Source: Sulfurimonas sp. SAG-AH-194-C21
GTDB lineage: Bacteria > Campylobacterota > Campylobacteria > Campylobacterales > Sulfurimonadaceae
DNA: 64,000 nucleotides
Reading direction: 5' to 3'
Assembly: GCF_029215985.1 (NCBI RefSeq)
Contig: NZ_JAEMVC010000002.1
Location: 1 to 64,000, forward strand
Notes under the pieces: model-generated
The model's input: the letters and a program-made list of their open reading frames with translations, nothing else
Told to the model about the DNA's origin: nothing
The model's database searches: none
Program-made: the position numbers and the translations under genes
Part shown: positions 1 to 64,000 of the stretch, in pieces
Layout of the letters: every line of letters begins with the position of its first letter
Position numbering within the stretch: position 1 is the stretch's first letter

Positions 1-1058
1 GGTGATTCTACTTTATCCCAAAAAAGTGACATATCAATTGTAAAGTCACTTACAAGCTCTGTCTCTAAGGAAAACTCAGCATGGTGTACATATGTTCCCG
101 ACTCTTCATTCACAAGATACATATTATAGTTAAGAAGAAAATCAATATCATCACTCAGTTCTTGTTTATATCTTGTATCTAAGAAAAACAGAGCAGTTGA
201 CACCTGTTGCTGTTCCCCTACTTCTACTTGTGAGTATCTTATCTGCTGGTAACCAGGACCCACAGTCACAGACCAATCTATATCATCTGTGTAAAGAATG
301 TCATAACCAAGACCCATCGCAAAGGTATATTTAGTATCAATATTTTTTAAGGGGTCACTAATAGCTTCAACAGATGCCAAACGCCAGAAAAAGTGTTTTG
401 TTTGGTACATATCAAAACTTCCTGTGAGTCTATTATTATCAGCTGTTGTAATGTTCAAGTCAACTTGTGTAAATGTAGACAAGTAATCAGCTCTCAGTCT
501 AGTCAAAGAAGTCCGTCTCTCAGCACTTGCTTTACTTGTTATGGTAACTTGTTGTGTATTTCCAGTTAAAACATCAATCCCAAAATACACACTTGCCGAC
601 CAATAATTACTCTCTTTTAATTCTCCTGAAGAAATCGATGCTATGTTACTCTTTGGAATATTTTCACTTGTTCCGTCTGCTAGTTTTATAGTAAAAGTTC
701 CCTCTGAAAAACCTAAAAGTCCACTTACTTCACTCTCACTACTTTGAGAAAGGGAAAGCGAACTTAGTGACATAAGATTTGGCATCTTTCTATTTAAGTT
801 TATATTTGAATTACCTACAGTCACCAGCTTATTAACATCATCAATATCAAATTTTACTAAATCAAACTCATCACTATCAAACTCTATCTTATTTGAGTAA
901 AAACCTTTAAACTCTCCTCGCAACCACTCTCCAGACTTAAGTTCCATCCAGTCTGACTTTGAGTCTTTCGCTATTTCTACATTTTGTAGATACTCTGCGT
1001 TTAATATGCCTTGAGTTAAAAGTAGTGTTATTACAATTTTTAAAAGATTTTGAATCAT
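1..1058 (-). CDS. DUF481-family outer membrane protein (partial, C-terminus beyond window)
   Basis: The frame opens at ATG 1058 behind an AGGAAAAAT-type ribosome site and stays open to base 1, so only the last residues are missing. The protein starts with a Sec signal peptide of about 21 residues ending ILNA. A soluble part of some 150 residues follows (GEWLRGEFKGFYSNKIEFDS, then a second similar segment), then alternating aromatic beta-strand sequence typical of an outer membrane barrel, e.g. WSASVYFGID and YTFAMGLGYDILY. The last visible residues, SLFWDKVES, match the final strands of DUF481 (YdiY-like, salt-induced outer membrane) proteins. Function is not established for the family. It lies 84 nt downstream of the HPP gene on the same strand and may be cotranscribed. 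The family call is from memory of its pattern. Confidence 0.75.
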   Translation of the reverse strand, partial: MIQNLLKIVITLLLTQGILNAEYLQNVEIAKDSKSDWMELKSGEWLRGEFKGFYSNKIEFDSDEFDLVKFDIDDVNKLVTVGNSNINLNRKMPNLMSLSSLSLSQSSESEVSGLLGFSEGTFTIKLADGTSENIPKSNIASISSGELKESNYWSASVYFGIDVLTGNTQQVTITSKASAERRTSLTRLRADYLSTFTQVDLNITTADNNRLTGSFDMYQTKHFFWRLASVEAISDPLKNIDTKYTFAMGLGYDILYTDDIDWSVTVGPGYQQIRYSQVEVGEQQQVSTALFFLDTRYKQELSDDIDFLLNYNMYLVNEESGTYVHHAEFSLETELVSDFTIDMSLFWDKVES

Positions 1059-1142
1059 TTCTATTTTTCCTTTTAATGTTTTATACTCGGTATTATTGAT
1101 GATGCGATTTTATCTAAAAATCACTTTATAGAGTTTAAAAAC

Positions 1143-1703
1143 TTATATCCAGTACTTAGGATAAAACCTTTTTGGATTATTAGATAAATTATTTATAAGT
1201 AAAGCGATGCAGAGCATAAGACACGATACTAAAAGAATAGGTGAGATGATAAGATAAAAACCCAAATCGTGAATTTGTGAACTTCCGATGATGGAGATTA
1301 GTGCTGTTGCTCCTCCTGGTGGATGCATAGTTGCTGTCAGGTGCATAGCAATTATGGAGAGAGAAACAGCTAAAGCACTTAAAATCATCAAATCAAAGGA
1401 GAGAAACTTGTATATGAGTACACCAACTAATGTTGAGATGATATGTCCTCCTATAAAGTTTCTCGGTTGCGAATAGTCAAGTTGGGGTGCACCATAAATC
1501 AAAACTGCAGAAGCCCCAAAAGAGCCAATAAGAAAAAAGTTATCCATAGGGCTTGTGGCTAAATATTTTGTAAAAAGAGAGATACAGACTATAGCTAAAA
1601 AAGCCCCTAAACCTGACCAGAGTATTTCTGAGAAGTGTTTTGGTTTAGGGCTATTCTCAAAACCTTTCATTTTGTTAAAATAATTTTTTATCTCTAAAAG
1701 CAT
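1143..1703 (-). CDS. HPP family integral membrane protein
   Basis: A 186-residue membrane protein with four to five hydrophobic segments. The family signature HPPGGATALI is at residues 127-136 and GSFGASAVLIYGAP at about 60-73, both diagnostic of the HPP family. In cyanobacteria and plants HPP proteins have been linked to nitrite transport, but most bacterial members are uncharacterised, so no substrate is assigned. The ATG at 1703 has a good AAGGAGA site 7 nt upstream. It is transcribed divergently from the HemF-like gene across about 95 nt and reads toward the DUF481 gene. Confidence 0.85.
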   Translation of the reverse strand: MLLEIKNYFNKMKGFENSPKPKHFSEILWSGLGAFLAIVCISLFTKYLATSPMDNFFLIGSFGASAVLIYGAPQLDYSQPRNFIGGHIISTLVGVLIYKFLSFDLMILSALAVSLSIIAMHLTATMHPPGGATALISIIGSSQIHDLGFYLIISPILLVSCLMLCIALLINNLSNNPKRFYPKYWI

Positions 1704-1797
1704 GAAACAATCTCCTTTGTCAACATTATACCTATTATAAGATGAAGATATTAATCAAAATCTTGCTAAAATTAAAAAAACAATTTTGGATAAATAT

Positions 1798-2832
1798 ATG
1801 AAAATGATAATGGCAGAGTCACAAGATGCAAAGAGTGCTTATACTTTAGTAAGAAGTTTACAAAAAAGATTTGCAGATAAACTCTCTAGGCTTAGTAAAG
1901 AGATAGGACAAGATAGAGCTTTTGAAGAAGTCACTTGGTTAAGAGATGAGGGTATTCACGGTGGCGGTTCTCGTTTTGAGTCTCGTGATGAGTTACTTTT
2001 TAATACCGGAAGTGTAAATGTCTCTCAAGTGCATTATGATGAGATGCCTGAGAAAAACCTCAAGTCGGCTACAGCAATCTCGACTATAATTCATCCTAAA
2101 AATCCACATGTTCCCTCTATCCATATACATATCTCACTTACAGAGTTACGAGATGGCTCTGCATACTGGCGTGTGATGGCTGACTTAAATCCTAGTATAC
2201 TCAACGAAGATGACAAGGTGGCATTTGATAATGCACTTCGAGATTTAGCGGGTGGGACTTATACTGAGGGGAAACTCCAAGGTGAAAAGTACTTCGATAT
2301 TCCAGCACTTGGACGAAAACGTGGAGTATCTCTCTTTTACCTTGAAAACTATAAAACAGAGGATAAAGAGCAAGACTTAGAACTTGCAAAGAGTTTTGGA
2401 GAGGGTATCATAGATAAGTATGTTGAGATTATCACGGCTGCGTTTAAGAGTAGAACTGAGACAAGCCAAGAAGATAGACAAGAACAGTTAAACTACCATA
2501 CTCTTTATCTATTTCAAGTGCTCACTCTAGACCGAGGAACAACATCAGGACTACTTATACATAATCAAAATGATGTAGGTATTATGGGCTCACTTCCAAG
2601 CCATATTAACAGAGAACTTTTAAAATCATGGGCAAAAAAAGTTCAAACGCCACAAGATGAACTTGTTTTAGCTTTAGCAGATGTCATAAACGACAACGGT
2701 GAAGTTAATGAAGAGACGAAAATCAAACTAGCACAAGTTGTTCGTGAACATTACACTAAACATCAAGATGCACTCTCACTTCAAGCAAGTGGAAATAGTG
2801 TTCCCAAGACAGTAGGAAATCATACAGACTAA
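1798..2832 (+). CDS. hemF: HemF-like (aerobic-type) coproporphyrinogen III oxidase homologue, divergent
   Basis: The HemF pattern is visible in order: a Gly-rich segment (GIHGGGSRFESRD), TGSVNVSQVHYDEMP, the ATAISTIIHPKNPHVPSIHIH region, YWRVMADLNPSI (matching WWFGGGADLTP of classical HemF), and a C-terminal DRGTTSGLLIHNQNDVGIMGSLP matching the RGTKFGL/ILMSLPP region. HemF decarboxylates two propionates of coproporphyrinogen III using O2 in heme synthesis. Several normally invariant positions differ: the Arg after HFNY is replaced in HIHISLTEL, and the GGG before DLTP is missing. It may have changed activity. ATG 1798 is preferred because GGA lies 7 nt upstream; an in-frame TTG at 1786 has no ribosome site. 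Confidence 0.7.
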   Translation: MKMIMAESQDAKSAYTLVRSLQKRFADKLSRLSKEIGQDRAFEEVTWLRDEGIHGGGSRFESRDELLFNTGSVNVSQVHYDEMPEKNLKSATAISTIIHPKNPHVPSIHIHISLTELRDGSAYWRVMADLNPSILNEDDKVAFDNALRDLAGGTYTEGKLQGEKYFDIPALGRKRGVSLFYLENYKTEDKEQDLELAKSFGEGIIDKYVEIITAAFKSRTETSQEDRQEQLNYHTLYLFQVLTLDRGTTSGLLIHNQNDVGIMGSLPSHINRELLKSWAKKVQTPQDELVLALADVINDNGEVNEETKIKLAQVVREHYTKHQDALSLQASGNSVPKTVGNHTD

Positions 2833-2858
2833 CCCATATTAAAATTAGCGGATGAAAA

Positions 2859-4097
2859 TTATTTTTTTCCTTTTGGTTTGACATATTTTTTTATCCCTCT
2901 TGATTTTATATATAAAGTAAGTGACTTAGGTGTCCCAATATCTAAGTGCTGAGAAAGTTTATTAATACTGAGTCCAATTTTACATAACTCTTCTATCTTT
3001 TCTATATGCGAATCATAAATTGATTCTGTTTTAAGAGTTGAACCTTGTATAAGTTTGTTTTCTATCGGTAAAAGAATATCATCATAAAAAGACCCTATAA
3101 GTTCATCTCTATTAGCATATTTATAAATATCTAGTACCCATGGGTATCTGGTAAAATGCTCAAACATTGCATATTCCGTTTGACCTTTTAATATAATTGG
3201 CTGAACAGGAACAGAAGGTAAATTGGCAACAATTGCTTTGAGTTCGTGGGGAATACTTTTTGGATCCGTTAAGTCTGCAATGATAAAACGAGACAAACCT
3301 GCAAGTGTAGTTATTGTTTCTGTTAAGTCACGGTTATGCGCTTTTTCGAAGTCAAACATTATTGGTAAATAGTTATGCATACGTAATTTATTTCGAATCT
3401 CATCTAAAATAGGCTTTCTTTCTTCTGTAAATCGTCCAAGTATTAGTACTGCTTTAGAGGTAATAGTAACTATGGTATTTCTAATTTCTTTGTTATTTAA
3501 TAGTAGATAAATAAACTGTGCCACTTGAATATTGTCAACTGTTATTACAGGACTATCTGGTGGTGTTATAAGTAAGTTAGACTGTTGTGTCTTTTCAAGA
3601 CTTAAATCCCAGGTTGAGATTCCATACGTTAAACATTCATCAAGATTCGCACCGTCAAAGTTAGTTTTAATGAGCTGTGCTTGAATAAGATTTGCACCTT
3701 TTAACCTAGCATTCACAAATATAGCATTAGTTAAGTCTGATGCAGATAAGTTCGCACCAAGAAGAGTTGCCCCTGTCAAGTCAGCATCAATTAAAATAGC
3801 TCGCCTAAGATCTGCATTGTTCAGGTTGGCATTTCTAAAGTTTGCACCATCAAAATATGAACGACCTATATCAACACCACTAGGGTCTTTAGCTCCAGTC
3901 ATGATGGCATTTTCTAAGTTTGTTCCCTCAAAATTAGCTTTAACAAAGTCAGTCCTTGTAAAGTTTGCACCAGACCAATCTTGTCCAGATAAATCAATAC
4001 CATTCAAGTTAGGAATCATGCCAGGATTATCTTCTCGCCACTTATTCCAGACATGTACACCTTGTTCTACAATTTTTTTATGTTCTGCATTAGCCAT
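2859..4097 (-). CDS. Pentapeptide-repeat protein fused to a TIR-like domain
   Basis: A 412-residue cytoplasmic protein without signal peptide. Residues about 33-155 are tandem A(N/D)LxX-type pentapeptide repeats (GANFTRTDF, NANLNNADLRRAILIDADL, GANLSASDL), which fold as a right-handed beta helix. Residues about 215-345 form an alpha/beta domain: AVLILGRF (strand A), DEIRNKLRMHNYLPIMFDF, then LSRFIIADLTDPKSIPHEL, where Glu285 sits where TIR domains carry their catalytic Glu. The basic tail (about 365-412) looks like a small helix-turn-helix. TIR-type domains in bacteria are often NAD-consuming effectors in phage defence; this role is inference, since no partner sensor gene is adjacent. ATG 4097 has a GGAGT site. 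A MITE-like element lies just upstream. Confidence 0.7.
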   Translation of the reverse strand: MANAEHKKIVEQGVHVWNKWREDNPGMIPNLNGIDLSGQDWSGANFTRTDFVKANFEGTNLENAIMTGAKDPSGVDIGRSYFDGANFRNANLNNADLRRAILIDADLTGATLLGANLSASDLTNAIFVNARLKGANLIQAQLIKTNFDGANLDECLTYGISTWDLSLEKTQQSNLLITPPDSPVITVDNIQVAQFIYLLLNNKEIRNTIVTITSKAVLILGRFTEERKPILDEIRNKLRMHNYLPIMFDFEKAHNRDLTETITTLAGLSRFIIADLTDPKSIPHELKAIVANLPSVPVQPIILKGQTEYAMFEHFTRYPWVLDIYKYANRDELIGSFYDDILLPIENKLIQGSTLKTESIYDSHIEKIEELCKIGLSINKLSQHLDIGTPKSLTLYIKSRGIKKYVKPKGKK

Positions 4098-4158
4098 TGA
4101 AACTCCAAATATTTATTCATGAAATATTTTATCTAAAATCACCTATATATTCATTTTA

Positions 4159-4519
4159 GGGCACCTCTAAAAACCACTTAAAAAGTAGCCTAAAAATATC
4201 CAATCTGTTTTTTAACTTTTCAAATTTAATATTTTGAAAAATTATCTTAATTTTTACGCTCTTTAGAGGTAAAAACTGAGATAATATCTCTGTTTTTATA
4301 CTTTTTTACATCATTTTCACTTTTCCTAAGCTTACAAGCTGTTCATATCTAAAGAGGTTATAGGTAAGATTTAAAAATCCTATATTGGATTCTATATGTT
4401 GGTTGATCTTTTCTAATTGAAATTCGTAATCAAATAATCCTGCCATCTCATCTCACTTTTTTATTTATTTTACTGTTTTTTAGTTTAAATCTAATTTGGT
4501 TAGGTTTTTAGAGGTGCCC
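4159..4519. mobile_element. Internally deleted IS5-like element (MITE-like), 361 bp
   Basis: The largest gene-free stretch (4098-4558) is explained by this element. Perfect 17-bp terminal inverted repeats, GGGCACCTCTAAAAACC at 4159-4175 and its complement at 4503-4519, are flanked on both sides by the direct repeat TTTA (4155-4158 and 4520-4523), as expected of a target-site duplication. Inside, on the minus strand, is a 46-codon remnant ORF whose start resembles IS5-family transposase N-termini and whose end resembles their C-termini, as if the middle had been deleted. The element cannot encode its own transposase and would need a full-length relative in trans. Family assignment is by pattern only. 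Confidence 0.8.
4306..4446 (-). pseudogene. Transposase remnant (N-terminus joined to C-terminus)
   Basis: This 46-codon frame within the MITE-like element begins MAGLFDYEFQLEKINQH, like the first helix of IS5-family transposases. It continues directly into GFLNLTYNLFRYEQLVSLG, like their final NLxYNLxR segment. The whole DDE catalytic core is absent, so the reading frame appears to have survived an internal deletion of most of the transposase gene. The start has a GTGAGATGAG-type leader. It is probably non-functional. Confidence 0.65.
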
Positions 4520-4558
4520 TTTAATTTCTTAACTACTTGAAATATTCTTTAAATTGTA

Positions 4559-5884
4559 TTAAATTTTAGTATACAACCACTTTCGTTGCGTATAAATATA
4601 CCAGTATATGAGCCCTTTTATAAGGGTTTCTATGTTCATAATTACAAATATCACGACTACACCATAACCCATCTCATAAGCGATATACGAGGGAACAACT
4701 CTTAGTATCCACAGACTCAAAACATTTACTTTAAGTGTTGTTTTTGTAGCTCCTGCTCCACGAATGGCTGAGGAGTAGACAAAAACTATGGCTAGTGGGA
4801 TTTGGGCTAGTCCTACTAGGATGAGATACTTTGAGGCTACGGCTATTGTTAAACTATCCTTTGTAAAGAACCCGACTAAATATTCAGGAATAAGTATCAT
4901 AATAAACCCGACACTTCCCATAAATATATAAGCGATTCTTCCACTGATAATTCCAAACTTATAGGCTTTATCGTGATTATTTGCACCGATGTTTTGCCCT
5001 ATGAGAGCCATAGCAGCGATAGCAAAACCAAAACCAGGCATAAACGCGATACCCTCAACACGAAGCCCCACTTGATAGCCCGCTAACTCTGCTGTTCCGT
5101 AAGCAGTTATGATACTCACAAAGATGACAAAACTCATACTCGATATACCTCTATCAAGTGCAGCACCCCAACCAATATGCCACACCCTTATCAAATCTTT
5201 TACTCGTATAAGTGGTAAAAAATCGAGTTTAGAGTTCATCTTTTTTATCAAAATATAATATGCGATTACATTAAAAGTATAAGCAATTATTGTAGCAATT
5301 GCGGCACCTTCTATACCCCTAGCCTCAAATCCAAAATGTCCAAAGATTAAGACATAGTTGAGCCCTGCGTTTATAGCTGCTGAGACGAGTTTTATGTAAA
5401 GAGAAGATTTTGTATCTCCTGCGGCTGAGAGTGCATTGTAAAGTAAGTTGTCTATAAAAATGACTACTAAACCAAGAGAGAGGATTTTAAAGTACATACT
5501 TCCTTGCTCGACTACATCAGGTGAAGAGCTCATCACCTCATAAAACCAAGCAGCTCCAAAGTAGCCAGCAATACTTATAAAAAATGAGAGGATAACTGCA
5601 AAAATAACAAGTGAATAGAGTAAGGCCGAAGCCCTGCGTTTACGACCTTGACCGATGAAACGCGAGATAAGAGCATTTCCCCCAACTACATACAGAGTCA
5701 TCAAAACATTGATAATCATCATAAACTGCATGCTTAGACCAACTGCGGCAAGTGCTGCTGTGGATATAACACCCACCATTAGCATATCTATGAGGATTTG
5801 GAGTATATCTACTAGGTGTTTGAGTGCAGCGGGAATAGCAAGTGAAAATACTTTTTTTGTATCAGGAGAGATTAGTCTAAGTAT
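4559..5884 (-). CDS. MATE family multidrug/sodium efflux protein (apparent ATA start)
   Basis: A twelve-helix MATE transporter; two related halves of six helices are visible, with typical GLSMQFMMIINVLMTLYVVGGNALISRFIGQGR in the first and GFGFAIAAMALIGQNIGANN in the second. Members export cationic drugs using Na+ or H+. The first ATG (5785) would remove half of helix 1; MATE-like sequence (ISPDTKKVFSLAIPAALKHL) continues in frame upstream, yet no ATG, GTG or TTG occurs before an in-frame stop. An ATA at 5882-5884 sits 7 nt after AAGAGG and gives 441 residues, the usual family size. It overlaps the preceding 89-residue gene by 13 nt. Start is therefore inferred; a mutated start or a damaged 5' end is possible. 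Confidence 0.8.
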   Translation of the reverse strand: MLRLISPDTKKVFSLAIPAALKHLVDILQILIDMLMVGVISTAALAAVGLSMQFMMIINVLMTLYVVGGNALISRFIGQGRKRRASALLYSLVIFAVILSFFISIAGYFGAAWFYEVMSSSPDVVEQGSMYFKILSLGLVVIFIDNLLYNALSAAGDTKSSLYIKLVSAAINAGLNYVLIFGHFGFEARGIEGAAIATIIAYTFNVIAYYILIKKMNSKLDFLPLIRVKDLIRVWHIGWGAALDRGISSMSFVIFVSIITAYGTAELAGYQVGLRVEGIAFMPGFGFAIAAMALIGQNIGANNHDKAYKFGIISGRIAYIFMGSVGFIMILIPEYLVGFFTKDSLTIAVASKYLILVGLAQIPLAIVFVYSSAIRGAGATKTTLKVNVLSLWILRVVPSYIAYEMGYGVVVIFVIMNIETLIKGLIYWYIYTQRKWLYTKI

Positions 5885-6141
5885 TTTGCTACCTCTTGAA
5901 TCTCTGCTATTAGAGCCTCTTTTGTCTCAAATATGAGAGTAGTTCTATCTTTTACATCTTGGTTTAAAGGTGTGAAGTCAAAAACAAGTACATAATGTAC
6001 TATCTTTACTTTATCACCATACAACTCTTCCCACTCCAGACTCATTTCAGCGACTTCACCTTGCATATCTACGACTACTGCGGGATAAAGCCTTGTGATA
6101 TTGTCAAGTTCTAAGTCACCTTCGCTTGATTTATAAATCAT
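5872..6141 (-). CDS. Hypothetical protein, 89 residues, acidic
   Basis: I do not recognise this family. The protein is small, acidic and soluble, beginning MIYKSSEGDLELDNITRLYPAVVVD with a GDKVKIVHYVLVFDF strand-rich centre and a C-terminal helix. No signal peptide or membrane segment is visible. Its ATG is embedded in the end of the upstream small membrane gene (overlap 11 nt) and its own end overlaps the MATE gene, so the four genes from the MFS transporter to MATE look like one translationally coupled operon. Confidence 0.65.
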   Translation of the reverse strand: MIYKSSEGDLELDNITRLYPAVVVDMQGEVAEMSLEWEELYGDKVKIVHYVLVFDFTPLNQDVKDRTTLIFETKEALIAEIQEVAKYLD

Positions 6142-6385
6142 TTTCTTCCTTTATTATACTTTTATTCATCTTACCTCGTTTCATTTTTAAAAATGCCAGA
6201 AGTCCAAATGTTACACCTACTATAATAGAAGCAACTCCCCAAAAGTCATCGCGTTTATACGCCATGATAATCCAACAAATATCTGCAAAAAGATATACAC
6301 CAACGGCTTCATATATCTTGCCTTTAAATGTCAAAAATGCACCTATGTTTAAAAGTAAACCACCAATAACTGCAAAACTTATCAT
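6131..6385 (-). CDS. Small membrane protein, 84 residues
   Basis: Three hydrophobic segments are visible (FAVIGGLLLNIGAFLTF, AVGVYLFADICWIIMAY, GVASIIVGVTFGLLAFL) followed by a charged cytoplasmic tail, MKRGKMNKSIIKEENDL. I do not recognise a function. The start is set at ATG 6385: it forms an ATGA overlap with the stop of the upstream MFS gene and has an AGAGGAG site 5 nt before it. A longer frame to 6421 would lie inside the MFS gene. It belongs to the MFS-to-MATE operon. Confidence 0.65.
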   Translation of the reverse strand: MISFAVIGGLLLNIGAFLTFKGKIYEAVGVYLFADICWIIMAYKRDDFWGVASIIVGVTFGLLAFLKMKRGKMNKSIIKEENDL

Positions 6386-7587
6386 GAAATCTCCTCTATC
6401 TTCTCTTTTTGAAGTACCCAAGCATAATAAACACCACCTATCATAAAGGCAATACCCATAATAACAGCAATATATTCTAAAGAAAAATCATGTGTAGCTA
6501 AAAAACCTATCATATATGAGGTAAACGCAGCGGAACCTAGAAACATCATATCATTATATGCTACGATTCTGCCATAATATTTTACATCAATATTTTTTTG
6601 TAAGAGTGTATAAGTATAAGACCAAAGTGTTGTAGTAAAGAGTCCTACAACAACACTTGCTATTAATGAAAGATAAAAATCATGCATCATATATGCCCAT
6701 AACCATACTGCTAAACCTTGGCCTATAAAAAGATAAATAATACGTTTGTTCGTAATCCATTTTCCAAAGATAATTGGCCCTATAACTAAACCCAATGCAC
6801 GAGCAGAGTGAATCAGTCCAAGAGCTAGTGAAGTAGCAATAACACTTGCATAATACTGATCTACCATCAGTGCGACTAAAGCATCAAATGCAGTTAAACC
6901 AACAAAAGCATGGACTATAATCAAGTAGACTGCTTTTGGTGTTTGTCTGAGATACGAAAAGGTATCTAGCATCATGACGAGAAACTTCTCTCTTTTTGCT
7001 TTCATAATCACTTGTATCTCTAAGTTAAAAAGTAAATAAAATGCAGCTACAAACATAAATGCATCAAGAATAAATGCAACTTTTACACCTAAAGCATACA
7101 CTACAAAGCCACTAATTGCCATGCCTAAAGTATATGAAAGTGACCAGATGATAGAGTGAATTTCATTTGCCTTTTGAAGTTTATTTCCATCAAGAATTTT
7201 AGGTAAAAGCGACATCTCAGTTGTAAAATAAAACGAAGCTGCTGCCATTTTAAAGAATATAAGTACATAAAGAAACCATAAATCAGAAAGTTCTGTAATA
7301 AATATAAGACAAAATGTTGCAACAATTTCAATGCTTATAAGTGAGAGCATAAGTTTTTTTGGACTAACACTATCTATAATTACACCCGAAATTGGAGCTT
7401 GGACAACTCCTGCTAAGAAATGAAGCATTGCTACAAAGGCTACAACTTGTGCACTTACATTCATTTCTAAAAGAAGTGTGTAGATTGCTACATTAGAAAA
7501 CCATGCGCCAAAGTATGAGATAAGTTGAATAAAGGAGAGTCTACGCAAGACTTCATGTGATTTTAATAGGCTTATATACTCTTTCAT
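6382..7587 (-). CDS. MFS transporter (EntS/MFS_3-like exporter)
   Basis: A 401-residue, twelve-helix major facilitator. The N-terminal half has the PISGVIIDSVSPKKLMLSLI loop between helices 2 and 3, equivalent to motif A, and the spacing fits the EntS/MacB-like exporter branch (MFS_3). Substrate cannot be read from sequence; this branch includes siderophore and macrolide exporters. It is the first gene of a tightly packed minus-strand operon ending with the MATE gene, which would put two unrelated exporters under one promoter. No regulator gene is adjacent. Confidence 0.8.
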   Translation of the reverse strand: MKEYISLLKSHEVLRRLSFIQLISYFGAWFSNVAIYTLLLEMNVSAQVVAFVAMLHFLAGVVQAPISGVIIDSVSPKKLMLSLISIEIVATFCLIFITELSDLWFLYVLIFFKMAAASFYFTTEMSLLPKILDGNKLQKANEIHSIIWSLSYTLGMAISGFVVYALGVKVAFILDAFMFVAAFYLLFNLEIQVIMKAKREKFLVMMLDTFSYLRQTPKAVYLIIVHAFVGLTAFDALVALMVDQYYASVIATSLALGLIHSARALGLVIGPIIFGKWITNKRIIYLFIGQGLAVWLWAYMMHDFYLSLIASVVVGLFTTTLWSYTYTLLQKNIDVKYYGRIVAYNDMMFLGSAAFTSYMIGFLATHDFSLEYIAVIMGIAFMIGGVYYAWVLQKEKIEEIS

Positions 7588-7642
7588 AAATGCAAGATTA
7601 TCATAAAAAATGAGATAACTATGTAAAATATAAAATATTTGT

Positions 7643-7669
7643 TAAAGTTTAAAAATATTCTGTCGATAT
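7643..7669 (+). promoter_or_regulatory. Sigma-28 (FliA)-type promoter of flaG
   Basis: TAAAGTTT at 7643-7650 is followed after exactly 11 nt by GTCGATAT at 7662-7669. The enterobacterial FliA consensus is TAAAGTTT-N11-GCCGATAA, so the -35 half is identical and the -10 half keeps its CGAT core. It lies 41 nt before the flaG start, as expected for a late flagellar gene. Confidence 0.75.
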
Positions 7670-7710
7670 AACTCCTAATAACTATATTTTAAGAGGTTAA
7701 GGAGCACGTC

Positions 7711-8094
7711 ATGGATGGCATAGCAAATGTAGCAAAACAACAACAAACACAAGTAAGTACCGCTGAGACTCAAGGAAGAGCAGTTGAACAAGCAGTTCAA
7801 GCACAACCTAAACAAGAAAGTGTTGTAAAAGAGATTCAACAAGAGTTAAAGACACAAAATACATCTATCAATTCGGAACAAGATGTAAAAGATTTAGTTT
7901 CTAAACTTAACAAAGCAATGAATCCAATTAGTACAAATTTAAAATTTGGTGTTGATTCTCAAGATGTCTTTTTTGTATCTGTAAGAGAGTCTGATTCAGG
8001 TAAATTAATCAGAAGGTTTCCAGCGGAGCAAGCACAAGATTTTCTTCCAAAAATGCAAGAAGTTACTGGTATATTATTTGACTCTAAGGGGTAA
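7711..8094 (+). CDS. flaG: FlaG family flagellar protein
   Basis: A 127-residue protein with a Gln-rich, low-complexity N-terminal half and the conserved FlaG core in the C-terminal half (KDLVSKLNKAMNPISTNLKFGVDSQDVFFVSVRESDSGKLIRRFPAEQAQDFL). FlaG proteins affect flagellar filament length in Campylobacter and Pseudomonas. The ATG at 7711 has an AAGGAG site. It stands alone, with a FliA-like promoter upstream and argG behind its own promoter downstream; the usual neighbours fliD and fliS are not in this window. Confidence 0.88.
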   Translation: MDGIANVAKQQQTQVSTAETQGRAVEQAVQAQPKQESVVKEIQQELKTQNTSINSEQDVKDLVSKLNKAMNPISTNLKFGVDSQDVFFVSVRESDSGKLIRRFPAEQAQDFLPKMQEVTGILFDSKG

Positions 8095-8183
8095 AAAAGC
8101 TCACCCTTTAAGTCAATCTTCATCTACTCTTATATTTTAATCCTATCTATTCCTTTATAAGCATTATCTCACATTTTTTTTGA

Positions 8184-8189
8184 TATAAT
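8184..8189 (+). promoter_or_regulatory. TATAAT -10 box upstream of argG
   Basis: A perfect TATAAT preceded by a T-run (8174-8181) and a few nt from TG, 34 nt before the argG start. Campylobacterotal sigma-70 promoters typically have this -10 box with T-rich upstream sequence rather than a clear -35. It would drive at least the first genes of the following codirectional run. Confidence 0.6.
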
Positions 8190-8222
8190 CGCGTTAATTA
8201 TTACTCTATATAAGGTTATCAT

Positions 8223-9461
8223 ATGAAAAAAGAAGTAAAGAAAGTAGTTCTCGCATACTCTGGCGGACTTGATACTAGTGTTATTTTAAAATGGCTACAA
8301 GAAGAGTACAAGGCTGAAGTTATTACATTTACAGCTGATTTAGGTCAAGGTGAAGAAGTTGAACCAGCTCGTCAAAAAGCTCTTGACAATGGTATCAAAC
8401 CTGAAAACATTTTTATTTTAGATGTTCAAGAAGAGTTTGTTAAAGATTATGTATTTCCTATGTTTAGAGCAAATGCAATTTATGAAGGCGAATATCTGTT
8501 AGGTACTTCAATAGCTCGTCCTTTAATCGCTAAAAAGCAGATAGAAATTGCGCAGAGAATGGGTGCTGATGCTGTAAGTCACGGAGCAACCGGAAAAGGA
8601 AATGACCAAGTACGCTTTGAACTTGGATACCTTGGACTTAATCCTGATATTACTGTAATTGCACCGTGGAGAGAGTGGGACTTAAACTCACGTGAAAAGC
8701 TTCTAACTTATGCAAAAGAACGTGGAATTGACATCGATGCGAAACATGTAGATAAAGATGGTAACCCGACTGTGAGTCCTTACTCAATGGATGCAAACCT
8801 TTTACATATCTCTTATGAGGGTCTTCACTTAGAAAATCCAATGAACGAACCAGAAGAGTCAATGTGGTTATGGTCTGTAAGCCCAGAAAATGCCCCTGAT
8901 AAATCAGAATACATCACTATTGGTTATAAAAATGGTGATCCAATCTCAATAAATGACAAAGAGTTAAGCCCTGCTACAATGCTTCGTACACTAAATGAAT
9001 ACGGTAACAAACACGGTATTGGCCGTATTGATATCGTTGAAAACCGTTTTGTTGGTATGAAAGCTCGTGGTTGTTATGAAACGCCAGGTGGAACTATCAT
9101 GCTAAAAGCTCACCGTGCTATAGAGTCAATCTGTCTTGACCGTGAAGAAGCACATATGAAAGATGGTATGATTCCTAAGTATGCTGAACTTATCTATAAT
9201 GGTTTTTGGTTTTCACCAGAACGTGAGATGCTACAAGCTGCAATTGATACAACTCAAAAGTATGTACAAGGAACTGTTAAACTTAAACTTTACAAAGGTA
9301 ATGTAGAAGTAGTAGGACGTGAATCAGACATGTCTTTATACTCAGAAGAGCATTCAACATTTGAAGAAGATGAAGTTTACAATCAAAAAGATGCAGAGGG
9401 TTTTATCCGTTTAAATGCACTTCGTCATATAATAGCTGGTAAAAAAAGAGGAACTAAATAA
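8223..9461 (+). CDS. argG: Argininosuccinate synthase
   Basis: A 412-residue enzyme that joins citrulline and aspartate with ATP to give argininosuccinate in arginine synthesis. The N-terminal PP-loop [12 protein letters not shown] (residues about 10-21) binds [20 protein letters not shown] and the C-terminal synthetase region with [10 protein letters not shown] are typical. Full length and undamaged. It is the first gene of a long plus-strand run and its stop overlaps the next start by one nt (TAATG). Confidence 0.97.
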
Positions 9462-10198
9462 TGAGTATGATTAAAATAGATATGAATTCACCTGAATTTA
9501 TCGAAAGAATGGAAAAAACTGTTAAATTTACAGATAAAGTTATTGCACAATTTGGTTGGGAATACAATCCTCAAGAAGAAGTGAATGAGGGTGTACAGAT
9601 GGGTCTTGCTCGTAACAAGATGATGTATAACAAGCTTTTTTGTCCATGTTTTATGGTTGAAGAGGTAGATGGCAAACCTCAGTCAGTTGACAATAGAATA
9701 TGTCCGTGTACTCCAGCAATTGAAAAAGAAATTCCTGAACTTGGAGCTTGTCACTGTGGTATCTTTTGTACTCCAGAGTTTGCAGCTAAAAAACGTACTG
9801 AATTAGGACTAGAAGAAGCTGTTCAGACTCATTCACGTGGTTTAACTAAGGAAGAATGTGAACTACTAGTAAACCAAGCTGAAATAGATTCAGAGGAGAT
9901 GGTAGCACTTCTTGAAGCTAGAGACTTAGGTATGGTAGACTTCAAACTAGTTGATGTAAGAGAAGATATGGAGTGGCAAATGGGTCATATCAAAGGTGCT
10001 GATGCACTCATACCTACAAGTAGTTTCTACCAAACACTAGAAGTTGCAAAACTAGATAAAAATGAAAATATAATTTTATATTGTCATGTAGGTAGCCGTT
10101 CTGCTCATGTTGCACGTATCATGCCTGACATGGGTTATACAAAACTAGGGAACCTTACACACGGTATCCTTTCTTATAGTGGAGAGAAAATAAACTAA
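9461..10198 (+). CDS. Ferredoxin-thioredoxin reductase catalytic-type domain fused to rhodanese
   Basis: The N-terminal part (about residues 1-110) has the FTR beta-chain cysteine pattern: CPC at 61-63, CPC at 81-83, CHC at 97-99 and a further Cys103. In plant FTR these ligate a 4Fe-4S cluster next to a redox disulfide that reduces thioredoxin. The C-terminal part (about 160-245) is a rhodanese domain with DVREDMEWQMGHIKGA and the active-site loop YCHVGSRS (Cys208). The combination suggests a ferredoxin-linked thiol or persulfide reductase, which fits sulfur-oxidising relatives; the substrate is inferred, not shown. It overlaps argG and rplI by one nt each. Confidence 0.85.
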   Translation: MSMIKIDMNSPEFIERMEKTVKFTDKVIAQFGWEYNPQEEVNEGVQMGLARNKMMYNKLFCPCFMVEEVDGKPQSVDNRICPCTPAIEKEIPELGACHCGIFCTPEFAAKKRTELGLEEAVQTHSRGLTKEECELLVNQAEIDSEEMVALLEARDLGMVDFKLVDVREDMEWQMGHIKGADALIPTSSFYQTLEVAKLDKNENIILYCHVGSRSAHVARIMPDMGYTKLGNLTHGILSYSGEKIN

Positions 10199-10647
10199 TG
10201 AAAGTACTATTAATTAAAGATGTAAAAAGTCTTGGAAAATCTGGCGAAGTTAAAGAAGTTAAAGATGGTTATGGCAAAAACTTTTTAATAGGAAAAGGTT
10301 TTGCAAAACATGCAACTCCTGAGATTTTAGCACAACATAAAGCAGATGAGATACAAGCTGCTGCTGATTTAGCAGCTGAGATTACTCTCCAAAAAGAGAA
10401 TGCAAAAAAGCTTGAAAAAGCTGAAGTTATTATCACTAAAAAAATGGGCGATAATGGTCATCTTTTTGGTTCAATCACAAAAGATGAAGTTGCACATGCA
10501 CTTTTTGAACAACATGGTATTACTATAGATAAAAAACATATCACTGATAAAAAAATCATCAAAACTATTGGTGAGCATGATTTAGACCTTAAACTCGGTC
10601 ACGGTATCCATGCTACTCTACATGTTGATGTTCAAGGCGAGAAGTAG
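10198..10647 (+). CDS. rplI: 50S ribosomal protein L9
   Basis: A 149-residue protein with the canonical N-terminal domain ([31 protein letters not shown]), the long linking helix (about 42-75) and the C-terminal domain ending in [15 protein letters not shown]9 binds 23S rRNA at the base of the L1 stalk. Here it lies between the Ftr-rhodanese gene and hslV rather than with rpsF and rpsR. Confidence 0.97.
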
Positions 10648-10652
10648 CAGAA

Positions 10653-11192
10653 ATGTTTGATGCCACTACCATACTTGCATACAAAAGTAAAAACAAAGCT
10701 GTTATAGGTGGAGATGGTCAAGTGACTTTTGGGGACTCAGTCCTTAAAGGAAACGCGACAAAAATTCGTACACTTCACCATGGTGAAATCCTTGCGGGTT
10801 TTGCTGGTAGTACTGCTGATGCTTTTAACCTCTTTGATATGTTTGAAGAGTTTTTAGAGAATAAAAAAGGGGACTTGCTTAAGTCCGTTGTTGAGTTTTC
10901 TAAGGCTTGGCGCAAAGATAAGGTTCTGCGCCGTCTTGAAGCTATGATGATAGTTTTAAACAACGACCACATCTTTATACTCACTGGAAATGGTGATGTT
11001 GTTGAACCAGAAGATGGAGAAATCGCTTCTATTGGCAGTGGGGGTAATTTTGCTATTTCTGCTGCACGTGCTCTTAAAAAACATGCCATGCTTGATGCAG
11101 AGGAACTTGTAAAAGAGTCACTACATATCGCAGGTGACTTATGTATCTACACAAACCACAACATTAAAACTTTAACATTAGAGAGCGACTAA
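10653..11192 (+). CDS. hslV: ATP-dependent protease peptidase subunit HslV (ClpQ)
   Basis: A 179-residue proteasome-type peptidase. Cleavage after MFDA would expose the catalytic N-terminal Thr of [18 protein letters not shown] and [13 protein letters not shown] are family signatures. It forms stacked hexamers capped by HslU, encoded 3 nt downstream. Confidence 0.96.
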
Positions 11193-11195
11193 AAG

Positions 11196-12524
11196 ATGAA
11201 CTTAACTCCTAAAGAGATTGTAAAGTACCTCGACCAGTATGTTATCGGTCAAAACGCCGCTAAAAAAACGATAGCACTTGCACTTCGTACACGCTACCGT
11301 CGTATGCAGCTTGACGAAGAGATGCAAAATGAAATCATGCCAAAGAACATCCTTATGATAGGTTCAACTGGTGTCGGAAAAACTGAAATTTCACGGCGTT
11401 TAGCGAAAATGATGTCTGTGCCTTTTATAAAAGTAGAAGCTAGTAAATATACTGAAGTTGGTTTTGTTGGTCGTGATGTTGAGTCTATGATTCGTGATTT
11501 AGTTGTAAACTCCATCTCTATTGTAAAAGCAGAAAGAGAAGAAGAAAACAAAAGCAAAATTGACAATTATATTTTAAATAAAATTGTAGAAAAACTACTT
11601 CCTCCTCTTCCAGAGTCGGCGAGTGAGAGTAAAAAAGATGACTATCGTTATCTCCTTGAAGCGATGGAGAAAAAAGTTGAGTCTGGTGAGATGGATGATA
11701 AAGTCATCGAGTTAGACTTAGCAAAACTCAATATCGAGTTTGATGATAGTGGACTTCCTCCAGAAATGGCAAAAGTACAAGAGTCATTTTCTAAGGTTTT
11801 TGCAAGTATCAATAAAGAAGACACTAAAAAAGAAGTCTCAGTTAAAGATGCGAAATCTCTTCTTCGCCAAGAAGCAGCACAAAAACTTCTTGATTCTACA
11901 AGTATCAATGCAGAAGCACTTAGACGTGCTGAAAATGGTGGTATTATTTTTCTTGATGAGATAGATAAAATCGCTTTAAGTGAGAAATCGCAAGGACGTA
12001 ACGATCCTTCAAAAGAAGGTGTGCAACGTGATTTACTCCCAATAGTAGAGGGTAGCAGTGTATCAACAAAATATGGAACTATAAATACTGACCATATTCT
12101 CTTTATCGCGGCTGGTGCTTTTCATGTGAGTAAACCTAGTGACTTGATACCTGAACTCCAAGGACGTTTTCCTTTGCGTGTTGAGTTAGAATCATTAACA
12201 GAAGAGACACTCTATCAGATTCTTACACAGACACAAAATTCTCTCCTAAAACAGTATGTTGCACTTTTAGGTGTTGAGGGAATGGAGTTAATTTTTGAAG
12301 ATGATGCTGTAAGAGCTATAGCACAACTAGCACATCGAGCAAATCAAAACACTGAAGATATTGGGGCAAGACGACTCCATACAGTCTTAGAAAATATCCT
12401 CGAAGAGGTAAGTTTTGATGCGAATGAGCATAAAGGTACTACTTTTGCTATAACAAAAGAACTTGTACATGAAAAATTAGACGAGGTTGTCGAAGATGAT
12501 GACCTCTCAAGATATATACTATAA
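11196..12524 (+). CDS. hslU: HslU ATPase, unfoldase subunit of HslUV
   Basis: A 442-residue AAA+ protein. Walker A is GSTGVGKTE (about residues 57-65) and Walker B is GIIFLDEIDKIA (about 249-260). A variable I-domain lies between them, and the C-terminal sensor 2 GARRLHTVLE and the tail ending SRYIL, which inserts into HslV, are present. It unfolds substrates for HslV. Confidence 0.96.
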   Translation: MNLTPKEIVKYLDQYVIGQNAAKKTIALALRTRYRRMQLDEEMQNEIMPKNILMIGSTGVGKTEISRRLAKMMSVPFIKVEASKYTEVGFVGRDVESMIRDLVVNSISIVKAEREEENKSKIDNYILNKIVEKLLPPLPESASESKKDDYRYLLEAMEKKVESGEMDDKVIELDLAKLNIEFDDSGLPPEMAKVQESFSKVFASINKEDTKKEVSVKDAKSLLRQEAAQKLLDSTSINAEALRRAENGGIIFLDEIDKIALSEKSQGRNDPSKEGVQRDLLPIVEGSSVSTKYGTINTDHILFIAAGAFHVSKPSDLIPELQGRFPLRVELESLTEETLYQILTQTQNSLLKQYVALLGVEGMELIFEDDAVRAIAQLAHRANQNTEDIGARRLHTVLENILEEVSFDANEHKGTTFAITKELVHEKLDEVVEDDDLSRYIL

Positions 12525-12538
12525 AACAAGGTAAAAAA

Positions 12539-13447
12539 ATGACTAAGGCTGATTTTTCACAAAAAACCCATGCGGGTTTTGTTTCTTTAATTGGGCGTCC
12601 AAACGCAGGAAAAAGTACTCTAATGAATTCACTCTTAGGTGAAAAAATTGCTATGGTTAGCCAAAAAGCAAACGCGACAAGACGACGTTCAAACGCAATA
12701 GTCATGGTTGAAGATACACAAATCATCTTTATTGACACACCAGGTCTTCATGAGAGAGAGAAAGTACTCAATAAGTTTATGATGGATGAAGCACTTAAAG
12801 CTATGGGTGATTGTGACCTTATAATCTACCTTGCTCCTGTTACTGACAGTGTAGAACATTACGAGAAATTTTTAAAATTAAATAAAAAGAATATTAAACA
12901 TATTATAGTTATTAGTAAAATTGACCAGGTTAAACAAGAAAAACTCTTTAAAACTATCGCTTCATATAACCAATACTCAGAGCATTTTGAAGCACTAGTA
13001 CCAGTTGCTATCCCTAAAAAAGTAGGTCATGAAGATTTACTAAAACTTATTACTAGAAACCTACCAGAATCACCTTTTCTTTTTAATCCTGAAGACTTAA
13101 CAAGTGAGCTTGTTCGTGATATTTACGCTGGTTTTATCCGTGAGGGGATTTTTGAAAATGTAAGTGATGAAGTACCTTATGAGTCTGATGTTATTATTGA
13201 GAGTATTGATGAAGAATCTCATGTTGATGTTATCACAGCAATGATTATCATAGAAAAAGAGTCGCAAAAAGGGATTATCATTGGTAAGGGTGGTGACTGT
13301 ATCAAACGTATTGGTAAATCAGCACGTGAGAAGATAGAAAGACTTAGTACAAAAAAAGCTTATCTAAACTTACAAGTTACAGTAAAAAAAGGCTGGACTA
13401 AAGATGTTAACTTTTTAAAAGAGATAGGATATGATAGTGCAAAGTAG
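12539..13447 (+). CDS. era: GTPase Era
   Basis: A 302-residue GTPase with G1 GRPNAGKST, G3 DTPG, G4 SKID and a C-terminal KH domain carrying GIIIGKGGDCIKRIGKSARE. Era assists 30S ribosomal subunit maturation by binding the 3' end of 16S rRNA. It lies 14 nt after hslU and its 3' end overlaps the following peptidase gene by 17 nt. Confidence 0.96.
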   Translation: MTKADFSQKTHAGFVSLIGRPNAGKSTLMNSLLGEKIAMVSQKANATRRRSNAIVMVEDTQIIFIDTPGLHEREKVLNKFMMDEALKAMGDCDLIIYLAPVTDSVEHYEKFLKLNKKNIKHIIVISKIDQVKQEKLFKTIASYNQYSEHFEALVPVAIPKKVGHEDLLKLITRNLPESPFLFNPEDLTSELVRDIYAGFIREGIFENVSDEVPYESDVIIESIDEESHVDVITAMIIIEKESQKGIIIGKGGDCIKRIGKSAREKIERLSTKKAYLNLQVTVKKGWTKDVNFLKEIGYDSAK

Positions 13448-14417
13448 ATTTGTAGTTTTTTTTAAGATTACATTTTCACTCATTGTACTTAGTAGTTCTC
13501 TTTGTGCAAATGCTTTAACACAGTACAGAGAACATGGTATCCAAAATATTGCTAAACAGATGGATGCAGACCTTGCAGATGAAAAGTACTGGAATAACTA
13601 CATTCAAGATATAGATACAAAGTTTGGATATATTGAGTCATATACAAATATTTTAGCATGTGATAAATCAAATTCTATGCTTACATTATATACTAAAGAT
13701 GCAAACCAATCATTTGTAAGCATTAAAGGTTACAGTGCATTTACCGGTGAAGCCAAAGGTGATAAGATAAGAGAAGGAGATTTACGAACACCTATTGGGG
13801 TTTATAAACTTGTTAAAAAGCTCTCTAAAGTAGACTCATTTTATGGTCCAATGGCATTTGTAACTTCATATCCAAACTCTTATGACAAATATCGTGGTAA
13901 GAATGGTTCAGGTATTTGGATTCATGGTCTGCCTCTAGCACAAGAGAGAGATAGTTATACAAAAGGCTGTATAGCAATCAATAATCCAAATATAGAGTGC
14001 CTTGATAGACATATTGATATTAAAAATACTATTCTCATTATTAGCGAAGAAAAACGCCAAAATAGTATTTCTAAAGAATCACTTGCGAATGTTCTAGCAC
14101 AGTTGTATGCATGGAGATATGCTTGGTTATATAATGATATTAATAGCTATTTAAATTTTTATGATGATACTTTTTTGCGTTTTGATGGAATGAATATTAG
14201 TAATTTTAGTAGCTATAAAACTAGAATCTTCAAAAAAGACGAGACTAAGACTATTCTCTTTAATGGTATTAATGTTATTCCTTATCCTGGAACTGACAAT
14301 ATGTACAAAGTAACTTTTTCAGAAATTTATCAATCAAGTAGTTTTTCATTTACCGGTGATAAAGTACTTATCCTTAAACTTCAAGATTCAAAAATTAAAA
14401 TTATTACAGAGAAATAG
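13431..14417 (+). CDS. pgp2: Periplasmic L,D-carboxypeptidase, Csd6/Pgp2 family (YkuD plus NTF2-like)
   Basis: A 328-residue protein with a signal peptide (about 1-30, ending CANA). A YkuD domain at about 70-205 has the catalytic segment IWIHGLPLAQERDSYTKGCIAIN with His and Cys in the normal HGx...(S/T)xGC arrangement, and the last 110 residues are NTF2-like (YAWRYAWLYNDINSYLNFYDD). This two-domain layout and length match Helicobacter Csd6 and Campylobacter Pgp2, which trim tetrapeptide to tripeptide stems and set helical cell shape. The next gene is the partner D,L-carboxypeptidase, supporting the assignment. Confidence 0.85.
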   Translation: MIVQSRFVVFFKITFSLIVLSSSLCANALTQYREHGIQNIAKQMDADLADEKYWNNYIQDIDTKFGYIESYTNILACDKSNSMLTLYTKDANQSFVSIKGYSAFTGEAKGDKIREGDLRTPIGVYKLVKKLSKVDSFYGPMAFVTSYPNSYDKYRGKNGSGIWIHGLPLAQERDSYTKGCIAINNPNIECLDRHIDIKNTILIISEEKRQNSISKESLANVLAQLYAWRYAWLYNDINSYLNFYDDTFLRFDGMNISNFSSYKTRIFKKDETKTILFNGINVIPYPGTDNMYKVTFSEIYQSSSFSFTGDKVLILKLQDSKIKIITEK

Positions 14418-15704
14418 ATGAAATTTATCTTTATACTTTTTTTCCTACTCTCTTCTCTACTTAATGCAAAAATACAGCTTGTTAAAAAAGAGAATACCGA
14501 CTCAAATACTACACTATTAGTCATAGCCGGTATTCATGGAAATGAACCAGGGGGATACTTCGCTGCTTCAATACTTATAACGAACTATACCATTACATCT
14601 AAAAACCTCTGGATAGTTCCTAATCTTAATAGCCAAAGTATTATAAAGAACAGACGTGGAATTCACGGTGATATGAATAGAAAGTTCTCTCATGTAAAAA
14701 AAGGGGATAAAGACAAAGAAATTATTGATGAGATAAAAGAAACAATTCTCTCACCAAAAGTCTCTTTAGTTTTAAATCTACATGATGGGCATGGTTTTTA
14801 TAGAAAAGAGAATCAAGGAAGTATTTTTAATCCTAATGCTTGGGGCCAGACATGTGTGATAGACCAATGTGATTTAAAAATTGAGCAACCTTTTGGAAAC
14901 TTAAACGATATTGCAATGGAGATCAAAAACAGTGTTAATAAAAAACTTTTAAAACAACACCATAGTTTTGATGTTAAAAATACAAATACCAAGTACGATG
15001 ATGAGGCTATGCAACTCTCACTCACTTACTTTTGTGTAACAAATAAAAAACCTTCATTTGCGATTGAAACTAGTAAAAATCTAGGAAACTTAAGTCAAAA
15101 AGTCTTTTATCAACTCCTTGCCATAGAAGAATACATGAATATAATGGGTATAAAGTACGAAAGAGACTTTGAATTAAATGAGAAAGAGATAGCAAAAATC
15201 CTCAATAATCACGGTAGTTTGGGTATAAATAGTAACATTTTGTTAAATTTAACTGATATAAAAAAATCTTTAAGCTATATTCCGATAAAATCAAAGAGTA
15301 ATGAGTTTAAGTTTTCACATCCATTGGGAAACATTAAAAAAATCGAGGGTAGATACTCAGTCTTTATCGGTAACAAGCAGGTTACTCAGTTAAAGCCTCA
15401 GTACTTTAATTTGACAAATGATTGTCAAAATAAATTAGATTTTGTAATAGATGGGAAGAAAGTTTCTCTCTTAAACACTTCAGACTTTTATGTAACTGCC
15501 GATTTTAAAGTTATTAAAAGTGAAAAACAACGTGTAAATATTATTGGTTATCAGCCTAAAGGTCATATTGACGAGAGTGATGTCACTATTTCTTTGGGGA
15601 ACTTGAATAAAAACTATTCAATTGATAAGCAACATAAGACTTACAGAGTTGAGTTTTACAAAAAAGAAGAATTTTGTTCCATGTTAATGGTCCATTTCAA
15701 ATAG
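14418..15704 (+). CDS. pgp1: Peptidoglycan D,L-carboxypeptidase, Csd4/Pgp1 family (M14)
   Basis: A 428-residue periplasmic zinc carboxypeptidase with a short signal peptide (about 1-17, ending LNA). The zinc site HxxE is in AGIHGNEPGG (about 34-43) and the third ligand His is in LVLNLHDGHGF (about 118-128). The segment RRGIHGDMNRKF is also typical of the family, which cleaves tripeptide stems to dipeptides. Helicobacter Csd4 has Gln in place of the first zinc His, whereas this protein keeps His. It follows pgp2 with no gap. Confidence 0.88.
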   Translation: MKFIFILFFLLSSLLNAKIQLVKKENTDSNTTLLVIAGIHGNEPGGYFAASILITNYTITSKNLWIVPNLNSQSIIKNRRGIHGDMNRKFSHVKKGDKDKEIIDEIKETILSPKVSLVLNLHDGHGFYRKENQGSIFNPNAWGQTCVIDQCDLKIEQPFGNLNDIAMEIKNSVNKKLLKQHHSFDVKNTNTKYDDEAMQLSLTYFCVTNKKPSFAIETSKNLGNLSQKVFYQLLAIEEYMNIMGIKYERDFELNEKEIAKILNNHGSLGINSNILLNLTDIKKSLSYIPIKSKSNEFKFSHPLGNIKKIEGRYSVFIGNKQVTQLKPQYFNLTNDCQNKLDFVIDGKKVSLLNTSDFYVTADFKVIKSEKQRVNIIGYQPKGHIDESDVTISLGNLNKNYSIDKQHKTYRVEFYKKEEFCSMLMVHFK

Positions 15705-15715
15705 GAAAATAGTTA

Positions 15716-17251
15716 ATGAGCACCCAAATACAATACTCTTTTTCAAGTGTACTATCAGTTAACCCCTATAATGATACATATATAAATAGTATCTCAAGTT
15801 TTTTAAATGTTAATAATTCACCGGCATTTTCAAAAGATCAATTTGTAATTTCCTACTTAAATACTAAAGAATTTATAAATGCTCACATTGAGATAAGTAA
15901 AAACATTCCAGATGAAGACATATTTGATGCGATTAATTCTAAAGCTTATGATGAGTTAGCTCTTGACAATGCTATTGAATATCAAATTCAGTATATTGAA
16001 ACATTTAACAACCTCGATGAAGACAATAGACACTTTCATGTTTTTATCGTTGACCCATTAGAAGTAACCCAAACATATACCAATACTATAGAAAGAGTCA
16101 AATACCTTGATATTATAATTCCTGCTCCACTTTTACTGAAGTCTCTTTACTCTAAAGAGATTATTGACAGCAATGGAGTACACTGTTTTATCTATTTTCA
16201 AGAAAATGATGCATTTATTACAATTTATGGTGATAAAGAATTTATTTATACAAAATCAATCAAGTACTCAATTATTGAAATGTATGAACGTTTCTGTGAA
16301 CTGTATGGAGAGCGTGTCGAGTATTCTAGTTTTGTAGATTTTTACAAAAATGAAAGCTTAAAAGAGACAAATAGTGATTATAAACAGTACTTTATTAAAT
16401 TATATAAAGAACTATTTGCAAATATAAATGATATTTTAACATATGCAAAACGTGCATTTGAAATAGAAAGTTTTGAGCATCTATACATTGGTTCACAATT
16501 AGAGACAGTAACAAAACTTGATGAGATGCTTGCTGTAGAGCTTAATATCAAGTCAAGTGAATTTACTTTTGACTATGGTTTTGAAAGTAATGGTGTTTAT
16601 GTCGATCAACTTCATGCATTAATGCATGTCTATACCACTCTCTCTGAATCTCAAAGATACGAATCAAACTTCACTGTATATCACCGTCCACCTGCATTCG
16701 TAAAACGTGAAAGCGGTAGACTAATTTTACTCACAGCTGCCTCTGTTGCTTTAGCATTCGCTTATCCTATTACTTACTGGGTTCTTACATATGCGCAAGT
16801 ACTCCAAGAAGACATTTTAAAACAAGAATATAAAGAAATTCACAATATTAAAATAACTAGACAGTCCACTATAAAAAATAAAGAAGCAGACAAAGTCAAC
16901 TCTCTCGCTCTATTAGAAATAGAAAAAAAAGAATATATTACTAAGAAAAACACTCTAATAAAAATACATGATGTAAAAGTCAACTATCCAATGAAAGCAC
17001 AATTACTCTCTATACTTACTAAGGATCTCAATAAGTTTTCTGTAAGAATGGAGTCTCTTTCATATGGAGAGATTGATACATCAAAAACATTTCAATTTGA
17101 CCTAGTTTCTTCTAAGGATAGAAAAATTACTAAGCTAGTACAATACCTAACTAAAACCTATGAAAACAGGTTTAAGTTTGAACTAGAGAGCATAGATTAT
17201 GATGATGAAAGTAAAGTGTATTTTTCTCAACTAAAGGTGAATATATTATGA
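15716..17251 (+). CDS. MSHA-like pilus assembly protein, PilM/PilN-type (511 residues)
   Basis: The long N-terminal part (about 1-330) is a cytoplasmic domain of acidic, actin-like appearance, followed by one membrane helix (about 335-357, LILLTAASVALAFAYPITYWVL). Then come a coiled coil (about 360-420) and a small C-terminal ferredoxin-like domain. This is the layout of GspL or of PilM fused to PilN, which recruits the assembly ATPase to the inner membrane. Sequence similarity to known members is weak, so the call depends mainly on position at the head of a pilus operon. Its stop overlaps the next gene by 4 nt. Confidence 0.65.
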   Translation: MSTQIQYSFSSVLSVNPYNDTYINSISSFLNVNNSPAFSKDQFVISYLNTKEFINAHIEISKNIPDEDIFDAINSKAYDELALDNAIEYQIQYIETFNNLDEDNRHFHVFIVDPLEVTQTYTNTIERVKYLDIIIPAPLLLKSLYSKEIIDSNGVHCFIYFQENDAFITIYGDKEFIYTKSIKYSIIEMYERFCELYGERVEYSSFVDFYKNESLKETNSDYKQYFIKLYKELFANINDILTYAKRAFEIESFEHLYIGSQLETVTKLDEMLAVELNIKSSEFTFDYGFESNGVYVDQLHALMHVYTTLSESQRYESNFTVYHRPPAFVKRESGRLILLTAASVALAFAYPITYWVLTYAQVLQEDILKQEYKEIHNIKITRQSTIKNKEADKVNSLALLEIEKKEYITKKNTLIKIHDVKVNYPMKAQLLSILTKDLNKFSVRMESLSYGEIDTSKTFQFDLVSSKDRKITKLVQYLTKTYENRFKFELESIDYDDESKVYFSQLKVNIL

Positions 17252-17895
17252 AAAACATTTTACCAAAACTTAATATAGAAGACTATTTACATAATATCGA
17301 CAAAGTATTTGCTCAAAAAACACAAAAAGATACTTATATGATTTATATGATGGTTGTTGCTGGTATCTTTGCTTTTGCATATGTTCTTTTTTGGGACAGT
17401 TCATTCGCTAAGTTTGAACAGACAAGAGCAAATGTTGTAAACTTGGATAGAAAAATAAATGCAGACAACTCTTATTTACAAATAAATCCAGAATCTAAAA
17501 TAATTAATCTTGATAAGCAGATCATGCAAATAAATGATGACATGATTGTCCACAAAGATAATAATGCATATATAAAAAGTAAAATAGAAACTATATCCTC
17601 ACTTATTTATGATGAAAGAACTTGGGGTGAGTACTTAGATTCCATATCTAAAAATGCACAGAAGTACCATGTAAAAATAAAAAGTTTCTCTAATAGCTAT
17701 GCACAAACGCACAACTCATTTGGTCATATACTAGATATCACTATCAGTACTACTGCAAACTATAAAAATACTTTTCTTTTTATCAACTCTTTAGAGACAA
17801 GTGACCTTGTTGTTGATATACATGACTTTACTATCAAAGCACAAAATAGTCTCAACACTGATTTAAATATTTCTGTTTGGGGGATTACATACTAA
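17248..17895 (+). CDS. PilO/MshJ-like pilus assembly protein
   Basis: A 215-residue bitopic membrane protein: a short cytoplasmic head, a membrane helix (about 30-48, MIYMMVVAGIFAFAYVLFW), a coiled coil (about 55-105), then a periplasmic domain (about 115-215). This matches PilO, GspM or MshJ. It should pair with the preceding protein to form the inner-membrane alignment complex. The assignment is by topology and position. Confidence 0.65.
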   Translation: MKNILPKLNIEDYLHNIDKVFAQKTQKDTYMIYMMVVAGIFAFAYVLFWDSSFAKFEQTRANVVNLDRKINADNSYLQINPESKIINLDKQIMQINDDMIVHKDNNAYIKSKIETISSLIYDERTWGEYLDSISKNAQKYHVKIKSFSNSYAQTHNSFGHILDITISTTANYKNTFLFINSLETSDLVVDIHDFTIKAQNSLNTDLNISVWGITY

Positions 17896-18356
17896 TGAAA
17901 AAAATAGTTTTAAACTTATCTGTACTTCTTAGTACTGCAATATTTGCCAATGAACTTTCTTGGGTTGATCAGCAAGTCAATGCTATAAAACCTCCTCGTC
18001 AAGGTATACATACAGCTGATATAAACAAAATAATAGACCCTTTTATTTTTTTAGAAAAAAACAGAACTACTAAGAAAAAAAGTGTTAAAAAAGTATCCTC
18101 TAAAACAGTCATTAATAAAACTCCACTAGCGATGCAAAAACAAAATGTTAAAACTGTAAACAAGGTCTTAACACTTGGTGTTATCATGAACAACTCAGTT
18201 ATGATTAGTGGAGAGTGGTACAAACTTGGTGATACACTAAATGGGTATAAAATAAGCGAAATAAATCGTAATTCTGTACTTTTACGTAAACATAAAAAGA
18301 AAATATTACTTTCCACTAAAAGTAATACTAAGAAATTAAAATTTCTAAATAAGTAG
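17877..18356 (+). CDS. PilP/MshK-like periplasmic protein linking to the secretin
   Basis: A 159-residue protein with a signal peptide (about 1-19, ending IFAN in the mature junction), a basic Lys/Thr-rich linker and a compact C-terminal beta domain with LTLGVIMNNSVMISGEWYKLGDTLNGYKISEI. That pattern (GVI...V.I.G.WY..G....Y.I..I) resembles the HR-type domain of PilP, GspC and MshK. It probably connects the inner-membrane complex to the secretin encoded next. It overlaps the previous gene by 19 nt. Confidence 0.65.
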   Translation: MGDYILMKKIVLNLSVLLSTAIFANELSWVDQQVNAIKPPRQGIHTADINKIIDPFIFLEKNRTTKKKSVKKVSSKTVINKTPLAMQKQNVKTVNKVLTLGVIMNNSVMISGEWYKLGDTLNGYKISEINRNSVLLRKHKKKILLSTKSNTKKLKFLNK

Positions 18357-18365
18357 GATTTAAAA

Positions 18366-20051
18366 ATGAAATATATAAAAACATCAATACAAACAACTCT
18401 CTTAGCACTTCTCCTCTCTACAAGTGCACTCGCAGACTGTTCATATGAACTCTTTAGTATTAGTTCAGCAAAAGAGACAAAAATTATTGATTTTGTTGAT
18501 CAACTGAGTGATGAATGTGGTTTTAGTATAATTGTTACTGATCCAAATGCTGAGAAATTTTTAAATACACGATTAAATAAAACAAACCTAAAGAACTTAA
18601 CAATAGATGAAGTTCTTGATATTATTCTCTTAGAAAACAACCTTTCATATACATTAGAGAATAACCTACTTAAAATTTCCTACTTAACAACTAAAGTATT
18701 TGAAATTGACTATATTCTTTCACAAAGAAAAAGTACTGGTAGCACAGATGTAACACTCAGTTCTAACTCGGCATCATCACAAGGTTCAACTACAGGTGGT
18801 GGTGGAGTTTCTCGTGGAGGTTCAGGTGGAGCTGCTGGCGGTACAGGTGGAGCTGCTGGTGCAAATGCAAAATCAGCATCACAAACAGGTATTAAAATTG
18901 AGAGTACTGATGAAGTAAAGTTTTGGGAAGAGTTAGATGTTGAGTTTCAAAGTATTCTTAATCGTCCACATGATAGTTATAAAGCACCACCACCAATTAT
19001 TAATAAAAATGCAGGTTTAATCACTGTAACTGCAACAGTAAAACAGATGAAACGTTTTGAGGACTATTTAAAAAAGCTTCAAGATAAAGTACAACTACAA
19101 GTTCTTATTGATGTACAACTCCTTTCAGTAACTATGAATCAGGGTAAAACAACGGGTATTGATTGGCAACAACTCTATGCACTTCAAAACTTTAGTGTTT
19201 CATTCAATCATATCAGCAATAAAAATGCTGATACCTTTGATGATTCTGGTGTCACTACTATTGCAGCAAATGCAGCAAGTGCTGTCCAAGGTATTGCAAG
19301 TATTGTAAATATTAAAGGACAAGCTAGCTTAAATGAAGTAGTCAAGTTTCTCCAAACTCAAGGAAATGTAAATTCTATTTCAAATCCTAAGGTTTTAACT
19401 CTTAACAATCAGCCAGCACTAATTACAGCCGGAACAGAGTATTTTTATAAAATCCAATCACAAACAAATCAGCAAGGAACAGGTGGAGGTGTTGCCGCTA
19501 CAACACAAAACCAAAATGTTCAGTCTGTATTTGCAGGTGTTCTTTTAACTATCACTCCAGAAATATCTGATGATAGTACGATAACACTCAAAATTAATCC
19601 ATCTCTTTCAGAGACAACAACTGATATCTCATCAGAAGATAATTCAAATAGAGATATGCCACCCGATTTAAATCGTCGTCAATTATCATCTGTTGTAACT
19701 GTTAAAGATGGTCATAGAATTATACTTGGTGGACTTATTAACACTAGAAATACACTTAATACAAACAAGGTTCCAATACTTGGTGACATCCCAGTTCTTA
19801 GTTACCTTTTTAAATATGAAGAAAAGATTAAACAAGTAGAAGAGCTTGTTATCATTATTGAGCCACATATCATTCATAAGGCAAAGAACAGTGTCTCTTT
19901 ATCAGACTTGGGTTATGAGGGTATGACAGATGATATGCTTATGAAAGAGAGACTTTCAACAACAGACCAGACAGATGGTTTAACAGTTGAAAATTCGGGT
20001 AAGGTAGGCTTAAAAGTACCTACACAACTTACAGACACTGACACTGAGTAA
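18366..20051 (+). CDS. mshL: Secretin, MshL/PilQ/GspD type
   Basis: A 561-residue outer membrane secretin with a signal peptide (about 1-23, ending ALA), an N-terminal STN/N0 domain (about 40-115) and a Gly/Ser-rich, low-complexity stretch (about 140-170) with repeated GGAAGG. The secretin core (about 310-500) has NVNSISNPKVLTLNNQPALITAG, VLLTITPEIS and the signature VVTVKDGHRIILGGLI...VPILGDIPVLSYLFK. It forms the outer membrane pore for a pilus or secreted substrate. No pilotin gene is visible. Confidence 0.9.
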   Translation: MKYIKTSIQTTLLALLLSTSALADCSYELFSISSAKETKIIDFVDQLSDECGFSIIVTDPNAEKFLNTRLNKTNLKNLTIDEVLDIILLENNLSYTLENNLLKISYLTTKVFEIDYILSQRKSTGSTDVTLSSNSASSQGSTTGGGGVSRGGSGGAAGGTGGAAGANAKSASQTGIKIESTDEVKFWEELDVEFQSILNRPHDSYKAPPPIINKNAGLITVTATVKQMKRFEDYLKKLQDKVQLQVLIDVQLLSVTMNQGKTTGIDWQQLYALQNFSVSFNHISNKNADTFDDSGVTTIAANAASAVQGIASIVNIKGQASLNEVVKFLQTQGNVNSISNPKVLTLNNQPALITAGTEYFYKIQSQTNQQGTGGGVAATTQNQNVQSVFAGVLLTITPEISDDSTITLKINPSLSETTTDISSEDNSNRDMPPDLNRRQLSSVVTVKDGHRIILGGLINTRNTLNTNKVPILGDIPVLSYLFKYEEKIKQVEELVIIIEPHIIHKAKNSVSLSDLGYEGMTDDMLMKERLSTTDQTDGLTVENSGKVGLKVPTQLTDTDTE

Positions 20052-20066
20052 AGGGAAATATAATAT

Positions 20067-20876
20067 ATGAACAGTATCTTTGTTAATTCTAAAAATGTGT
20101 TCTTAGATATTGTTAATGCCAAAGACTATATTCAGCTTGACCAAGTTTCAACAATATATCAAGCACTCAAGGACTCCATAAAAAAACCACTTAAAATGAT
20201 TCTTCTTTATGGAAAACCGGGAACAGGTAAAAGTATGTTTTTAAATAAGCTATATAAGGACTTATCTTCCACACAAAAAGTCTATCTGTATCAAACACCA
20301 ATTTTAGATGAAAGTGAATTTTATAAAACACTTGCACAAGACCTGTTTGAGACAAAATATAGTGGTGAGTTAAACTTTACACAGTTTATGAAAATTGTAG
20401 AATCTAAAAAGACAGAAGATATACCTGTAGTACTTTTAGATGAAGCACAACTCTATTCTGAAGTATTGATGGAAAAGATTCGTCTTTTATCTGATACACG
20501 AACAGTCAAGTTTGTTATTACCCTTCATAAAACAGAAAAAGAAGATATTATTGCAAAAGAACACTTCCAAACAAGAATCTGGGAAACAATAGAACTTGAA
20601 AATGCATCTAGTATAGAACTAAAAATTTATATTCAAAAAAAGCTTATGAAAGCAAACTGTTTTGATAGTGCAAATATGTTTACAAACAAGGCAGTCAATA
20701 AAATTCATAAAATAACTAATGGAAACTACAGAGATACAAATAAGCTACTCTATACTCTCTTTGAATTATACGAAAGCTATGAATCAAGTAATCATCACAG
20801 AGCAATAAGAACTAATAATATTTCAAATAAAATAATTGAAATGTCAGCAATTCATACAGGTTTGATAGATGCTTAA
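20067..20876 (+). CDS. ExeA/MshM-like AAA ATPase
   Basis: A 269-residue ATPase with Walker A GKPGTGKSMF (about 50-59) and Walker B PVVLLDEAQL (about 117-126). Such ExeA/MshM proteins accompany secretin operons and help secretin assembly, ExeA by binding peptidoglycan through a partner. This member lacks a C-terminal membrane helix or peptidoglycan-binding domain; those may be supplied by the next gene, which starts within its last codons. Confidence 0.8.
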   Translation: MNSIFVNSKNVFLDIVNAKDYIQLDQVSTIYQALKDSIKKPLKMILLYGKPGTGKSMFLNKLYKDLSSTQKVYLYQTPILDESEFYKTLAQDLFETKYSGELNFTQFMKIVESKKTEDIPVVLLDEAQLYSEVLMEKIRLLSDTRTVKFVITLHKTEKEDIIAKEHFQTRIWETIELENASSIELKIYIQKKLMKANCFDSANMFTNKAVNKIHKITNGNYRDTNKLLYTLFELYESYESSNHHRAIRTNNISNKIIEMSAIHTGLIDA

Positions 20877-21645
20877 TATAACCGATTTAGAAAAACGTTG
20901 GATTAGATACAAAGTAAAATTCTATATACCACACTTGAGTATATTTATAAGTCTTAGTGTTATTTTATCTATCTTTTTTTCTTTCTCAAATAATACACAA
21001 GAGCCAAATGATATACCTCATGTTGTAAAAGAAGAACCACTTCTGGTAGCTAGCAAAGAATCTAAGATAAAGGTTACACCAGTACCTATAAGTAAACAAG
21101 AAACCAGGGTTATACACTCAACAAAAAAAGTAAAACTTTCCCCTTCTTTAGATTTTATGAAAAAAATGCAAAATTCTATACAACCATATTATAATAATGA
21201 GGTTTCAAACAAGCCGTACACTGTACAAAAAGTACAAAAAGTTGAAGCTCCTAAAATTGAAGTAGTAGAGAAAGAGAAAGTGCTTATTCCAGAGTATATC
21301 CCTCCAGTAAAAGTGAAAAAAATTAGCATAAAAAGACAAAATACTCAAAATGATATTTATGAAATAATCACAAGATTTAAGAAAAATAATAATCCAGCAT
21401 TAAGCCTTTTTGTGGCAAAAAAATATTATGAACTTGGAGACTATCAACAGGCATATAACTATGCACTTATAACAAATAAGATAAATATGGAGATAGAATC
21501 TTCTTGGATTATATTTACAAAATCCCTTGTGAAACTTGGGAAAAGAGATAAAGCAATCTCGACATTAAAAAAATATATAAAACAGTCACACTCAAGTGGT
21601 GCAAGAATATTACTTGATGAAATTTATGCAGGAAGATTTAAATGA
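20869..21645 (+). CDS. MshN-like membrane-anchored TPR protein
   Basis: A 258-residue protein with a short cytoplasmic head, one membrane helix (about 22-42, ISLSVILSIFFSFS), a Pro/Lys/Val-rich periplasmic spacer (about 50-155) and two or so TPR motifs at the C-terminus (YYELGDYQQAYNYALITNKIN and LGKRDKAISTLKKYIKQ). This matches MshN-type proteins in MSHA loci. It overlaps the ATPase gene by 8 nt and the next gene by 4 nt. Confidence 0.65.
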   Translation: MLNITDLEKRWIRYKVKFYIPHLSIFISLSVILSIFFSFSNNTQEPNDIPHVVKEEPLLVASKESKIKVTPVPISKQETRVIHSTKKVKLSPSLDFMKKMQNSIQPYYNNEVSNKPYTVQKVQKVEAPKIEVVEKEKVLIPEYIPPVKVKKISIKRQNTQNDIYEIITRFKKNNNPALSLFVAKKYYELGDYQQAYNYALITNKINMEIESSWIIFTKSLVKLGKRDKAISTLKKYIKQSHSSGARILLDEIYAGRFK

Positions 21646-22184
21646 AGCTCTTATTAATACTAATGTTAACACTAAATATTTATGCTAATACAAAACAAAA
21701 TATGTTTAGTCTCTATCAAAACCATAAATATGAAAAAGTTTGTCAAATTGGATTTGATAATTTTAAAAAAAATAAACGTGATGAAGAATTTGTATCTCTT
21801 TATGCTTTTTCATGTTTAAATTCAGACTATATTGACAGGTTGGCTGTTCCTACTGCAGTCTTGAAGTTTTCCAAAGATGCACGTGCTAATTCAGCTTATT
21901 TTTCTGTTATTTTAATGCAAAAGAAACTTCTTTATCATGCACTAGTTGACAACTATGATCTTTCAGAATTTTCTTTACCGACGACTGGCTATGTCCTTTC
22001 TCGTGTTTTTGACTTTTACTCAAAAATTGGTAAACATGAACCTAGAGCCTTTTATCTATTTGAAGACCCCAGTGATGAAAAACTGACATATAAGCTCTAT
22101 CTTGTGCGTGATAATAAACTCAATAAAATTGTTATAGAAGAGTTTTATGATACAATAACTATAAAACGCCATGTTTACTGGTAG
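21642..22184 (+). CDS. Periplasmic protein of unknown function in the pilus operon
   Basis: A 180-residue protein with a signal peptide (about 1-15, ending YAN). I do not recognise a family. The N-terminal half looks like a degenerate TPR hairpin (MFSLYQNHKYEKVCQIGFDNFKKN) with two Cys; the C-terminal third is beta-rich (KLTYKLYLVRDNKLNKIVIEEFYDTITIKRHVYW). Classical MSHA loci have no obvious counterpart. Its place between the TPR protein and the assembly ATPase suggests an accessory role in this system. Confidence 0.55.
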   Translation: MKLLLILMLTLNIYANTKQNMFSLYQNHKYEKVCQIGFDNFKKNKRDEEFVSLYAFSCLNSDYIDRLAVPTAVLKFSKDARANSAYFSVILMQKKLLYHALVDNYDLSEFSLPTTGYVLSRVFDFYSKIGKHEPRAFYLFEDPSDEKLTYKLYLVRDNKLNKIVIEEFYDTITIKRHVYW

Positions 22185-22192
22185 GAGATACT

Positions 22193-23929
22193 GTGGATAG
22201 AATTACAACAGATTTACTAGCAGAAGGCTCTATCATGAAAGGGCAAGTTGATAGACTTTTAGCAAAAGGCATCAATGAAAATCTCATTCTTCGAGATATT
22301 ACACTTTCAGGTTTTATGACCATGGATAGACTTGTACGGTTTATTGTTCAAAAAGTACGTGATGGTGTATACAATCTTTCAATTATTGATAACTATGACT
22401 ACATATATGAAAAAGTAGTTCTTGAGAAATTAGCTCATGAACTAGACTTGGCTTTTATTGACTTAGATTCTTTAGACATGGATTATCACTTAACAGCTAA
22501 AGTACCCTTAACGCAACTGCAAAAGCATAATATTATTCCTGTTTTTCAAGATGACATGAGTATTACTATTGCATTTCACGATCCATTAAATATAGAAGCA
22601 GAAGAATCTATTCAAAGGATTTTTCCAAAGAAAATCGTAAAAATTGCACTAAGCACTAAAAAGCAGATTGCCTCATACCTACATAAAATTGCACTTAAAG
22701 ATAGTGTAAAAGACTTAGTTAAAAAGATAAAAGATGAGCTCAATTCTATTAGTTCTATTGAAGAGCAACAAGAGGCCTCATCTATTTTACTCCTCATTGA
22801 TGTAGTTTTAAAAACATGTATTAATAGCCGTGGTAGTGATATACATATAGAACCAACTGAAAAGAACTGTGTTGTTCGTTCTCGTATTGATGGTAAGCTT
22901 GTTGAAACATTTATCTTTGAAAAAGAAATTTATCCTCCTTTAGCTTCAAGATTGAAACTTCTAGCAAACCTTGATATTGCAGAAAAGAGAAAACCTCAGG
23001 ATGGTCGATTTTCTACTGCTGTTGGATCTAAAGAATATGATTTTCGTATCTCAACTCTACCTATTTTGTATGGTGAGTCTATTGTTATGCGTGTTCTAGA
23101 CAAAGAAAAAGCACTCGTTAGACTTGAAGATGCTGGTATGGATTCTGTTAGTTATCAAAAACTCATTAAAGGTCTCGAAGCACCTTATGGTATTATTCTT
23201 GTGACCGGTCCAACTGGTTCTGGTAAAACTACAACTTTGTATGGTGCCCTGAATGAACTAAGAAATGTTGAAGATAAGGTTATTACTGTTGAAGATCCTG
23301 TTGAGTATAGAATGAATCTTATTCAACAAGTCCAAGTAAATGCAAAAGTAGGTCTTTCATTCGCTGATGCGCTTCGCTCTATTCTTCGTCAAGATCCAGA
23401 TAAGATTATGATTGGGGAGATACGCGATCAAGAGACACTTGAAATAGCTATTAAGGCAGCACTTACGGGACATATGGTTATCTCAACCCTGCATACAAAT
23501 GATGCTATATCTGCAATCCCTCGTATGGCAGATATGGGAATTGAACACTATTTGATTTCAGGAGCCCTTGTAGCTATTCAAGCACAACGACTGGTAAGAA
23601 AGATTTGTGTCCACTGTAAAGTAGAAGATGTTCTCTCTTCAAGTGTTTTAGAAGAACTAGAGGGAGTCTTTCCCGAGGACTCTAAGTTTTTTAAAGGAAC
23701 AGGGTGTAAAGAGTGTAGTGATAGTGGTTATATGGGGAGAGAGATGATTTGTGAAGTACTTACGATAACTGATGAACTCTCTACTCTCATTGCAAAAGGT
23801 GCAGGAAAAGATGCTATGCTTGCTCAAGCACAAAAAGATGGTTTTATTGATATATTTCAAAATGGTATTCAAAAAGCCTTAGATGGAATTACAAGTATTG
23901 AAGAGATACTAAAGGTGGCGAAAGGATGA
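22193..23929 (+). CDS. mshE: Pilus/type II secretion assembly ATPase, MshE/GspE type
   Basis: A 578-residue assembly ATPase. The N-terminal domain (about 1-150) resembles the T2SSE/MshEN domain, which binds c-di-GMP in MshE. The ATPase core has GPTGSGKTTTLYGAL (Walker A), the Asp box VITVEDPVEY, Walker B DKIMIGEIRDQET and the His box GHMVISTLHTND. A tetracysteine zinc module CVHC...CKEC lies near the C-terminus. It powers pilin polymerisation from the cytoplasm. Translation starts at GTG 22193, behind GTAGGAG. Confidence 0.92.
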   Translation: MDRITTDLLAEGSIMKGQVDRLLAKGINENLILRDITLSGFMTMDRLVRFIVQKVRDGVYNLSIIDNYDYIYEKVVLEKLAHELDLAFIDLDSLDMDYHLTAKVPLTQLQKHNIIPVFQDDMSITIAFHDPLNIEAEESIQRIFPKKIVKIALSTKKQIASYLHKIALKDSVKDLVKKIKDELNSISSIEEQQEASSILLLIDVVLKTCINSRGSDIHIEPTEKNCVVRSRIDGKLVETFIFEKEIYPPLASRLKLLANLDIAEKRKPQDGRFSTAVGSKEYDFRISTLPILYGESIVMRVLDKEKALVRLEDAGMDSVSYQKLIKGLEAPYGIILVTGPTGSGKTTTLYGALNELRNVEDKVITVEDPVEYRMNLIQQVQVNAKVGLSFADALRSILRQDPDKIMIGEIRDQETLEIAIKAALTGHMVISTLHTNDAISAIPRMADMGIEHYLISGALVAIQAQRLVRKICVHCKVEDVLSSSVLEELEGVFPEDSKFFKGTGCKECSDSGYMGREMICEVLTITDELSTLIAKGAGKDAMLAQAQKDGFIDIFQNGIQKALDGITSIEEILKVAKG

Positions 23930-25173
23930 TGTATTTTACAGCGACGGTATTAACGAAGGGTAAAAAAGAACAATTTGGGTTTTATGCAGAGAATAAAAAA
24001 GAAGCAAATAGCATTGCAAAATTAAAATTCAATGGTATTATTATTAAAGTTATAGAAGATAAAGAACCTTTAGAAGAGCAATTTAAACGCTTTAAAAATG
24101 ACCTTTTAAAAAATGTTCGAAAGAAAAAGATTAAACAAGATGGACTTATATCAGCTATTAGACAGTTAGCAGTTATGACAAATGCTGGTATCTCAATTCA
24201 TGACTCTTTAACTGAGATTGCAGATGCAACTGACGATGAAGCCTTAAAGACAGTTTTCTCAAAACTTGCAGATGATATTAATTCAGGACATGCCCTTTCA
24301 ACATCTATGGAAAACTTTCGTTATGAACTTGGGAACTTAGCTATTGCCATGGTTCAACTCGGTGAAAAAACTGGTAACCTTGATGAGTCACTCTATGCCT
24401 TAGCTGATATGTTAGAAGAGATTCGTGCAAATATAATTAAATTTAAAAAAGCAATGGCCTATCCACGAAATGTTATGATAGCAATGGCTGTCGCCTTTAG
24501 TGTTCTGCTCACTTATGTTGTTCCTCAGTTTAAGGATATTTTTGATCAACTTGGGGCGAATTTGCCCGTACCTACTATCATACTCATGACACTTTCAGAT
24601 TTACTAGTTAACTATGGAGCTTATGTAGTTGCATCGATTGTAACTTTTATCATGGTATTTAAATATATGATTAACAATAATAAAAAGTTTAAATTTGGAT
24701 GGCATCAAGTTCTACTGCGCTTAATAATTATGAAAAATATTATAAAATTCTCAACACTTAGCAGATTTACACTTGTATTCTCAGAACTTATTCGAGCAGG
24801 TATTCCAATTGCCGAAGCACTTGATACTTCTATTGAGATGATAGATAGCCTTCCTCTCAAACAAAAGCTTCAATCTGTAAGATTCACAGTTGAAAAAGGT
24901 GGAACATTGAATAAAGGTCTCGCAGAAACAGAACTTTTTGAAAATATGATTTTACAGATGGTTCGCGCAGGTGAGGATAGTGGTACACTCGATGCAATGA
25001 TTCAAAAAGTAGCAGAGTACTACAAAATGCGTTTTGATGCAATTATTGATGGTTTAAGTGAAGCAATTGAGCCTATTATGCTTTTCTTTATTGCTTGTAT
25101 GGTTATTCTTCTTGCTCTTGGTATCTTCTTACCTATGTGGGATATGGGAAATGCTGTTCAAGGTCGCTCATAA
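23926..25173 (+). CDS. mshG: Inner-membrane platform protein, MshG/GspF/PilC type
   Basis: A 415-residue protein with two repeated T2SSF domains, each starting with a cytoplasmic four-helix part (IRQLAVMTNAGISIHDSL and LSRFTLVFSELIRAGIPIAEAL) and containing the signature QLGEKTGNLDESL or RAGEDSGTLDAM. Three membrane helices are visible. It is the rotor-like platform on which the ATPase acts. The start overlaps the ATPase stop (ATGA). It is the last gene of the pilus operon; no pilin or prepilin peptidase follows. Confidence 0.92.
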   Translation: MMYFTATVLTKGKKEQFGFYAENKKEANSIAKLKFNGIIIKVIEDKEPLEEQFKRFKNDLLKNVRKKKIKQDGLISAIRQLAVMTNAGISIHDSLTEIADATDDEALKTVFSKLADDINSGHALSTSMENFRYELGNLAIAMVQLGEKTGNLDESLYALADMLEEIRANIIKFKKAMAYPRNVMIAMAVAFSVLLTYVVPQFKDIFDQLGANLPVPTIILMTLSDLLVNYGAYVVASIVTFIMVFKYMINNNKKFKFGWHQVLLRLIIMKNIIKFSTLSRFTLVFSELIRAGIPIAEALDTSIEMIDSLPLKQKLQSVRFTVEKGGTLNKGLAETELFENMILQMVRAGEDSGTLDAMIQKVAEYYKMRFDAIIDGLSEAIEPIMLFFIACMVILLALGIFLPMWDMGNAVQGRS

Positions 25174-25197
25174 AGATTGTGCTAAAGCACAATCTTT
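25172..25197. terminator. Bidirectional hairpin between mshG and yigZ
   Basis: A perfect 12-bp inverted repeat, AAAGATTGTGCT and its complement, with a 2-nt loop. It starts at the mshG stop and contains the yigZ stop codon, so it can end transcripts from both converging operons. T-rich sequence follows on each side, though without a long U-run. Confidence 0.65.
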
Positions 25198-25757
25198 ACT
25201 ACTCTCTTCACTTTTTCTAAAAACTTTTTCATACTCTCTTCATCCGCTTTTATTTTATACACAGTTTTCGTGTCAAAATACTTCTCTAAAACACTAACAT
25301 TAAAAGCTTCACACTCATACTCTATAAAACGAATATCGCTATATTCTATTTCTATTGTAGTAAAAAAATCTTTTTGATATTCTAATACACTTGCTTCATT
25401 TATTACAAGATTTACACTATCACTATATGCCCGAACTAAACCACCCGTGCCTAATTTTGTACCACCAAAATAACGAACAATTATTACTGCTGTATTTATA
25501 AGCTTTTGACCTTGAAGAACCATCAGTGAAGGTCTTCCTGATGTACCTTTAGGCTCACCATCATCACTAGAGTGCTCGACTATCTGCTCATACTCATTTA
25601 AGTAGCGGTAAGCAGTCACAAAGTGTCTTGCTTTTGGATGTTCTTTTTTAAGGTCTTCTAATGTGTTTTTATAAGTATCGTAGGGAGTAAGCCAAGCAAT
25701 AAATTTAGACTGCTTGACTTCAAGTGTGTAGCTTGAAATATCTTTTATATATTTCAT
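25182..25757 (-). CDS. yigZ: YigZ/IMPACT family protein
   Basis: A 191-residue protein of the UPF0029/IMPACT family: N-terminal KQSKFIAWLTPY, then ARHFVTAYRY, the signature SSDDGEPKGTSGRPSLMVL and VIIVRYFGGTKLGTGGLVRAYSD. The C-terminal domain is a small ferredoxin-like fold. Eukaryotic IMPACT regulates GCN2; the bacterial role is not settled. It is transcribed away from the yebC promoter and ends against the mshG operon. Confidence 0.9.
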   Translation of the reverse strand: MKYIKDISSYTLEVKQSKFIAWLTPYDTYKNTLEDLKKEHPKARHFVTAYRYLNEYEQIVEHSSDDGEPKGTSGRPSLMVLQGQKLINTAVIIVRYFGGTKLGTGGLVRAYSDSVNLVINEASVLEYQKDFFTTIEIEYSDIRFIEYECEAFNVSVLEKYFDTKTVYKIKADEESMKKFLEKVKRVVKIVL

Positions 25758-25764
25758 CTAAGTG

Positions 25765-26475
25765 TTATGCTAGATTTGTATATATCTTCTGTACATCTTC
25801 ATCATCTTCGAGACGTTCTAAAATTTTATCAATCTCTTCTTGCTGCTCTTCATTTATTTCAACTGGTGTATTTGCAATGCGCTCTAGTGTTGCTTTTTTA
25901 ATCTCAATTTCCATAGCTTCAAGTGCTGTGTTTAATGTACCAAAACTAGTAAAATCAGCTGTTACTAAACACTCTCCATCCTCTTCTTCAATCTCTTCAA
26001 GACCAGCATCAATTAGTTCAAGTTCTAACTCTTCAATGTCCATACCCTCTTTTAAGTCAAACTCAAAAAGTGCTTTACGGCTAAACATAAACTCTAAAGA
26101 ACCTTTGTTTAACATCTCTGCACCATTTTTAGTCAAAATATTTTTAACATTAGCAACTGTACGTGTATTGTTATCTGTTGCACACTCTATAAAGATTAAA
26201 ACACCATATGATGCCTTACCCTCAAAGTTGACCTCAGTCATATCTTTTAAATCTTTTGCAGTAGCACGTTTAATAGCCGCATCGATATTATCTTTTGGCA
26301 TATTTTCTGACTTAGCATTCAGAATGGCAGTACGGAGTTTAGGGTTCATGTCTGGATCCCCACCACCCTCTTTTGCAGCCATAGTGATCACTTTACCAAG
26401 TTTAGGAAAAAGCTTTGACATTGCTCCCCATCTTTTTAATTTTGATGCTTTTCTATATTCAAACGCTCTACCCAT
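25765..26475 (-). CDS. yebC: YebC/PmpR (TACO1) family protein
   Basis: A 236-residue protein with the family start [35 protein letters not shown] and IKRATAKDL; the typical acidic patch [15 protein letters not shown] is in the second half. Family members are reported as transcription regulators or as translation factors for Pro-rich stretches. yigZ follows 7 nt downstream. A long Ser-rich frame on the opposite strand is a shadow. Confidence 0.94.
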
Positions 26476-26502
26476 AAAAATTCCTTATGTTATATTATTG
26501 CA

Positions 26503-26508
26503 ATTATA
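26503..26508 (-). promoter_or_regulatory. TATAAT -10 box upstream of yebC
   Basis: A perfect TATAAT on the minus strand 28 nt before the yebC start. It is back-to-back with a plus-strand TATAAT 12 nt away, making a compact divergent promoter for yebC-yigZ and the 151-residue gene. Confidence 0.55.
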
Positions 26509-26519
26509 GCGTTTCATTG

Positions 26520-26525
26520 TATAAT
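26520..26525 (+). promoter_or_regulatory. TATAAT -10 box upstream of the 151-residue gene
   Basis: A perfect TATAAT followed within 19 nt by the start codon, with an AAGGA ribosome site between. The leader would therefore be very short. Confidence 0.55.
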
Positions 26526-26543
26526 AATGTTTAAGGAATATAT

Positions 26544-26999
26544 ATGCGACTAGGATTTCGTCTTAAACATCATTTTTTTAGTGCTTTTCGTGAGTTTTTT
26601 GTACATCATCATGGCTCTTTAGAATTTCGTGCCAAGATATTTGCACTCGTAATTTCTGCCAATGATAAACCACCTGTAGAGTCTTATATAGTTGTTAGAG
26701 GTATCGGGATGAATATTTATAATGGGGATGAAGAGAGATCTGACTTACTTATGATTTCAACAAAAGAGCTTATACAAAAAGCAAAAGAAAATCGTTTTGA
26801 CATGGACTATCTTGTTAATAGTATCTTAAAAGAGCTCAAAGTTATTCCAAGATATGCTAAAAAGATAGATATAAAGGCTCTCAGACCACTTCTCTTACTC
26901 TCACATGACCCAGATACTATTTCTTACCAAGAAAATATTTTAGAATTTTTGCAAAATACCAAAGAAGACATCCTAAATAAGCCAACTATTGAAGCTTAA
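26544..26999 (+). CDS. Conserved-looking hypothetical protein, 151 residues
   Basis: I do not recognise the function. The basic N-terminus (MRLGFRLKHHFFSAFREFFVHHHGSLEFRAKIFALVISA) leads into a soluble domain with DKPPVESYIVVRGIGMNIYNGDEERSDLLMISTKELI and a helical C-terminus. There is no signal peptide or membrane helix. A TERB-like or helical bundle fold is possible but unproven. It has a good ribosome site and its own TATAAT box, and precedes metX by 50 nt. Confidence 0.6.
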   Translation: MRLGFRLKHHFFSAFREFFVHHHGSLEFRAKIFALVISANDKPPVESYIVVRGIGMNIYNGDEERSDLLMISTKELIQKAKENRFDMDYLVNSILKELKVIPRYAKKIDIKALRPLLLLSHDPDTISYQENILEFLQNTKEDILNKPTIEA

Positions 27000-27049
27000 T
27001 TAAGTCATTAATGGTAAAATAACATTATTATTTTACGGAGTACTACAAC

Positions 27050-28156
27050 TTGCCCTTGAACCTACAAACACATACACAACATTTTACTAATCCACTTTAC
27101 TTAGAAAGTGGACGTATCTTAGAGCCTTATGACATCGCATATGAAACATACGGTACTCTAAATGATGATAAAAGTAATGTAATCGTCATTTGTCATGCAC
27201 TCACGGGAAGTCATCATGCTGCAGGTGTTTATGAAGATGACAACAAGTCAGGTTGGTGGGATGGTCTTATAGGTAGTGGCAAAGCTATAGACACAGACAA
27301 GTACTTTGTTATCTGCTCAAATGTTATAGGTTCATGTTTTGGTTCAACAGGCCCCATGAGTATGAGACACCCCCATCATGAGCCATACCGTTATAAATTT
27401 CCAGTTGTAAGTATAAAAGATATGGTTAAGGCACAACGCATTTTATTTGATAGGCTTGATATTCATAGAGTTGAAGCTATTATTGGTGGTAGTATGGGTG
27501 GTATGCAAGCTCTTCAGTTTGCTGTTCACTATCCAAATTTTGCTAATAAAATCATCTCATTAGCAGCCACTCATGCAACACAGCCTTGGGCTATCGCGTT
27601 TAATAAAGTCGCACAAGAGTCTATACTCAAGGACCCTGACTTTAAACAAGGGTATTATGACCCTGAGATTATTAAAGAGCAGGGTTTATCTGGTATGGCT
27701 GTTGGTCGTATGGCTGGACATATAAGTTTTCTTTCACATGAGTCAATGCGCGAAAAGTTTGGTCGAGAGTATAAACTTACAGATGGACTTTATGAGCTTT
27801 TTGGAAAATTTCAAGTAGAGTCTTACTTAGAGTATAATGGTTATAACTTTACAAAATGGTTTGACCCACTTGCATATCTTTACATTACTAAGGCTATAAA
27901 TATTTATGACCTTGGGCGTGGTTTTGATTCTCTGGGGGAAGCACTAAAACGAGTGACAGCGAACCTGCACCTCATTAGTTTTAAAAATGATGGACTTTTT
28001 AAAAACTTTGAGATGAAAGAGTTAGCACAAGAGCTTAGTGAAGTTGGAAATACAAATCATACGTACATAGATATAGACAGTGACTACGGACATGATGCAT
28101 TTCTTGTAGAACTTGATAAATTTGACACTTATATAAAGGATATACTCAATGGCTAA
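27050..28156 (+). CDS. metX: Homoserine O-acetyltransferase
   Basis: A 368-residue alpha/beta hydrolase that transfers an acetyl (or succinyl) group to homoserine for methionine synthesis. HALTGSHHAAG is the oxyanion region, the nucleophile Ser is in IGGSMGGMQALQ (about residue 145) and the Asp/His pair is near the end in DSDYGHDAFLVE. Translation starts at TTG 27050, 9 nt after ACGGAG; no better in-frame ATG exists near it. The 3' end overlaps xseB by 8 nt. Confidence 0.95.
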   Translation: MPLNLQTHTQHFTNPLYLESGRILEPYDIAYETYGTLNDDKSNVIVICHALTGSHHAAGVYEDDNKSGWWDGLIGSGKAIDTDKYFVICSNVIGSCFGSTGPMSMRHPHHEPYRYKFPVVSIKDMVKAQRILFDRLDIHRVEAIIGGSMGGMQALQFAVHYPNFANKIISLAATHATQPWAIAFNKVAQESILKDPDFKQGYYDPEIIKEQGLSGMAVGRMAGHISFLSHESMREKFGREYKLTDGLYELFGKFQVESYLEYNGYNFTKWFDPLAYLYITKAINIYDLGRGFDSLGEALKRVTANLHLISFKNDGLFKNFEMKELAQELSEVGNTNHTYIDIDSDYGHDAFLVELDKFDTYIKDILNG

Positions 28157-28334
28157 AACAGACTTTGAAACAAAACTAGAGAATGCAAAAAAAACATTAG
28201 AAACACTTATGAGCCCTGAGATTACTCTTCAAAATAGTGTGAAAGCGTATGAGAGTGGTATGAAAGAACTTCAAGATGCACAAAAAATTCTCCAAGACGC
28301 CAAGATAAAAATCCAAGAAATTAAAGTATCTTAA
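28149..28334 (+). CDS. xseB: Exodeoxyribonuclease VII small subunit
   Basis: A 61-residue helical hairpin with FETKLENAKKTLETLMSPEITLQNSVKAYESGMKEL, the standard XseB pattern. It binds the large subunit XseA, which is not encoded here. It overlaps metX and directly precedes the nitrilase-like gene. Confidence 0.9.
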   Translation: MAKTDFETKLENAKKTLETLMSPEITLQNSVKAYESGMKELQDAQKILQDAKIKIQEIKVS

Positions 28335-29132
28335 ATGAGAGCAGCTGTTCTTCAGTTAAACGCACAAGGAATGAGTTCCACAAAACTCTATAATAATATC
28401 CGTGTAGCCCATAAAAAAGGTGTAAAGGTTTTACTCCTAGGTGAGTATGTCCTAAACCCATTTTTTAAAGAACTCCAAAACATGTCTCTTAGTATGATAA
28501 AAGAGCAGGCCAGCCATCAGATAAAAGTACTCAAAGAGTTATCATCAACTTACTCTATGACAATAATAGCTCCACTTATAATAGTCAAAAAAAATGAGCT
28601 TTATAAAACAATCGCAAAGTTTTCACCCTTTTCTACTTCTTACTACCAACAGCAAATTCTGATAAACTATACTCATTGGAATGAAGAGAAATTTTTCTCC
28701 AATATGATAGATAGTATACAAACACCAATGATATTTAAAATTGATGGCTTTAAATTTGGTGTTATAAGTGGTTTTGAGCTACACTTTGATGAGATATTTC
28801 AATCGCTTAAGGAAAAAAAAGTTGATGCCATTTTAGTTCCAAGTGTAGCAACTTTTGAGTCTTATGAGAGATGGAAAGCATTAATTAGCTCTCGTGCTTT
28901 TACAAATAACTGTTATGTATTACGAGCGAATAGAATAGGTGAGTATCAAGATAAAGAATTTTCATGGAAGTTTTATGGAGACTCTGTTCTTGCCTCACCT
29001 CATGGTGAGATACTCTCTCACTTAGGCAATAAAGAAGAGCTAATGATAGTTGATATGTCTCATACTGAAGTAGTTGGGGCACGACGAGCTTGGGGCTTTA
29101 AAGATGCAATAAATAAAAGGATAAAATCATGA
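28335..29132 (+). CDS. Carbon-nitrogen hydrolase (nitrilase) fold protein lacking the catalytic Cys
   Basis: A 265-residue protein with the nitrilase-superfamily fold: AAVLQLNAQ at the start, Glu37 in LLLGEYVLNPFF, and C-terminal SRAFTNNCYVLRANRIGE with a WKFYGDSVLASPHGEILSHLG segment. The catalytic Lys motif (YRKxHL) reads YYQQQIL (about 103-109), and the Cys elbow (GxxICYDxxFPE) reads FGVISGFELHFDE (141-153), with Gly146 at the Cys position. The protein is therefore unlikely to hydrolyse amides in the usual way. From memory, similar proteins exist in other Campylobacterota, so the change may be family-wide and functional. Confidence 0.75.
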   Translation: MRAAVLQLNAQGMSSTKLYNNIRVAHKKGVKVLLLGEYVLNPFFKELQNMSLSMIKEQASHQIKVLKELSSTYSMTIIAPLIIVKKNELYKTIAKFSPFSTSYYQQQILINYTHWNEEKFFSNMIDSIQTPMIFKIDGFKFGVISGFELHFDEIFQSLKEKKVDAILVPSVATFESYERWKALISSRAFTNNCYVLRANRIGEYQDKEFSWKFYGDSVLASPHGEILSHLGNKEELMIVDMSHTEVVGARRAWGFKDAINKRIKS

Positions 29133-29803
29133 TGCAATATTTTCACAGACAAGTACAACTTTGGGGCGAAGAGACACAAAAATCACTTCAATCAAAAAAA
29201 ATAGCAATAGTTGGGGCTGGAGGTTTAGGCTCTTCTCTTGCGTTTGCACTTGGTGCTAGTGGTATTGGTGAGATTCACATGATAGACTTTGATGAAGTAA
29301 GTCTACATAACATCCATCGTCAAATTGCTTTTACTATGGGTGATGAGGGGAAAAATAAAGCTGTTATAAACGCAGCCACTATTGAAGCAAGATGCCCTTA
29401 TGCAAAAGCTATTGCTCATGAGTGTGACTTTAAGACTTGGAGTGAGAAGAACATAGAAGTTGATTTAATCATAGATGCTACTGATAACCTACCAACTCGT
29501 GGAGATATCAATACTTATGCTAAAAAGATCAATATGCCATGGTTATATGGAAGTGTTGAAGCTTTTCATGGTCAAGTTTGTTTTATAGATGAGTCATCTT
29601 TTAATGATGCTTTTAAAATTGTGACAAAAACACCAGCTGGAATTGCAGCTCCTATTGTTATGCATATAGCATCGCTTCAAGCTAATCTTGCATTACGATT
29701 TTTAGCAGGAATGAGTGTGAAAAAAGATATGCTTTATTATCTTTTCTTTAACGAAGATGGAGAGATGGTTACACAAAAGTTTGGGCTCCCAAAAGCTGAT
29801 TAG
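29129..29803 (+). CDS. ThiF/MoeB/HesA family E1-like adenylyltransferase
   Basis: A 224-residue Rossmann protein that should adenylate the C-terminus of a ubiquitin-like sulfur carrier. The ATP site is VGAGGLGSSLAFALG (about 31-45), followed by IDFDEVSLHNIHRQ, the Arg-finger region GKNKAVINAA and DATDNLPTRGDIN. The CxxC zinc pairs present in MoeB and many ThiF proteins are not visible. Its closest relatives might be ThiF or TcdA-like; no ThiS/MoaD gene is adjacent. It overlaps the nitrilase-like gene by 4 nt. Confidence 0.82.
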   Translation: MMQYFHRQVQLWGEETQKSLQSKKIAIVGAGGLGSSLAFALGASGIGEIHMIDFDEVSLHNIHRQIAFTMGDEGKNKAVINAATIEARCPYAKAIAHECDFKTWSEKNIEVDLIIDATDNLPTRGDINTYAKKINMPWLYGSVEAFHGQVCFIDESSFNDAFKIVTKTPAGIAAPIVMHIASLQANLALRFLAGMSVKKDMLYYLFFNEDGEMVTQKFGLPKAD

Positions 29804-29805
29804 CT

Positions 29806-30414
29806 CTAAATCAGTTTTGGTAGTTTCCATTGGTACTTAATAGCTAAAAGTCTCATAAGCGTCCCTACTACAAGTAGGACAATAGAGACTATGGTGTTAA
29901 GAGTAAAGAAACTATCGATAAACCATATTGAAAATCCAAGTAAGATTGCTATAGTTCCATAAAAATCATTTGTTAAAACGAAAGGGACTTTATTCATAAG
30001 CATATCACGAATAATTCCTCCACCAACTGCTGTCAAAAAAGATAAAAATACAACACCAGCAAGATTAAAATCTGCCTCTAAAGCAACAACTGCACCAGTA
30101 AAAGCAAACATACTTAAACCAATACTATCGCTTATATGAAAAACCATATTATCAGTCAAATGTGTATGTTTGTGCAGTTTAAGAAGATAAGCGATAACAA
30201 CAGTTACTAAAACTATACTTATCGGATAGGTCTCATGAAAGATAAATGGTACTCTATTTGTAAGTAAATCTCTCACAACACCACCACCAAAAGCCGTTAT
30301 AAATGCAACAACAAGAATACCTAAAATATCATACCTTGCTTTTGCTGCTAAAATGTATCCAGAGAAACTAAATGCAATAGTTCCGATGATGTCTAAAAAA
30401 ACTGTGTATTCCAT
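29806..30414 (-). CDS. TRIC-type cation channel family protein (UPF0126/YadS-like)
   Basis: A 202-residue, seven-helix membrane protein made of two repeated halves, each with the signature GGxxRD: ITAFGGGVVRDLLTNRVPFI and LTAVGGGIIRDMLMNKVPFV. Relatives form trimeric K+-permeable channels. The start is set at ATG 30414, one nt after the stop of the kinase gene; a longer frame to 30459 would lie inside that gene and adds a non-membrane extension. It is the last gene of the LsrK operon and ends 2 nt from the converging ThiF-like gene. Confidence 0.88.
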   Translation of the reverse strand: MEYTVFLDIIGTIAFSFSGYILAAKARYDILGILVVAFITAFGGGVVRDLLTNRVPFIFHETYPISIVLVTVVIAYLLKLHKHTHLTDNMVFHISDSIGLSMFAFTGAVVALEADFNLAGVVFLSFLTAVGGGIIRDMLMNKVPFVLTNDFYGTIAILLGFSIWFIDSFFTLNTIVSIVLLVVGTLMRLLAIKYQWKLPKLI

Positions 30415-30415
30415 T

Positions 30416-31999
30416 TTATAATCCCGGTGCTTTCCACATACTTGTAGTGATCTTCTCATCTACAAGTTTTAACTGTGTTTCATATGCTTTTTGCCATTTT
30501 ACTTTTATAGCATCATATATTTTTTTATTTTTCATATTTGGCTCATAAGTTTTATCCCAAACCACTAACTCTTTTGCCGCACTCACTAAGTCTTTATATA
30601 TCCCACAACCAACTCCAGCAGCCATAGCAGCACCTAATGCAGTCGCTTCAGTTACCTTAGGTATTTTAACCCTATACCCTGTCACATCAGCTAATATTTG
30701 TGACCATAATGCTCCACGACTAGCCCCACCTGCAAAAACTATCTCTTCTATCTCAATCCCACTGAACTCTTTAATCTTTTCTAAATTTATACTCGAGACT
30801 ATAGCTGCATTTTCTTCTAAACTTCTAAACATACTCGCACGGTTACAGATATTGGCGTCTATATTTAAATTTAAAAAACTAGGAGCTGCATGGTACCACT
30901 TTCCATATTTCATAGTGTCAGAAAATATCGGCATTATGTCATAAGAACCAATAGGTACTTTTCTTGCTTTTTCTTCTAAAAGAGTATAAACATCCATACC
31001 TCTTTTGTCTGCTTCAATTTTTTCCATATCACAAAATGCATCTCGAAACCAACGCATAACTAAACCACTAAAGAAAGTTATACCTTCTGCTTGAGAAAGT
31101 GAATCAATTACATGAGGATTAACACGAATACCCATATCTTTTGGAGGTTTTGTATTTTTAGGTATGTTTACAACTTGTTGCCAAAAAGAACCACCGAGGA
31201 CTGCAACATCTCCAGCTTCAACAACACCAAGTCCAGCTGAACCGAGTTGTACATCACCACCACCCATAACGACTTTTGTCAAAGTACTTAAACTTGTTTC
31301 AGAAGCAGCTTTCTCCGACACAGTCCCCATAACTTCTCCAACTTCTAAAACACTAGGAAAAATATCATCTTTAAGACCGACTTTTGTAGCCATCTCTTTA
31401 TCCCAACTGCGTTTAGACAAAGAAAAAACACCAGTTGTCCCACCATTGCTAGGGTCAGTGGCAATAACACCAGAGAGTTTGGCTAAAATCCAATCCCCTA
31501 TCATAGAGATATTTGCAACTCTCTCATACAAATTAGGACGATTATTCTTAAGCCACATTATACGAGGCAATGCCCCAAGTGCGAAAGTCTGTCCACTACT
31601 AGCATAAAACTCTTCTTCTATACCTTCAAAATTATCTTTTAAGTATCTTACCTCATCGCTAGCACGAGCATCAACATTTGCAACAGCCCAAAGTTCTTTT
31701 CCATTTTCATCATAAAGAACTATACCCTCACGCATACTTGTAGCACTAAGTCCTAAAATGTCTTCTGCATTTATACCTGCGTTTAGAATAGACTCTTTTA
31801 TACAAGCACAAACTAGTTCCCAGTTTGACTCAAAATCAAAACTCATAGAGTTCGTTACACCCTCTTCTTCTAAGTGTGTCCATTCAGCTTGAGATACTGA
31901 TATTTGATTACCCTTAGTATCAAAGATAACAGCACGAACACTTCCTGTTCCTGCGTCTATTGCCATTAAGTATTTTTGTTGATTCATAGTCCAATCCAT
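30416..31999 (-). CDS. lsrK: FGGY carbohydrate kinase, autoinducer-2 kinase (LsrK) type
   Basis: A 527-residue FGGY kinase with LMAIDAGTGSVRAVIFD at the N-terminus (ATP phosphate 1 loop), NVDARASDEVRYL, VVMGGGDVQLGSAGLGV, and GGASRGALWSQILADVTG in the C-terminal domain. Remembered E. coli LsrK agrees along the whole length, including VNPHVI, FFSGLVMRWFRDAFC, MPIFSDTMKYGKWYHAAPSF, SSINLEKIKEFSGI and the terminal TTSMWKAPGL. LsrK phosphorylates the AI-2 precursor DPD in the cytoplasm. No LsrACDB importer or LsrR repressor is nearby. ATG 31987 is an alternative start that fits LsrK better; neither has a strong ribosome site. Confidence 0.88.
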   Translation of the reverse strand: MDWTMNQQKYLMAIDAGTGSVRAVIFDTKGNQISVSQAEWTHLEEEGVTNSMSFDFESNWELVCACIKESILNAGINAEDILGLSATSMREGIVLYDENGKELWAVANVDARASDEVRYLKDNFEGIEEEFYASSGQTFALGALPRIMWLKNNRPNLYERVANISMIGDWILAKLSGVIATDPSNGGTTGVFSLSKRSWDKEMATKVGLKDDIFPSVLEVGEVMGTVSEKAASETSLSTLTKVVMGGGDVQLGSAGLGVVEAGDVAVLGGSFWQQVVNIPKNTKPPKDMGIRVNPHVIDSLSQAEGITFFSGLVMRWFRDAFCDMEKIEADKRGMDVYTLLEEKARKVPIGSYDIMPIFSDTMKYGKWYHAAPSFLNLNIDANICNRASMFRSLEENAAIVSSINLEKIKEFSGIEIEEIVFAGGASRGALWSQILADVTGYRVKIPKVTEATALGAAMAAGVGCGIYKDLVSAAKELVVWDKTYEPNMKNKKIYDAIKVKWQKAYETQLKLVDEKITTSMWKAPGL

Positions 32000-32048
32000 T
32001 TTAGTATTATTTCTTCAAGTATTGATGGTGTTCGAAAGTGAAGCCGAA

Positions 32049-32109
32049 ATAAAAGGTCTTTTAGAGGCCCAGACCGAAGGGAGGATTTGTCCTCTCAAAG
32101 ACCTTTTAT
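32049..32109 (-). other. Strong intergenic hairpin between aldolase and kinase genes
   Basis: The 19-nt arms 32049-32067 (ATAAAAGGTCTTTTAGAGG) and 32091-32109 pair at 18 of 19 positions around a 23-nt loop. Within it GAGGA (32081-32085) can instead pair with TCCTC (32090-32094), competing for the inner part of the long stem. No U-run follows on the minus strand, so it is not a simple terminator. It could be an mRNA processing or stability element inside the operon, a regulatory RNA, or a dispersed palindromic repeat. Confidence 0.6.
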
Positions 32110-32141
32110 GTAGGCGTAATGATGTGAATAGAGTCAAGAGC

Positions 32142-33317
32142 CTATTTTTTTAGTTTAGCTTGTTCTAACTCCCAGTATTCCATAGCAAAACTATCTGCTA
32201 CACTTATACTCTTGTATCCACCAAGTTTATCAGCCTGAAGTACAGCTTTCATTGTATGCTCTACTATGTCATTTACAATAGCGGCTGCCTTTGATGTTTT
32301 ACCAAAACTAATAACTGCTATATTTTTAATAACCATATAATTTGGTGCAGCATTTAACATCACTTCATCTTTTGCAAATTCTTTAAAATATGCTTCATAC
32401 TCTTTCATGTATCTCTCAAGTCCAGCTTCTAAATAAGTGTCCTCCATGATTAAAGGTAAACGCTTAGTTCGTATAATATGCTCTGGCGTAAGTACTCCAC
32501 GACTTGCAAACTCACGTAAGTTTTCATGTGAAGCATAGTGACTTGCTAATGCAGATTGATTGATATTTAAAGAAACTTTATACCCTTTAAGTTTTGAGAT
32601 GACAGATACAATCTTTTGCATATCACATTTACTAGACTCATAAGTACTCGCTATGTGAAGTGTCGCATTTTGTGCTAAAAACACCTCTGCTTGAGAAACT
32701 GCCTCTATCATTTTTTCATATGACTCTCTAGCATCATTATCAAAAGTAAAGATACCATGGTTATGCAAGATGATTCCATCTATACTAGACCAGTCTAAAT
32801 CTTTTGTAATTTCATAGATAGTATGTGCTAAAATAAATCCAGGCATAACATAATCAATAACTAAAAAGTTTGGAAAGACTTTTTTAATGTCTTCCAAACC
32901 ATTCTCAGAATTTGAAATAGTCACAACTGCATCAGCATGTGTATGATCAACAAACTTGTAAGGGATAAGTGCATGAAGAATAGCTTCAACAGAAGGGTTT
33001 GGAGCAGTTTTATCTATCATTGCCGCCTTTTGTCCACTTACCATATCACTATCACTTAAAGTATCTAATGCAGCCATCTCTAAAAGAATCTTCATCTTTA
33101 CAGGAGCAAAACCCTCAGCTTCTATACTTACTAAGTCCCAACCACTACCCTTAACAAGAAGTATCTCTTCGCCATCTATAGTAGTTTTAACAGAAGTGTT
33201 TCCACCACCATGAAGAACTAACTCATCACTTTGTCCTAAGAGATTTGAAGTATATACTCTAAGGTCTAAATCACTTTCACAAATTTCAGCTTTTTTTACA
33301 TCATATAAGTTATTCAT
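32142..33317 (-). CDS. Class II aldolase/adducin family protein
   Basis: A 391-residue protein whose N-terminal 220 residues are a class II aldolase domain: ELVLHGGGNTSVK (substrate phosphate loop), PSVEAILHALIPYKFVDHTHADAV (zinc HxH) and IILHNHGIFTFD (further zinc His). The C-terminal 170 residues form a second helical domain, as in the aldolase half of bifunctional rhamnulose-1-phosphate aldolase/dehydrogenases. These enzymes split or epimerise phosphorylated sugars. Between an ABM monooxygenase and an LsrK kinase it may act on the phosphorylated product of LsrK; this is inference. Confidence 0.85.
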   Translation of the reverse strand: MNNLYDVKKAEICESDLDLRVYTSNLLGQSDELVLHGGGNTSVKTTIDGEEILLVKGSGWDLVSIEAEGFAPVKMKILLEMAALDTLSDSDMVSGQKAAMIDKTAPNPSVEAILHALIPYKFVDHTHADAVVTISNSENGLEDIKKVFPNFLVIDYVMPGFILAHTIYEITKDLDWSSIDGIILHNHGIFTFDNDARESYEKMIEAVSQAEVFLAQNATLHIASTYESSKCDMQKIVSVISKLKGYKVSLNINQSALASHYASHENLREFASRGVLTPEHIIRTKRLPLIMEDTYLEAGLERYMKEYEAYFKEFAKDEVMLNAAPNYMVIKNIAVISFGKTSKAAAIVNDIVEHTMKAVLQADKLGGYKSISVADSFAMEYWELEQAKLKK

Positions 33318-33320
33318 TTC

Positions 33321-33608
33321 TTACCCTAAAACTTCTAATTCATCACTATACTTATCATCACAGTATGGCTCATAACTTGACTTATATACTTTATAATGTG
33401 CTGATGCCTTATGTCCGTCAAGTGCAGTTTCATTTTCCCATGTCTCAACAGCCATAAATCTCTGTGGTTCATTAATATACTGACATATTTCATAAAAAAG
33501 ACACCCTATTTCTGCTTTACTTGGTATTACCATTGCAGTTAAAAGCTCTTTCATTTTTGCTTCACTACCTTTTTTTGCTATAAATGTTACACTTTTTGTT
33601 ATTGTCAT
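33321..33608 (-). CDS. Antibiotic-biosynthesis-monooxygenase (ABM) domain protein, LsrG-like context
   Basis: A 95-residue single ABM domain with ITKSVTFIAKKGSEAKMKELL, CLFYEICQYINEPQRFMAVETWENETALDGHKASAHYKVY. The FEVYE...H...HY pattern is shared with LsrG, which isomerises phospho-AI-2 in enterobacteria, and with YgiN quinol monooxygenase. Family members are hard to tell apart by sequence; the adjacent LsrK-type kinase makes an LsrG-like role attractive. First gene of the operon, 3 nt before the aldolase. Confidence 0.8.
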   Translation of the reverse strand: MTITKSVTFIAKKGSEAKMKELLTAMVIPSKAEIGCLFYEICQYINEPQRFMAVETWENETALDGHKASAHYKVYKSSYEPYCDDKYSDELEVLG

Positions 33609-33647
33609 AATTATTTTCCTATATATCTTATTAGTTAAATTGATAAA

Positions 33648-33653
33648 ATTATA
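33648..33653 (-). promoter_or_regulatory. TATAAT -10 box upstream of the ABM-aldolase-kinase operon
   Basis: A perfect TATAAT on the minus strand 40 nt before the ABM gene, and the only good candidate upstream of this four-gene operon. It lies 22 nt from the divergent glnD box. Confidence 0.5.
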
Positions 33654-33674
33654 TCGTGTTTAAAATAACTACAC

Positions 33675-33680
33675 TATAAT
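33675..33680 (+). promoter_or_regulatory. TATAAT -10 box upstream of glnD
   Basis: A perfect TATAAT 27 nt before the glnD ATG, with GAGAAAG as ribosome site in the leader. It is divergent to the LsrK operon promoter. Confidence 0.55.
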
Positions 33681-33706
33681 AGGTAAAAATTTTATACGAG
33701 AAAGAC

Positions 33707-36211
33707 ATGAACCTACCCCTTGAGATAGAAGATATTATAGATACTAATGGAACTGACTTTGAGCTTAGTAAACTCTTTAAACGCTATATTCATGAGTATA
33801 AAGAATCACTACCTATTTTGTTTGAAAAAAATCAAGGAAAAGACTTTTTAGTTCTTCATACAAAAAAACTAGACTCCATAATGTCGCTTATGTATAAAAC
33901 TGTTCTTCGCCGTCTTTTTGGTGACTATATTCCTATGAGAAGTTCTATTCCGATTGCTATCGTAGCACTTGGGAGTTATGGTCGGGAACAACTTTGTGTG
34001 CATAGTGATATTGACCTACTTATAGTTTATCAAGATGTTGAGGGTTACAATACTAAACTCATAATAGAAAAACTTTTTTATCTCGCTCTTGACTCAGGAC
34101 TAAAACTCGGTCACCGTGTACATGAGACACACGATCTTTTTCGTGCTGCAAATGAAGACTTAACTATACGGACATCTTTAATGGAGTCACGACTCATAAT
34201 TGGTTCCCCTTTTACTTGGCAAGAGACACAGCGCCAACTCACTCGTATCCGCTTACATGATAAAAAAGAGTTTTTAATTGCTAAAGTACAAGAGGCTCAA
34301 GTCCGAAGGAAGAAGTACCCTGTCTCTATGGAGCCTAATATCAAAGAGAGTGTTGGCGGTCTTCGTGATACACAACTTCTTTTTTGGATTGCCCATACTA
34401 TTTACGGCATTGATAATATTAAAGAGCTTGTTGGAGCCGTTTATAGTGAAGAATCCTATAAAGAGTATAGAATTGCCTTAGAGTTAATGTTTAGAGTCAG
34501 AAGTGCCCTACATCTCATCACAAACAAACAAGAAGACACCCTGCGTTTAGAGTACATTCCTAGTGTTGCAAAGATGCTTGGCTTTAATGACCAGATAAAA
34601 CTTGCAACTAAGGTTATAGCTGCGGGATGGAGAATAGACAACTTTACTCGTATATTTACAAAAAAGATGATTCGTCCTTATCTTTATGATATAGAAATGA
34701 TATCTAAGCTCCGTCTTGGGCGTATAAGAAAAGGCCTGTATGAATTTAATGGTCGTGCATATATTTCATATAATCATACTATTAACGATAGTACACAACT
34801 CTTAGAACTACTCCTTTCTCTTGAAGATAAAAACTATAAGTTTGACTCGGGAGTATTATCGAGCCTCACTTACTCTAAGATTTCACATCCACTCAGTAAA
34901 AGTACCTATTCCTTACTTAAACAGCTACTTAGTAGAGACTATACATACTACTTTTTAAAGCTTTTTTATGATGCAGGGATTCTTCATGAACTCTTTGGTA
35001 ACTTTAGAAAAGTACGCCATATGCCCCAGTTTGATGGCTATCATCATTATCCTGTAGATATACATTCAGTTGAATGCATTAAAGCACTTGAAGACATTAA
35101 AGAACCTTTTATCCAAGCACTTCATAATACACTCAGCGATGATGAAAAACTTATTGTAAAAATCACGACACTCTTTCACGATACAGGAAAGGGGCGAAAA
35201 CAAGACCACTCTGAAGTTGGAGCTAAACTCATCCTGCCTTTTCTTCGTCAGATGAACATGAGTCAAGAGATGCAAGAGCGTGCTGTTGTCCTTGTAAAAC
35301 ATCATATTCTTATGAGTAATGTTGCGTTTAAAGAAAATATCTACAATGAAAAGACACTATATAAGTTTATGTCCAAGGTTGGAGATATTAAAAACCTCAA
35401 TATGCTATATGTGCTTACCTATGCTGATATAAATGGAGTTGGAGGTGGGACATATAACTCTTTTAACTCTAAACTTTTAGGCGATTTATACCAAAGTGCC
35501 TTAGAAGTTGCTCAAAACAGACATAGAATTACCGATGCAAAAAAACGACTTACAATTGAGAAACGTGTTCAAAATCTTCTAGGATTTAAACAACTACCAC
35601 GGACTCTACAAAAAAAGATACTGCACATCGAGTCAAACCTTTTCTTTTTTAAACGCTCCCCTCAAAATATTATTGAAGTTGCACAAAAAGCGAAAGAGAC
35701 TAAAGAGTATAGTTTTACACTCAAAAATAAAAACTCTTTAACTATTGAGATTTATAGAAGGACTCCACTTAACCTTGGATTTTTACTTGCATCACTTTCA
35801 CATATTAGTGTTGCAAGTATGGAAATATTTACTCTCTTTGATGAGATTAAGTATTTTAAAATAGAATTTATTCAAAGAGTAGATGAGAGTGAACTCTCTT
35901 TAGTAGAAGATAAAATAGATGCTGCGTTTGATATGAGTAAAGAGACTAAACTTAAAAATGTAGTGATAAAAAGAGAAGAAATCAGTATAGATTTTGAGCA
36001 TTCTTTAACACATGCAGAAATATTAATACATACAAAAAACCAAAGAGGACTACTCGCTTATGTTATGCACTGTTTTGATGTATTAAATATAAATATTGTT
36101 ACCGCAAAGATACACTCAAGCAAATACAAGGTAAGAGATAGCTTTTTAATGGACAAAAGCAATGATATATGCAATAATGCTGAATTAATTTATGAGATGT
36201 TAACTACTTAA
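33707..36211 (+). CDS. glnD: GlnD-type PII uridylyltransferase/uridylyl-removing protein
   Basis: An 834-residue multidomain protein. The nucleotidyltransferase site GSYGREQLCVHSDIDLLIV is at residues 89-107, with Asp101 and Asp103 as metal ligands; MEPNIKESVGGLRDTQ (about 202-218) is typical of GlnD. The HD phosphohydrolase motif LFHDTGKGRKQDHS is at about 488-501, and two ACT-like domains follow (about 700-834, ending in a regulated tail). GlnD uridylylates PII when glutamine is low. It is slightly shorter than the roughly 890-residue E. coli enzyme. No glnB lies in this window. Confidence 0.9.
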   Translation: MNLPLEIEDIIDTNGTDFELSKLFKRYIHEYKESLPILFEKNQGKDFLVLHTKKLDSIMSLMYKTVLRRLFGDYIPMRSSIPIAIVALGSYGREQLCVHSDIDLLIVYQDVEGYNTKLIIEKLFYLALDSGLKLGHRVHETHDLFRAANEDLTIRTSLMESRLIIGSPFTWQETQRQLTRIRLHDKKEFLIAKVQEAQVRRKKYPVSMEPNIKESVGGLRDTQLLFWIAHTIYGIDNIKELVGAVYSEESYKEYRIALELMFRVRSALHLITNKQEDTLRLEYIPSVAKMLGFNDQIKLATKVIAAGWRIDNFTRIFTKKMIRPYLYDIEMISKLRLGRIRKGLYEFNGRAYISYNHTINDSTQLLELLLSLEDKNYKFDSGVLSSLTYSKISHPLSKSTYSLLKQLLSRDYTYYFLKLFYDAGILHELFGNFRKVRHMPQFDGYHHYPVDIHSVECIKALEDIKEPFIQALHNTLSDDEKLIVKITTLFHDTGKGRKQDHSEVGAKLILPFLRQMNMSQEMQERAVVLVKHHILMSNVAFKENIYNEKTLYKFMSKVGDIKNLNMLYVLTYADINGVGGGTYNSFNSKLLGDLYQSALEVAQNRHRITDAKKRLTIEKRVQNLLGFKQLPRTLQKKILHIESNLFFFKRSPQNIIEVAQKAKETKEYSFTLKNKNSLTIEIYRRTPLNLGFLLASLSHISVASMEIFTLFDEIKYFKIEFIQRVDESELSLVEDKIDAAFDMSKETKLKNVVIKREEISIDFEHSLTHAEILIHTKNQRGLLAYVMHCFDVLNINIVTAKIHSSKYKVRDSFLMDKSNDICNNAELIYEMLTT

Positions 36212-36228
36212 AAAAATGAGGAATTTAT

Positions 36229-38043
36229 ATGTGCGGAATTGTTGGTTACTTAGGAAAAAAGAACTCTAAAGAGATACTATTAAGTGGACTTAAAGAGTTA
36301 GAATATCGTGGGTATGATTCTGCGGGAATTGCTGTACTTCAAAACGGTAAATTTGACAGTTTTAAAGCTATTGGAAAACTTGTTAAGCTAGAAGAAAAAA
36401 CAAAAGACTTTGTAACCCAAAACTTTTCTATAGGAATTGGTCATACACGATGGGCTACTCATGGTAAACCGACTGAACTTAATGCACATCCTCATGTAGG
36501 AGACGAATCTTATGTTGTTCATAATGGTATCATTGAAAACTATACTGAGTTAAAAAAAGAACTTATAGCAGATGGCGTTATTTTTTTAAGTCAAACCGAC
36601 ACAGAAGTTATAGTCCATCAGTTTGAAAAAAACCTCAAAACTTCAGACTCTGCATTTGAAGCTTTTAAAAAAACAATTTCACAACTCCAAGGTGCTTATG
36701 CCACACTTCTTGTAACAAAAGGTGAAAACGAGACTATCTTTTTTGCAAAACATGGTTCACCTATGCTTGTAGGTGTAAATGAGGAAAATGAGAAATATTT
36801 TGCTTCTTCAGATACTCCTCTTATAGGGCAATGCACAGATGTAAACTACTTTGAAGATGGAGACTACGGGTACGTAACACCAGATGAGTTAGCTATATTT
36901 ACTAAAGAAAATGTCAAAAAAGAAGCAATATTTACAAAACTCTCTACAAATAAACTCTCTGCTCAAAAAGATGGGTTTAGATTTTTTATGGAAAAAGAGA
37001 TTTATGAGCAGAGTAGTGTTATTGCAGATACACTTCTTGGTCGTCTTTGTGATGATGAAGTTCTTTTTGATGAACTTGACAATGCCCTGCTTGAGGGTAT
37101 AAATGAGATAAAACTTTGTGCTTGTGGAACTTCTTATCACTCTGCACTTACAGCTTCTTACCTTTTTGAGCGTTATGCTAAAATCAAAACTACTATTGAG
37201 GTGGCTTCAGAGTTTAGATACCGTCAACCTATCATGAGTAAAGATACTCTTTTTGTAGTTATCTCACAAAGTGGTGAAACTGCTGACACACTTGAAACTC
37301 TTAAAATGGCAAAAGCTGCTGGTCTTAAAACATTAGTTATCTGTAATGTAGACAACTCATCAATGGTGCGTTTAGCTGATGCTTGTATCTTAACTCGTGC
37401 TGGTGTTGAAAAAGGTGTTGCTTCGACTAAAGCATTTGCTACACAGGTAACGGTATTTTGGATGATGTCCCTCTACCTTGCTAAACGCAACAATGCTCTC
37501 TCCCCAGAAGATATAGCTTCGCAGATTAAACTTTTACGAGAAGTACCATCAATCGTCAAAGTAGATGATGAGATGCATGAAAAGATAAAAAGACTTTCTA
37601 AACGCTACCTTCATGGTCATGGTTTCTTCTTTATAGGCCGCGATGTATTTTATCCACTTGCATTAGAAGGTGCTCTAAAACTCAAAGAGATTTCTTATCT
37701 TCATGCTGAGGGATATCCTAGTGGAGAGATGAAACATGGACCTATCGCACTAGCTGATCCTGAGCTTTTTACTATTGCCCTACTCCCGCAACACCTTTTA
37801 TATGAAAAAGCAAAATCAAATGTAGAAGAGTTAAGTGCTAGAGATAGTACTATCTGTGCGATAAGTTCTGTAAACTTTGATAAAGCAGATGATTTTATAC
37901 CGATAAATGAGTGCTCAGATTATATGTTAGAGTTTTTTCAGATGATGGTTGTACTTCAAGTGTTTTCTTTAGAAATTTCTGTAAGACTTGGAAATGATGT
38001 AGATATGCCACGAAACTTAGCTAAAAGTGTGACAGTCGAATAA
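36229..38043 (+). CDS. glmS: Glutamine-fructose-6-phosphate aminotransferase (isomerising)
   Basis: A 604-residue two-domain enzyme making glucosamine-6-phosphate for cell-wall precursors. The start MCGIVGYLG exposes the catalytic Cys2 of the class II glutaminase; GHTRWATHGKP and HNGIIENY are family motifs. The C-terminal half has two SIS domains (CGTSYHSALTA, VISQSGETADTLE) and ends DMPRNLAKSVTVE. It follows glnD by 17 nt, so the glutamine-linked pair may be coregulated. No glmS ribozyme is visible in the 17-nt gap. Confidence 0.97.
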   Translation: MCGIVGYLGKKNSKEILLSGLKELEYRGYDSAGIAVLQNGKFDSFKAIGKLVKLEEKTKDFVTQNFSIGIGHTRWATHGKPTELNAHPHVGDESYVVHNGIIENYTELKKELIADGVIFLSQTDTEVIVHQFEKNLKTSDSAFEAFKKTISQLQGAYATLLVTKGENETIFFAKHGSPMLVGVNEENEKYFASSDTPLIGQCTDVNYFEDGDYGYVTPDELAIFTKENVKKEAIFTKLSTNKLSAQKDGFRFFMEKEIYEQSSVIADTLLGRLCDDEVLFDELDNALLEGINEIKLCACGTSYHSALTASYLFERYAKIKTTIEVASEFRYRQPIMSKDTLFVVISQSGETADTLETLKMAKAAGLKTLVICNVDNSSMVRLADACILTRAGVEKGVASTKAFATQVTVFWMMSLYLAKRNNALSPEDIASQIKLLREVPSIVKVDDEMHEKIKRLSKRYLHGHGFFFIGRDVFYPLALEGALKLKEISYLHAEGYPSGEMKHGPIALADPELFTIALLPQHLLYEKAKSNVEELSARDSTICAISSVNFDKADDFIPINECSDYMLEFFQMMVVLQVFSLEISVRLGNDVDMPRNLAKSVTVE

Positions 38044-38128
38044 TATCAACTTATAAAAGTTAGATTTCATTTAATATTTAGAGTTTCTTTGTTATTATGA
38101 TAGATTAATATAATACAAAGTAGACACT

Positions 38129-39979
38129 ATGCAAACAAAATTTAAATTACTCTTTATCGTAACACTAATGCTTCTTGCCCTTGGTGGTGCAACTATTATC
38201 AATGTCTCTTTAAATTTTAGAGATTATAGTATAAAAGGTGCAGTTGAAAAAGCTACTATGACTGCTGCCGTTGTAAAAGATGGACTTACTGCACACATGG
38301 TAAATGGTATTATGGATAAACGCCAGTACTTTTTGAACCAAATTTCTAATAACTATGATGATGTACATTCTTTATGGATTGTTCGATCAGACAATGTTAT
38401 CAAACAATATGGCAATGGTTTCGGAAGTGAAACATTACGCGATGCTATAGACACAAAAGTTTTAAAAACTGGAGAGATGCTTACAGAGATTAATGAGATG
38501 ACCGATAAAATTCTTCTTCGTGTCACTATCCCTTATAAAGCTACTATGAATAACGATGGCACAAACTGTCTAAGCTGTCATGATGTAAAAAATGGTGATA
38601 CATTAGGTGCCATTAGCATGGAGTTTGATATAACAAATATGCGTAGTGCTGGATTTTTAACAATTTTAAAAATTCTCGGGCTTAACATTATATTTATCAT
38701 TATAGTTTTAATTCTTATTAACCATTATGTTACACCTTATATGAAACTCTTCTCAAATATGCAAGAGGGAATCACTAAAGCACATAGTGGTGACTTTACA
38801 CATAAATTTACAACAACAGTGAGTGGAGATGGCAAACAGATAGTTTCACAACTCAACACCCTCTTTCAAAAGATGCAAGAGACCTTTGGGGATATAAAGT
38901 ATAATCTTGCAACCTTTATACCCCAAGGATGTGTCGCTTCTGCTGATCCACTCTATGAAGCAAAAACAATTATAGGTGAATTATCTGATATATATAAATT
39001 CAAAAAAACAATCGAGTTAGATGCTTCAAAAGAAGTCGTGTATACAAGAATTATAGATATCCTCACAAATAAATTTGAAGTAGAGCATTTTGCTTTTTAC
39101 GAAATAGATACAGTTAAAAATACGAGAAAACTTATATATATAACGAAAGAGACTAGTATCTGTCATGATGAAGTAGATAAAAAAGCTGACCTTTGTCGTG
39201 CTCATAGAACAAAAACAGATGTTATATCAACTGACTTTGTTAATCTCTGTCAATACTGTAGTGCAAATGGTGACTATTACACATGTATACCCTTTACAAT
39301 CAATGAAGAGAACTCGATTGCTATTTCTATTACAAGTGATTGTGAAGATAAGATAAATGCAATTACTACAAAAATATCAAGTATACGTAATTATCTTGAA
39401 GCTGCTAAACCTGTGATAGAGAGTAAGATTCTTATGTCTCAACTTCGAGACACCTCACTTCGTGATGCAATGACAGGTCTTTATAATAGAAGGTTTTTAG
39501 AAGAGTTTATAGGTACATTAATGAGTCAAGCTACTCGTACAGAGGAGACATATAGTGTAATGATGCTAGATGTTGATTTCTTTAAAATGGTAAATGACAC
39601 ATATGGACATGATATAGGTGATAAAGTAATAGTAGAAATTGGAAAAGTTTTACTTGATAATATTAGAGAAGCTGATTTAGCGATTCGTTATGGTGGAGAA
39701 GAGTTTATAATAATGCTTCATAATGCAGATCAAAAAGGTGCTCTACAAGTAGCACAAAAAGTTCATGTTGCATTTGGAGCACTTGTCTTTGAAGTTGGTA
39801 ATGGAGAGACTATTAAAAAGACTATGAGTATAGGTATGGCAAGATTTCCTGAGGATGGTGATACTATCTGGAAGTGTATTAAGTTTGCTGATACAGCGCT
39901 ATATGTTGCTAAAACTACAGGTAGAAATAAAATAGTAGAATACACAAAAGAGATGAGTGAAAGTGGAGAGTTACGCTAA
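38129..39979 (+). CDS. Diguanylate cyclase with a periplasmic CxxCH (heme-type) sensor
   Basis: A 616-residue membrane protein with helices at about 7-27 and 178-198. The periplasmic part between them contains CLSCH at 147-151, a c-type heme motif, followed by NGDTLGAISMEFDI, as in DUF3365/Tll0287-like heme sensors. A HAMP-like segment and a cytoplasmic middle region (about 290-430) with clustered Cys (SICHDEVDKKADLC, CQYCSANGDYYTC) follow. The C-terminal GGDEF domain has RDAMTGLYNRRF, DVDFFKMVNDTYGHDIGD and the active site YGGEEF. It probably makes c-di-GMP in response to redox state or a gas. The MshE-like ATPase in this window is a possible c-di-GMP target. Confidence 0.88.
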   Translation: MQTKFKLLFIVTLMLLALGGATIINVSLNFRDYSIKGAVEKATMTAAVVKDGLTAHMVNGIMDKRQYFLNQISNNYDDVHSLWIVRSDNVIKQYGNGFGSETLRDAIDTKVLKTGEMLTEINEMTDKILLRVTIPYKATMNNDGTNCLSCHDVKNGDTLGAISMEFDITNMRSAGFLTILKILGLNIIFIIIVLILINHYVTPYMKLFSNMQEGITKAHSGDFTHKFTTTVSGDGKQIVSQLNTLFQKMQETFGDIKYNLATFIPQGCVASADPLYEAKTIIGELSDIYKFKKTIELDASKEVVYTRIIDILTNKFEVEHFAFYEIDTVKNTRKLIYITKETSICHDEVDKKADLCRAHRTKTDVISTDFVNLCQYCSANGDYYTCIPFTINEENSIAISITSDCEDKINAITTKISSIRNYLEAAKPVIESKILMSQLRDTSLRDAMTGLYNRRFLEEFIGTLMSQATRTEETYSVMMLDVDFFKMVNDTYGHDIGDKVIVEIGKVLLDNIREADLAIRYGGEEFIIMLHNADQKGALQVAQKVHVAFGALVFEVGNGETIKKTMSIGMARFPEDGDTIWKCIKFADTALYVAKTTGRNKIVEYTKEMSESGELR

Positions 39980-39996
39980 CTAAAAGTTCAAATAGT

Positions 39997-40013
39997 GACG
40001 CACTAGTTGCGTC
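39997..40013 (+). terminator. Possible terminator hairpin after the diguanylate cyclase gene
   Basis: A 6-bp GC-rich stem, GACGCA with TGCGTC around a 5-nt loop, 18 nt after the stop, followed by CTTCT. The short U-poor tail makes this tentative. Confidence 0.35.
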
Positions 40014-40070
40014 CTTCTAAAGTATTCCTCATCACTCTTTGAATTTTATAATTAATGGATTTTCTGGCAT

Positions 40071-40110
40071 AAAAAAAAGCCGATAACTACAAAAAGTAGT
40101 TACTGGCTTT
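40071..40110 (-). terminator. Rho-independent terminator of mrp
   Basis: The hairpin AAGCCGATAACTAC / GTAGTTACTGGCTTT with a 5-nt loop, followed on the minus strand by eight T residues (40071-40078). It lies 24 nt after the mrp stop. Reading the other way it may also stop transcripts from the diguanylate cyclase gene. Confidence 0.85.
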
Positions 40111-40133
40111 ATTGGTTAAAGAGTAGCTATCAA

Positions 40134-41309
40134 TTAATGACAACCACATCCTGTTCCACAACTCTCATCACTAGAAGCTTTTGGAGCTTCTTTTGCTGGA
40201 GCTGGAGTTGAACAAGCTGATACACCTGGAGGTGTTGTAGGCTGAACGCCTTTGTTATCAACTCCACCATTAGCATTAATTTCTTCAATTGTTGCCCAAA
40301 TAGAAGCAGCAGCCGCGATAAAACGCTTAGCAGACTCTGATGTAGGGTTAGCAAAAACAATAGGCTTCCCTTCATCTCCACCAGTTCTGATTGATGGCTC
40401 TATTGGAATTTCAGCGATAACTTTAGTATCAAACTCTTCTGCCATTGGAGCAGATGTTCCTTTACCAAAGATATCGTACTCAACACCTGTATCAGGAGCG
40501 ATAAATCCACTCATATTCTCAATAACTCCAGCAACTGGAATATCAAGTTTTTTGAACATGCTTAATGAACGACGTGAGTCATCTAAAGAAACACTTTGTG
40601 GTGTTGTTACTGTAATACCAGCTGTAACAGGTACAGACTGAGCAAGAGTAAGCTGTGCATCACCAGTACCCGGTGGCATATCGATAACTAGAATATCTAA
40701 CTCTGACCATAAAATGTCACGTAAGAATTGCTCAATAGCTTTCATTATCATAGATCCACGCCAGATTAAAGCTTGACCTTCATCCATAAGTGCACCCATT
40801 GACATCATTTCGATACCATAAGCTTTAAGAGGCATAACTTTGTTGCCAGTAACTTCTGGTTTGATACCATTTAAACCCATCATACGAGGGATATTTGGAC
40901 CATAAATATCTGCGTCAAGAAGACCTACTTTAAGTCCTTGTGCTGCAAGAGCAATAGCGATATTTACTGATGAAGTTGACTTTCCAACTCCACCTTTACC
41001 TGAACTTACCATCAAGAAGTTTTTAACTTGTGGTGCAATGTTCTTACCTTGAGATGAAGACTCTTTAGGCATAACTGGTGCTTGAATGTTACAGTTTATA
41101 GCAGTAGCTCCAGCATCTTTAAGTGCGGCAGTAGCCTCATCTTTAATTTGCTGTGCAACTTCTGGTGCACTTGATGTAATATCTACAGTAAAACTCACTG
41201 CAGTACCATCAATATTTATATCTTTAACAAAACCAAAAGTTACGATATCCTTAGTAAAACCTGGATACATAACTTTTGAGAGTGCTGTTTTAACAATTTC
41301 TTCAGTCAT
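40134..41309 (-). CDS. mrp: Mrp/NBP35 family iron-sulfur cluster carrier ATPase
   Basis: A 391-residue protein with an N-terminal MIP18/DUF59 domain (about 1-85, EEIVKTALSKVMYPGFTKDIV), then a P-loop SSGKGGVGKSTSSVNIA (deviant Walker A) and MPPGTGDAQLTL. A Gly-rich acidic tail ends SCGTGCGCH; the Cys may add a metal site beyond the usual CxxC, which I do not see clearly in the core. It loads Fe-S clusters onto apo-proteins. thiC, a 4Fe-4S radical SAM enzyme, lies upstream on the same strand. Confidence 0.93.
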   Translation of the reverse strand: MTEEIVKTALSKVMYPGFTKDIVTFGFVKDINIDGTAVSFTVDITSSAPEVAQQIKDEATAALKDAGATAINCNIQAPVMPKESSSQGKNIAPQVKNFLMVSSGKGGVGKSTSSVNIAIALAAQGLKVGLLDADIYGPNIPRMMGLNGIKPEVTGNKVMPLKAYGIEMMSMGALMDEGQALIWRGSMIMKAIEQFLRDILWSELDILVIDMPPGTGDAQLTLAQSVPVTAGITVTTPQSVSLDDSRRSLSMFKKLDIPVAGVIENMSGFIAPDTGVEYDIFGKGTSAPMAEEFDTKVIAEIPIEPSIRTGGDEGKPIVFANPTSESAKRFIAAAASIWATIEEINANGGVDNKGVQPTTPPGVSACSTPAPAKEAPKASSDESCGTGCGCH

Positions 41310-41402
41310 AAATATTTTCCTTTAATTGATTTTTGAATAGTAGCATATTTAAATAAGACAAAAATTGTCTTATTTAAAAAGTTGTTTTTCTTAAGTTTGA
41401 GT

Positions 41403-42842
<1,440 letters not shown>

Positions 42843-42847
42843 TCAAA

Positions 42848-42874
42848 TAAAGTTAATCTAAGCTAAAGTTAATC
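42848..42874. repeat. 11-bp direct repeat in the thiC-ispDF spacer
   Basis: TAAAGTTAATC occurs at 42848-42858 and again at 42864-42874, a 16-bp period. An inverted repeat, TTTATAC with GTATAAA (42889-42895 and 42904-42910), follows 14 bp further on. The 181-bp divergent spacer is otherwise AT-rich without recognisable sites. Repeats of this kind may be operator sites, but no regulator can be named. Confidence 0.5.
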
Positions 42875-42946
42875 ATTTATGTAAATATTTTATACAAATA
42901 TGTGTATAAATGGTCTTGCCTTAAGATATAAAAAGTTTATAGAGTG

Positions 42947-42952
42947 TATAAT
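42947..42952 (+). promoter_or_regulatory. TATAAT -10 box upstream of ispDF
   Basis: A perfect TATAAT preceded by TG (TGTATAAT), an extended -10 arrangement, 32 nt before the ispDF start. Confidence 0.55.
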
Positions 42953-42984
42953 TTCGTAACACATTTAAATTTTGGAGTGACTTA

Positions 42985-44109
42985 TTGTCTGATTTAACCC
43001 TAATCTTACTATCAGCTGGTAGTTCTAGCCGTTTTTCAATGGGTGTAAAAAAGCATTGGTTACGTATAAATCACCAGCCACTGTGGCAATTTGTAGCACA
43101 AAAACTCCAAAAAACAGAAAAATTCGTTAAGATAATTCTTGTCTCATCTGATGAAGATATAGCTTTTATGAAAAACTATGCAAATTTCACTTTTGTAAAA
43201 GGTGGAGCATCAAGACAAGAATCTTTAAAAAATGCACTTGCTTCAGTTGAGAGTAAATATGTGTTAGTAAGTGACATTGCTCGTGCATGTATTAGTGATG
43301 AGTTTTTAGAGCGAATAGTTTCACATAAAGGTAGTAGTGACTGTATTGTCCCCTACCTCAATGTAACGGATACTATTGTATATGAAAATGAGACTATAGA
43401 TAGAGATAAAGTTAAGCGAATTCAGACACCACAACTCTCTTTAGCAGATGTTTTAAGAGATGCTCTTGATACAAATGAAGAGTTTACAGATGAGAGTAGT
43501 GCTATAGTCGCCAATGGTGGGCAGCGTTCTTTTATCTTAGGTGACGAGGATGCCCATAAAATCACTTACATCAAGGATTTAAATAGTATTCCTTGCCTTG
43601 AAGCACCATCGAGTGATACTTTAAGTGGTAATGGTTTTGATGTTCATGCTTTTGACACGAAGGGTACAATGTGGCTTGGTGGAGTAAAAATCGACTCAGA
43701 TTATGGCTTTTTAGCTCATAGTGATGGAGATGTAGCGATTCACTCCCTCATAGATGCACTTTTAGGTGCAGCTGGAATGGGTGATATTGGTATGCTTTTC
43801 CCAGATAATGATGATAAGTATAAAGGGATAGACTCTAAAGAGTTACTTCAGATAGTTGTTACAAAACTAAACAGTTTTGGTTTTGTAATCATAAATGCAG
43901 ATATAACTATCGCGGCACAAAAGCCCCGTATTGGCAAATACAAGACTCAGATGAGAGAAGTTATTGCTGAAATACTTGGGATTGATAGAGCCAGAGTAAA
44001 TGTTAAAGCAACAACAACTGAAAAACTCGGATTTGTTGGAAGAGAAGAAGGTGTTGCAGTTACCTCAAATGCAAATTTAAAATATTTTAACTGGAAGATG
44101 ATAGGATAA
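42985..44109 (+). CDS. ispDF: Bifunctional IspD/IspF (MEP pathway)
   Basis: A 374-residue fusion. The N-terminal cytidylyltransferase part (about 1-205) has LLSAGSSSRFSMGVKKHWL; this has SSSRF where separate IspD has GxGxRm. The C-terminal cyclodiphosphate synthase part (about 215-374) has NGFDVHAF (zinc DxH), LAHSDGDVAIHSLIDALLGAAGMGDIGMLFPD, TTTEKLGFVGREEGVA. The fusion is typical of Campylobacterota and alphaproteobacteria. The product feeds isoprenoid synthesis. It begins at TTG 42985 behind TGGAGTGA. Confidence 0.95.
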   Translation: MSDLTLILLSAGSSSRFSMGVKKHWLRINHQPLWQFVAQKLQKTEKFVKIILVSSDEDIAFMKNYANFTFVKGGASRQESLKNALASVESKYVLVSDIARACISDEFLERIVSHKGSSDCIVPYLNVTDTIVYENETIDRDKVKRIQTPQLSLADVLRDALDTNEEFTDESSAIVANGGQRSFILGDEDAHKITYIKDLNSIPCLEAPSSDTLSGNGFDVHAFDTKGTMWLGGVKIDSDYGFLAHSDGDVAIHSLIDALLGAAGMGDIGMLFPDNDDKYKGIDSKELLQIVVTKLNSFGFVIINADITIAAQKPRIGKYKTQMREVIAEILGIDRARVNVKATTTEKLGFVGREEGVAVTSNANLKYFNWKMIG

Positions 44110-44110
44110 T

Positions 44111-45004
44111 ATGAAAATACTAATTATAGAAAACGAAGTTTATTTAGCACAGAGTATAGCAACAAAACTAGGTGAAATTGGTCATGTTTGTGAAATGTGT
44201 ACTTCTACAAAAGATGCGATTAGAAGTAACAACTATGATGTTGTATTACTCTCTACAAACATAAATGGTCAAGACTTTATTCCTGTGATAGAGACATTTA
44301 AAAGTTCTATCATCATACTTATGATTTCATATATTAGTAATGATACAGTTGCTAAACCTCTTGCTGCAGGGGCTAAGGACTACATACTTAAGCCCTTTAT
44401 GATAGAAGAGCTTATTCGTAAGATAAATCATTATCAAGATTATGAGAAGCTTAAACGCCGTACTGCTGCTTATGAAAAGTATCTTACGCATACATTTTTA
44501 AATGCACAACATGAAAAATCACTTGATAAAGTAGAACTTCCTCTTTTTGTGAGTTCAAGTTTCCAGAAGTATTCTGATGCTTTCGCTTTTGAATATGCAC
44601 AAAAAAATGATTTGCCAATACATTTTATCACACTTAGTAATTCTAAGTCTTTGGCTGAAGTTGAACTTCTACCACAAAACACTCTTATATATATTATCGA
44701 CTTTCAAGTGCTCAAGAAAAATGATAAAAAACACTTTTGTGACCTTATAGCTGGTAAACAAGTTATTATATCAAGTACTGAAAAGATAGATAGTGAAGAA
44801 GTAGTACATCCTATTTTAGAAATCAAAAATGAAAATAATGTCTTTGATAAGGGTGAGATTTTACCTATCGAAGATTATGTAAAATTTATAGTACGTAACT
44901 ATCAAGACAAATACCCAGATACAGAACTTTCAAAAAAACTCGGTATAAGTCGTAAAAGCTTATGGGAAAAACGTAAAAAATATGACATCATCAAGAAAAA
45001 ATAA
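44111..45004 (+). CDS. Atypical response regulator with Fis-type HTH, lacking the phosphoacceptor Asp
   Basis: A 297-residue protein. Residues 1-118 form a receiver fold: MKILIIENE at the start (the acidic pair reads Glu-Asn), and strand 3 is DVVLLSTNI, with Ser48 where the phosphoacceptor Asp should be. The conserved Lys is kept in ILKPF (Lys94). The middle (about 130-255) resembles the shape of a degraded NtrC-type ATPase domain, but no Walker A is present. The end (about 270-295, DTELSKKLGISRKSLWEKRKKYDI) is a Fis-like helix-turn-helix. It probably binds DNA independently of phosphorylation. It overlaps the following ATP-sulfurylase-like gene by 23 nt. Confidence 0.75.
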   Translation: MKILIIENEVYLAQSIATKLGEIGHVCEMCTSTKDAIRSNNYDVVLLSTNINGQDFIPVIETFKSSIIILMISYISNDTVAKPLAAGAKDYILKPFMIEELIRKINHYQDYEKLKRRTAAYEKYLTHTFLNAQHEKSLDKVELPLFVSSSFQKYSDAFAFEYAQKNDLPIHFITLSNSKSLAEVELLPQNTLIYIIDFQVLKKNDKKHFCDLIAGKQVIISSTEKIDSEEVVHPILEIKNENNVFDKGEILPIEDYVKFIVRNYQDKYPDTELSKKLGISRKSLWEKRKKYDIIKKK

Positions 45005-46172
45005 AACACTTTTTATAGATAAAGAAGCGGCCTCAGTACTAGAGCTTGTTGCAGATGGTCTTCTTTCACCTGTTACAAAACTCATGTGCGAAGCAGAGTC
45101 TAAACAAGTTCTAGAAACGGGACTTATAGATGGTAAATCATTTCCTTTTCCTTTTATACTAGCACCATCTGGTAAAAAAAATGAAGAGATAATCAGCTCT
45201 TTAAAAGTTGGCGAAGATATCATTTTACTCTCTTGTGGAGAAGAATTTGCAGTCTTACATGTAGACGAGACATTTCAAATAGACCCCCATGAAAGAGTAA
45301 AACATATTTACGGTACTGATGACTTAAGCCACCCCGGTGTTCAAGCTACAATGAAAAGACTCGGTTCATGGGCCTTAAGTGGAAAATACACACTTACTAA
45401 GACAACACCTAACAAGGGTAAAATTGATATTTTAAATGCCAAAAAAAGAGTTGATGCTAAACATACAAGCTCTTTAGTAATGGCAGCAAATCCACTACAC
45501 CGTGGGCATGAACGTCTTATCCGTCAAACTCTTGATAGCACTGATTTACTTGTAATTTTTCTACTTAAACCTTATGATAGTGCAAACATAAGTTATGAGA
45601 TTAGAAAAGAGGCTTTAGAATACTATCTCAACAACTTTTTACCAAAAAACCGTGTTATTGTTGTTCCTTTAGAAAATAGCTATATCTTTGCAGGTTATAA
45701 TGAAATCATTCTTGATGCTATTGTTGCAAGTAACTATGGTTGTGATAGACTCACTGTTGGTCGTAACCATGCTGGACTTGGAATGTTTTATGATTGTAAC
45801 TCAAACAAGTCTATTGTTGACCGTGTTGTTGGTATAGATATCGAGATTCAAATTGCGAGTGAATATGTCTACTGCGATCAGTGTACAACACTTGTGAGTA
45901 AAAACACTTGTCCTCATGGACAGCACCATCAAATTTCTTATCATTCAGATTCAATCCTTCAGCTTCTTGAAGCGGGGCTTTTGCCTCCTGCCGTTCTTGT
46001 GAGAAAAGAGATAAGTTCATTTTTACTTTCAAAACTTTATCCTGATAGATTTAAAAACTTAGAAAAACTATACTATGATACCTTTGCTACAAAAGGCTTA
46101 CTTGAAGAACATACTGAAAAAGATTTTTATCTTGAACTTATGAAGCTTTACCAAACTTCTTCTCTCACATAA
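44982..46172 (+). CDS. ATP sulfurylase (Sat)-like protein with altered active-site motifs
   Basis: A 396-residue protein with the Sat layout: an N-terminal PUA-like domain (about 1-155), a nucleotidyltransferase domain (about 160-325) and a zinc knob, Cys298, Cys301, Cys310 and His312. The ATP motif HxxH is present (NPLHRGHE, 170-177), but the preceding QTR that binds sulfate in ATP sulfurylases reads MAA (167-169). VGRDHAG reads VGRNHAG, and the SGTxxR motif after the zinc knob is replaced by SYHSDS. It has no APS kinase domain. Either it uses another substrate or it is a diverged paralogue; calling it sulfate adenylyltransferase outright is not supported. Confidence 0.75.
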   Translation: MTSSRKNKTLFIDKEAASVLELVADGLLSPVTKLMCEAESKQVLETGLIDGKSFPFPFILAPSGKKNEEIISSLKVGEDIILLSCGEEFAVLHVDETFQIDPHERVKHIYGTDDLSHPGVQATMKRLGSWALSGKYTLTKTTPNKGKIDILNAKKRVDAKHTSSLVMAANPLHRGHERLIRQTLDSTDLLVIFLLKPYDSANISYEIRKEALEYYLNNFLPKNRVIVVPLENSYIFAGYNEIILDAIVASNYGCDRLTVGRNHAGLGMFYDCNSNKSIVDRVVGIDIEIQIASEYVYCDQCTTLVSKNTCPHGQHHQISYHSDSILQLLEAGLLPPAVLVRKEISSFLLSKLYPDRFKNLEKLYYDTFATKGLLEEHTEKDFYLELMKLYQTSSLT

Positions 46173-46180
46173 GGACAACT

Positions 46181-46690
46181 ATGAACTGGTTTTTTCTAAC
46201 ACTTGGATATAGTGGACTTGCACCAAAAGCACCTGGAACAGTGGGAACATTAGTTTCTTTACCTCTTGGTATGCTTATACTTATCTACTTTGATACAAAC
46301 ACTCTCTTTTTAGCAACTATACTTATTACTCTCATAGCAATTAAAGCTATTAACAAGTACGAAGAGCTAAGTAAAACTCATGACTCTCAAAATATTGTTA
46401 TAGATGAACTTGTGGGAATGTGGATTGCCTTAAGTATCGCACCCGCACTTGGTGTTGGAATCAATGAAGTAACTAATCTAGAAAATGGTTTTTTAATCCA
46501 ATCTCTTTTAGCCTTTGTACTTTTTAGATACTTTGACATCACAAAACCCTCTATCATTGGTCGTATCGATCGAGAAGCTAAAGGTGGTGTTGGTGTTATG
46601 GGTGATGATATAATAGCAGGAGTGGCAGCTGGTATTTCTACTGCTGCTCTTTGGCAAGGCTACCTCTATTTTTCAGGATTATTAGTTTAA
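46181..46690 (+). CDS. pgpA: Phosphatidylglycerophosphatase A
   Basis: A 169-residue membrane phosphatase with GYSGLAPKAPGTVGTLVSLP (about 9-28), the acidic IVIDELVGMWIAL and RYFDITKPSIIGRID, and GVGVMGDDIIAGVAAG, which are the PgpA signatures. It dephosphorylates phosphatidylglycerol phosphate in phospholipid synthesis. It ends overlapping pyk, which converges on it, by 4 nt. Confidence 0.94.
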   Translation: MNWFFLTLGYSGLAPKAPGTVGTLVSLPLGMLILIYFDTNTLFLATILITLIAIKAINKYEELSKTHDSQNIVIDELVGMWIALSIAPALGVGINEVTNLENGFLIQSLLAFVLFRYFDITKPSIIGRIDREAKGGVGVMGDDIIAGVAAGISTAALWQGYLYFSGLLV

Positions 46691-48123
46691 CTAAAGTGTT
46701 GCATATCAGCACTTAATATAACTCGTATCATATTTGTAGAGCCCGCTTTACCAATAGGGTCTCCTGCTGTGAGTATATAAGAGTTCTCTTTTTTTATAGA
46801 CCCCTCTTGTAAACCTCGTTTCATAAATGAATTTACAACATGTTCTAAAGACTCTTCTCTTACTGACATTAAAGGTATTACACCCCATACAAGACTCATC
46901 TGTCCTCGTACTTGTTCATTATGTGTTATGGCATAAATAGTCTTTTTTGGTTTATAACGTGTCAGCTTTTGAACACTAGAACCTGAAGAAGTTATAGCAA
47001 AAATACCTTTTGCATCTACATCACTTGCAAGTCTCACTGCTGACTCGCTTATCGTATCACCCATATCCTTGTTTGTATATCCTGCATAGCGGTAGTATTT
47101 ATAGAGTTTTTCTGTTTCTACAATTGTATTTGACATTGTCTCAACTGCAAGTACAGGATGCTCACCTACTGCACTCTCTTCTGAGAGCATAACTGCATCA
47201 GTTCCATCCATAACTGCATTGGCAATATCGCTTATCTCAGCTCGTGTTGCTCTCTCATTTTTTGTCATTGATAAAAGCATTTGAGTTGCGGTTATTACAG
47301 GAATACTTGCTGCGTTTGCTTTATGAATAAGCATCTTTTGAAGGTTAGGTACCTCATAGTATGGAACTTCTATACCCAGGTCACCACGAGCAACCATTAG
47401 ACCATCACTCGCTTCTATTATTGCATCTATATTCTCAATAGCATCAAATTTCTCTATCTTAGCAATAAGTTTTTGTGTGCCACCATGACTCTTTACTATG
47501 GCTCTAGCATTTTGCATATCTTGTGCAGTCTGAACAAAAGAGATAGCCATAAAGTCTACCCCATTTTTTACACCCCACTCTATATCTTTTTTATCTTTAC
47601 TTGTTAGTACATCTACACCGAGTCTAGTATTTGGAAAGTTAACACCTTTTTTTGAAGAAAGTATGCCACGGTTCTCTACTTGTACCTTTACATGTACTTC
47701 ATCAACTTCTATAACTTTTGTACGGATAATTCCATCATAAAGATATATATAATCATCTACATTTAATTGCTTTAAAACTTGGGGGTAATTTATACTCACT
47801 TGATAGCTAGAGTTTGAAAGCTGTTCACCTACTATCTCTTGGGCACTAAAGATAAGAGTGTCATTTTCTTCTAAAGAGAAATCACCTTTGAGCTCGCCAA
47901 TACGGATTTTAGGACCACTTATATCTTGAAGTATGCCTACGACTAAACCCGTAACTTTCATAGCTTCACGAATACGATTTAAAACTATAAGGTGTTGAGA
48001 GTGCGTTCCATGGGAGAAGTTAAGTCTAAAGACATTGACACCTGCGTTTATGAGCTTTACTAACATCTCTAAAGAGTCAGAGGCAGGTCCAACAGTAGCT
48101 AAAATTTTTGTGCGTTTTTTCAT
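46687..48123 (-). CDS. pyk: Pyruvate kinase
   Basis: A 478-residue enzyme with KILATVGPASDS, VFRLNFSHGTH, the active-site signature KLIAKIEKFDAIENIDAI (Lys that shifts the proton), MVARGDLGIEVP and ATQMLLSM...EISDIANAVMDGTDAVMLSEESAVGEHPV. The C-terminal allosteric domain is present. It makes pyruvate and ATP from phosphoenolpyruvate. ywbE and four further genes lie upstream on the same strand. Confidence 0.96.
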   Translation of the reverse strand: MKKRTKILATVGPASDSLEMLVKLINAGVNVFRLNFSHGTHSQHLIVLNRIREAMKVTGLVVGILQDISGPKIRIGELKGDFSLEENDTLIFSAQEIVGEQLSNSSYQVSINYPQVLKQLNVDDYIYLYDGIIRTKVIEVDEVHVKVQVENRGILSSKKGVNFPNTRLGVDVLTSKDKKDIEWGVKNGVDFMAISFVQTAQDMQNARAIVKSHGGTQKLIAKIEKFDAIENIDAIIEASDGLMVARGDLGIEVPYYEVPNLQKMLIHKANAASIPVITATQMLLSMTKNERATRAEISDIANAVMDGTDAVMLSEESAVGEHPVLAVETMSNTIVETEKLYKYYRYAGYTNKDMGDTISESAVRLASDVDAKGIFAITSSGSSVQKLTRYKPKKTIYAITHNEQVRGQMSLVWGVIPLMSVREESLEHVVNSFMKRGLQEGSIKKENSYILTAGDPIGKAGSTNMIRVILSADMQHFS

Positions 48124-48139
48124 AGAAATACCTTTTTAG

Positions 48140-48334
48140 TTAGTATATTTCTTTAATCCGCCCTACTTCACCACTCATTAGTCTTACTTTTATCCCATGA
48201 GGATGAGAAGATGATTTGGTTAAAAGATCACGAACAATACCATCAGTTAAACGTCCTGTATCTTGGTCTTGTTTTAAAACAATCGCAACAGAATTACCCT
48301 GTTTAATATTTGCTCGTTTAGTATTATCTAACAT
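48140..48334 (-). CDS. ywbE: YwbE family protein (DUF2196)
   Basis: A 64-residue protein matching YwbE: RANIKQGNSVAIVLKQDQDTGRLTDGIVRDLLTKSSSHPHGIKVRL and VGRIKEI. This is a small beta-barrel-like fold of unknown function. It is placed 16 nt before pyk and 10 nt after the next gene in the operon. Confidence 0.88.
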   Translation of the reverse strand: MLDNTKRANIKQGNSVAIVLKQDQDTGRLTDGIVRDLLTKSSSHPHGIKVRLMSGEVGRIKEIY

Positions 48335-48344
48335 TAAGTAACTA

Positions 48345-48848
48345 TTATACCATTAATGGATCAGAAGAAGGTTCAATCTCTTCAAAATCTTCTATGATAG
48401 TCTCAAACATTTTAGCCATTTTATTTGCTTTACTTATATTTTCATCAAAAATAGACTTTGAAGCAGGAAAAACATCTCCGAGTTCTGTATAAATTAAAAT
48501 ACGACCATTTATATGTTTTGTTATCTCAGTAAATGCATCACTAAGATACTCTTTTCTTGTTGTATGACGGAAAAGTGCTCTTACCATCTTTGTGCGCTCT
48601 TTGATGGGAATAGACTCATCAATAGCTTCAGCCACACGTTTGATATCTATACGAGAGAGGTACACTCCGCTAATAGCAGGTGCAAGAAGTCTCTCTGTAA
48701 GTGCATCAACAAACTGAGGAGCTGGCTCATCATCAACTTGATCACCACCATCTTTATTTTGTTTTATCTGTCCATCTTCACCGATAGCACACTCTTCTTT
48801 TACAAACTTATCAAACTCTGCTCTTAAATCACTTAAATCTTCATTCAT
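48345..48848 (-). CDS. Hypothetical protein in the TorD/polyferredoxin cluster
   Basis: I do not recognise this 167-residue, acidic, soluble protein. It has a charged N-terminal segment with a KQNKDGGDQVDDEP linker, then a mostly helical domain (FVDALTERLLAPAISGVYLSRIDIKRVAEAIDESIPIKERTKMVRALFRHT) and an acidic tail. No metal-binding motif or signal is visible. It lies 14 nt downstream of the next gene, and its neighbours suggest a role in maturation of a redox enzyme. Confidence 0.6.
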   Translation of the reverse strand: MNEDLSDLRAEFDKFVKEECAIGEDGQIKQNKDGGDQVDDEPAPQFVDALTERLLAPAISGVYLSRIDIKRVAEAIDESIPIKERTKMVRALFRHTTRKEYLSDAFTEITKHINGRILIYTELGDVFPASKSIFDENISKANKMAKMFETIIEDFEEIEPSSDPLMV

Positions 48849-48862
48849 ATTCTCTATCTCCT

Positions 48863-49621
48863 CTATTTTTTAATTTCTATATATGCACTTGCTGTTAGTT
48901 TTTCGATAATTCCATCATAACTTACATACTCTGCATTTAACTCTAAGGCTCTGTTTTTTAAAACAGAGAACTGTTTATTATTTTTCATATCCATTGAAAG
49001 TTTTGGTAGTTTTTCTATCATACTTAAAGATGCAAGATTAGAAAAATCAAGTACTAGATCAAAGTCTGAAAAATCAATAGCTATATTATTCGCTATTCTA
49101 TTAATATCTGCATCCTTTAAGTCTAACTCTTGAGTAAACGCCATTAACTCTTCAAGTGAATCATTAAAATAACTCACATTAAAACCACATGATAAAAGTG
49201 AAAATGCTTTTGCATAATGGTTTATTCCGATGATAGCGATTTTATTTACATTCATATCTTTTAGATGCTCAGTTAAAACTCTTACACTAAAGATATCTCC
49301 ACGAAGTGTCTCACCCTCACGATATAAAATGTCACACATTCCACTTCGTTTAACCATCTCAGATGAGTTATCAAGTATATCAACAACAGTAGTAACAAAC
49401 TCACTTGATATCACAGCACCATTTACTTGTGATTTTTTCATATTACTCACTGTAAAGTAAAAATCATCCTCACGAATATTCATCGGTATTATCATAGTAT
49501 CATCATCATTAGTTTTGAACTTCTTGTTCATAATCGCTGAGAATCTACTTACTCCAGCCTCTACACCAATAAAACCAAAAAGTTTTGTTTGGCGAGAAAT
49601 CTGGTTGTCATCATTCATCAT
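48863..49621 (-). CDS. Hypothetical protein resembling a degraded shikimate-dehydrogenase fold
   Basis: A 252-residue cytoplasmic protein without a clear family. Its pattern follows AroE: LFGFIGVEAGVSRFSAIMNKKF like the G(x)IG...HSxSPxxHN start, VNGAVISSEFVTTVVDILD like the GxNVTxPxKxxxxxxxD segment, then a Rossmann-like VNKIAIIGINHYAKAFSLL. The catalytic Lys of NVTxPxK and the Asp of NTD are not present, so shikimate dehydrogenase activity is unlikely. Alternatively the resemblance is chance. It lies between the polyferredoxin gene and the 167-residue gene. Confidence 0.6.
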   Translation of the reverse strand: MMNDDNQISRQTKLFGFIGVEAGVSRFSAIMNKKFKTNDDDTMIIPMNIREDDFYFTVSNMKKSQVNGAVISSEFVTTVVDILDNSSEMVKRSGMCDILYREGETLRGDIFSVRVLTEHLKDMNVNKIAIIGINHYAKAFSLLSCGFNVSYFNDSLEELMAFTQELDLKDADINRIANNIAIDFSDFDLVLDFSNLASLSMIEKLPKLSMDMKNNKQFSVLKNRALELNAEYVSYDGIIEKLTASAYIEIKK

Positions 49622-49636
49622 AGTATTTGCCCCTTT

Positions 49637-50731
49637 TTACATATCATCTGTGATACCCCAAAGCTCTCTTGCTTCTTCCTCTTCACATTTACATCTATAA
49701 CACATTTTATCTGCAGTATTTGTACTAAAAAAAGCATCACATTCATCACAACGACGGACATTAAAACTCATCAGGTTTTGTACTTTTGGCTCAAAAAACT
49801 CTTTTACATGATAAGAGTCTGCTAGTGTAATCGCATTTGGCTCACATACATCATGACAGATATGACATTTGATACACAAAAATGGATCAAAATCAATCTT
49901 TGAGTTTTTTCTATCTGAGACTAATGCACCAGTTGGACAAACTCGGTAACACATTTGGCATGCTGTACATGCTTCCTCATCCATAAGTTTTTGAGAAGTA
50001 AAACTCACCTCTCTTGCATCAACTACATGAAACTGTGAAGGTGTCTCAACTCTTTTAATCGCTGTAAAAAATATCTTACGGCGATTAGGAATTGTTTTTC
50101 TTCTAAGCAGTGCTATATCTGTTTTTTCTAAAGTATGCTCTGTGAGTTCATCACTCGCTTTTTGTACTTCATCTTCAAAACTCTTTTTGACTTTACCAAC
50201 AGTTTTAAGGTTGGCTGCATTTAAAAAGTCTCGACGATTTGAGTTTTTTGACTCATCTTCGTAACAAATATTCTCTAACTTTATGACTGCTTCATTTTCC
50301 ATAGCTTCTAAAAGATAAGTCGCTTCTTCATAGTTTTTAAGTATCTGGGTATGACAAGTGTGAGCAATGTCACAGTCTCCACAATACCCCATATCAAAAA
50401 CAATCTCTTTTTTTAGCACTGCTAAAGAGATGATATGCTCAATACTTAGAGCAGATATACAGGGAACATTTTTACGACAAGATAGAAGGTTTTCTTTATC
50501 TTCAACAAAGTCAAAAAAGAAGTTTGTTGCATCAAACTCATCAAGTGTCAGTGCTTCACTTGGACATATTGCCGTACAAGCACCACAGGTTACACACTCT
50601 GAGAAATTAATAGCAGGAAGATTACTCTCTCCAATAGCGATAGCTGTTGTAGGGCATACTAACTCACACTTATTACATTCACTCTCTACACTAAGCGAGC
50701 GTACACATAGTCCTGCGTTTAACTGTAACAT
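49637..50731 (-). CDS. Polyferredoxin-type 4Fe-4S protein
   Basis: A 364-residue cytoplasmic protein. The N-terminal pair of clusters has CNKCELVCPTTAI (about 20-32) and CVTCGACTAICPSEAL; the C-terminal pair has CTACQMCYRVCPTGAL and CIKCHICHDVCEPNAI. Near the C-terminus a CDECDAFF...CYRCKC motif may hold a zinc or rubredoxin-like site. Further Cys pairs lie between (CRKNVPC, CGDCDIAHTC). NapF/HycB-like electron carriers have this form. Its adjacency to a TorD-like chaperone points to molybdoenzyme maturation, as at formate dehydrogenase loci. Confidence 0.82.
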   Translation of the reverse strand: MLQLNAGLCVRSLSVESECNKCELVCPTTAIAIGESNLPAINFSECVTCGACTAICPSEALTLDEFDATNFFFDFVEDKENLLSCRKNVPCISALSIEHIISLAVLKKEIVFDMGYCGDCDIAHTCHTQILKNYEEATYLLEAMENEAVIKLENICYEDESKNSNRRDFLNAANLKTVGKVKKSFEDEVQKASDELTEHTLEKTDIALLRRKTIPNRRKIFFTAIKRVETPSQFHVVDAREVSFTSQKLMDEEACTACQMCYRVCPTGALVSDRKNSKIDFDPFLCIKCHICHDVCEPNAITLADSYHVKEFFEPKVQNLMSFNVRRCDECDAFFSTNTADKMCYRCKCEEEEARELWGITDDM

Positions 50732-51349
50732 TTATGCACTAATCTCACTTGTTAAGTACTCATTATCACTCAGCATAAACTCTAGTGCCATTTCTGCAGC
50801 ATCATAATAAAGTGGTGTTCTTGCCTCATACTTCATGTTTATAAGGTACATTGGAGCCCACTGTAAAAGGTGTTTATTTAAGAACTCATGTTGCGTTTCT
50901 CTTAACTCTTTAACGGCATTTTCATTATCATCCTTAAGTGCTTGAAGTTCTGCATTTGCTAGGTGATGCATAAACTCTAACTCAACACCGATATGATCAG
51001 ATGAGAGTGTCCGAGCCACTTCATAGTCAACCATAAAGTCATAAGCAGAGTAGATGTCAGTAACAGGGTTTGCACCACCAGTCTCAATCATTTGATCATC
51101 TCTTGTATAAAAAGTCTCATATGGAATAAGGTGAAGTACGGAGAGGTTTACAAAGTCAGGGTTGATAACTTCTTCTAAAAGTTTTTGCTCATCTAACTCT
51201 GTAAGTGGTGCCCACTCTTTTAAAGTTGGGAAAAAGTCTAAAATATTTTCATCTTTTTTTATCATCTGTAACATCTTTACATCTAACTCTTGGAGCATGA
51301 TGCGAGAGAGAAGTGCATAAAGGTTTATTCTTGATTCAGTTTGTTGCAT
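50732..51349 (-). CDS. TorD/DmsD-family molybdoenzyme chaperone-like protein
   Basis: A 205-residue all-helical protein: MQQTESRINLYALLSRIMLQELD at the start, a central LHLIPYETFYTRDDQMIETGGANPVTDIYSAYDFMV, and VELEFMHHLANAELQALKDDN followed by HLLQWAPMYLINM. This is the TorD pattern (E...LHHL, FL..HL..W). These chaperones bind Tat signal peptides of molybdoenzymes before cofactor insertion. No molybdoenzyme gene lies in the window, so the client is unknown. It abuts the polyferredoxin gene with no gap. Confidence 0.8.
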   Translation of the reverse strand: MQQTESRINLYALLSRIMLQELDVKMLQMIKKDENILDFFPTLKEWAPLTELDEQKLLEEVINPDFVNLSVLHLIPYETFYTRDDQMIETGGANPVTDIYSAYDFMVDYEVARTLSSDHIGVELEFMHHLANAELQALKDDNENAVKELRETQHEFLNKHLLQWAPMYLINMKYEARTPLYYDAAEMALEFMLSDNEYLTSEISA

Positions 51350-51427
51350 AAATATTCTTTATATGGAATTTTACAAAGATTTTATCCAAATAGACTGAAA
51401 CTAGCTTTATGCTCTTTTTGAACTCCT

Positions 51428-53248
51428 CTATTTTTCATTATAAATAGAGAGTGATGGAAAAGCAAATTCTAAATTATTAGTTTCTAAAATAGCCATAATT
51501 TTATGCATAACATCTTCTTTAGTATCAAGCCAATCTCCCCATTGTACCGACTTAGAAAAACAATAAATTAATATATTAATACTTGAGTCCCCAAAATTAT
51601 CAAGATAGACTAAGAGATTATTTTTTACACCTTCAAGGTCATCTTTTGAAACAAGTTTTGCAGTATGCGATTTCTCATTATGATGTGAGTATTTCGTCGC
51701 TTTTGTTGCTATACCCGTGTGTTTGTCTAGCATTATTCGTATCTCTTGTATCGCAGATTTTATATCTTCACTTTTAGAATCATACTTCACACCTATATGC
51801 ATTTTAATTCGACGACCGAGTATACGTTTATCCCAATTTTTCACATCTTTAGAAGCAAAAGTTCCATTTGGAATTGCTATGAGTGCATTGTCAAAAGTTC
51901 TTATTGTTGTTACACGAAGACCTATTTCTACTACCACTCCTTGATGTCCATCTATCTCTATCCAGTCACCTTGAGAAAAGACATCTGAGAAGAGGATAGA
52001 GAGTGTTCCAAAAAAGTTACTAATTGTATCTTTTGCAGCAAATGCAACCGCGAAACCACCAATACCAAGACCAGAGAGAACTGCTGTAAGGTTTACTCCT
52101 GCAAAAAAGAGCATAATTAAAAGACCTATCATTAAAATAATGAAATTGATTATTTTGATTCCGACATTTATTAAATCGTTTTTAATATTCCCTTTTTCAC
52201 TTGTTGCTCGACTCAGTTTGATTTTCGCCACAGTATTTACAATTTTATAAAGAAGTAGTGTGAAGAAAAAACCATATATGATATTAAAAAAACGTGAGAC
52301 TACATCTATCGAACTAAAATCAAGATAAACATAAATAAGCATATTTATATTTATGATAATTATAAGTGATTCTAGTGGCCCTCTAATGGTTTGGGATATC
52401 TCCCTAGAATATGCTTGGAGTAATTCCACTTTAAAAATATAATGTTCTAACGAGACATATACTACTTTTCTAAAGAAGTATATTATGAGGATTAGCAGTG
52501 CCATAAATATAAGTTTAATCACACTTAAACCATATAAGCCTAATACAGGATTAATTGCTTCTACTAAGGATAAAGAATTAATATAAATAGCTATAGAGAT
52601 AAGATGATATTTTGAATATTTATTTAACCTATACATTTTTGCACTGAACTTATAGATATAACCAACTAAATCAGCATTAACACTTTGTAAAATAGACAAT
52701 TCATGTATATTTTCTTTTGTAATTGCTAAAATTTTACTCTGAGTGTCCAAGTTTAAAATTGCTATATAGTCTTTTTTAAAATACTCTTGTACCTCTTGCT
52801 GGTTTGAGCCAACAATAGTATTAAGTTTTTCTTCATACTCTTCAATACTATTAGAATCCAAAGCAAGTAGCACTGCCTTTAACATTCTGTTTTGACTACG
52901 TAAAACAAGATAAATTTTCAAAGCAACTTCATCACGTAAAACGGCAAATTTATTTCCTGCACGTATGTTAATTTGCTTTACTTTCTTGAGTGAGAATATC
53001 TCATCTTCATACAGTTGTGTATTCTTGACAACTCTATTTTTATTTGACATAGTTGTGTTTACAGATTTTTCATACAAACTGTTTTGCTCTTGAAGTAAAG
53101 ATTCTATGCTCTCTTGTGTAGCATTACTCTCATTCATTCGTTCAACTATATTCATCTGAGCTAAAGCAGTGGGAGTATAAGTGATATTTCCAGCAAATGA
53201 ATAAAGACTAAAAAGTGAAGAAAGAATTAAAAACTTTAAAAAATGCAT
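51428..53248 (-). CDS. MscS family mechanosensitive channel (large form)
   Basis: A 606-residue membrane protein with a signal peptide (about 1-19) and a periplasmic helical domain (about 25-200, coiled). Several membrane helices follow (about 205-385), then the pore helix GLGIGGFAVAFAAKDTISNFFGTLSILFSDVF and the beta domain (GDWIEIDGHQGVVVEIGLRVTTIRTFDNALIAIPNGTF). This is the MscK/YnaI-like large form, releasing solutes upon hypo-osmotic shock. It shares one base with the stop of gdhA. Confidence 0.9.
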   Translation of the reverse strand: MHFLKFLILSSLFSLYSFAGNITYTPTALAQMNIVERMNESNATQESIESLLQEQNSLYEKSVNTTMSNKNRVVKNTQLYEDEIFSLKKVKQINIRAGNKFAVLRDEVALKIYLVLRSQNRMLKAVLLALDSNSIEEYEEKLNTIVGSNQQEVQEYFKKDYIAILNLDTQSKILAITKENIHELSILQSVNADLVGYIYKFSAKMYRLNKYSKYHLISIAIYINSLSLVEAINPVLGLYGLSVIKLIFMALLILIIYFFRKVVYVSLEHYIFKVELLQAYSREISQTIRGPLESLIIIININMLIYVYLDFSSIDVVSRFFNIIYGFFFTLLLYKIVNTVAKIKLSRATSEKGNIKNDLINVGIKIINFIILMIGLLIMLFFAGVNLTAVLSGLGIGGFAVAFAAKDTISNFFGTLSILFSDVFSQGDWIEIDGHQGVVVEIGLRVTTIRTFDNALIAIPNGTFASKDVKNWDKRILGRRIKMHIGVKYDSKSEDIKSAIQEIRIMLDKHTGIATKATKYSHHNEKSHTAKLVSKDDLEGVKNNLLVYLDNFGDSSINILIYCFSKSVQWGDWLDTKEDVMHKIMAILETNNLEFAFPSLSIYNEK

Positions 53249-54603
53249 TATATACCTTCAGCGATCATAGCATCAGCCACTTTTTTAAATCCCGCGATAT
53301 TTGCACCATCAACATAGTTTCCTTCCACGCCGTAGTCTTTAGCAGTAAGTGCTACACGAGTACAAATCTGTTGCATATTTAGTTTAAGTTTTTCATCAAC
53401 TTCTTCAAAAGTCCATCGACTCATCGCTGCATTTTGAGACATTTCAAATGAACTTACAACTACACCCCCTGCATTTGCTGCTTTAGCAGGTGCAAAACAT
53501 AAACCATGTGATTGAATGGCCGCTATTGCCTCTGGTGTTGAGGGCATATTTGCACCTTCTGTTACACTCTCACAACCATTTGTTATCAAATTTTGTGCAT
53601 CTATCTCGTTTAACTCATTTTGTGTAGCACAAGGAAATGCAGCATAACATGGGATATCCCAAACGGCATGTGCATGCTCTGGATACTCTGAGACAGGTAT
53701 ATATTTTGCACTTTCATGTGTTAAAACATACTCTTCTAAAGAGACACGACGTTCAAGCTTTAACTCTTTTAAAAGTGCTAAATCAACACCTCTTGAATCA
53801 TATAAAGTTCCTCTAGAATCTGTACAACTTACAGGAATTGCACCTATTTGTTGTAATTTTTCTATGGCATGAAGGGCTACATTTCCTGCACCACTTACTG
53901 TACATACTTTTCCTTCAAGAGATTCTTTTCCTTCAATCTCGAGCATCTGCTGAGTAAAGTACACTGCTCCATAACCTGTAGCTTCAGGACGCATAAGTGA
54001 GCCTCCAAATACAAAAGGTTTTCCTGTGAGTACACCTTCATATGAAGACGTAATCTTTTTATATTCACCAAACAAAAAGCCAATTTCGCGTCCACCAACA
54101 CCGATATCTCCAGCTGGAACATCAATACGGGGTCCGATATACTTATGAAGCTCAGTCATAAATGCAGAACAAAACTTCATAATCTCAAAATCACTTTTTC
54201 CTTTAGGGTCAAAGTCACTTCCACCTTTACCACCACCTACGGGAAGTCCTGTTAGAGAGTTTTTCAAAATCTGCTCAAAACCTAAAAACTTCAAAATCCC
54301 CTCATTCACAGTTGGATGAAAACGCAGTCCTCCTTTATAAGGCCCTAGTGCATTGTTAAACTGAACACGGTAACCAGTATTTACCTGTATCTCGTTTGCA
54401 TCATTTAACCATGTTACTTTAAATTTTATAGTTCTATCAGGAACAACTAAACGATCAAGTATTGCATACCTTTTATACTTAGAATCTGATTCTAATAATG
54501 GAGCGATAGAACATATAACCTCTTCCATTGCTTGATAAAACACATCATCTTGTTGGCAATCACTATTCTCATATTTTTTTATTTTATCTTGTGCTATTGA
54601 CAT
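53248..54603 (-). CDS. gdhA: NADP-type glutamate dehydrogenase
   Basis: A 451-residue hexameric-type enzyme with YKGGLRFHPTVNEGILKFLGFEQILKNSLTG, the catalytic Lys in PVGGGKGGSDFDPKGKSDFE, and the Rossmann loop VSGAGNVALHA. EGANMPSTPEA and the terminal VDGANIAGFKKVADAM complete the family pattern. It aminates 2-oxoglutarate with ammonium. The enzyme has the length of the bacterial small GDH class. Confidence 0.97.
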   Translation of the reverse strand: MSIAQDKIKKYENSDCQQDDVFYQAMEEVICSIAPLLESDSKYKRYAILDRLVVPDRTIKFKVTWLNDANEIQVNTGYRVQFNNALGPYKGGLRFHPTVNEGILKFLGFEQILKNSLTGLPVGGGKGGSDFDPKGKSDFEIMKFCSAFMTELHKYIGPRIDVPAGDIGVGGREIGFLFGEYKKITSSYEGVLTGKPFVFGGSLMRPEATGYGAVYFTQQMLEIEGKESLEGKVCTVSGAGNVALHAIEKLQQIGAIPVSCTDSRGTLYDSRGVDLALLKELKLERRVSLEEYVLTHESAKYIPVSEYPEHAHAVWDIPCYAAFPCATQNELNEIDAQNLITNGCESVTEGANMPSTPEAIAAIQSHGLCFAPAKAANAGGVVVSSFEMSQNAAMSRWTFEEVDEKLKLNMQQICTRVALTAKDYGVEGNYVDGANIAGFKKVADAMIAEGI

Positions 54604-54639
54604 TTATAAATCCTAAATTAACTAAATTAAATACTGTGT

Positions 54640-54645
54640 ATTATA
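54640..54645 (-). promoter_or_regulatory. TATAAT -10 box upstream of gdhA
   Basis: A perfect TATAAT on the minus strand 37 nt before the gdhA ATG. AGGA in the leader is the ribosome site. Confidence 0.5.
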
Positions 54646-54736
54646 TCGTATCACCATGTTGTTACACTTAACCGCTATTTTAAAAATAACTGTACTTTAT
54701 CAAGTGTTTCTGATGCATTTTACCTTTTTTTTAAGT

Positions 54737-54742
54737 TATAAT
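54737..54742 (+). promoter_or_regulatory. TATAAT -10 box upstream of the chemoreceptor gene
   Basis: A perfect TATAAT after an eight-T run (54725-54732), 33 nt before the start, with AAGGAA as ribosome site. It is a sigma-70-type box; no FliA-like site was seen here. Confidence 0.55.
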
Positions 54743-54774
54743 AGAGTGAATTTAATCCATACCAAGGAATTTAT

Positions 54775-56682
54775 ATGTTTGAAAACATGAGTATCCAAAA
54801 GAAGATGAACTATCTCATCACAATGACAACCTTTGCAATTTTTTCTGCAACACTTTTCGTTTTTTGGGCAATGTCCAATATTGAGACTGAATACAAACAC
54901 CTTCGTCATAGCTCAATGAGTGCTGGAATTAGTGTCTTAAAAATTGAAAAGAACATGAACTATGTTAGTAGAACAACAAGAGATATTATGCTTGGTGGTG
55001 ACTATAACAAAGATATTAGTAAGTTAAAAAAACGCATTGAAAATATTCGTGGAGAGTTTAATAGTTTACAGAAGGTAATGGCTGATGATACAAGCTCTTT
55101 AGCTATGGTCAAAGATGCAAAATCTTCTACTATGATATTTTTAGAAAATTCTTTAACTATGATGCTTGGCTTTTCAAAAGATCAAATTCAAAATGAAACT
55201 TCAGTCATATATGCTAAATACAAAACAAATCTAACACCATATGCGAATGCCTCACGAAAAGCTTTTAAAAAATTAGTAAGTCTCAAACAAGAAGAACTTC
55301 GAGTAGATTCAGAAGGGCTTGAGACTGAAATATCATTTTACAAGTACTTAATTCTTACAGCTGGAATAGTTGTTGGTTTACTGATTCTATTATTTGCAAC
55401 TGTTATTAGAAAGTCTATTACAAGTGGTATAGCTAAATTTACTCAGCAAATCTCTCTTGCTGCAAAAGGTGACTTTTCACAAAACTCTAATGAAAACGAT
55501 GAAAATACAGAACTTGGTCAGATGGGAATAAACTTAAGTATCTTAATTAATCATACTAGCACACTTATACAAGAAATAAATCGTGCTATTACCGATGCCT
55601 CTCGTGGTGAGTTCAAACAAGGTATCTCATCTAATGGTATGGATGGAGAGTTCGTTGTTGCCGTAAATAGTGTTATGAGTAGTATCGACTTTATGCAAGA
55701 ACAGCACTCAAAAGCACAACGTGATACTTTTAATGCGAGATTAAGTGAAAGTAGTAGAAATGTTTCAGAATCATTAACTGTTATTCAAGACAATCTTAAA
55801 ACAAACATTGAAAACCTTAAAGATGTTACCTCCGCTACAAAATCTGCAGCTGAGCTATCAACGAACTCTCGTGAAAACATAATGCAAGCAGTCGAAGAAC
55901 TTCATAAACTGAACGAACAGGTTAGCATGAATAATGCTAGTGTTGATGAGTTAGCAAACCAGACAAATAGTATTACTTCTGTCATCGAGCTTATTACAGA
56001 CATCGCTGACCAGACAAACCTTCTTGCACTAAATGCAGCTATTGAAGCTGCTCGTGCGGGTGAACATGGTCGTGGTTTTGCAGTTGTTGCTGATGAAGTA
56101 CGTAAACTAGCAGAGAGAACACACAAGGCTACGAGTGAAATTTCTGTAAGTATAAAATCACTCCAACAAGGGATGAATGAGATTCAAGGTTCATCTGAGA
56201 GTATGAAAGAGACTGTGGATACCACAACTCAAAAAATAGAAGATTTTGAACATACACTAGTAGAGTTAAGTGATGGTTCAACTCATATAGTAAATCGTTC
56301 TTACCATATGGAAAATAGTATTTTTATTGTTCTTGCTAAAATCGATCATATACTTTACAAAGCACGTGCATATAACTCTATAATGTCATTAGAGCCAATT
56401 CTTAAAGAGGTTAACTCTCATCAGTGTAATCTTGGAATGTGGTACGATGGAGAAGGAAAAGCTAGATTTTCTAGTTCTAATTCATACCCTAAAATTGCTG
56501 CACCTCATAACACTGTTCATGTTAATGCAAATAACAACCTTGCATTCTTACATAAGGATGCAGAGAATGATACTCTGACAAATGCTGATACTATTGTTAA
56601 TAACTTTGAAAAGATGGAAGAAGCATCAGAAGAACTTTTTGTACTAATGGACAGTATGTTAGACGAAGAGTATAAAGGGTAA
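54775..56682 (+). CDS. Methyl-accepting chemotaxis protein with C-terminal CZB zinc-binding domain
   Basis: A 635-residue chemoreceptor: membrane helices at about 13-33 and 190-212 with a helical-bundle periplasmic sensor between. A HAMP domain and the signalling hairpin tip [38 protein letters not shown] follow. The last 120 residues form a CZB domain with a His in [10 protein letters not shown], the core [13 protein letters not shown] and later His in [11 protein letters not shown] domains bind zinc through Cys/His and, in other systems, sense hypochlorite or zinc. The CZB position after the kinase-control region is the usual one. Confidence 0.92.
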
Positions 56683-56755
56683 AAACTATTTCTTAACGTT
56701 AGTCTAATGTTAGTTAAGTACTATTTTAGTACATATTAACACTAAGGCTAATTTT

Positions 56756-59137
56756 ATGAACTGGAAAATGCAAAGCGAACTTCGTCTACAAAAGATGGGT
56801 ATATCCATTACCAACAATCCAAAAAAAGTCATTTTATTTATACTCATCTTGAGTATCTTTTTTATTTCCAACCTTCCCACTATTACTATTGATACCTCAA
56901 CTGAAGGTTTTCTGCACAAGCAAGACCCTGCACTTGTTCGTTACGAGCAGTTCAAAGAGCAGTTTGGTCAGGATGAAAAAATTATGGTTGTTGTTGAGGC
57001 TAAAGATATCTTTGCCCTTGATACACTTAAAGACTTGCAGAAACTCCATAATGCTTTAAACAACAATGTCCCCCACTTAAATGATATAAACTCGCTTATA
57101 AACGCGAGAAATACTCGTGGAGAGGGCGACCAACTTATAGTCGAAGACCTCTTTGACACTTTTCCTACAAATGAGTTAGAGTTAGCCAAGTTAAAAAAGA
57201 TTGCAGTAAATAATGTAATGTATCAGAACCTTTTGTTTAATGAGGCTCATACGTTTACTACTCTCATACTTGAACCGAGTGCTTATGAGAATTCTAACAA
57301 TGGCGATGAGCTTGATGGCTTTGGTGAAGAAGTCAGTGATGAGAAATTAGAGTTTTTAAGTGACCCTTCAAAAAGTGAGATGGTTCGTGCCGCTGATGCC
57401 ATCGCTAAAGAGTTTAACAAGGAAGGTTTTAAAGTCTATATTGCAGGCTCACTTGCTGTAAATGACTATAACAAACAAGCAGTTCAGCATGATATGCAAA
57501 AGTTTGTGAAACTTGTTTTACTTATGATGATGATTTTTCTTTTTATAGTATTTCGTCGTATGAGTGCTGTGTTTTTACCTATATTTATAGTGCTACTCTC
57601 TTTACTTGTGACAGTTGGTATTATGGCTCTAGTTGGAACTCCTATCACTATTCCAACACAGATTCTTCCTTCATTTTTACTCGCAGTTGGAATCGGTGCT
57701 GTTGTGCATCTTTTATCTATGTTCTTTAAAGAGTTCAATGCTAAGGGTCAAAAGAAAGAGGCTATAGTCTACTCACTTGGACACTCTGGTCTAGCCATCA
57801 TTATGACTTCTCTTACAACTGCTGCTGGTCTTTTTTCATTTTCTACTGCTGAGATTGCACCTATTGCAGACTTAGGGATATTTGCAGCTCTTGGCGTAAT
57901 GATTGCACTTGTAAATACTATAGTTTTACTACCTGCACTTTTAAGTGTCCTACCTCTAAAACCTGCTAAAGAGAAGCATCAAGCTCGCTCACTTATTATG
58001 GATAACTTTTTACTCTCCATCGCAGACTTTGGTATCACACATTCAAAAAAGATAGTTGGTGTTAGTTTTATAATCGCTGTTACTTTTATATACTTAGCAC
58101 TTCAAGTTCCCTTTAAACATGACCCACTTTCATGGCAACCAGATGACTCCCCTATAAAAATCTCTACATATAGAGTTGACCATGAACTCCGTGGTAGTGT
58201 TACCATGGAAGTTATAATTGACACTAAAGTCGAAAATGGTCTGTATGACTCTGCACTTTTAACAAAGATAGATACTCTTGTACATGAGGCAGAACAACTA
58301 AGAACTGACAAGCACTTTATAGGAAAAGGTTGGAGTGTTGCAGAGGTTCTTAAAGAGATTCACAGAGGTCTGCATGAAAACAAAGAAGAGTACTACCGTA
58401 TCACTAAAAACGATGCCCTCATTCCTCAGGAATTTTTACTTTTTGAAAATAGCGGGAGTGATGACCTTGAGGACTTAGTAGACTCTCAGTTTTCTAAAGC
58501 TCGTTTAACATTTAAACTTCCATGGATGGAAGCGGGTGAGTACACTGAGATAAGCGATAAGCTGACCACCCTTTTACAAGAAGGGCTAGGTGATGATGTA
58601 GAGATAACTGTTACAGGTATGGTTCCACTCTTTCAAAGGACTCTTGTCGCTGCTATGGACTCAATGGCAACTTCATATGCACTTGCATTTGGACTGATCG
58701 CTATTATGATGATTATCCTTCTTGGAAGTTTTAAAATTGGTCTTGTCAGTATGATTCCAAATGTTTTACCCATCATCATCGTTCTTGGTCTTATGGAGAT
58801 TTTAGGTATTCCATTAGATATGTTTACTATGCTTGTTGGAGCTATTGTTATCGGGCTAAGTGTTGATGATACAGTACACTTCTTTCATAACTTTGAGATG
58901 AACCATGCAAAAGGACTTAGTACCAAAGAAGCGATAGAAAAGACAATGAAAGGAACTGGTCGAGCATTAGTTGCAACAACTATAGTTCTAAGTCTTGGTT
59001 TCTTTGTATATATGTTTGCAAGTTTAGGTAACCTTATAAACTTTGGACTCTTAACTGGTACTGCTATACTTATTGCACTTATTTCAGACATACTACTAGG
59101 GCCAGCCCTACTCACTTTAATATCAAAGGATAAATAA
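56756..59137 (+). CDS. RND superfamily exporter (MMPL/HpnN-like)
   Basis: A 793-residue membrane protein of two repeats, each with one membrane helix, a periplasmic domain and five helices. The start is near FILILSIFFISNLPTITID; signatures are VGIGAVVHLLSMF in repeat 1 and IVIGLSVDDTVHFFHNFE in repeat 2, the latter with the Asp pair used in proton coupling. Related proteins move hydrophobic or lipid molecules. The two genes that follow, a LolA-like and an outer membrane barrel gene, form a frequent trio with this transporter, suggesting lipid or lipoprotein transfer across the periplasm. Confidence 0.9.
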   Translation: MNWKMQSELRLQKMGISITNNPKKVILFILILSIFFISNLPTITIDTSTEGFLHKQDPALVRYEQFKEQFGQDEKIMVVVEAKDIFALDTLKDLQKLHNALNNNVPHLNDINSLINARNTRGEGDQLIVEDLFDTFPTNELELAKLKKIAVNNVMYQNLLFNEAHTFTTLILEPSAYENSNNGDELDGFGEEVSDEKLEFLSDPSKSEMVRAADAIAKEFNKEGFKVYIAGSLAVNDYNKQAVQHDMQKFVKLVLLMMMIFLFIVFRRMSAVFLPIFIVLLSLLVTVGIMALVGTPITIPTQILPSFLLAVGIGAVVHLLSMFFKEFNAKGQKKEAIVYSLGHSGLAIIMTSLTTAAGLFSFSTAEIAPIADLGIFAALGVMIALVNTIVLLPALLSVLPLKPAKEKHQARSLIMDNFLLSIADFGITHSKKIVGVSFIIAVTFIYLALQVPFKHDPLSWQPDDSPIKISTYRVDHELRGSVTMEVIIDTKVENGLYDSALLTKIDTLVHEAEQLRTDKHFIGKGWSVAEVLKEIHRGLHENKEEYYRITKNDALIPQEFLLFENSGSDDLEDLVDSQFSKARLTFKLPWMEAGEYTEISDKLTTLLQEGLGDDVEITVTGMVPLFQRTLVAAMDSMATSYALAFGLIAIMMIILLGSFKIGLVSMIPNVLPIIIVLGLMEILGIPLDMFTMLVGAIVIGLSVDDTVHFFHNFEMNHAKGLSTKEAIEKTMKGTGRALVATTIVLSLGFFVYMFASLGNLINFGLLTGTAILIALISDILLGPALLTLISKDK

Positions 59138-59919
59138 TGTTTTTTAAATTACTACTAACTATAACACTCACAATCACATCGCTGTTCGCACTTAGTGCAC
59201 AAGAGATAGCACAAAAGGTTAGCGATAGAAATGAGGGTGATAACATCACTTCAAACATGCAGATGATTCTCATAGATAAACACAATAAAAAAAGAGTCCG
59301 AGACCTCAAAGTTTATACAAAGAATAGAGGAACAGACACACTCAAACTTCTTTTCTTTTTAACACCTGCTGATGTAAAAGAGACTGCTTTTTTAACATAT
59401 GATTATGAAGACTCAAATGCAGATGATGACCAGTGGTTATACCTCCCAGCACTACAGAAGGTAAAGCGCATCGCCTCAAGTGATAAGAGTTCTTCTTTTA
59501 TGGGAAGTGATTTTACATATTCTGATATGACTTCACGTAATGTTGAAGACTATAACTACAAAATCATGAAAGAGACAAAAGCACAAGGGCATAAAGTATG
59601 GCAACTCCTTGTAACACCAAAAACACAAAAAACAGTAGAAGAGACTGGTTATACAAAAAGTATCATGTTTGTAAGACAAGATAACTTTGTCGTTATTCAA
59701 GCACTTAACTATATAAAAGCTGGTAATAAGCTCAAATATATGATGGTAAAAGACCTAGAACTCATCGATGGAATTTGGAGTGTTAAAGAGATGCAAATGG
59801 TTACAAAAAAAGGTAAAAAGACACTGCACAAGTCTGTATTTAAATTTTCAAACATCAAGTATAACCAAGATTTAGATGAGTCTCTTTTTAGTACAAGAAC
59901 ACTTCAGCGCGGTATTTAA
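59137..59919 (+). CDS. LolA-like outer membrane lipoprotein-sorting family protein
   Basis: A 260-residue periplasmic protein with a signal peptide (about 1-20, ending LFA). It continues into a beta-rich, half-barrel pattern: TSNMQMILIDKHNKKRVRDLKVYTKNRGTDTLKLLFFLTPADVKETAFLTYDY, then DDQWLYLPALQKVKRIASSDKSSSFMGSDFTYSDM. This matches the LolA-like family found beside RND exporters, whose conserved WLYLPA...FMGSDFTYED signature is present. It is translationally coupled to the RND gene by a one-base overlap. Confidence 0.9.
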   Translation: MFFKLLLTITLTITSLFALSAQEIAQKVSDRNEGDNITSNMQMILIDKHNKKRVRDLKVYTKNRGTDTLKLLFFLTPADVKETAFLTYDYEDSNADDDQWLYLPALQKVKRIASSDKSSSFMGSDFTYSDMTSRNVEDYNYKIMKETKAQGHKVWQLLVTPKTQKTVEETGYTKSIMFVRQDNFVVIQALNYIKAGNKLKYMMVKDLELIDGIWSVKEMQMVTKKGKKTLHKSVFKFSNIKYNQDLDESLFSTRTLQRGI

Positions 59920-59920
59920 A

Positions 59921-61360
59921 GTGAATAGTAAAATTATTAAGCTCTCTTTTATTTGTCTTGTATTACTTTCATCTCTTCAGGCACAGGAGACTATCGAAGC
60001 AGATCCTAGTGGTTTTGGCGAAGAGTTAGATGGATTTGATGAAAGTTTCGAGTTAAATGAGGTAGCACAAGTAGAAGAAGAACCAAGTGCTTATACTCTT
60101 TTAGGAAATATAGCCTTTAAAACTAACTATGGCTATGTAAATCACAAAGTAAAAGCATATAAGTCAGATAGTGTTGGAATAGAGTATGCAGGCTTTAACC
60201 AAGCTCAAATAAGTACATACTTACAATTTGATGCAAAACTCTCAAATACCTGGAAAATCCGAATCAGTGGTGATGCTTTTTATGACGCTATCTATGATAT
60301 AAATTCACAAAATAACTATAATTATGAAATATTAGACACCTACCAAACGCAACTGCGTTTTGATGATACATACATTCAAGGTAGTATCACTAAAGATTTA
60401 GATGCAAAAATAGGTCGTCAAATAGTTGTATGGGGAAAATCAGATAGCATAAGAATCACCGATGTGATAAATCCTCTTGACAATAGACTTCCTGGTTTAA
60501 CAGATATCCAAGACCTGCGTTTGAGTACGAGTATGGCTAAGTTTGATTACTATACTGGTGATTGGAGTTTCTCTGCTATGGCTATTTTTGAGAGTCGTAT
60601 ATTTCTTGAAGCTGCCCCAAGGGGTGAATATTTTCCTGTAGATGTAGTTTTTCCAGGTTTCGCACCTGACCCTTTTATACAGTTAAAACAACCAGCAAGT
60701 GACTTAAACAATATGCAGTATGCTTTTGCAGCAAATGGAGTCTTTTCGGGTTGGGACTTATCTTTTTACGGGGCCGATGTTCTTGACACAAGATGGCATT
60801 TAGAGGGTACTTTACCAAATGCCTCTCGTGTTGTCTCAAAAGTACAGATGTTAGGCTCTGCGTTTAACATAGTCAAAGGCAGTTGGTTATTTAAAAGTGA
60901 AGTTGCATTTTTAAATGGGCTCAAATATAACTCAACAAAAGATAAAAAAGCAAGAGTTGATGCCCTTATAGGAGTAGATTACATGGGTGTGATAAACACT
61001 GTCCTCTCTTTAGAGGTAGCAAATAGACACATACTTAACTATGAGAGTCAGATGTCAGGACTTCCAAAGGGAGTAGTTCCTGACTATGTAGAAGAAGATG
61101 AAATGCAAACTGCCATTCGGGTGACACACTCCATGCAAAATGACACACTTAATGCAACTATTCTACTCAGTACCTTTGGACACAACTGGCAATATGGCGG
61201 ATTTTTCAGAGCCTCTTTAGAGTACGATGTAAGGGATGCCTTAGTAATGAACTTTGGAGTTATTGACTACCTTGACACAAGTATAAAAGAGGATAAGCCC
61301 TTTATAAATGCCATAAGTAATAATGACAAATTTTTTTTAGATATAACTTATAGTTTTTGA
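59921..61360 (+). CDS. Outer membrane beta-barrel protein (DUF1302-like) of the RND cluster
   Basis: A 479-residue outer membrane protein. GTG 59921 is chosen because it starts a signal peptide ending SLQAQ one nt after the LolA-like stop; an ATG at 59876 would add a tail of 15 residues before it. An acidic N-terminal stretch (DPSGFGEELDGFDESFELNEV) precedes the barrel. Strands alternate aromatic and polar residues, e.g. TWKIRISGDAFYDAIYDINSQ and KIGRQIVVWGKSDSIRI, and the protein ends in the Phe of FFLDITYSF, as recognised by BamA. It is likely the outer membrane partner of the two preceding genes. Confidence 0.8.
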   Translation: MNSKIIKLSFICLVLLSSLQAQETIEADPSGFGEELDGFDESFELNEVAQVEEEPSAYTLLGNIAFKTNYGYVNHKVKAYKSDSVGIEYAGFNQAQISTYLQFDAKLSNTWKIRISGDAFYDAIYDINSQNNYNYEILDTYQTQLRFDDTYIQGSITKDLDAKIGRQIVVWGKSDSIRITDVINPLDNRLPGLTDIQDLRLSTSMAKFDYYTGDWSFSAMAIFESRIFLEAAPRGEYFPVDVVFPGFAPDPFIQLKQPASDLNNMQYAFAANGVFSGWDLSFYGADVLDTRWHLEGTLPNASRVVSKVQMLGSAFNIVKGSWLFKSEVAFLNGLKYNSTKDKKARVDALIGVDYMGVINTVLSLEVANRHILNYESQMSGLPKGVVPDYVEEDEMQTAIRVTHSMQNDTLNATILLSTFGHNWQYGGFFRASLEYDVRDALVMNFGVIDYLDTSIKEDKPFINAISNNDKFFLDITYSF

Positions 61361-61496
61361 GATACTACACTTAAAAAAAACTTAATCAGAATCTATGCAA
61401 TGATAATTTATTAATAGATTATTATTATTTTATGTAGAATTGTATTAAGAACAGGTAGAGATTTTTATACTGGCTATATTATTTTAGGAGTATATT

Positions 61497-61940
61497 ATGA
61501 AAACTGAAATTAAAGAGAGACTTGAAGAGGTTGTAAGACTTATCAATGACTCCGATGCTGTAGTATTAGATAAAGAAATTAAAGTGAAACTTGAAAAAGT
61601 TTTAGCACTTTTAGATGATCCCGAAAAAATAGAAATGGAAAAAAGAGAACTTAAATCAAGGATGGAAGCGATTGTAGAACTCGTGAATGATGCAATAATT
61701 GACCTCGATGTCGATGTCGACTATTGCATACCAGATGTTATAAACGGAGAAGGTAGTTGTGATATCTCCAATAATGCACATATATTATTAACATATAGTG
61801 AAGATCAATATACGACACGAACACGTAAGGTAAGTTTAGGTAAAACAGCTTTGCAAAGTTCGCCTGAGGATTTAACACAACATGTCCTCCAATCTATCGA
61901 AAACTTTAAAGAAGAAGCTGACGATATTAGGATGGGCTAA
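61497..61940 (+). CDS. Unknown protein, first of a tandem paralogous pair (147 residues)
   Basis: I do not recognise a function. The acidic N-terminal half consists of repeated helical segments that look like an internal duplication (KERLEEVVRLINDSDAVVLDKEIKVKLEKVLALLDDPEK and KSRMEAIVELVNDAI), each with the pattern RLEExVxLxND. The C-terminal half is beta-rich with YCIPDV and SCDISNNAHILLTY. It has no signal or membrane helix. TTAGGAG gives a good ribosome site. Its neighbour 111 nt downstream is a clear paralogue. Confidence 0.7.
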   Translation: MKTEIKERLEEVVRLINDSDAVVLDKEIKVKLEKVLALLDDPEKIEMEKRELKSRMEAIVELVNDAIIDLDVDVDYCIPDVINGEGSCDISNNAHILLTYSEDQYTTRTRKVSLGKTALQSSPEDLTQHVLQSIENFKEEADDIRMG

Positions 61941-61944
61941 AGGT

Positions 61945-61981
61945 TTACTTGGTCTATCTATGTGATACTTAGACCAAGTAA
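61945..61981 (+). other. Hairpin between the tandem paralogues
   Basis: A perfect 12-bp inverted repeat, TTACTTGGTCTA with TAGACCAAGTAA around a 13-nt loop, 5 nt after the first gene. No U-run follows, so it may be an attenuator or mRNA-stability element more than a terminator. Confidence 0.5.
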
Positions 61982-62050
61982 CGATGAGTTATAACCTGTT
62001 CTAAAATTTCTACTGTACTTAAAACACGACCTTTTTTTAGGAGAATTATT

Positions 62051-62497
62051 ATGGAACGAGAAATAAAAGTAAGACTTGAGGAAATTGTGACACTTCTCAA
62101 CGATACAGAAGAAACTGTAATGGATAAGGAGATTAAAGAGAAGCTTGAAAAAGCTCTTATGCTTCTCAATGATCCAAAAGAGAGAGAAGGAAAGAGAGAA
62201 GACTTAGATGCAAGACTTTCACAAGTTCTAGGACTTGTAAATAATGCAATGGTCGACCCTGACATCGAAATAGAATATTGTATACCTGATGTTGATTCAA
62301 CAGCTTCAAGTTGTGATATCCATATCGACCCCTATATCTTAGTAACATATGTAATAGGTGACTACAATAAACCTACACGTAAAATACGTTTAAGAGATAC
62401 CGCTTTAAGAAGAAATACACCAGAATCAATCGCGAATCAAGTTAATTTTTCGATTATGGAGTTTAAGGGTGAGATAGATTCTGTTCAAATGGGCTAA
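62051..62497 (+). CDS. Unknown protein, second of a tandem paralogous pair (148 residues)
   Basis: A 148-residue paralogue of the preceding gene. Aligned segments include EREIKVRLEEIVTLLND, DKEIKEKLEKALMLLNDP, YCIPDV, SSCDIHIDPYILVTY and TRKIRLRDTALRRNTPESIANQV, ending MG like the first. The ribosome site TTTTAGGAG is the same type as that of its neighbour. The pair arose by tandem duplication; nothing in the sequence shows the biochemical role. A hairpin follows immediately. Confidence 0.7.
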   Translation: MEREIKVRLEEIVTLLNDTEETVMDKEIKEKLEKALMLLNDPKEREGKREDLDARLSQVLGLVNNAMVDPDIEIEYCIPDVDSTASSCDIHIDPYILVTYVIGDYNKPTRKIRLRDTALRRNTPESIANQVNFSIMEFKGEIDSVQMG

Positions 62498-62524
62498 AGG
62501 AACTCCTTCTTTAGGAGTTCTTAG
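62497..62524. terminator. Hairpin between the second paralogue and the histidine kinase
   Basis: An 8-bp stem, GAACTCCT with AGGAGTTC around a 5-nt loop, extended by CTAA/TTAG outside. It contains the kinase stop codon and lies just after the plus-strand stop, so it may serve both converging genes. Confidence 0.6.
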
Positions 62525-63581
62525 CAAACCTTATCATTATTAATGTTCCTTCACTTACTACCGAAGAGACTGAAATATTTATCTCCATTAAATCACACAA
62601 ACGTTTAACAATATCCAGTCCTATCCCATGTCCACTTGTATGCTCTTTATAGTTTCTATCAAAAATATTTTCAGGTTTTAATATCCCTACTCCACTATCT
62701 TGAATATAAAGTGTCCTACCTTTAACATATACATCGATACTGCCCTCGATTTTATTATACTTACATGCATTTGAAAAAATATTTGAGAGTACCTGCTTAA
62801 AAGCATCTGCATTAACTTTTACAAGAACTTCACTTCTTTGTACATTTATCTTAATCTTAGGATATAAAACTTCCTGAGTACTAACAACATGCGCAACTAA
62901 ATCAAAAAGATTCTCTTCTTTCATTGTCATAGTCTCTTCTTGAAGTAAAATAGTGAGGTTATTATGTAATTCTCCTATCTCTTTTGCACTTGTTTTTATC
63001 CTCTGTACGGCCTTTGATTCTTTTACTAAGGTTTTCTCTAAAATTTTTGTGTTTAAAAGTATGGATGTAACGGGTGTATTTAAGTCATGGATTAAGTCTT
63101 TTGCAAAATTATCTAACTTTGTTATCGCCTCTTGCATAGGTGCAAGTGCACGTTTAGAGAGTAAAAAACTAATGATTGCAAAGAGTGCCAAAAGTAATAC
63201 TTGTGCAATAATGATTTTGTTTTTTACATGAGATAACTCTTTATAAAAGAAACTTTTCTCTTTACGAACTATATAGTATCCACCCTCCCAACTATAGGGT
63301 AAGTAAGCCTCAAAATAGTTCTCTTTAGTAGTAAAGTTGTTCATAGTAAACGCAGGAATCTCTTTATAAGTCACAGTATGGCTAATACCATTTGTATCTA
63401 ACTCATACAAGTTCATCTTGATTTTTCGTATATGTTCTATCATAGAAAAATGCTCTTTTTTGAGTAGTATCTTCTTTTGCTCACCAAAGTAAAAGTATCC
63501 CGAAACTAAAATAAGTAGTGCCACACTCCCAAAGTATATACTAAAAAATTTCCAAAAAGCAGTCTTTTCATACTCTAACAA
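62511..63581 (-). CDS. Membrane sensor histidine kinase (OmpR-partner type)
   Basis: A 356-residue kinase. Membrane helices at about 12-28 and 125-143 flank a periplasmic sensor of about 95 residues. The H-box is KDLIHDLNTPVTSIL (phospho-His in IHDLN), followed by the N-box FSNACKYNKIEG, G1 DSGVGI and G2 GHGIGLDIVKRL. No HAMP domain is evident. Translation starts at a TTG at 63581 that overlaps the upstream regulator by 14 nt. The signal is unknown. Confidence 0.85.
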   Translation of the reverse strand: MLEYEKTAFWKFFSIYFGSVALLILVSGYFYFGEQKKILLKKEHFSMIEHIRKIKMNLYELDTNGISHTVTYKEIPAFTMNNFTTKENYFEAYLPYSWEGGYYIVRKEKSFFYKELSHVKNKIIIAQVLLLALFAIISFLLSKRALAPMQEAITKLDNFAKDLIHDLNTPVTSILLNTKILEKTLVKESKAVQRIKTSAKEIGELHNNLTILLQEETMTMKEENLFDLVAHVVSTQEVLYPKIKINVQRSEVLVKVNADAFKQVLSNIFSNACKYNKIEGSIDVYVKGRTLYIQDSGVGILKPENIFDRNYKEHTSGHGIGLDIVKRLCDLMEINISVSSVVSEGTLIMIRFAKNS

Positions 63582-64000
63582 GTCTGTATCCTGTACCTTT
63601 TATCGTCTCTATTTCTAAACCAACTTTACGAAGTTTTGTGATGTAAACGCGAAGAGCACCTTCACTTGCCTCTTGCTCACGGCTTAACTCAAAAAGTAAA
63701 TCTTCTTTGGTGATGGTCGTATTTATATTTTTAAAAAAAAGTGCTATGAGTTTTTTCTCTTGTGGTGCAAAAGATAAAAGTTTTGTATCTTCAAAGAGTT
63801 CATTTGTAGTTATCTTATAGAGTAGGTTTTTATACTTCACTTCATTCTCTAAAGTATGAAAATATTTTCTAAGCACTGCTTTTATACGCACAAGAAGTTC
63901 ATCAAAATCAAAAGGTTTTTTTAGGTAATCATCTGCACCAACTTCAAAACCTTTAGAGAGTGAAGCGATGTCATTAAGTGAGGTTAAAAATATACATGGG
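63568..64000 (-). CDS. OmpR-family response regulator (partial, N-terminus beyond window)
   Basis: The frame is open to the window end; its start lies beyond. Visible are the receiver end (SLSKGFEVGADDYLKKPFDFDELLVRI, with the conserved Lys in LKKPF) and the winged-helix DNA-binding domain ending ETIKGTGYRLVRV. The phosphoacceptor Asp lies outside the window. It overlaps its kinase by 14 nt, so the pair is cotranscribed. The target genes are not apparent. Confidence 0.88.
   Translation of the reverse strand, partial: PCIFLTSLNDIASLSKGFEVGADDYLKKPFDFDELLVRIKAVLRKYFHTLENEVKYKNLLYKITTNELFEDTKLLSFAPQEKKLIALFFKNINTTITKEDLLFELSREQEASEGALRVYITKLRKVGLEIETIKGTGYRLVRV

Follow-up and report, generated by a model that had tools for sequence, protein, structure and literature searches.

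A phylum-wide ATP-sulfurylase-like protein of Campylobacterota lacks the sulfate-binding residues and is very probably not a sulfate adenylyltransferase

As far as the accessible portion of the paper on the Allochromatium vinosum ATP sulfurylase (Sat) structure goes (PMC3779200), the sulfate of APS is bound by the Gln and Arg of the QXRN motif (Gln199/Arg201) together with a main-chain NH, the Thr and Asn of the same motif bind the alpha-phosphate, and the GRD loop binds the ribose. In the same account, pyrophosphate is held by HXXH and the SGTxxR arginine (Arg365), APS is shielded by the GxxKxxD loop, and the zinc segment joins the adenine strand to the pyrophosphate helix. The zinc-type enzymes of Thermus thermophilus (1v47) and Methanothermococcus (8a8d) have three domains, a PUA-like N domain, the HxxH motif and a CxxC...CxH knuckle, all of which are shared by the protein described here, at 23-28% identity in structural alignments. 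CysDN, the other and unrelated type of ATP sulfurylase, carries the same annotation name as this protein (EC 2.7.7.4) but belongs to a different family.

The protein, here called SATL (ATP-sulfurylase-like), is encoded at 44982-46172 on the plus strand of the window, the 64,000-nucleotide stretch of Sulfurimonas sp. SAG-AH-194-C21 that was analysed (contig NZ_JAEMVC010000002.1, positions 1 to 64,000). Its open reading frame is intact, with an ATG start and 396 codons, and the minus strand beneath it contains many stops. All features described below are likewise on the plus strand. The conserved cluster to which SATL belongs begins with ispDF (42985-44109), named by homology and from its annotated Sulfurovum mangrovi neighbour, followed by a CemR/HP1021-type orphan response regulator (44111-45004), which overlaps the start of SATL by 23 nt. 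The gene for phosphatidylglycerophosphatase A, pgpA (46181-46690), begins 8 nt past the SATL stop. A promoter and terminator scan found promoter-like sites no more often than in shuffled sequences.

SATL was recognised by the Pfam ATP-sulfurylase domain PF01747 at 176.6 bits and, over residues 5-139 (44994-45398), by the PUA-like N-terminal domain PF14306 at 81.3 bits (cut-off 27). The NCBIfam models TIGR00339 (149.9 bits, cut-off 322.95), NF003166 (208.3 bits, cut-off 387) and NF004040 (95.1 bits, cut-off 669) all scored below threshold, and an hhalign comparison of SATL with canonical Sat gave a probability of 100. An AlphaFold2 model built on a 26-sequence family alignment (mean pLDDT 85.8) was matched best by 1v47 (Z 32.0, rmsd 2.4, 326 residues aligned) and also by 8a8d (Z 31.4), with PPAT structures at a Z of about 12 over about 150 residues. 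SATL is thus predicted by the model to adopt the three-domain Sat fold; a control fold of canonical Sat from six sequences had a mean pLDDT of 54.9, which is too low for comparison.

Like the HxGH nucleotidyltransferases, SATL combines a Rossmann-like fold with an HxGH-type motif, and its HxGH-type nucleotide loop is common to PPAT/NMNAT-type adenylyltransferases and to the C-terminal domain of citrate lyase ligase (CitC, PF08218/TIGR00124), where the match is local and covers about 50 residues. Citrate lyase ligase models matched 12 of 26 SATL proteins in Pfam and 17 of 26 in NCBIfam, and the Pfam match was found in none of the 14 canonical Sat proteins scanned. The SATL loop therefore appears to resemble those of organic-acid and cofactor adenylyltransferases more closely than that of Sat. 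There is no full-length relation to CitC (TIGR00124 28.3 bits, cut-off 262.1), and the likeness to citrate lyase ligase may simply come from the HxGH fold that the two have in common.

Active-site residues were counted against 15 canonical Sat sequences, seven from Campylobacterota and eight from plasmids. The SATL rows formed a 49-row alignment, which leaves out L071 (N-terminal part out of frame) and counts the frameshifted Sulfurovum mangrovi copy (L160), and 48-row and 184-row sets, which leave out both. The 184-row set gained 136 reading frames picked by the motif C.HG.HH, and some genomes are present in it twice. The initial annotation had stated that QTRNP reads MAANP and GRDHAG reads GRNHAG in this protein, that HxxH and the zinc knob are kept and that the SGTxxR segment is gone. 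The first three readings are confirmed. MAANP (residues 167-171; 45480-45494) has lost the contacts to sulfate and the alpha-phosphate, and the Gln and Arg of QTRN, found in 15/15 Sat, occur in 0/49 and 0/184 SATL rows, where these former sulfate-pocket positions are hydrophobic or small (Met/Leu/Ile and Ala). At GRNHAG (residues 260-265; 45759-45776), the GRD Asp is present in 15/15 Sat but in 0/49 and 3/184 SATL rows, and the GRD Arg in 15/15 Sat, 2/49 rows of the less redundant set and 83/184 of the wider one. The GxxKxxD mobile loop is also degraded (Gly 1/48, Lys 19/48, Asp 2/48).

The HxxH motif reads HRGH (residues 173-176; 45498-45509). Its first His is present in 41/49 rows and, in the wider set, is His in 156, Asn in 26 and Thr in 2 of 184, and its second His is found in 46/49 and 180/184. 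The adjoining Glu177 is invariant (49/49 and 184/184), and R178 is a family-specific position with Arg or Lys in 183/184. The zinc ligands C298, C301, C310 and H312 lie in a knuckle that continues into a family-specific segment with H315, H316 and Y320 (residues 298-320; 45873-45941), and they are present in all 184 rows, most of them motif-picked, as well as in 49/49 rows that were not motif-picked. Four loci failing C.HG.HH were dropped before the 184-row counting and inspected separately; these keep C298, C301, C310, H312 and H315, with Asn (three) or Gln (one) at position 316. The SGTxxR segment, in turn, is gone as a motif, but it has been replaced and not deleted. Its slot is occupied by HSDSIL (residues 321-326; 45942-45959), the Arg is found in 15/15 Sat but only 2/49 and 7/184 SATL rows, and the Ser, Gly and Thr positions are kept in 1/184, 1/184 and 4/184. 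The sequence now conserved there is [HN][SA]x[S][IL], and ahead of it stand a His that never varies and a Tyr that rarely does. SGTxxR corresponds to a second phosphate motif that is common to all HxGH nucleotidyltransferases, and SATL has lost it. The counts indicate that motif loss is a family-wide property and not a matter of chance.

Sat has 69 invariant columns (at least 14/15); SATL has lost 28 of them (at most 5/48 rows) and kept 10 (at least 44/48), the latter including H176, E177, D188, N251, G260 and R341. New near-invariant positions have appeared at F193, G313, H315, H316, H317, Y320, S345, L349 and R356; of these, H315 is invariant and Y320 near-invariant across the family, and H316 and H317 are not strict in Sulfurimonas. 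SATL also carries a C-terminal extension that is absent from canonical Sat (residues 352-396; 46035-46169), with near-invariant G372, F382, Y383 and L389 and a conserved terminal LYQTxSLT-type tail. Columns 382, 383 and 389 are gaps in 15/15 canonical Sat, and solved ATP sulfurylase structures align to SATL mostly up to residue 351-358. The best conserved parts are domain III and the C-terminal tail, not the cleft. Compared with canonical Sat, SATL is without the sulfate, APS-shielding and SGTxxR residues family-wide and has gained the H315/Y320 segment and the extra C-terminal region.

The two groups also part in phylogeny. A tree run with Sat, as the initial annotation had proposed, separated 15 Sat from 48 SATL rows by a 100/100 branch, in a tree whose root is unresolved and whose Sat rows were picked for their motifs and annotation and not on the basis of assays. 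SATL thus lies outside the canonical Sat clade, which bears out the earlier suggestion of a diverged paralogue. Among 397 Campylobacterota genomes, PF01747 matched in 307, and SATL is present in about 305, a count that rests on a score band with part of the matches read individually. One match (G377) was rejected as a spurious hit within a GAPDH-like frame, and one genome (G122) was left out because it has canonical Sat only. Matches of at least 240 bits, the canonical type, were found in 7/397 genomes. No internal stops occurred in the SATL matches listed across this sample, and dN/dS was 0.04-0.08 in ten comparisons among Sulfurimonas-type genomes, pointing to strong purifying selection. The closest named relatives of the window copy are mostly Sulfurimonas (best three 92-94% identity), and the best 80 of 522 confirmed stretches are likewise mostly Sulfurimonas, with a few assigned to Sulfuricurvum, Helicobacteraceae, Campylobacterales and Epsilonproteobacteria. 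A plasmid search gave Sulfurovum mangrovi as the sole close SATL match (48%), followed in the ranking by canonical Sat, at up to 32-33%. This S. mangrovi copy (L160, 2262-3440) is frameshifted close to the C-terminal end, and its annotation gives a sulfate adenylyltransferase of 345 aa. As judged from these sequences, SATL is one vertically inherited clade found across Campylobacterota, and the gene, beyond what had initially been noted, is a phylum-wide core gene and not an isolated odd copy.

The order ispDF-cemR-SATL, usually followed by pgpA, was found in most loci with enough flanking sequence. The 23-nt cemR/SATL overlap (44982-45004 in the window) was present in 18/19 measurable diverse loci and 40/40 Sulfurimonas-type loci, or 58/59 together, with 49 further loci outside the count as their alignments were too short at the joint. 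An overlap fixed to the base points to old translational coupling. SATL is missing from genus g19 and several other genera, and CemR was found in 20/22 genomes where SATL was not. SATL lies away from cemR in group f7 and in one f9 genome. In f7 (L044, L050) its neighbours are nfo, which encodes endonuclease IV, and a small gene that in L044 weakly matches the HP0838 lipoprotein family; in f9 (L033) it adjoins polA and pgpA. These two neighbour patterns (nfo; polA/pgpA) have no clear theme, and a function could not be read from the relocated copies.

A link between CemR and SATL through cysteine gain was considered and set aside. CemR has a mean of 5.0 Cys in 20 sequences from SATL-less genomes as compared to 2.6 (n=114), but the excess comes mostly from g19 (5-6 Cys, with the H. 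pylori-type six-cysteine pattern in most copies), and three other SATL-less genomes, g31, g32 and g35, have 2, 4 and 1 Cys, with 3-5 in four f7 genomes. Separately, CemR orthologues (L198-L210, L187-L196) range from 1 to 6 Cys across the phylum, which bears on CemR redox sensing.

Sulfate assimilation was surveyed in 55 SATL genomes. CysN scored at least 325 bits in 25, of which 22 exceed the curated cut-off and three fall just short of it, and CysD-type PF01507 matches exceeded 100 bits in the same 25, with none above 66 bits in the other 30. APS kinase exceeded 80 bits in 18/55, and 27/55 had no strong match to CysD, CysN or APS kinase. SATL presence does not track CysDN, CysH or APS kinase, and since 30/55 SATL genomes are without CysD and CysN, SATL does not follow sulfate assimilation. 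This distribution rules out that pathway as the SATL partner: SATL is not needed as a sulfate activator in assimilators, and it does not feed assimilation in genomes that lack it. The genome of the window (88% complete) carries CysN together with a CysD-type match on C43, and it has a second APS kinase on C45. A canonical sat gene elsewhere in the genome, which the initial annotation had suggested looking for, was found on contig G000:C17 (281 bits, with QTRNP, GRDHAG and SGTQIR). There it lies with an APS kinase and a phosphatase, presumably CysQ-like, within a surface-polysaccharide-type cluster (L032, 7324-19629), an arrangement that suggests PAPS supply for sulfated glycans in Sulfurimonas. 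A short pyruvate-kinase homologue adjoins canonical Sat in four genomes (L032 8131-9102; L035, L036, L037).

Taken together, SATL is very probably not a sulfate adenylyltransferase. The function best supported by sequence is that of a repurposed nucleotidyltransferase with a non-sulfate organic acceptor; the other-acceptor idea of the initial annotation thus stands as the leading but unproven reading, and we give the mechanism as a whole an even chance. SATL would be an ATP sulfurylase paralogue whose job has been exchanged. Nucleotide would still be bound in the old Sat cleft, the sulfate pocket would be relined with Met/Leu/Ile and Ala, and the nucleotidyl group would be moved onto a carboxylate- or phosphate-bearing organic acceptor instead of sulfate. 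A zinc-anchored His/Tyr segment beside the phosphate site would replace the role of the SGTxxR arginine, with H315, H316 and Y320 placed relative to the cleft by inference from published Sat topology. Retention of the HxxH-Glu core and of the zinc ligands supports this reading, and the Asn or Thr at the first HxxH His in 28/184 rows counts against retained catalysis. The wider proposal is that SATL represents a new class of enzyme built on the scaffold of ATP sulfurylase. In such a nucleotidyltransferase a His/Tyr segment anchored by zinc would clamp the phosphate, the acceptor would be organic, and the reaction would serve a core Campylobacterota pathway outside sulfur assimilation. This proposal is plausible but tentative, its chances falling somewhat short of even.

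As SGTxxR is lost and the second HxxH His is absent in 4/184 rows, catalysis may be gone altogether. SATL could then be a pseudoenzyme, one that would bind a nucleotide or metal and work in sensing, as a scaffold or in regulating a partner, for example the co-translated CemR or PgpA. We consider this possible rather than probable, and it is the main rival since the cleft is less well conserved than domain III and the tail. The degradation of QTRN, GRD and SGTxxR alike and the exact overlap with cemR at 58/59 measurable loci fit such a role, as does the report, in the part of PMC11334517 available, that it is not known what CemR senses. A partnership with CemR, however, is at odds with the persistence of CemR in most SATL-less genomes and with the copies located apart from cemR in f7 and f9, and a pure scaffold would not require the nearly invariant H176 and E177.

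The remaining alternatives keep SATL closer to Sat or deprive it of any role. Canonical Sat also accepts molybdate, according to the accessible part of PMC10322725, and SATL could by analogy use another inorganic oxyanion, or hydrolyse ATP with it, but this is very unlikely given that it would call for the same Gln/Arg oxyanion site, which SATL has lost and whose substitutes are hydrophobic or small. That SATL has remained an ATP sulfurylase, one whose active site is unusual, is likewise very unlikely. Overall homology (PF01747 at 176.6 bits) speaks for it, and the arginine supplied from a neighbouring loop that the initial annotation had raised does have a candidate in the SATL-specific R178 beside HxxH; both the Gln and the Arg contacts, however, are missing in every row, the APS-shielding loop is lost, and the NCBIfam Sat cut-offs are missed widely (149.9 vs 322.95; 208.3 vs 387). 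Nearly half of the surveyed genomes (27/55), moreover, lack strong matches to CysD, CysN and APS kinase alike, and the window's genome already has both CysDN and canonical Sat. Loss of many catalytic positions might also mark a decaying duplicate without function, a reading of negligible probability that is contradicted by the selection pattern, including the low dN/dS, the invariant new positions, the lack of stops inside the listed matches and the presence of the gene in about 305/397 genomes.

Published accounts may already include SATL under the name of Sat. Campylobacter jejuni Cj1609, annotated as sulfate adenyltransferase, is the likely orthologue by gene order and annotation. It lies downstream of IspDF (Cj1607) and Cj1608, as stated in the accessible part of PMC4435418 and as seen at SATL, and Cj1608 is described as the HP1021 homologue in the part of PMC11334517 available. 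The sections of PMC10077673 at hand label Cj1609 as sulfate adenyltransferase under purine and sulfur metabolism, place it in the core of four species and score it as essential in C. jejuni and C. coli, with the gene not called essential in C. lari and C. hyointestinalis. The cat gene of the transposon used there has a putative terminator, and the downstream pgpA (Cj1610) was without insert and FBA-essential in another screen (PMC3229698, in part), so polarity on pgpA could explain the essentiality of Cj1609. Possible polarity and species differences thus weaken the essentiality call at face value, and Cj1609 is not mentioned in the main text, as far as it was accessible, of two other C. jejuni essential-gene papers (PMC5557513, PMC3229698). 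Excerpts of further papers describe a 'dissimilatory sulfate adenylyltransferase' in Nautilia (PMC10092268), count Sat in Sulfurimonas species (PMC4584964, PMC7952632) and, for an epsilonproteobacterium from an aquifer, report a lone 'sat' (PMC4674564). These readings presumably refer to SATL, although some Sulfurimonas do carry canonical Sat. The initial warning that the protein would be misread as Sat is borne out by the RefSeq record of S. mangrovi and, by inference, by the Nautilia, Sulfurimonas and C. jejuni papers. A partial literature search, with subscription journals outside its scope, found no account setting SATL apart from Sat.

A gene found in roughly three of every four genomes sampled from the phylum thus carries an annotation for an activity that it very probably lacks, its likely C. 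jejuni member scores as essential, and published sulfur-metabolism accounts appear already to rest on it. Reconstructions of Campylobacterota sulfur metabolism based on PF01747 need a QTRN and SGTxxR filter. Identifying the substrate of SATL would put a name to a core enzyme in a group to which major pathogens and deep-sea primary producers belong. It would also reveal in what way an enzyme called intolerant of substantial variation in the accessible portion of PMC3779200 can take on a new role.
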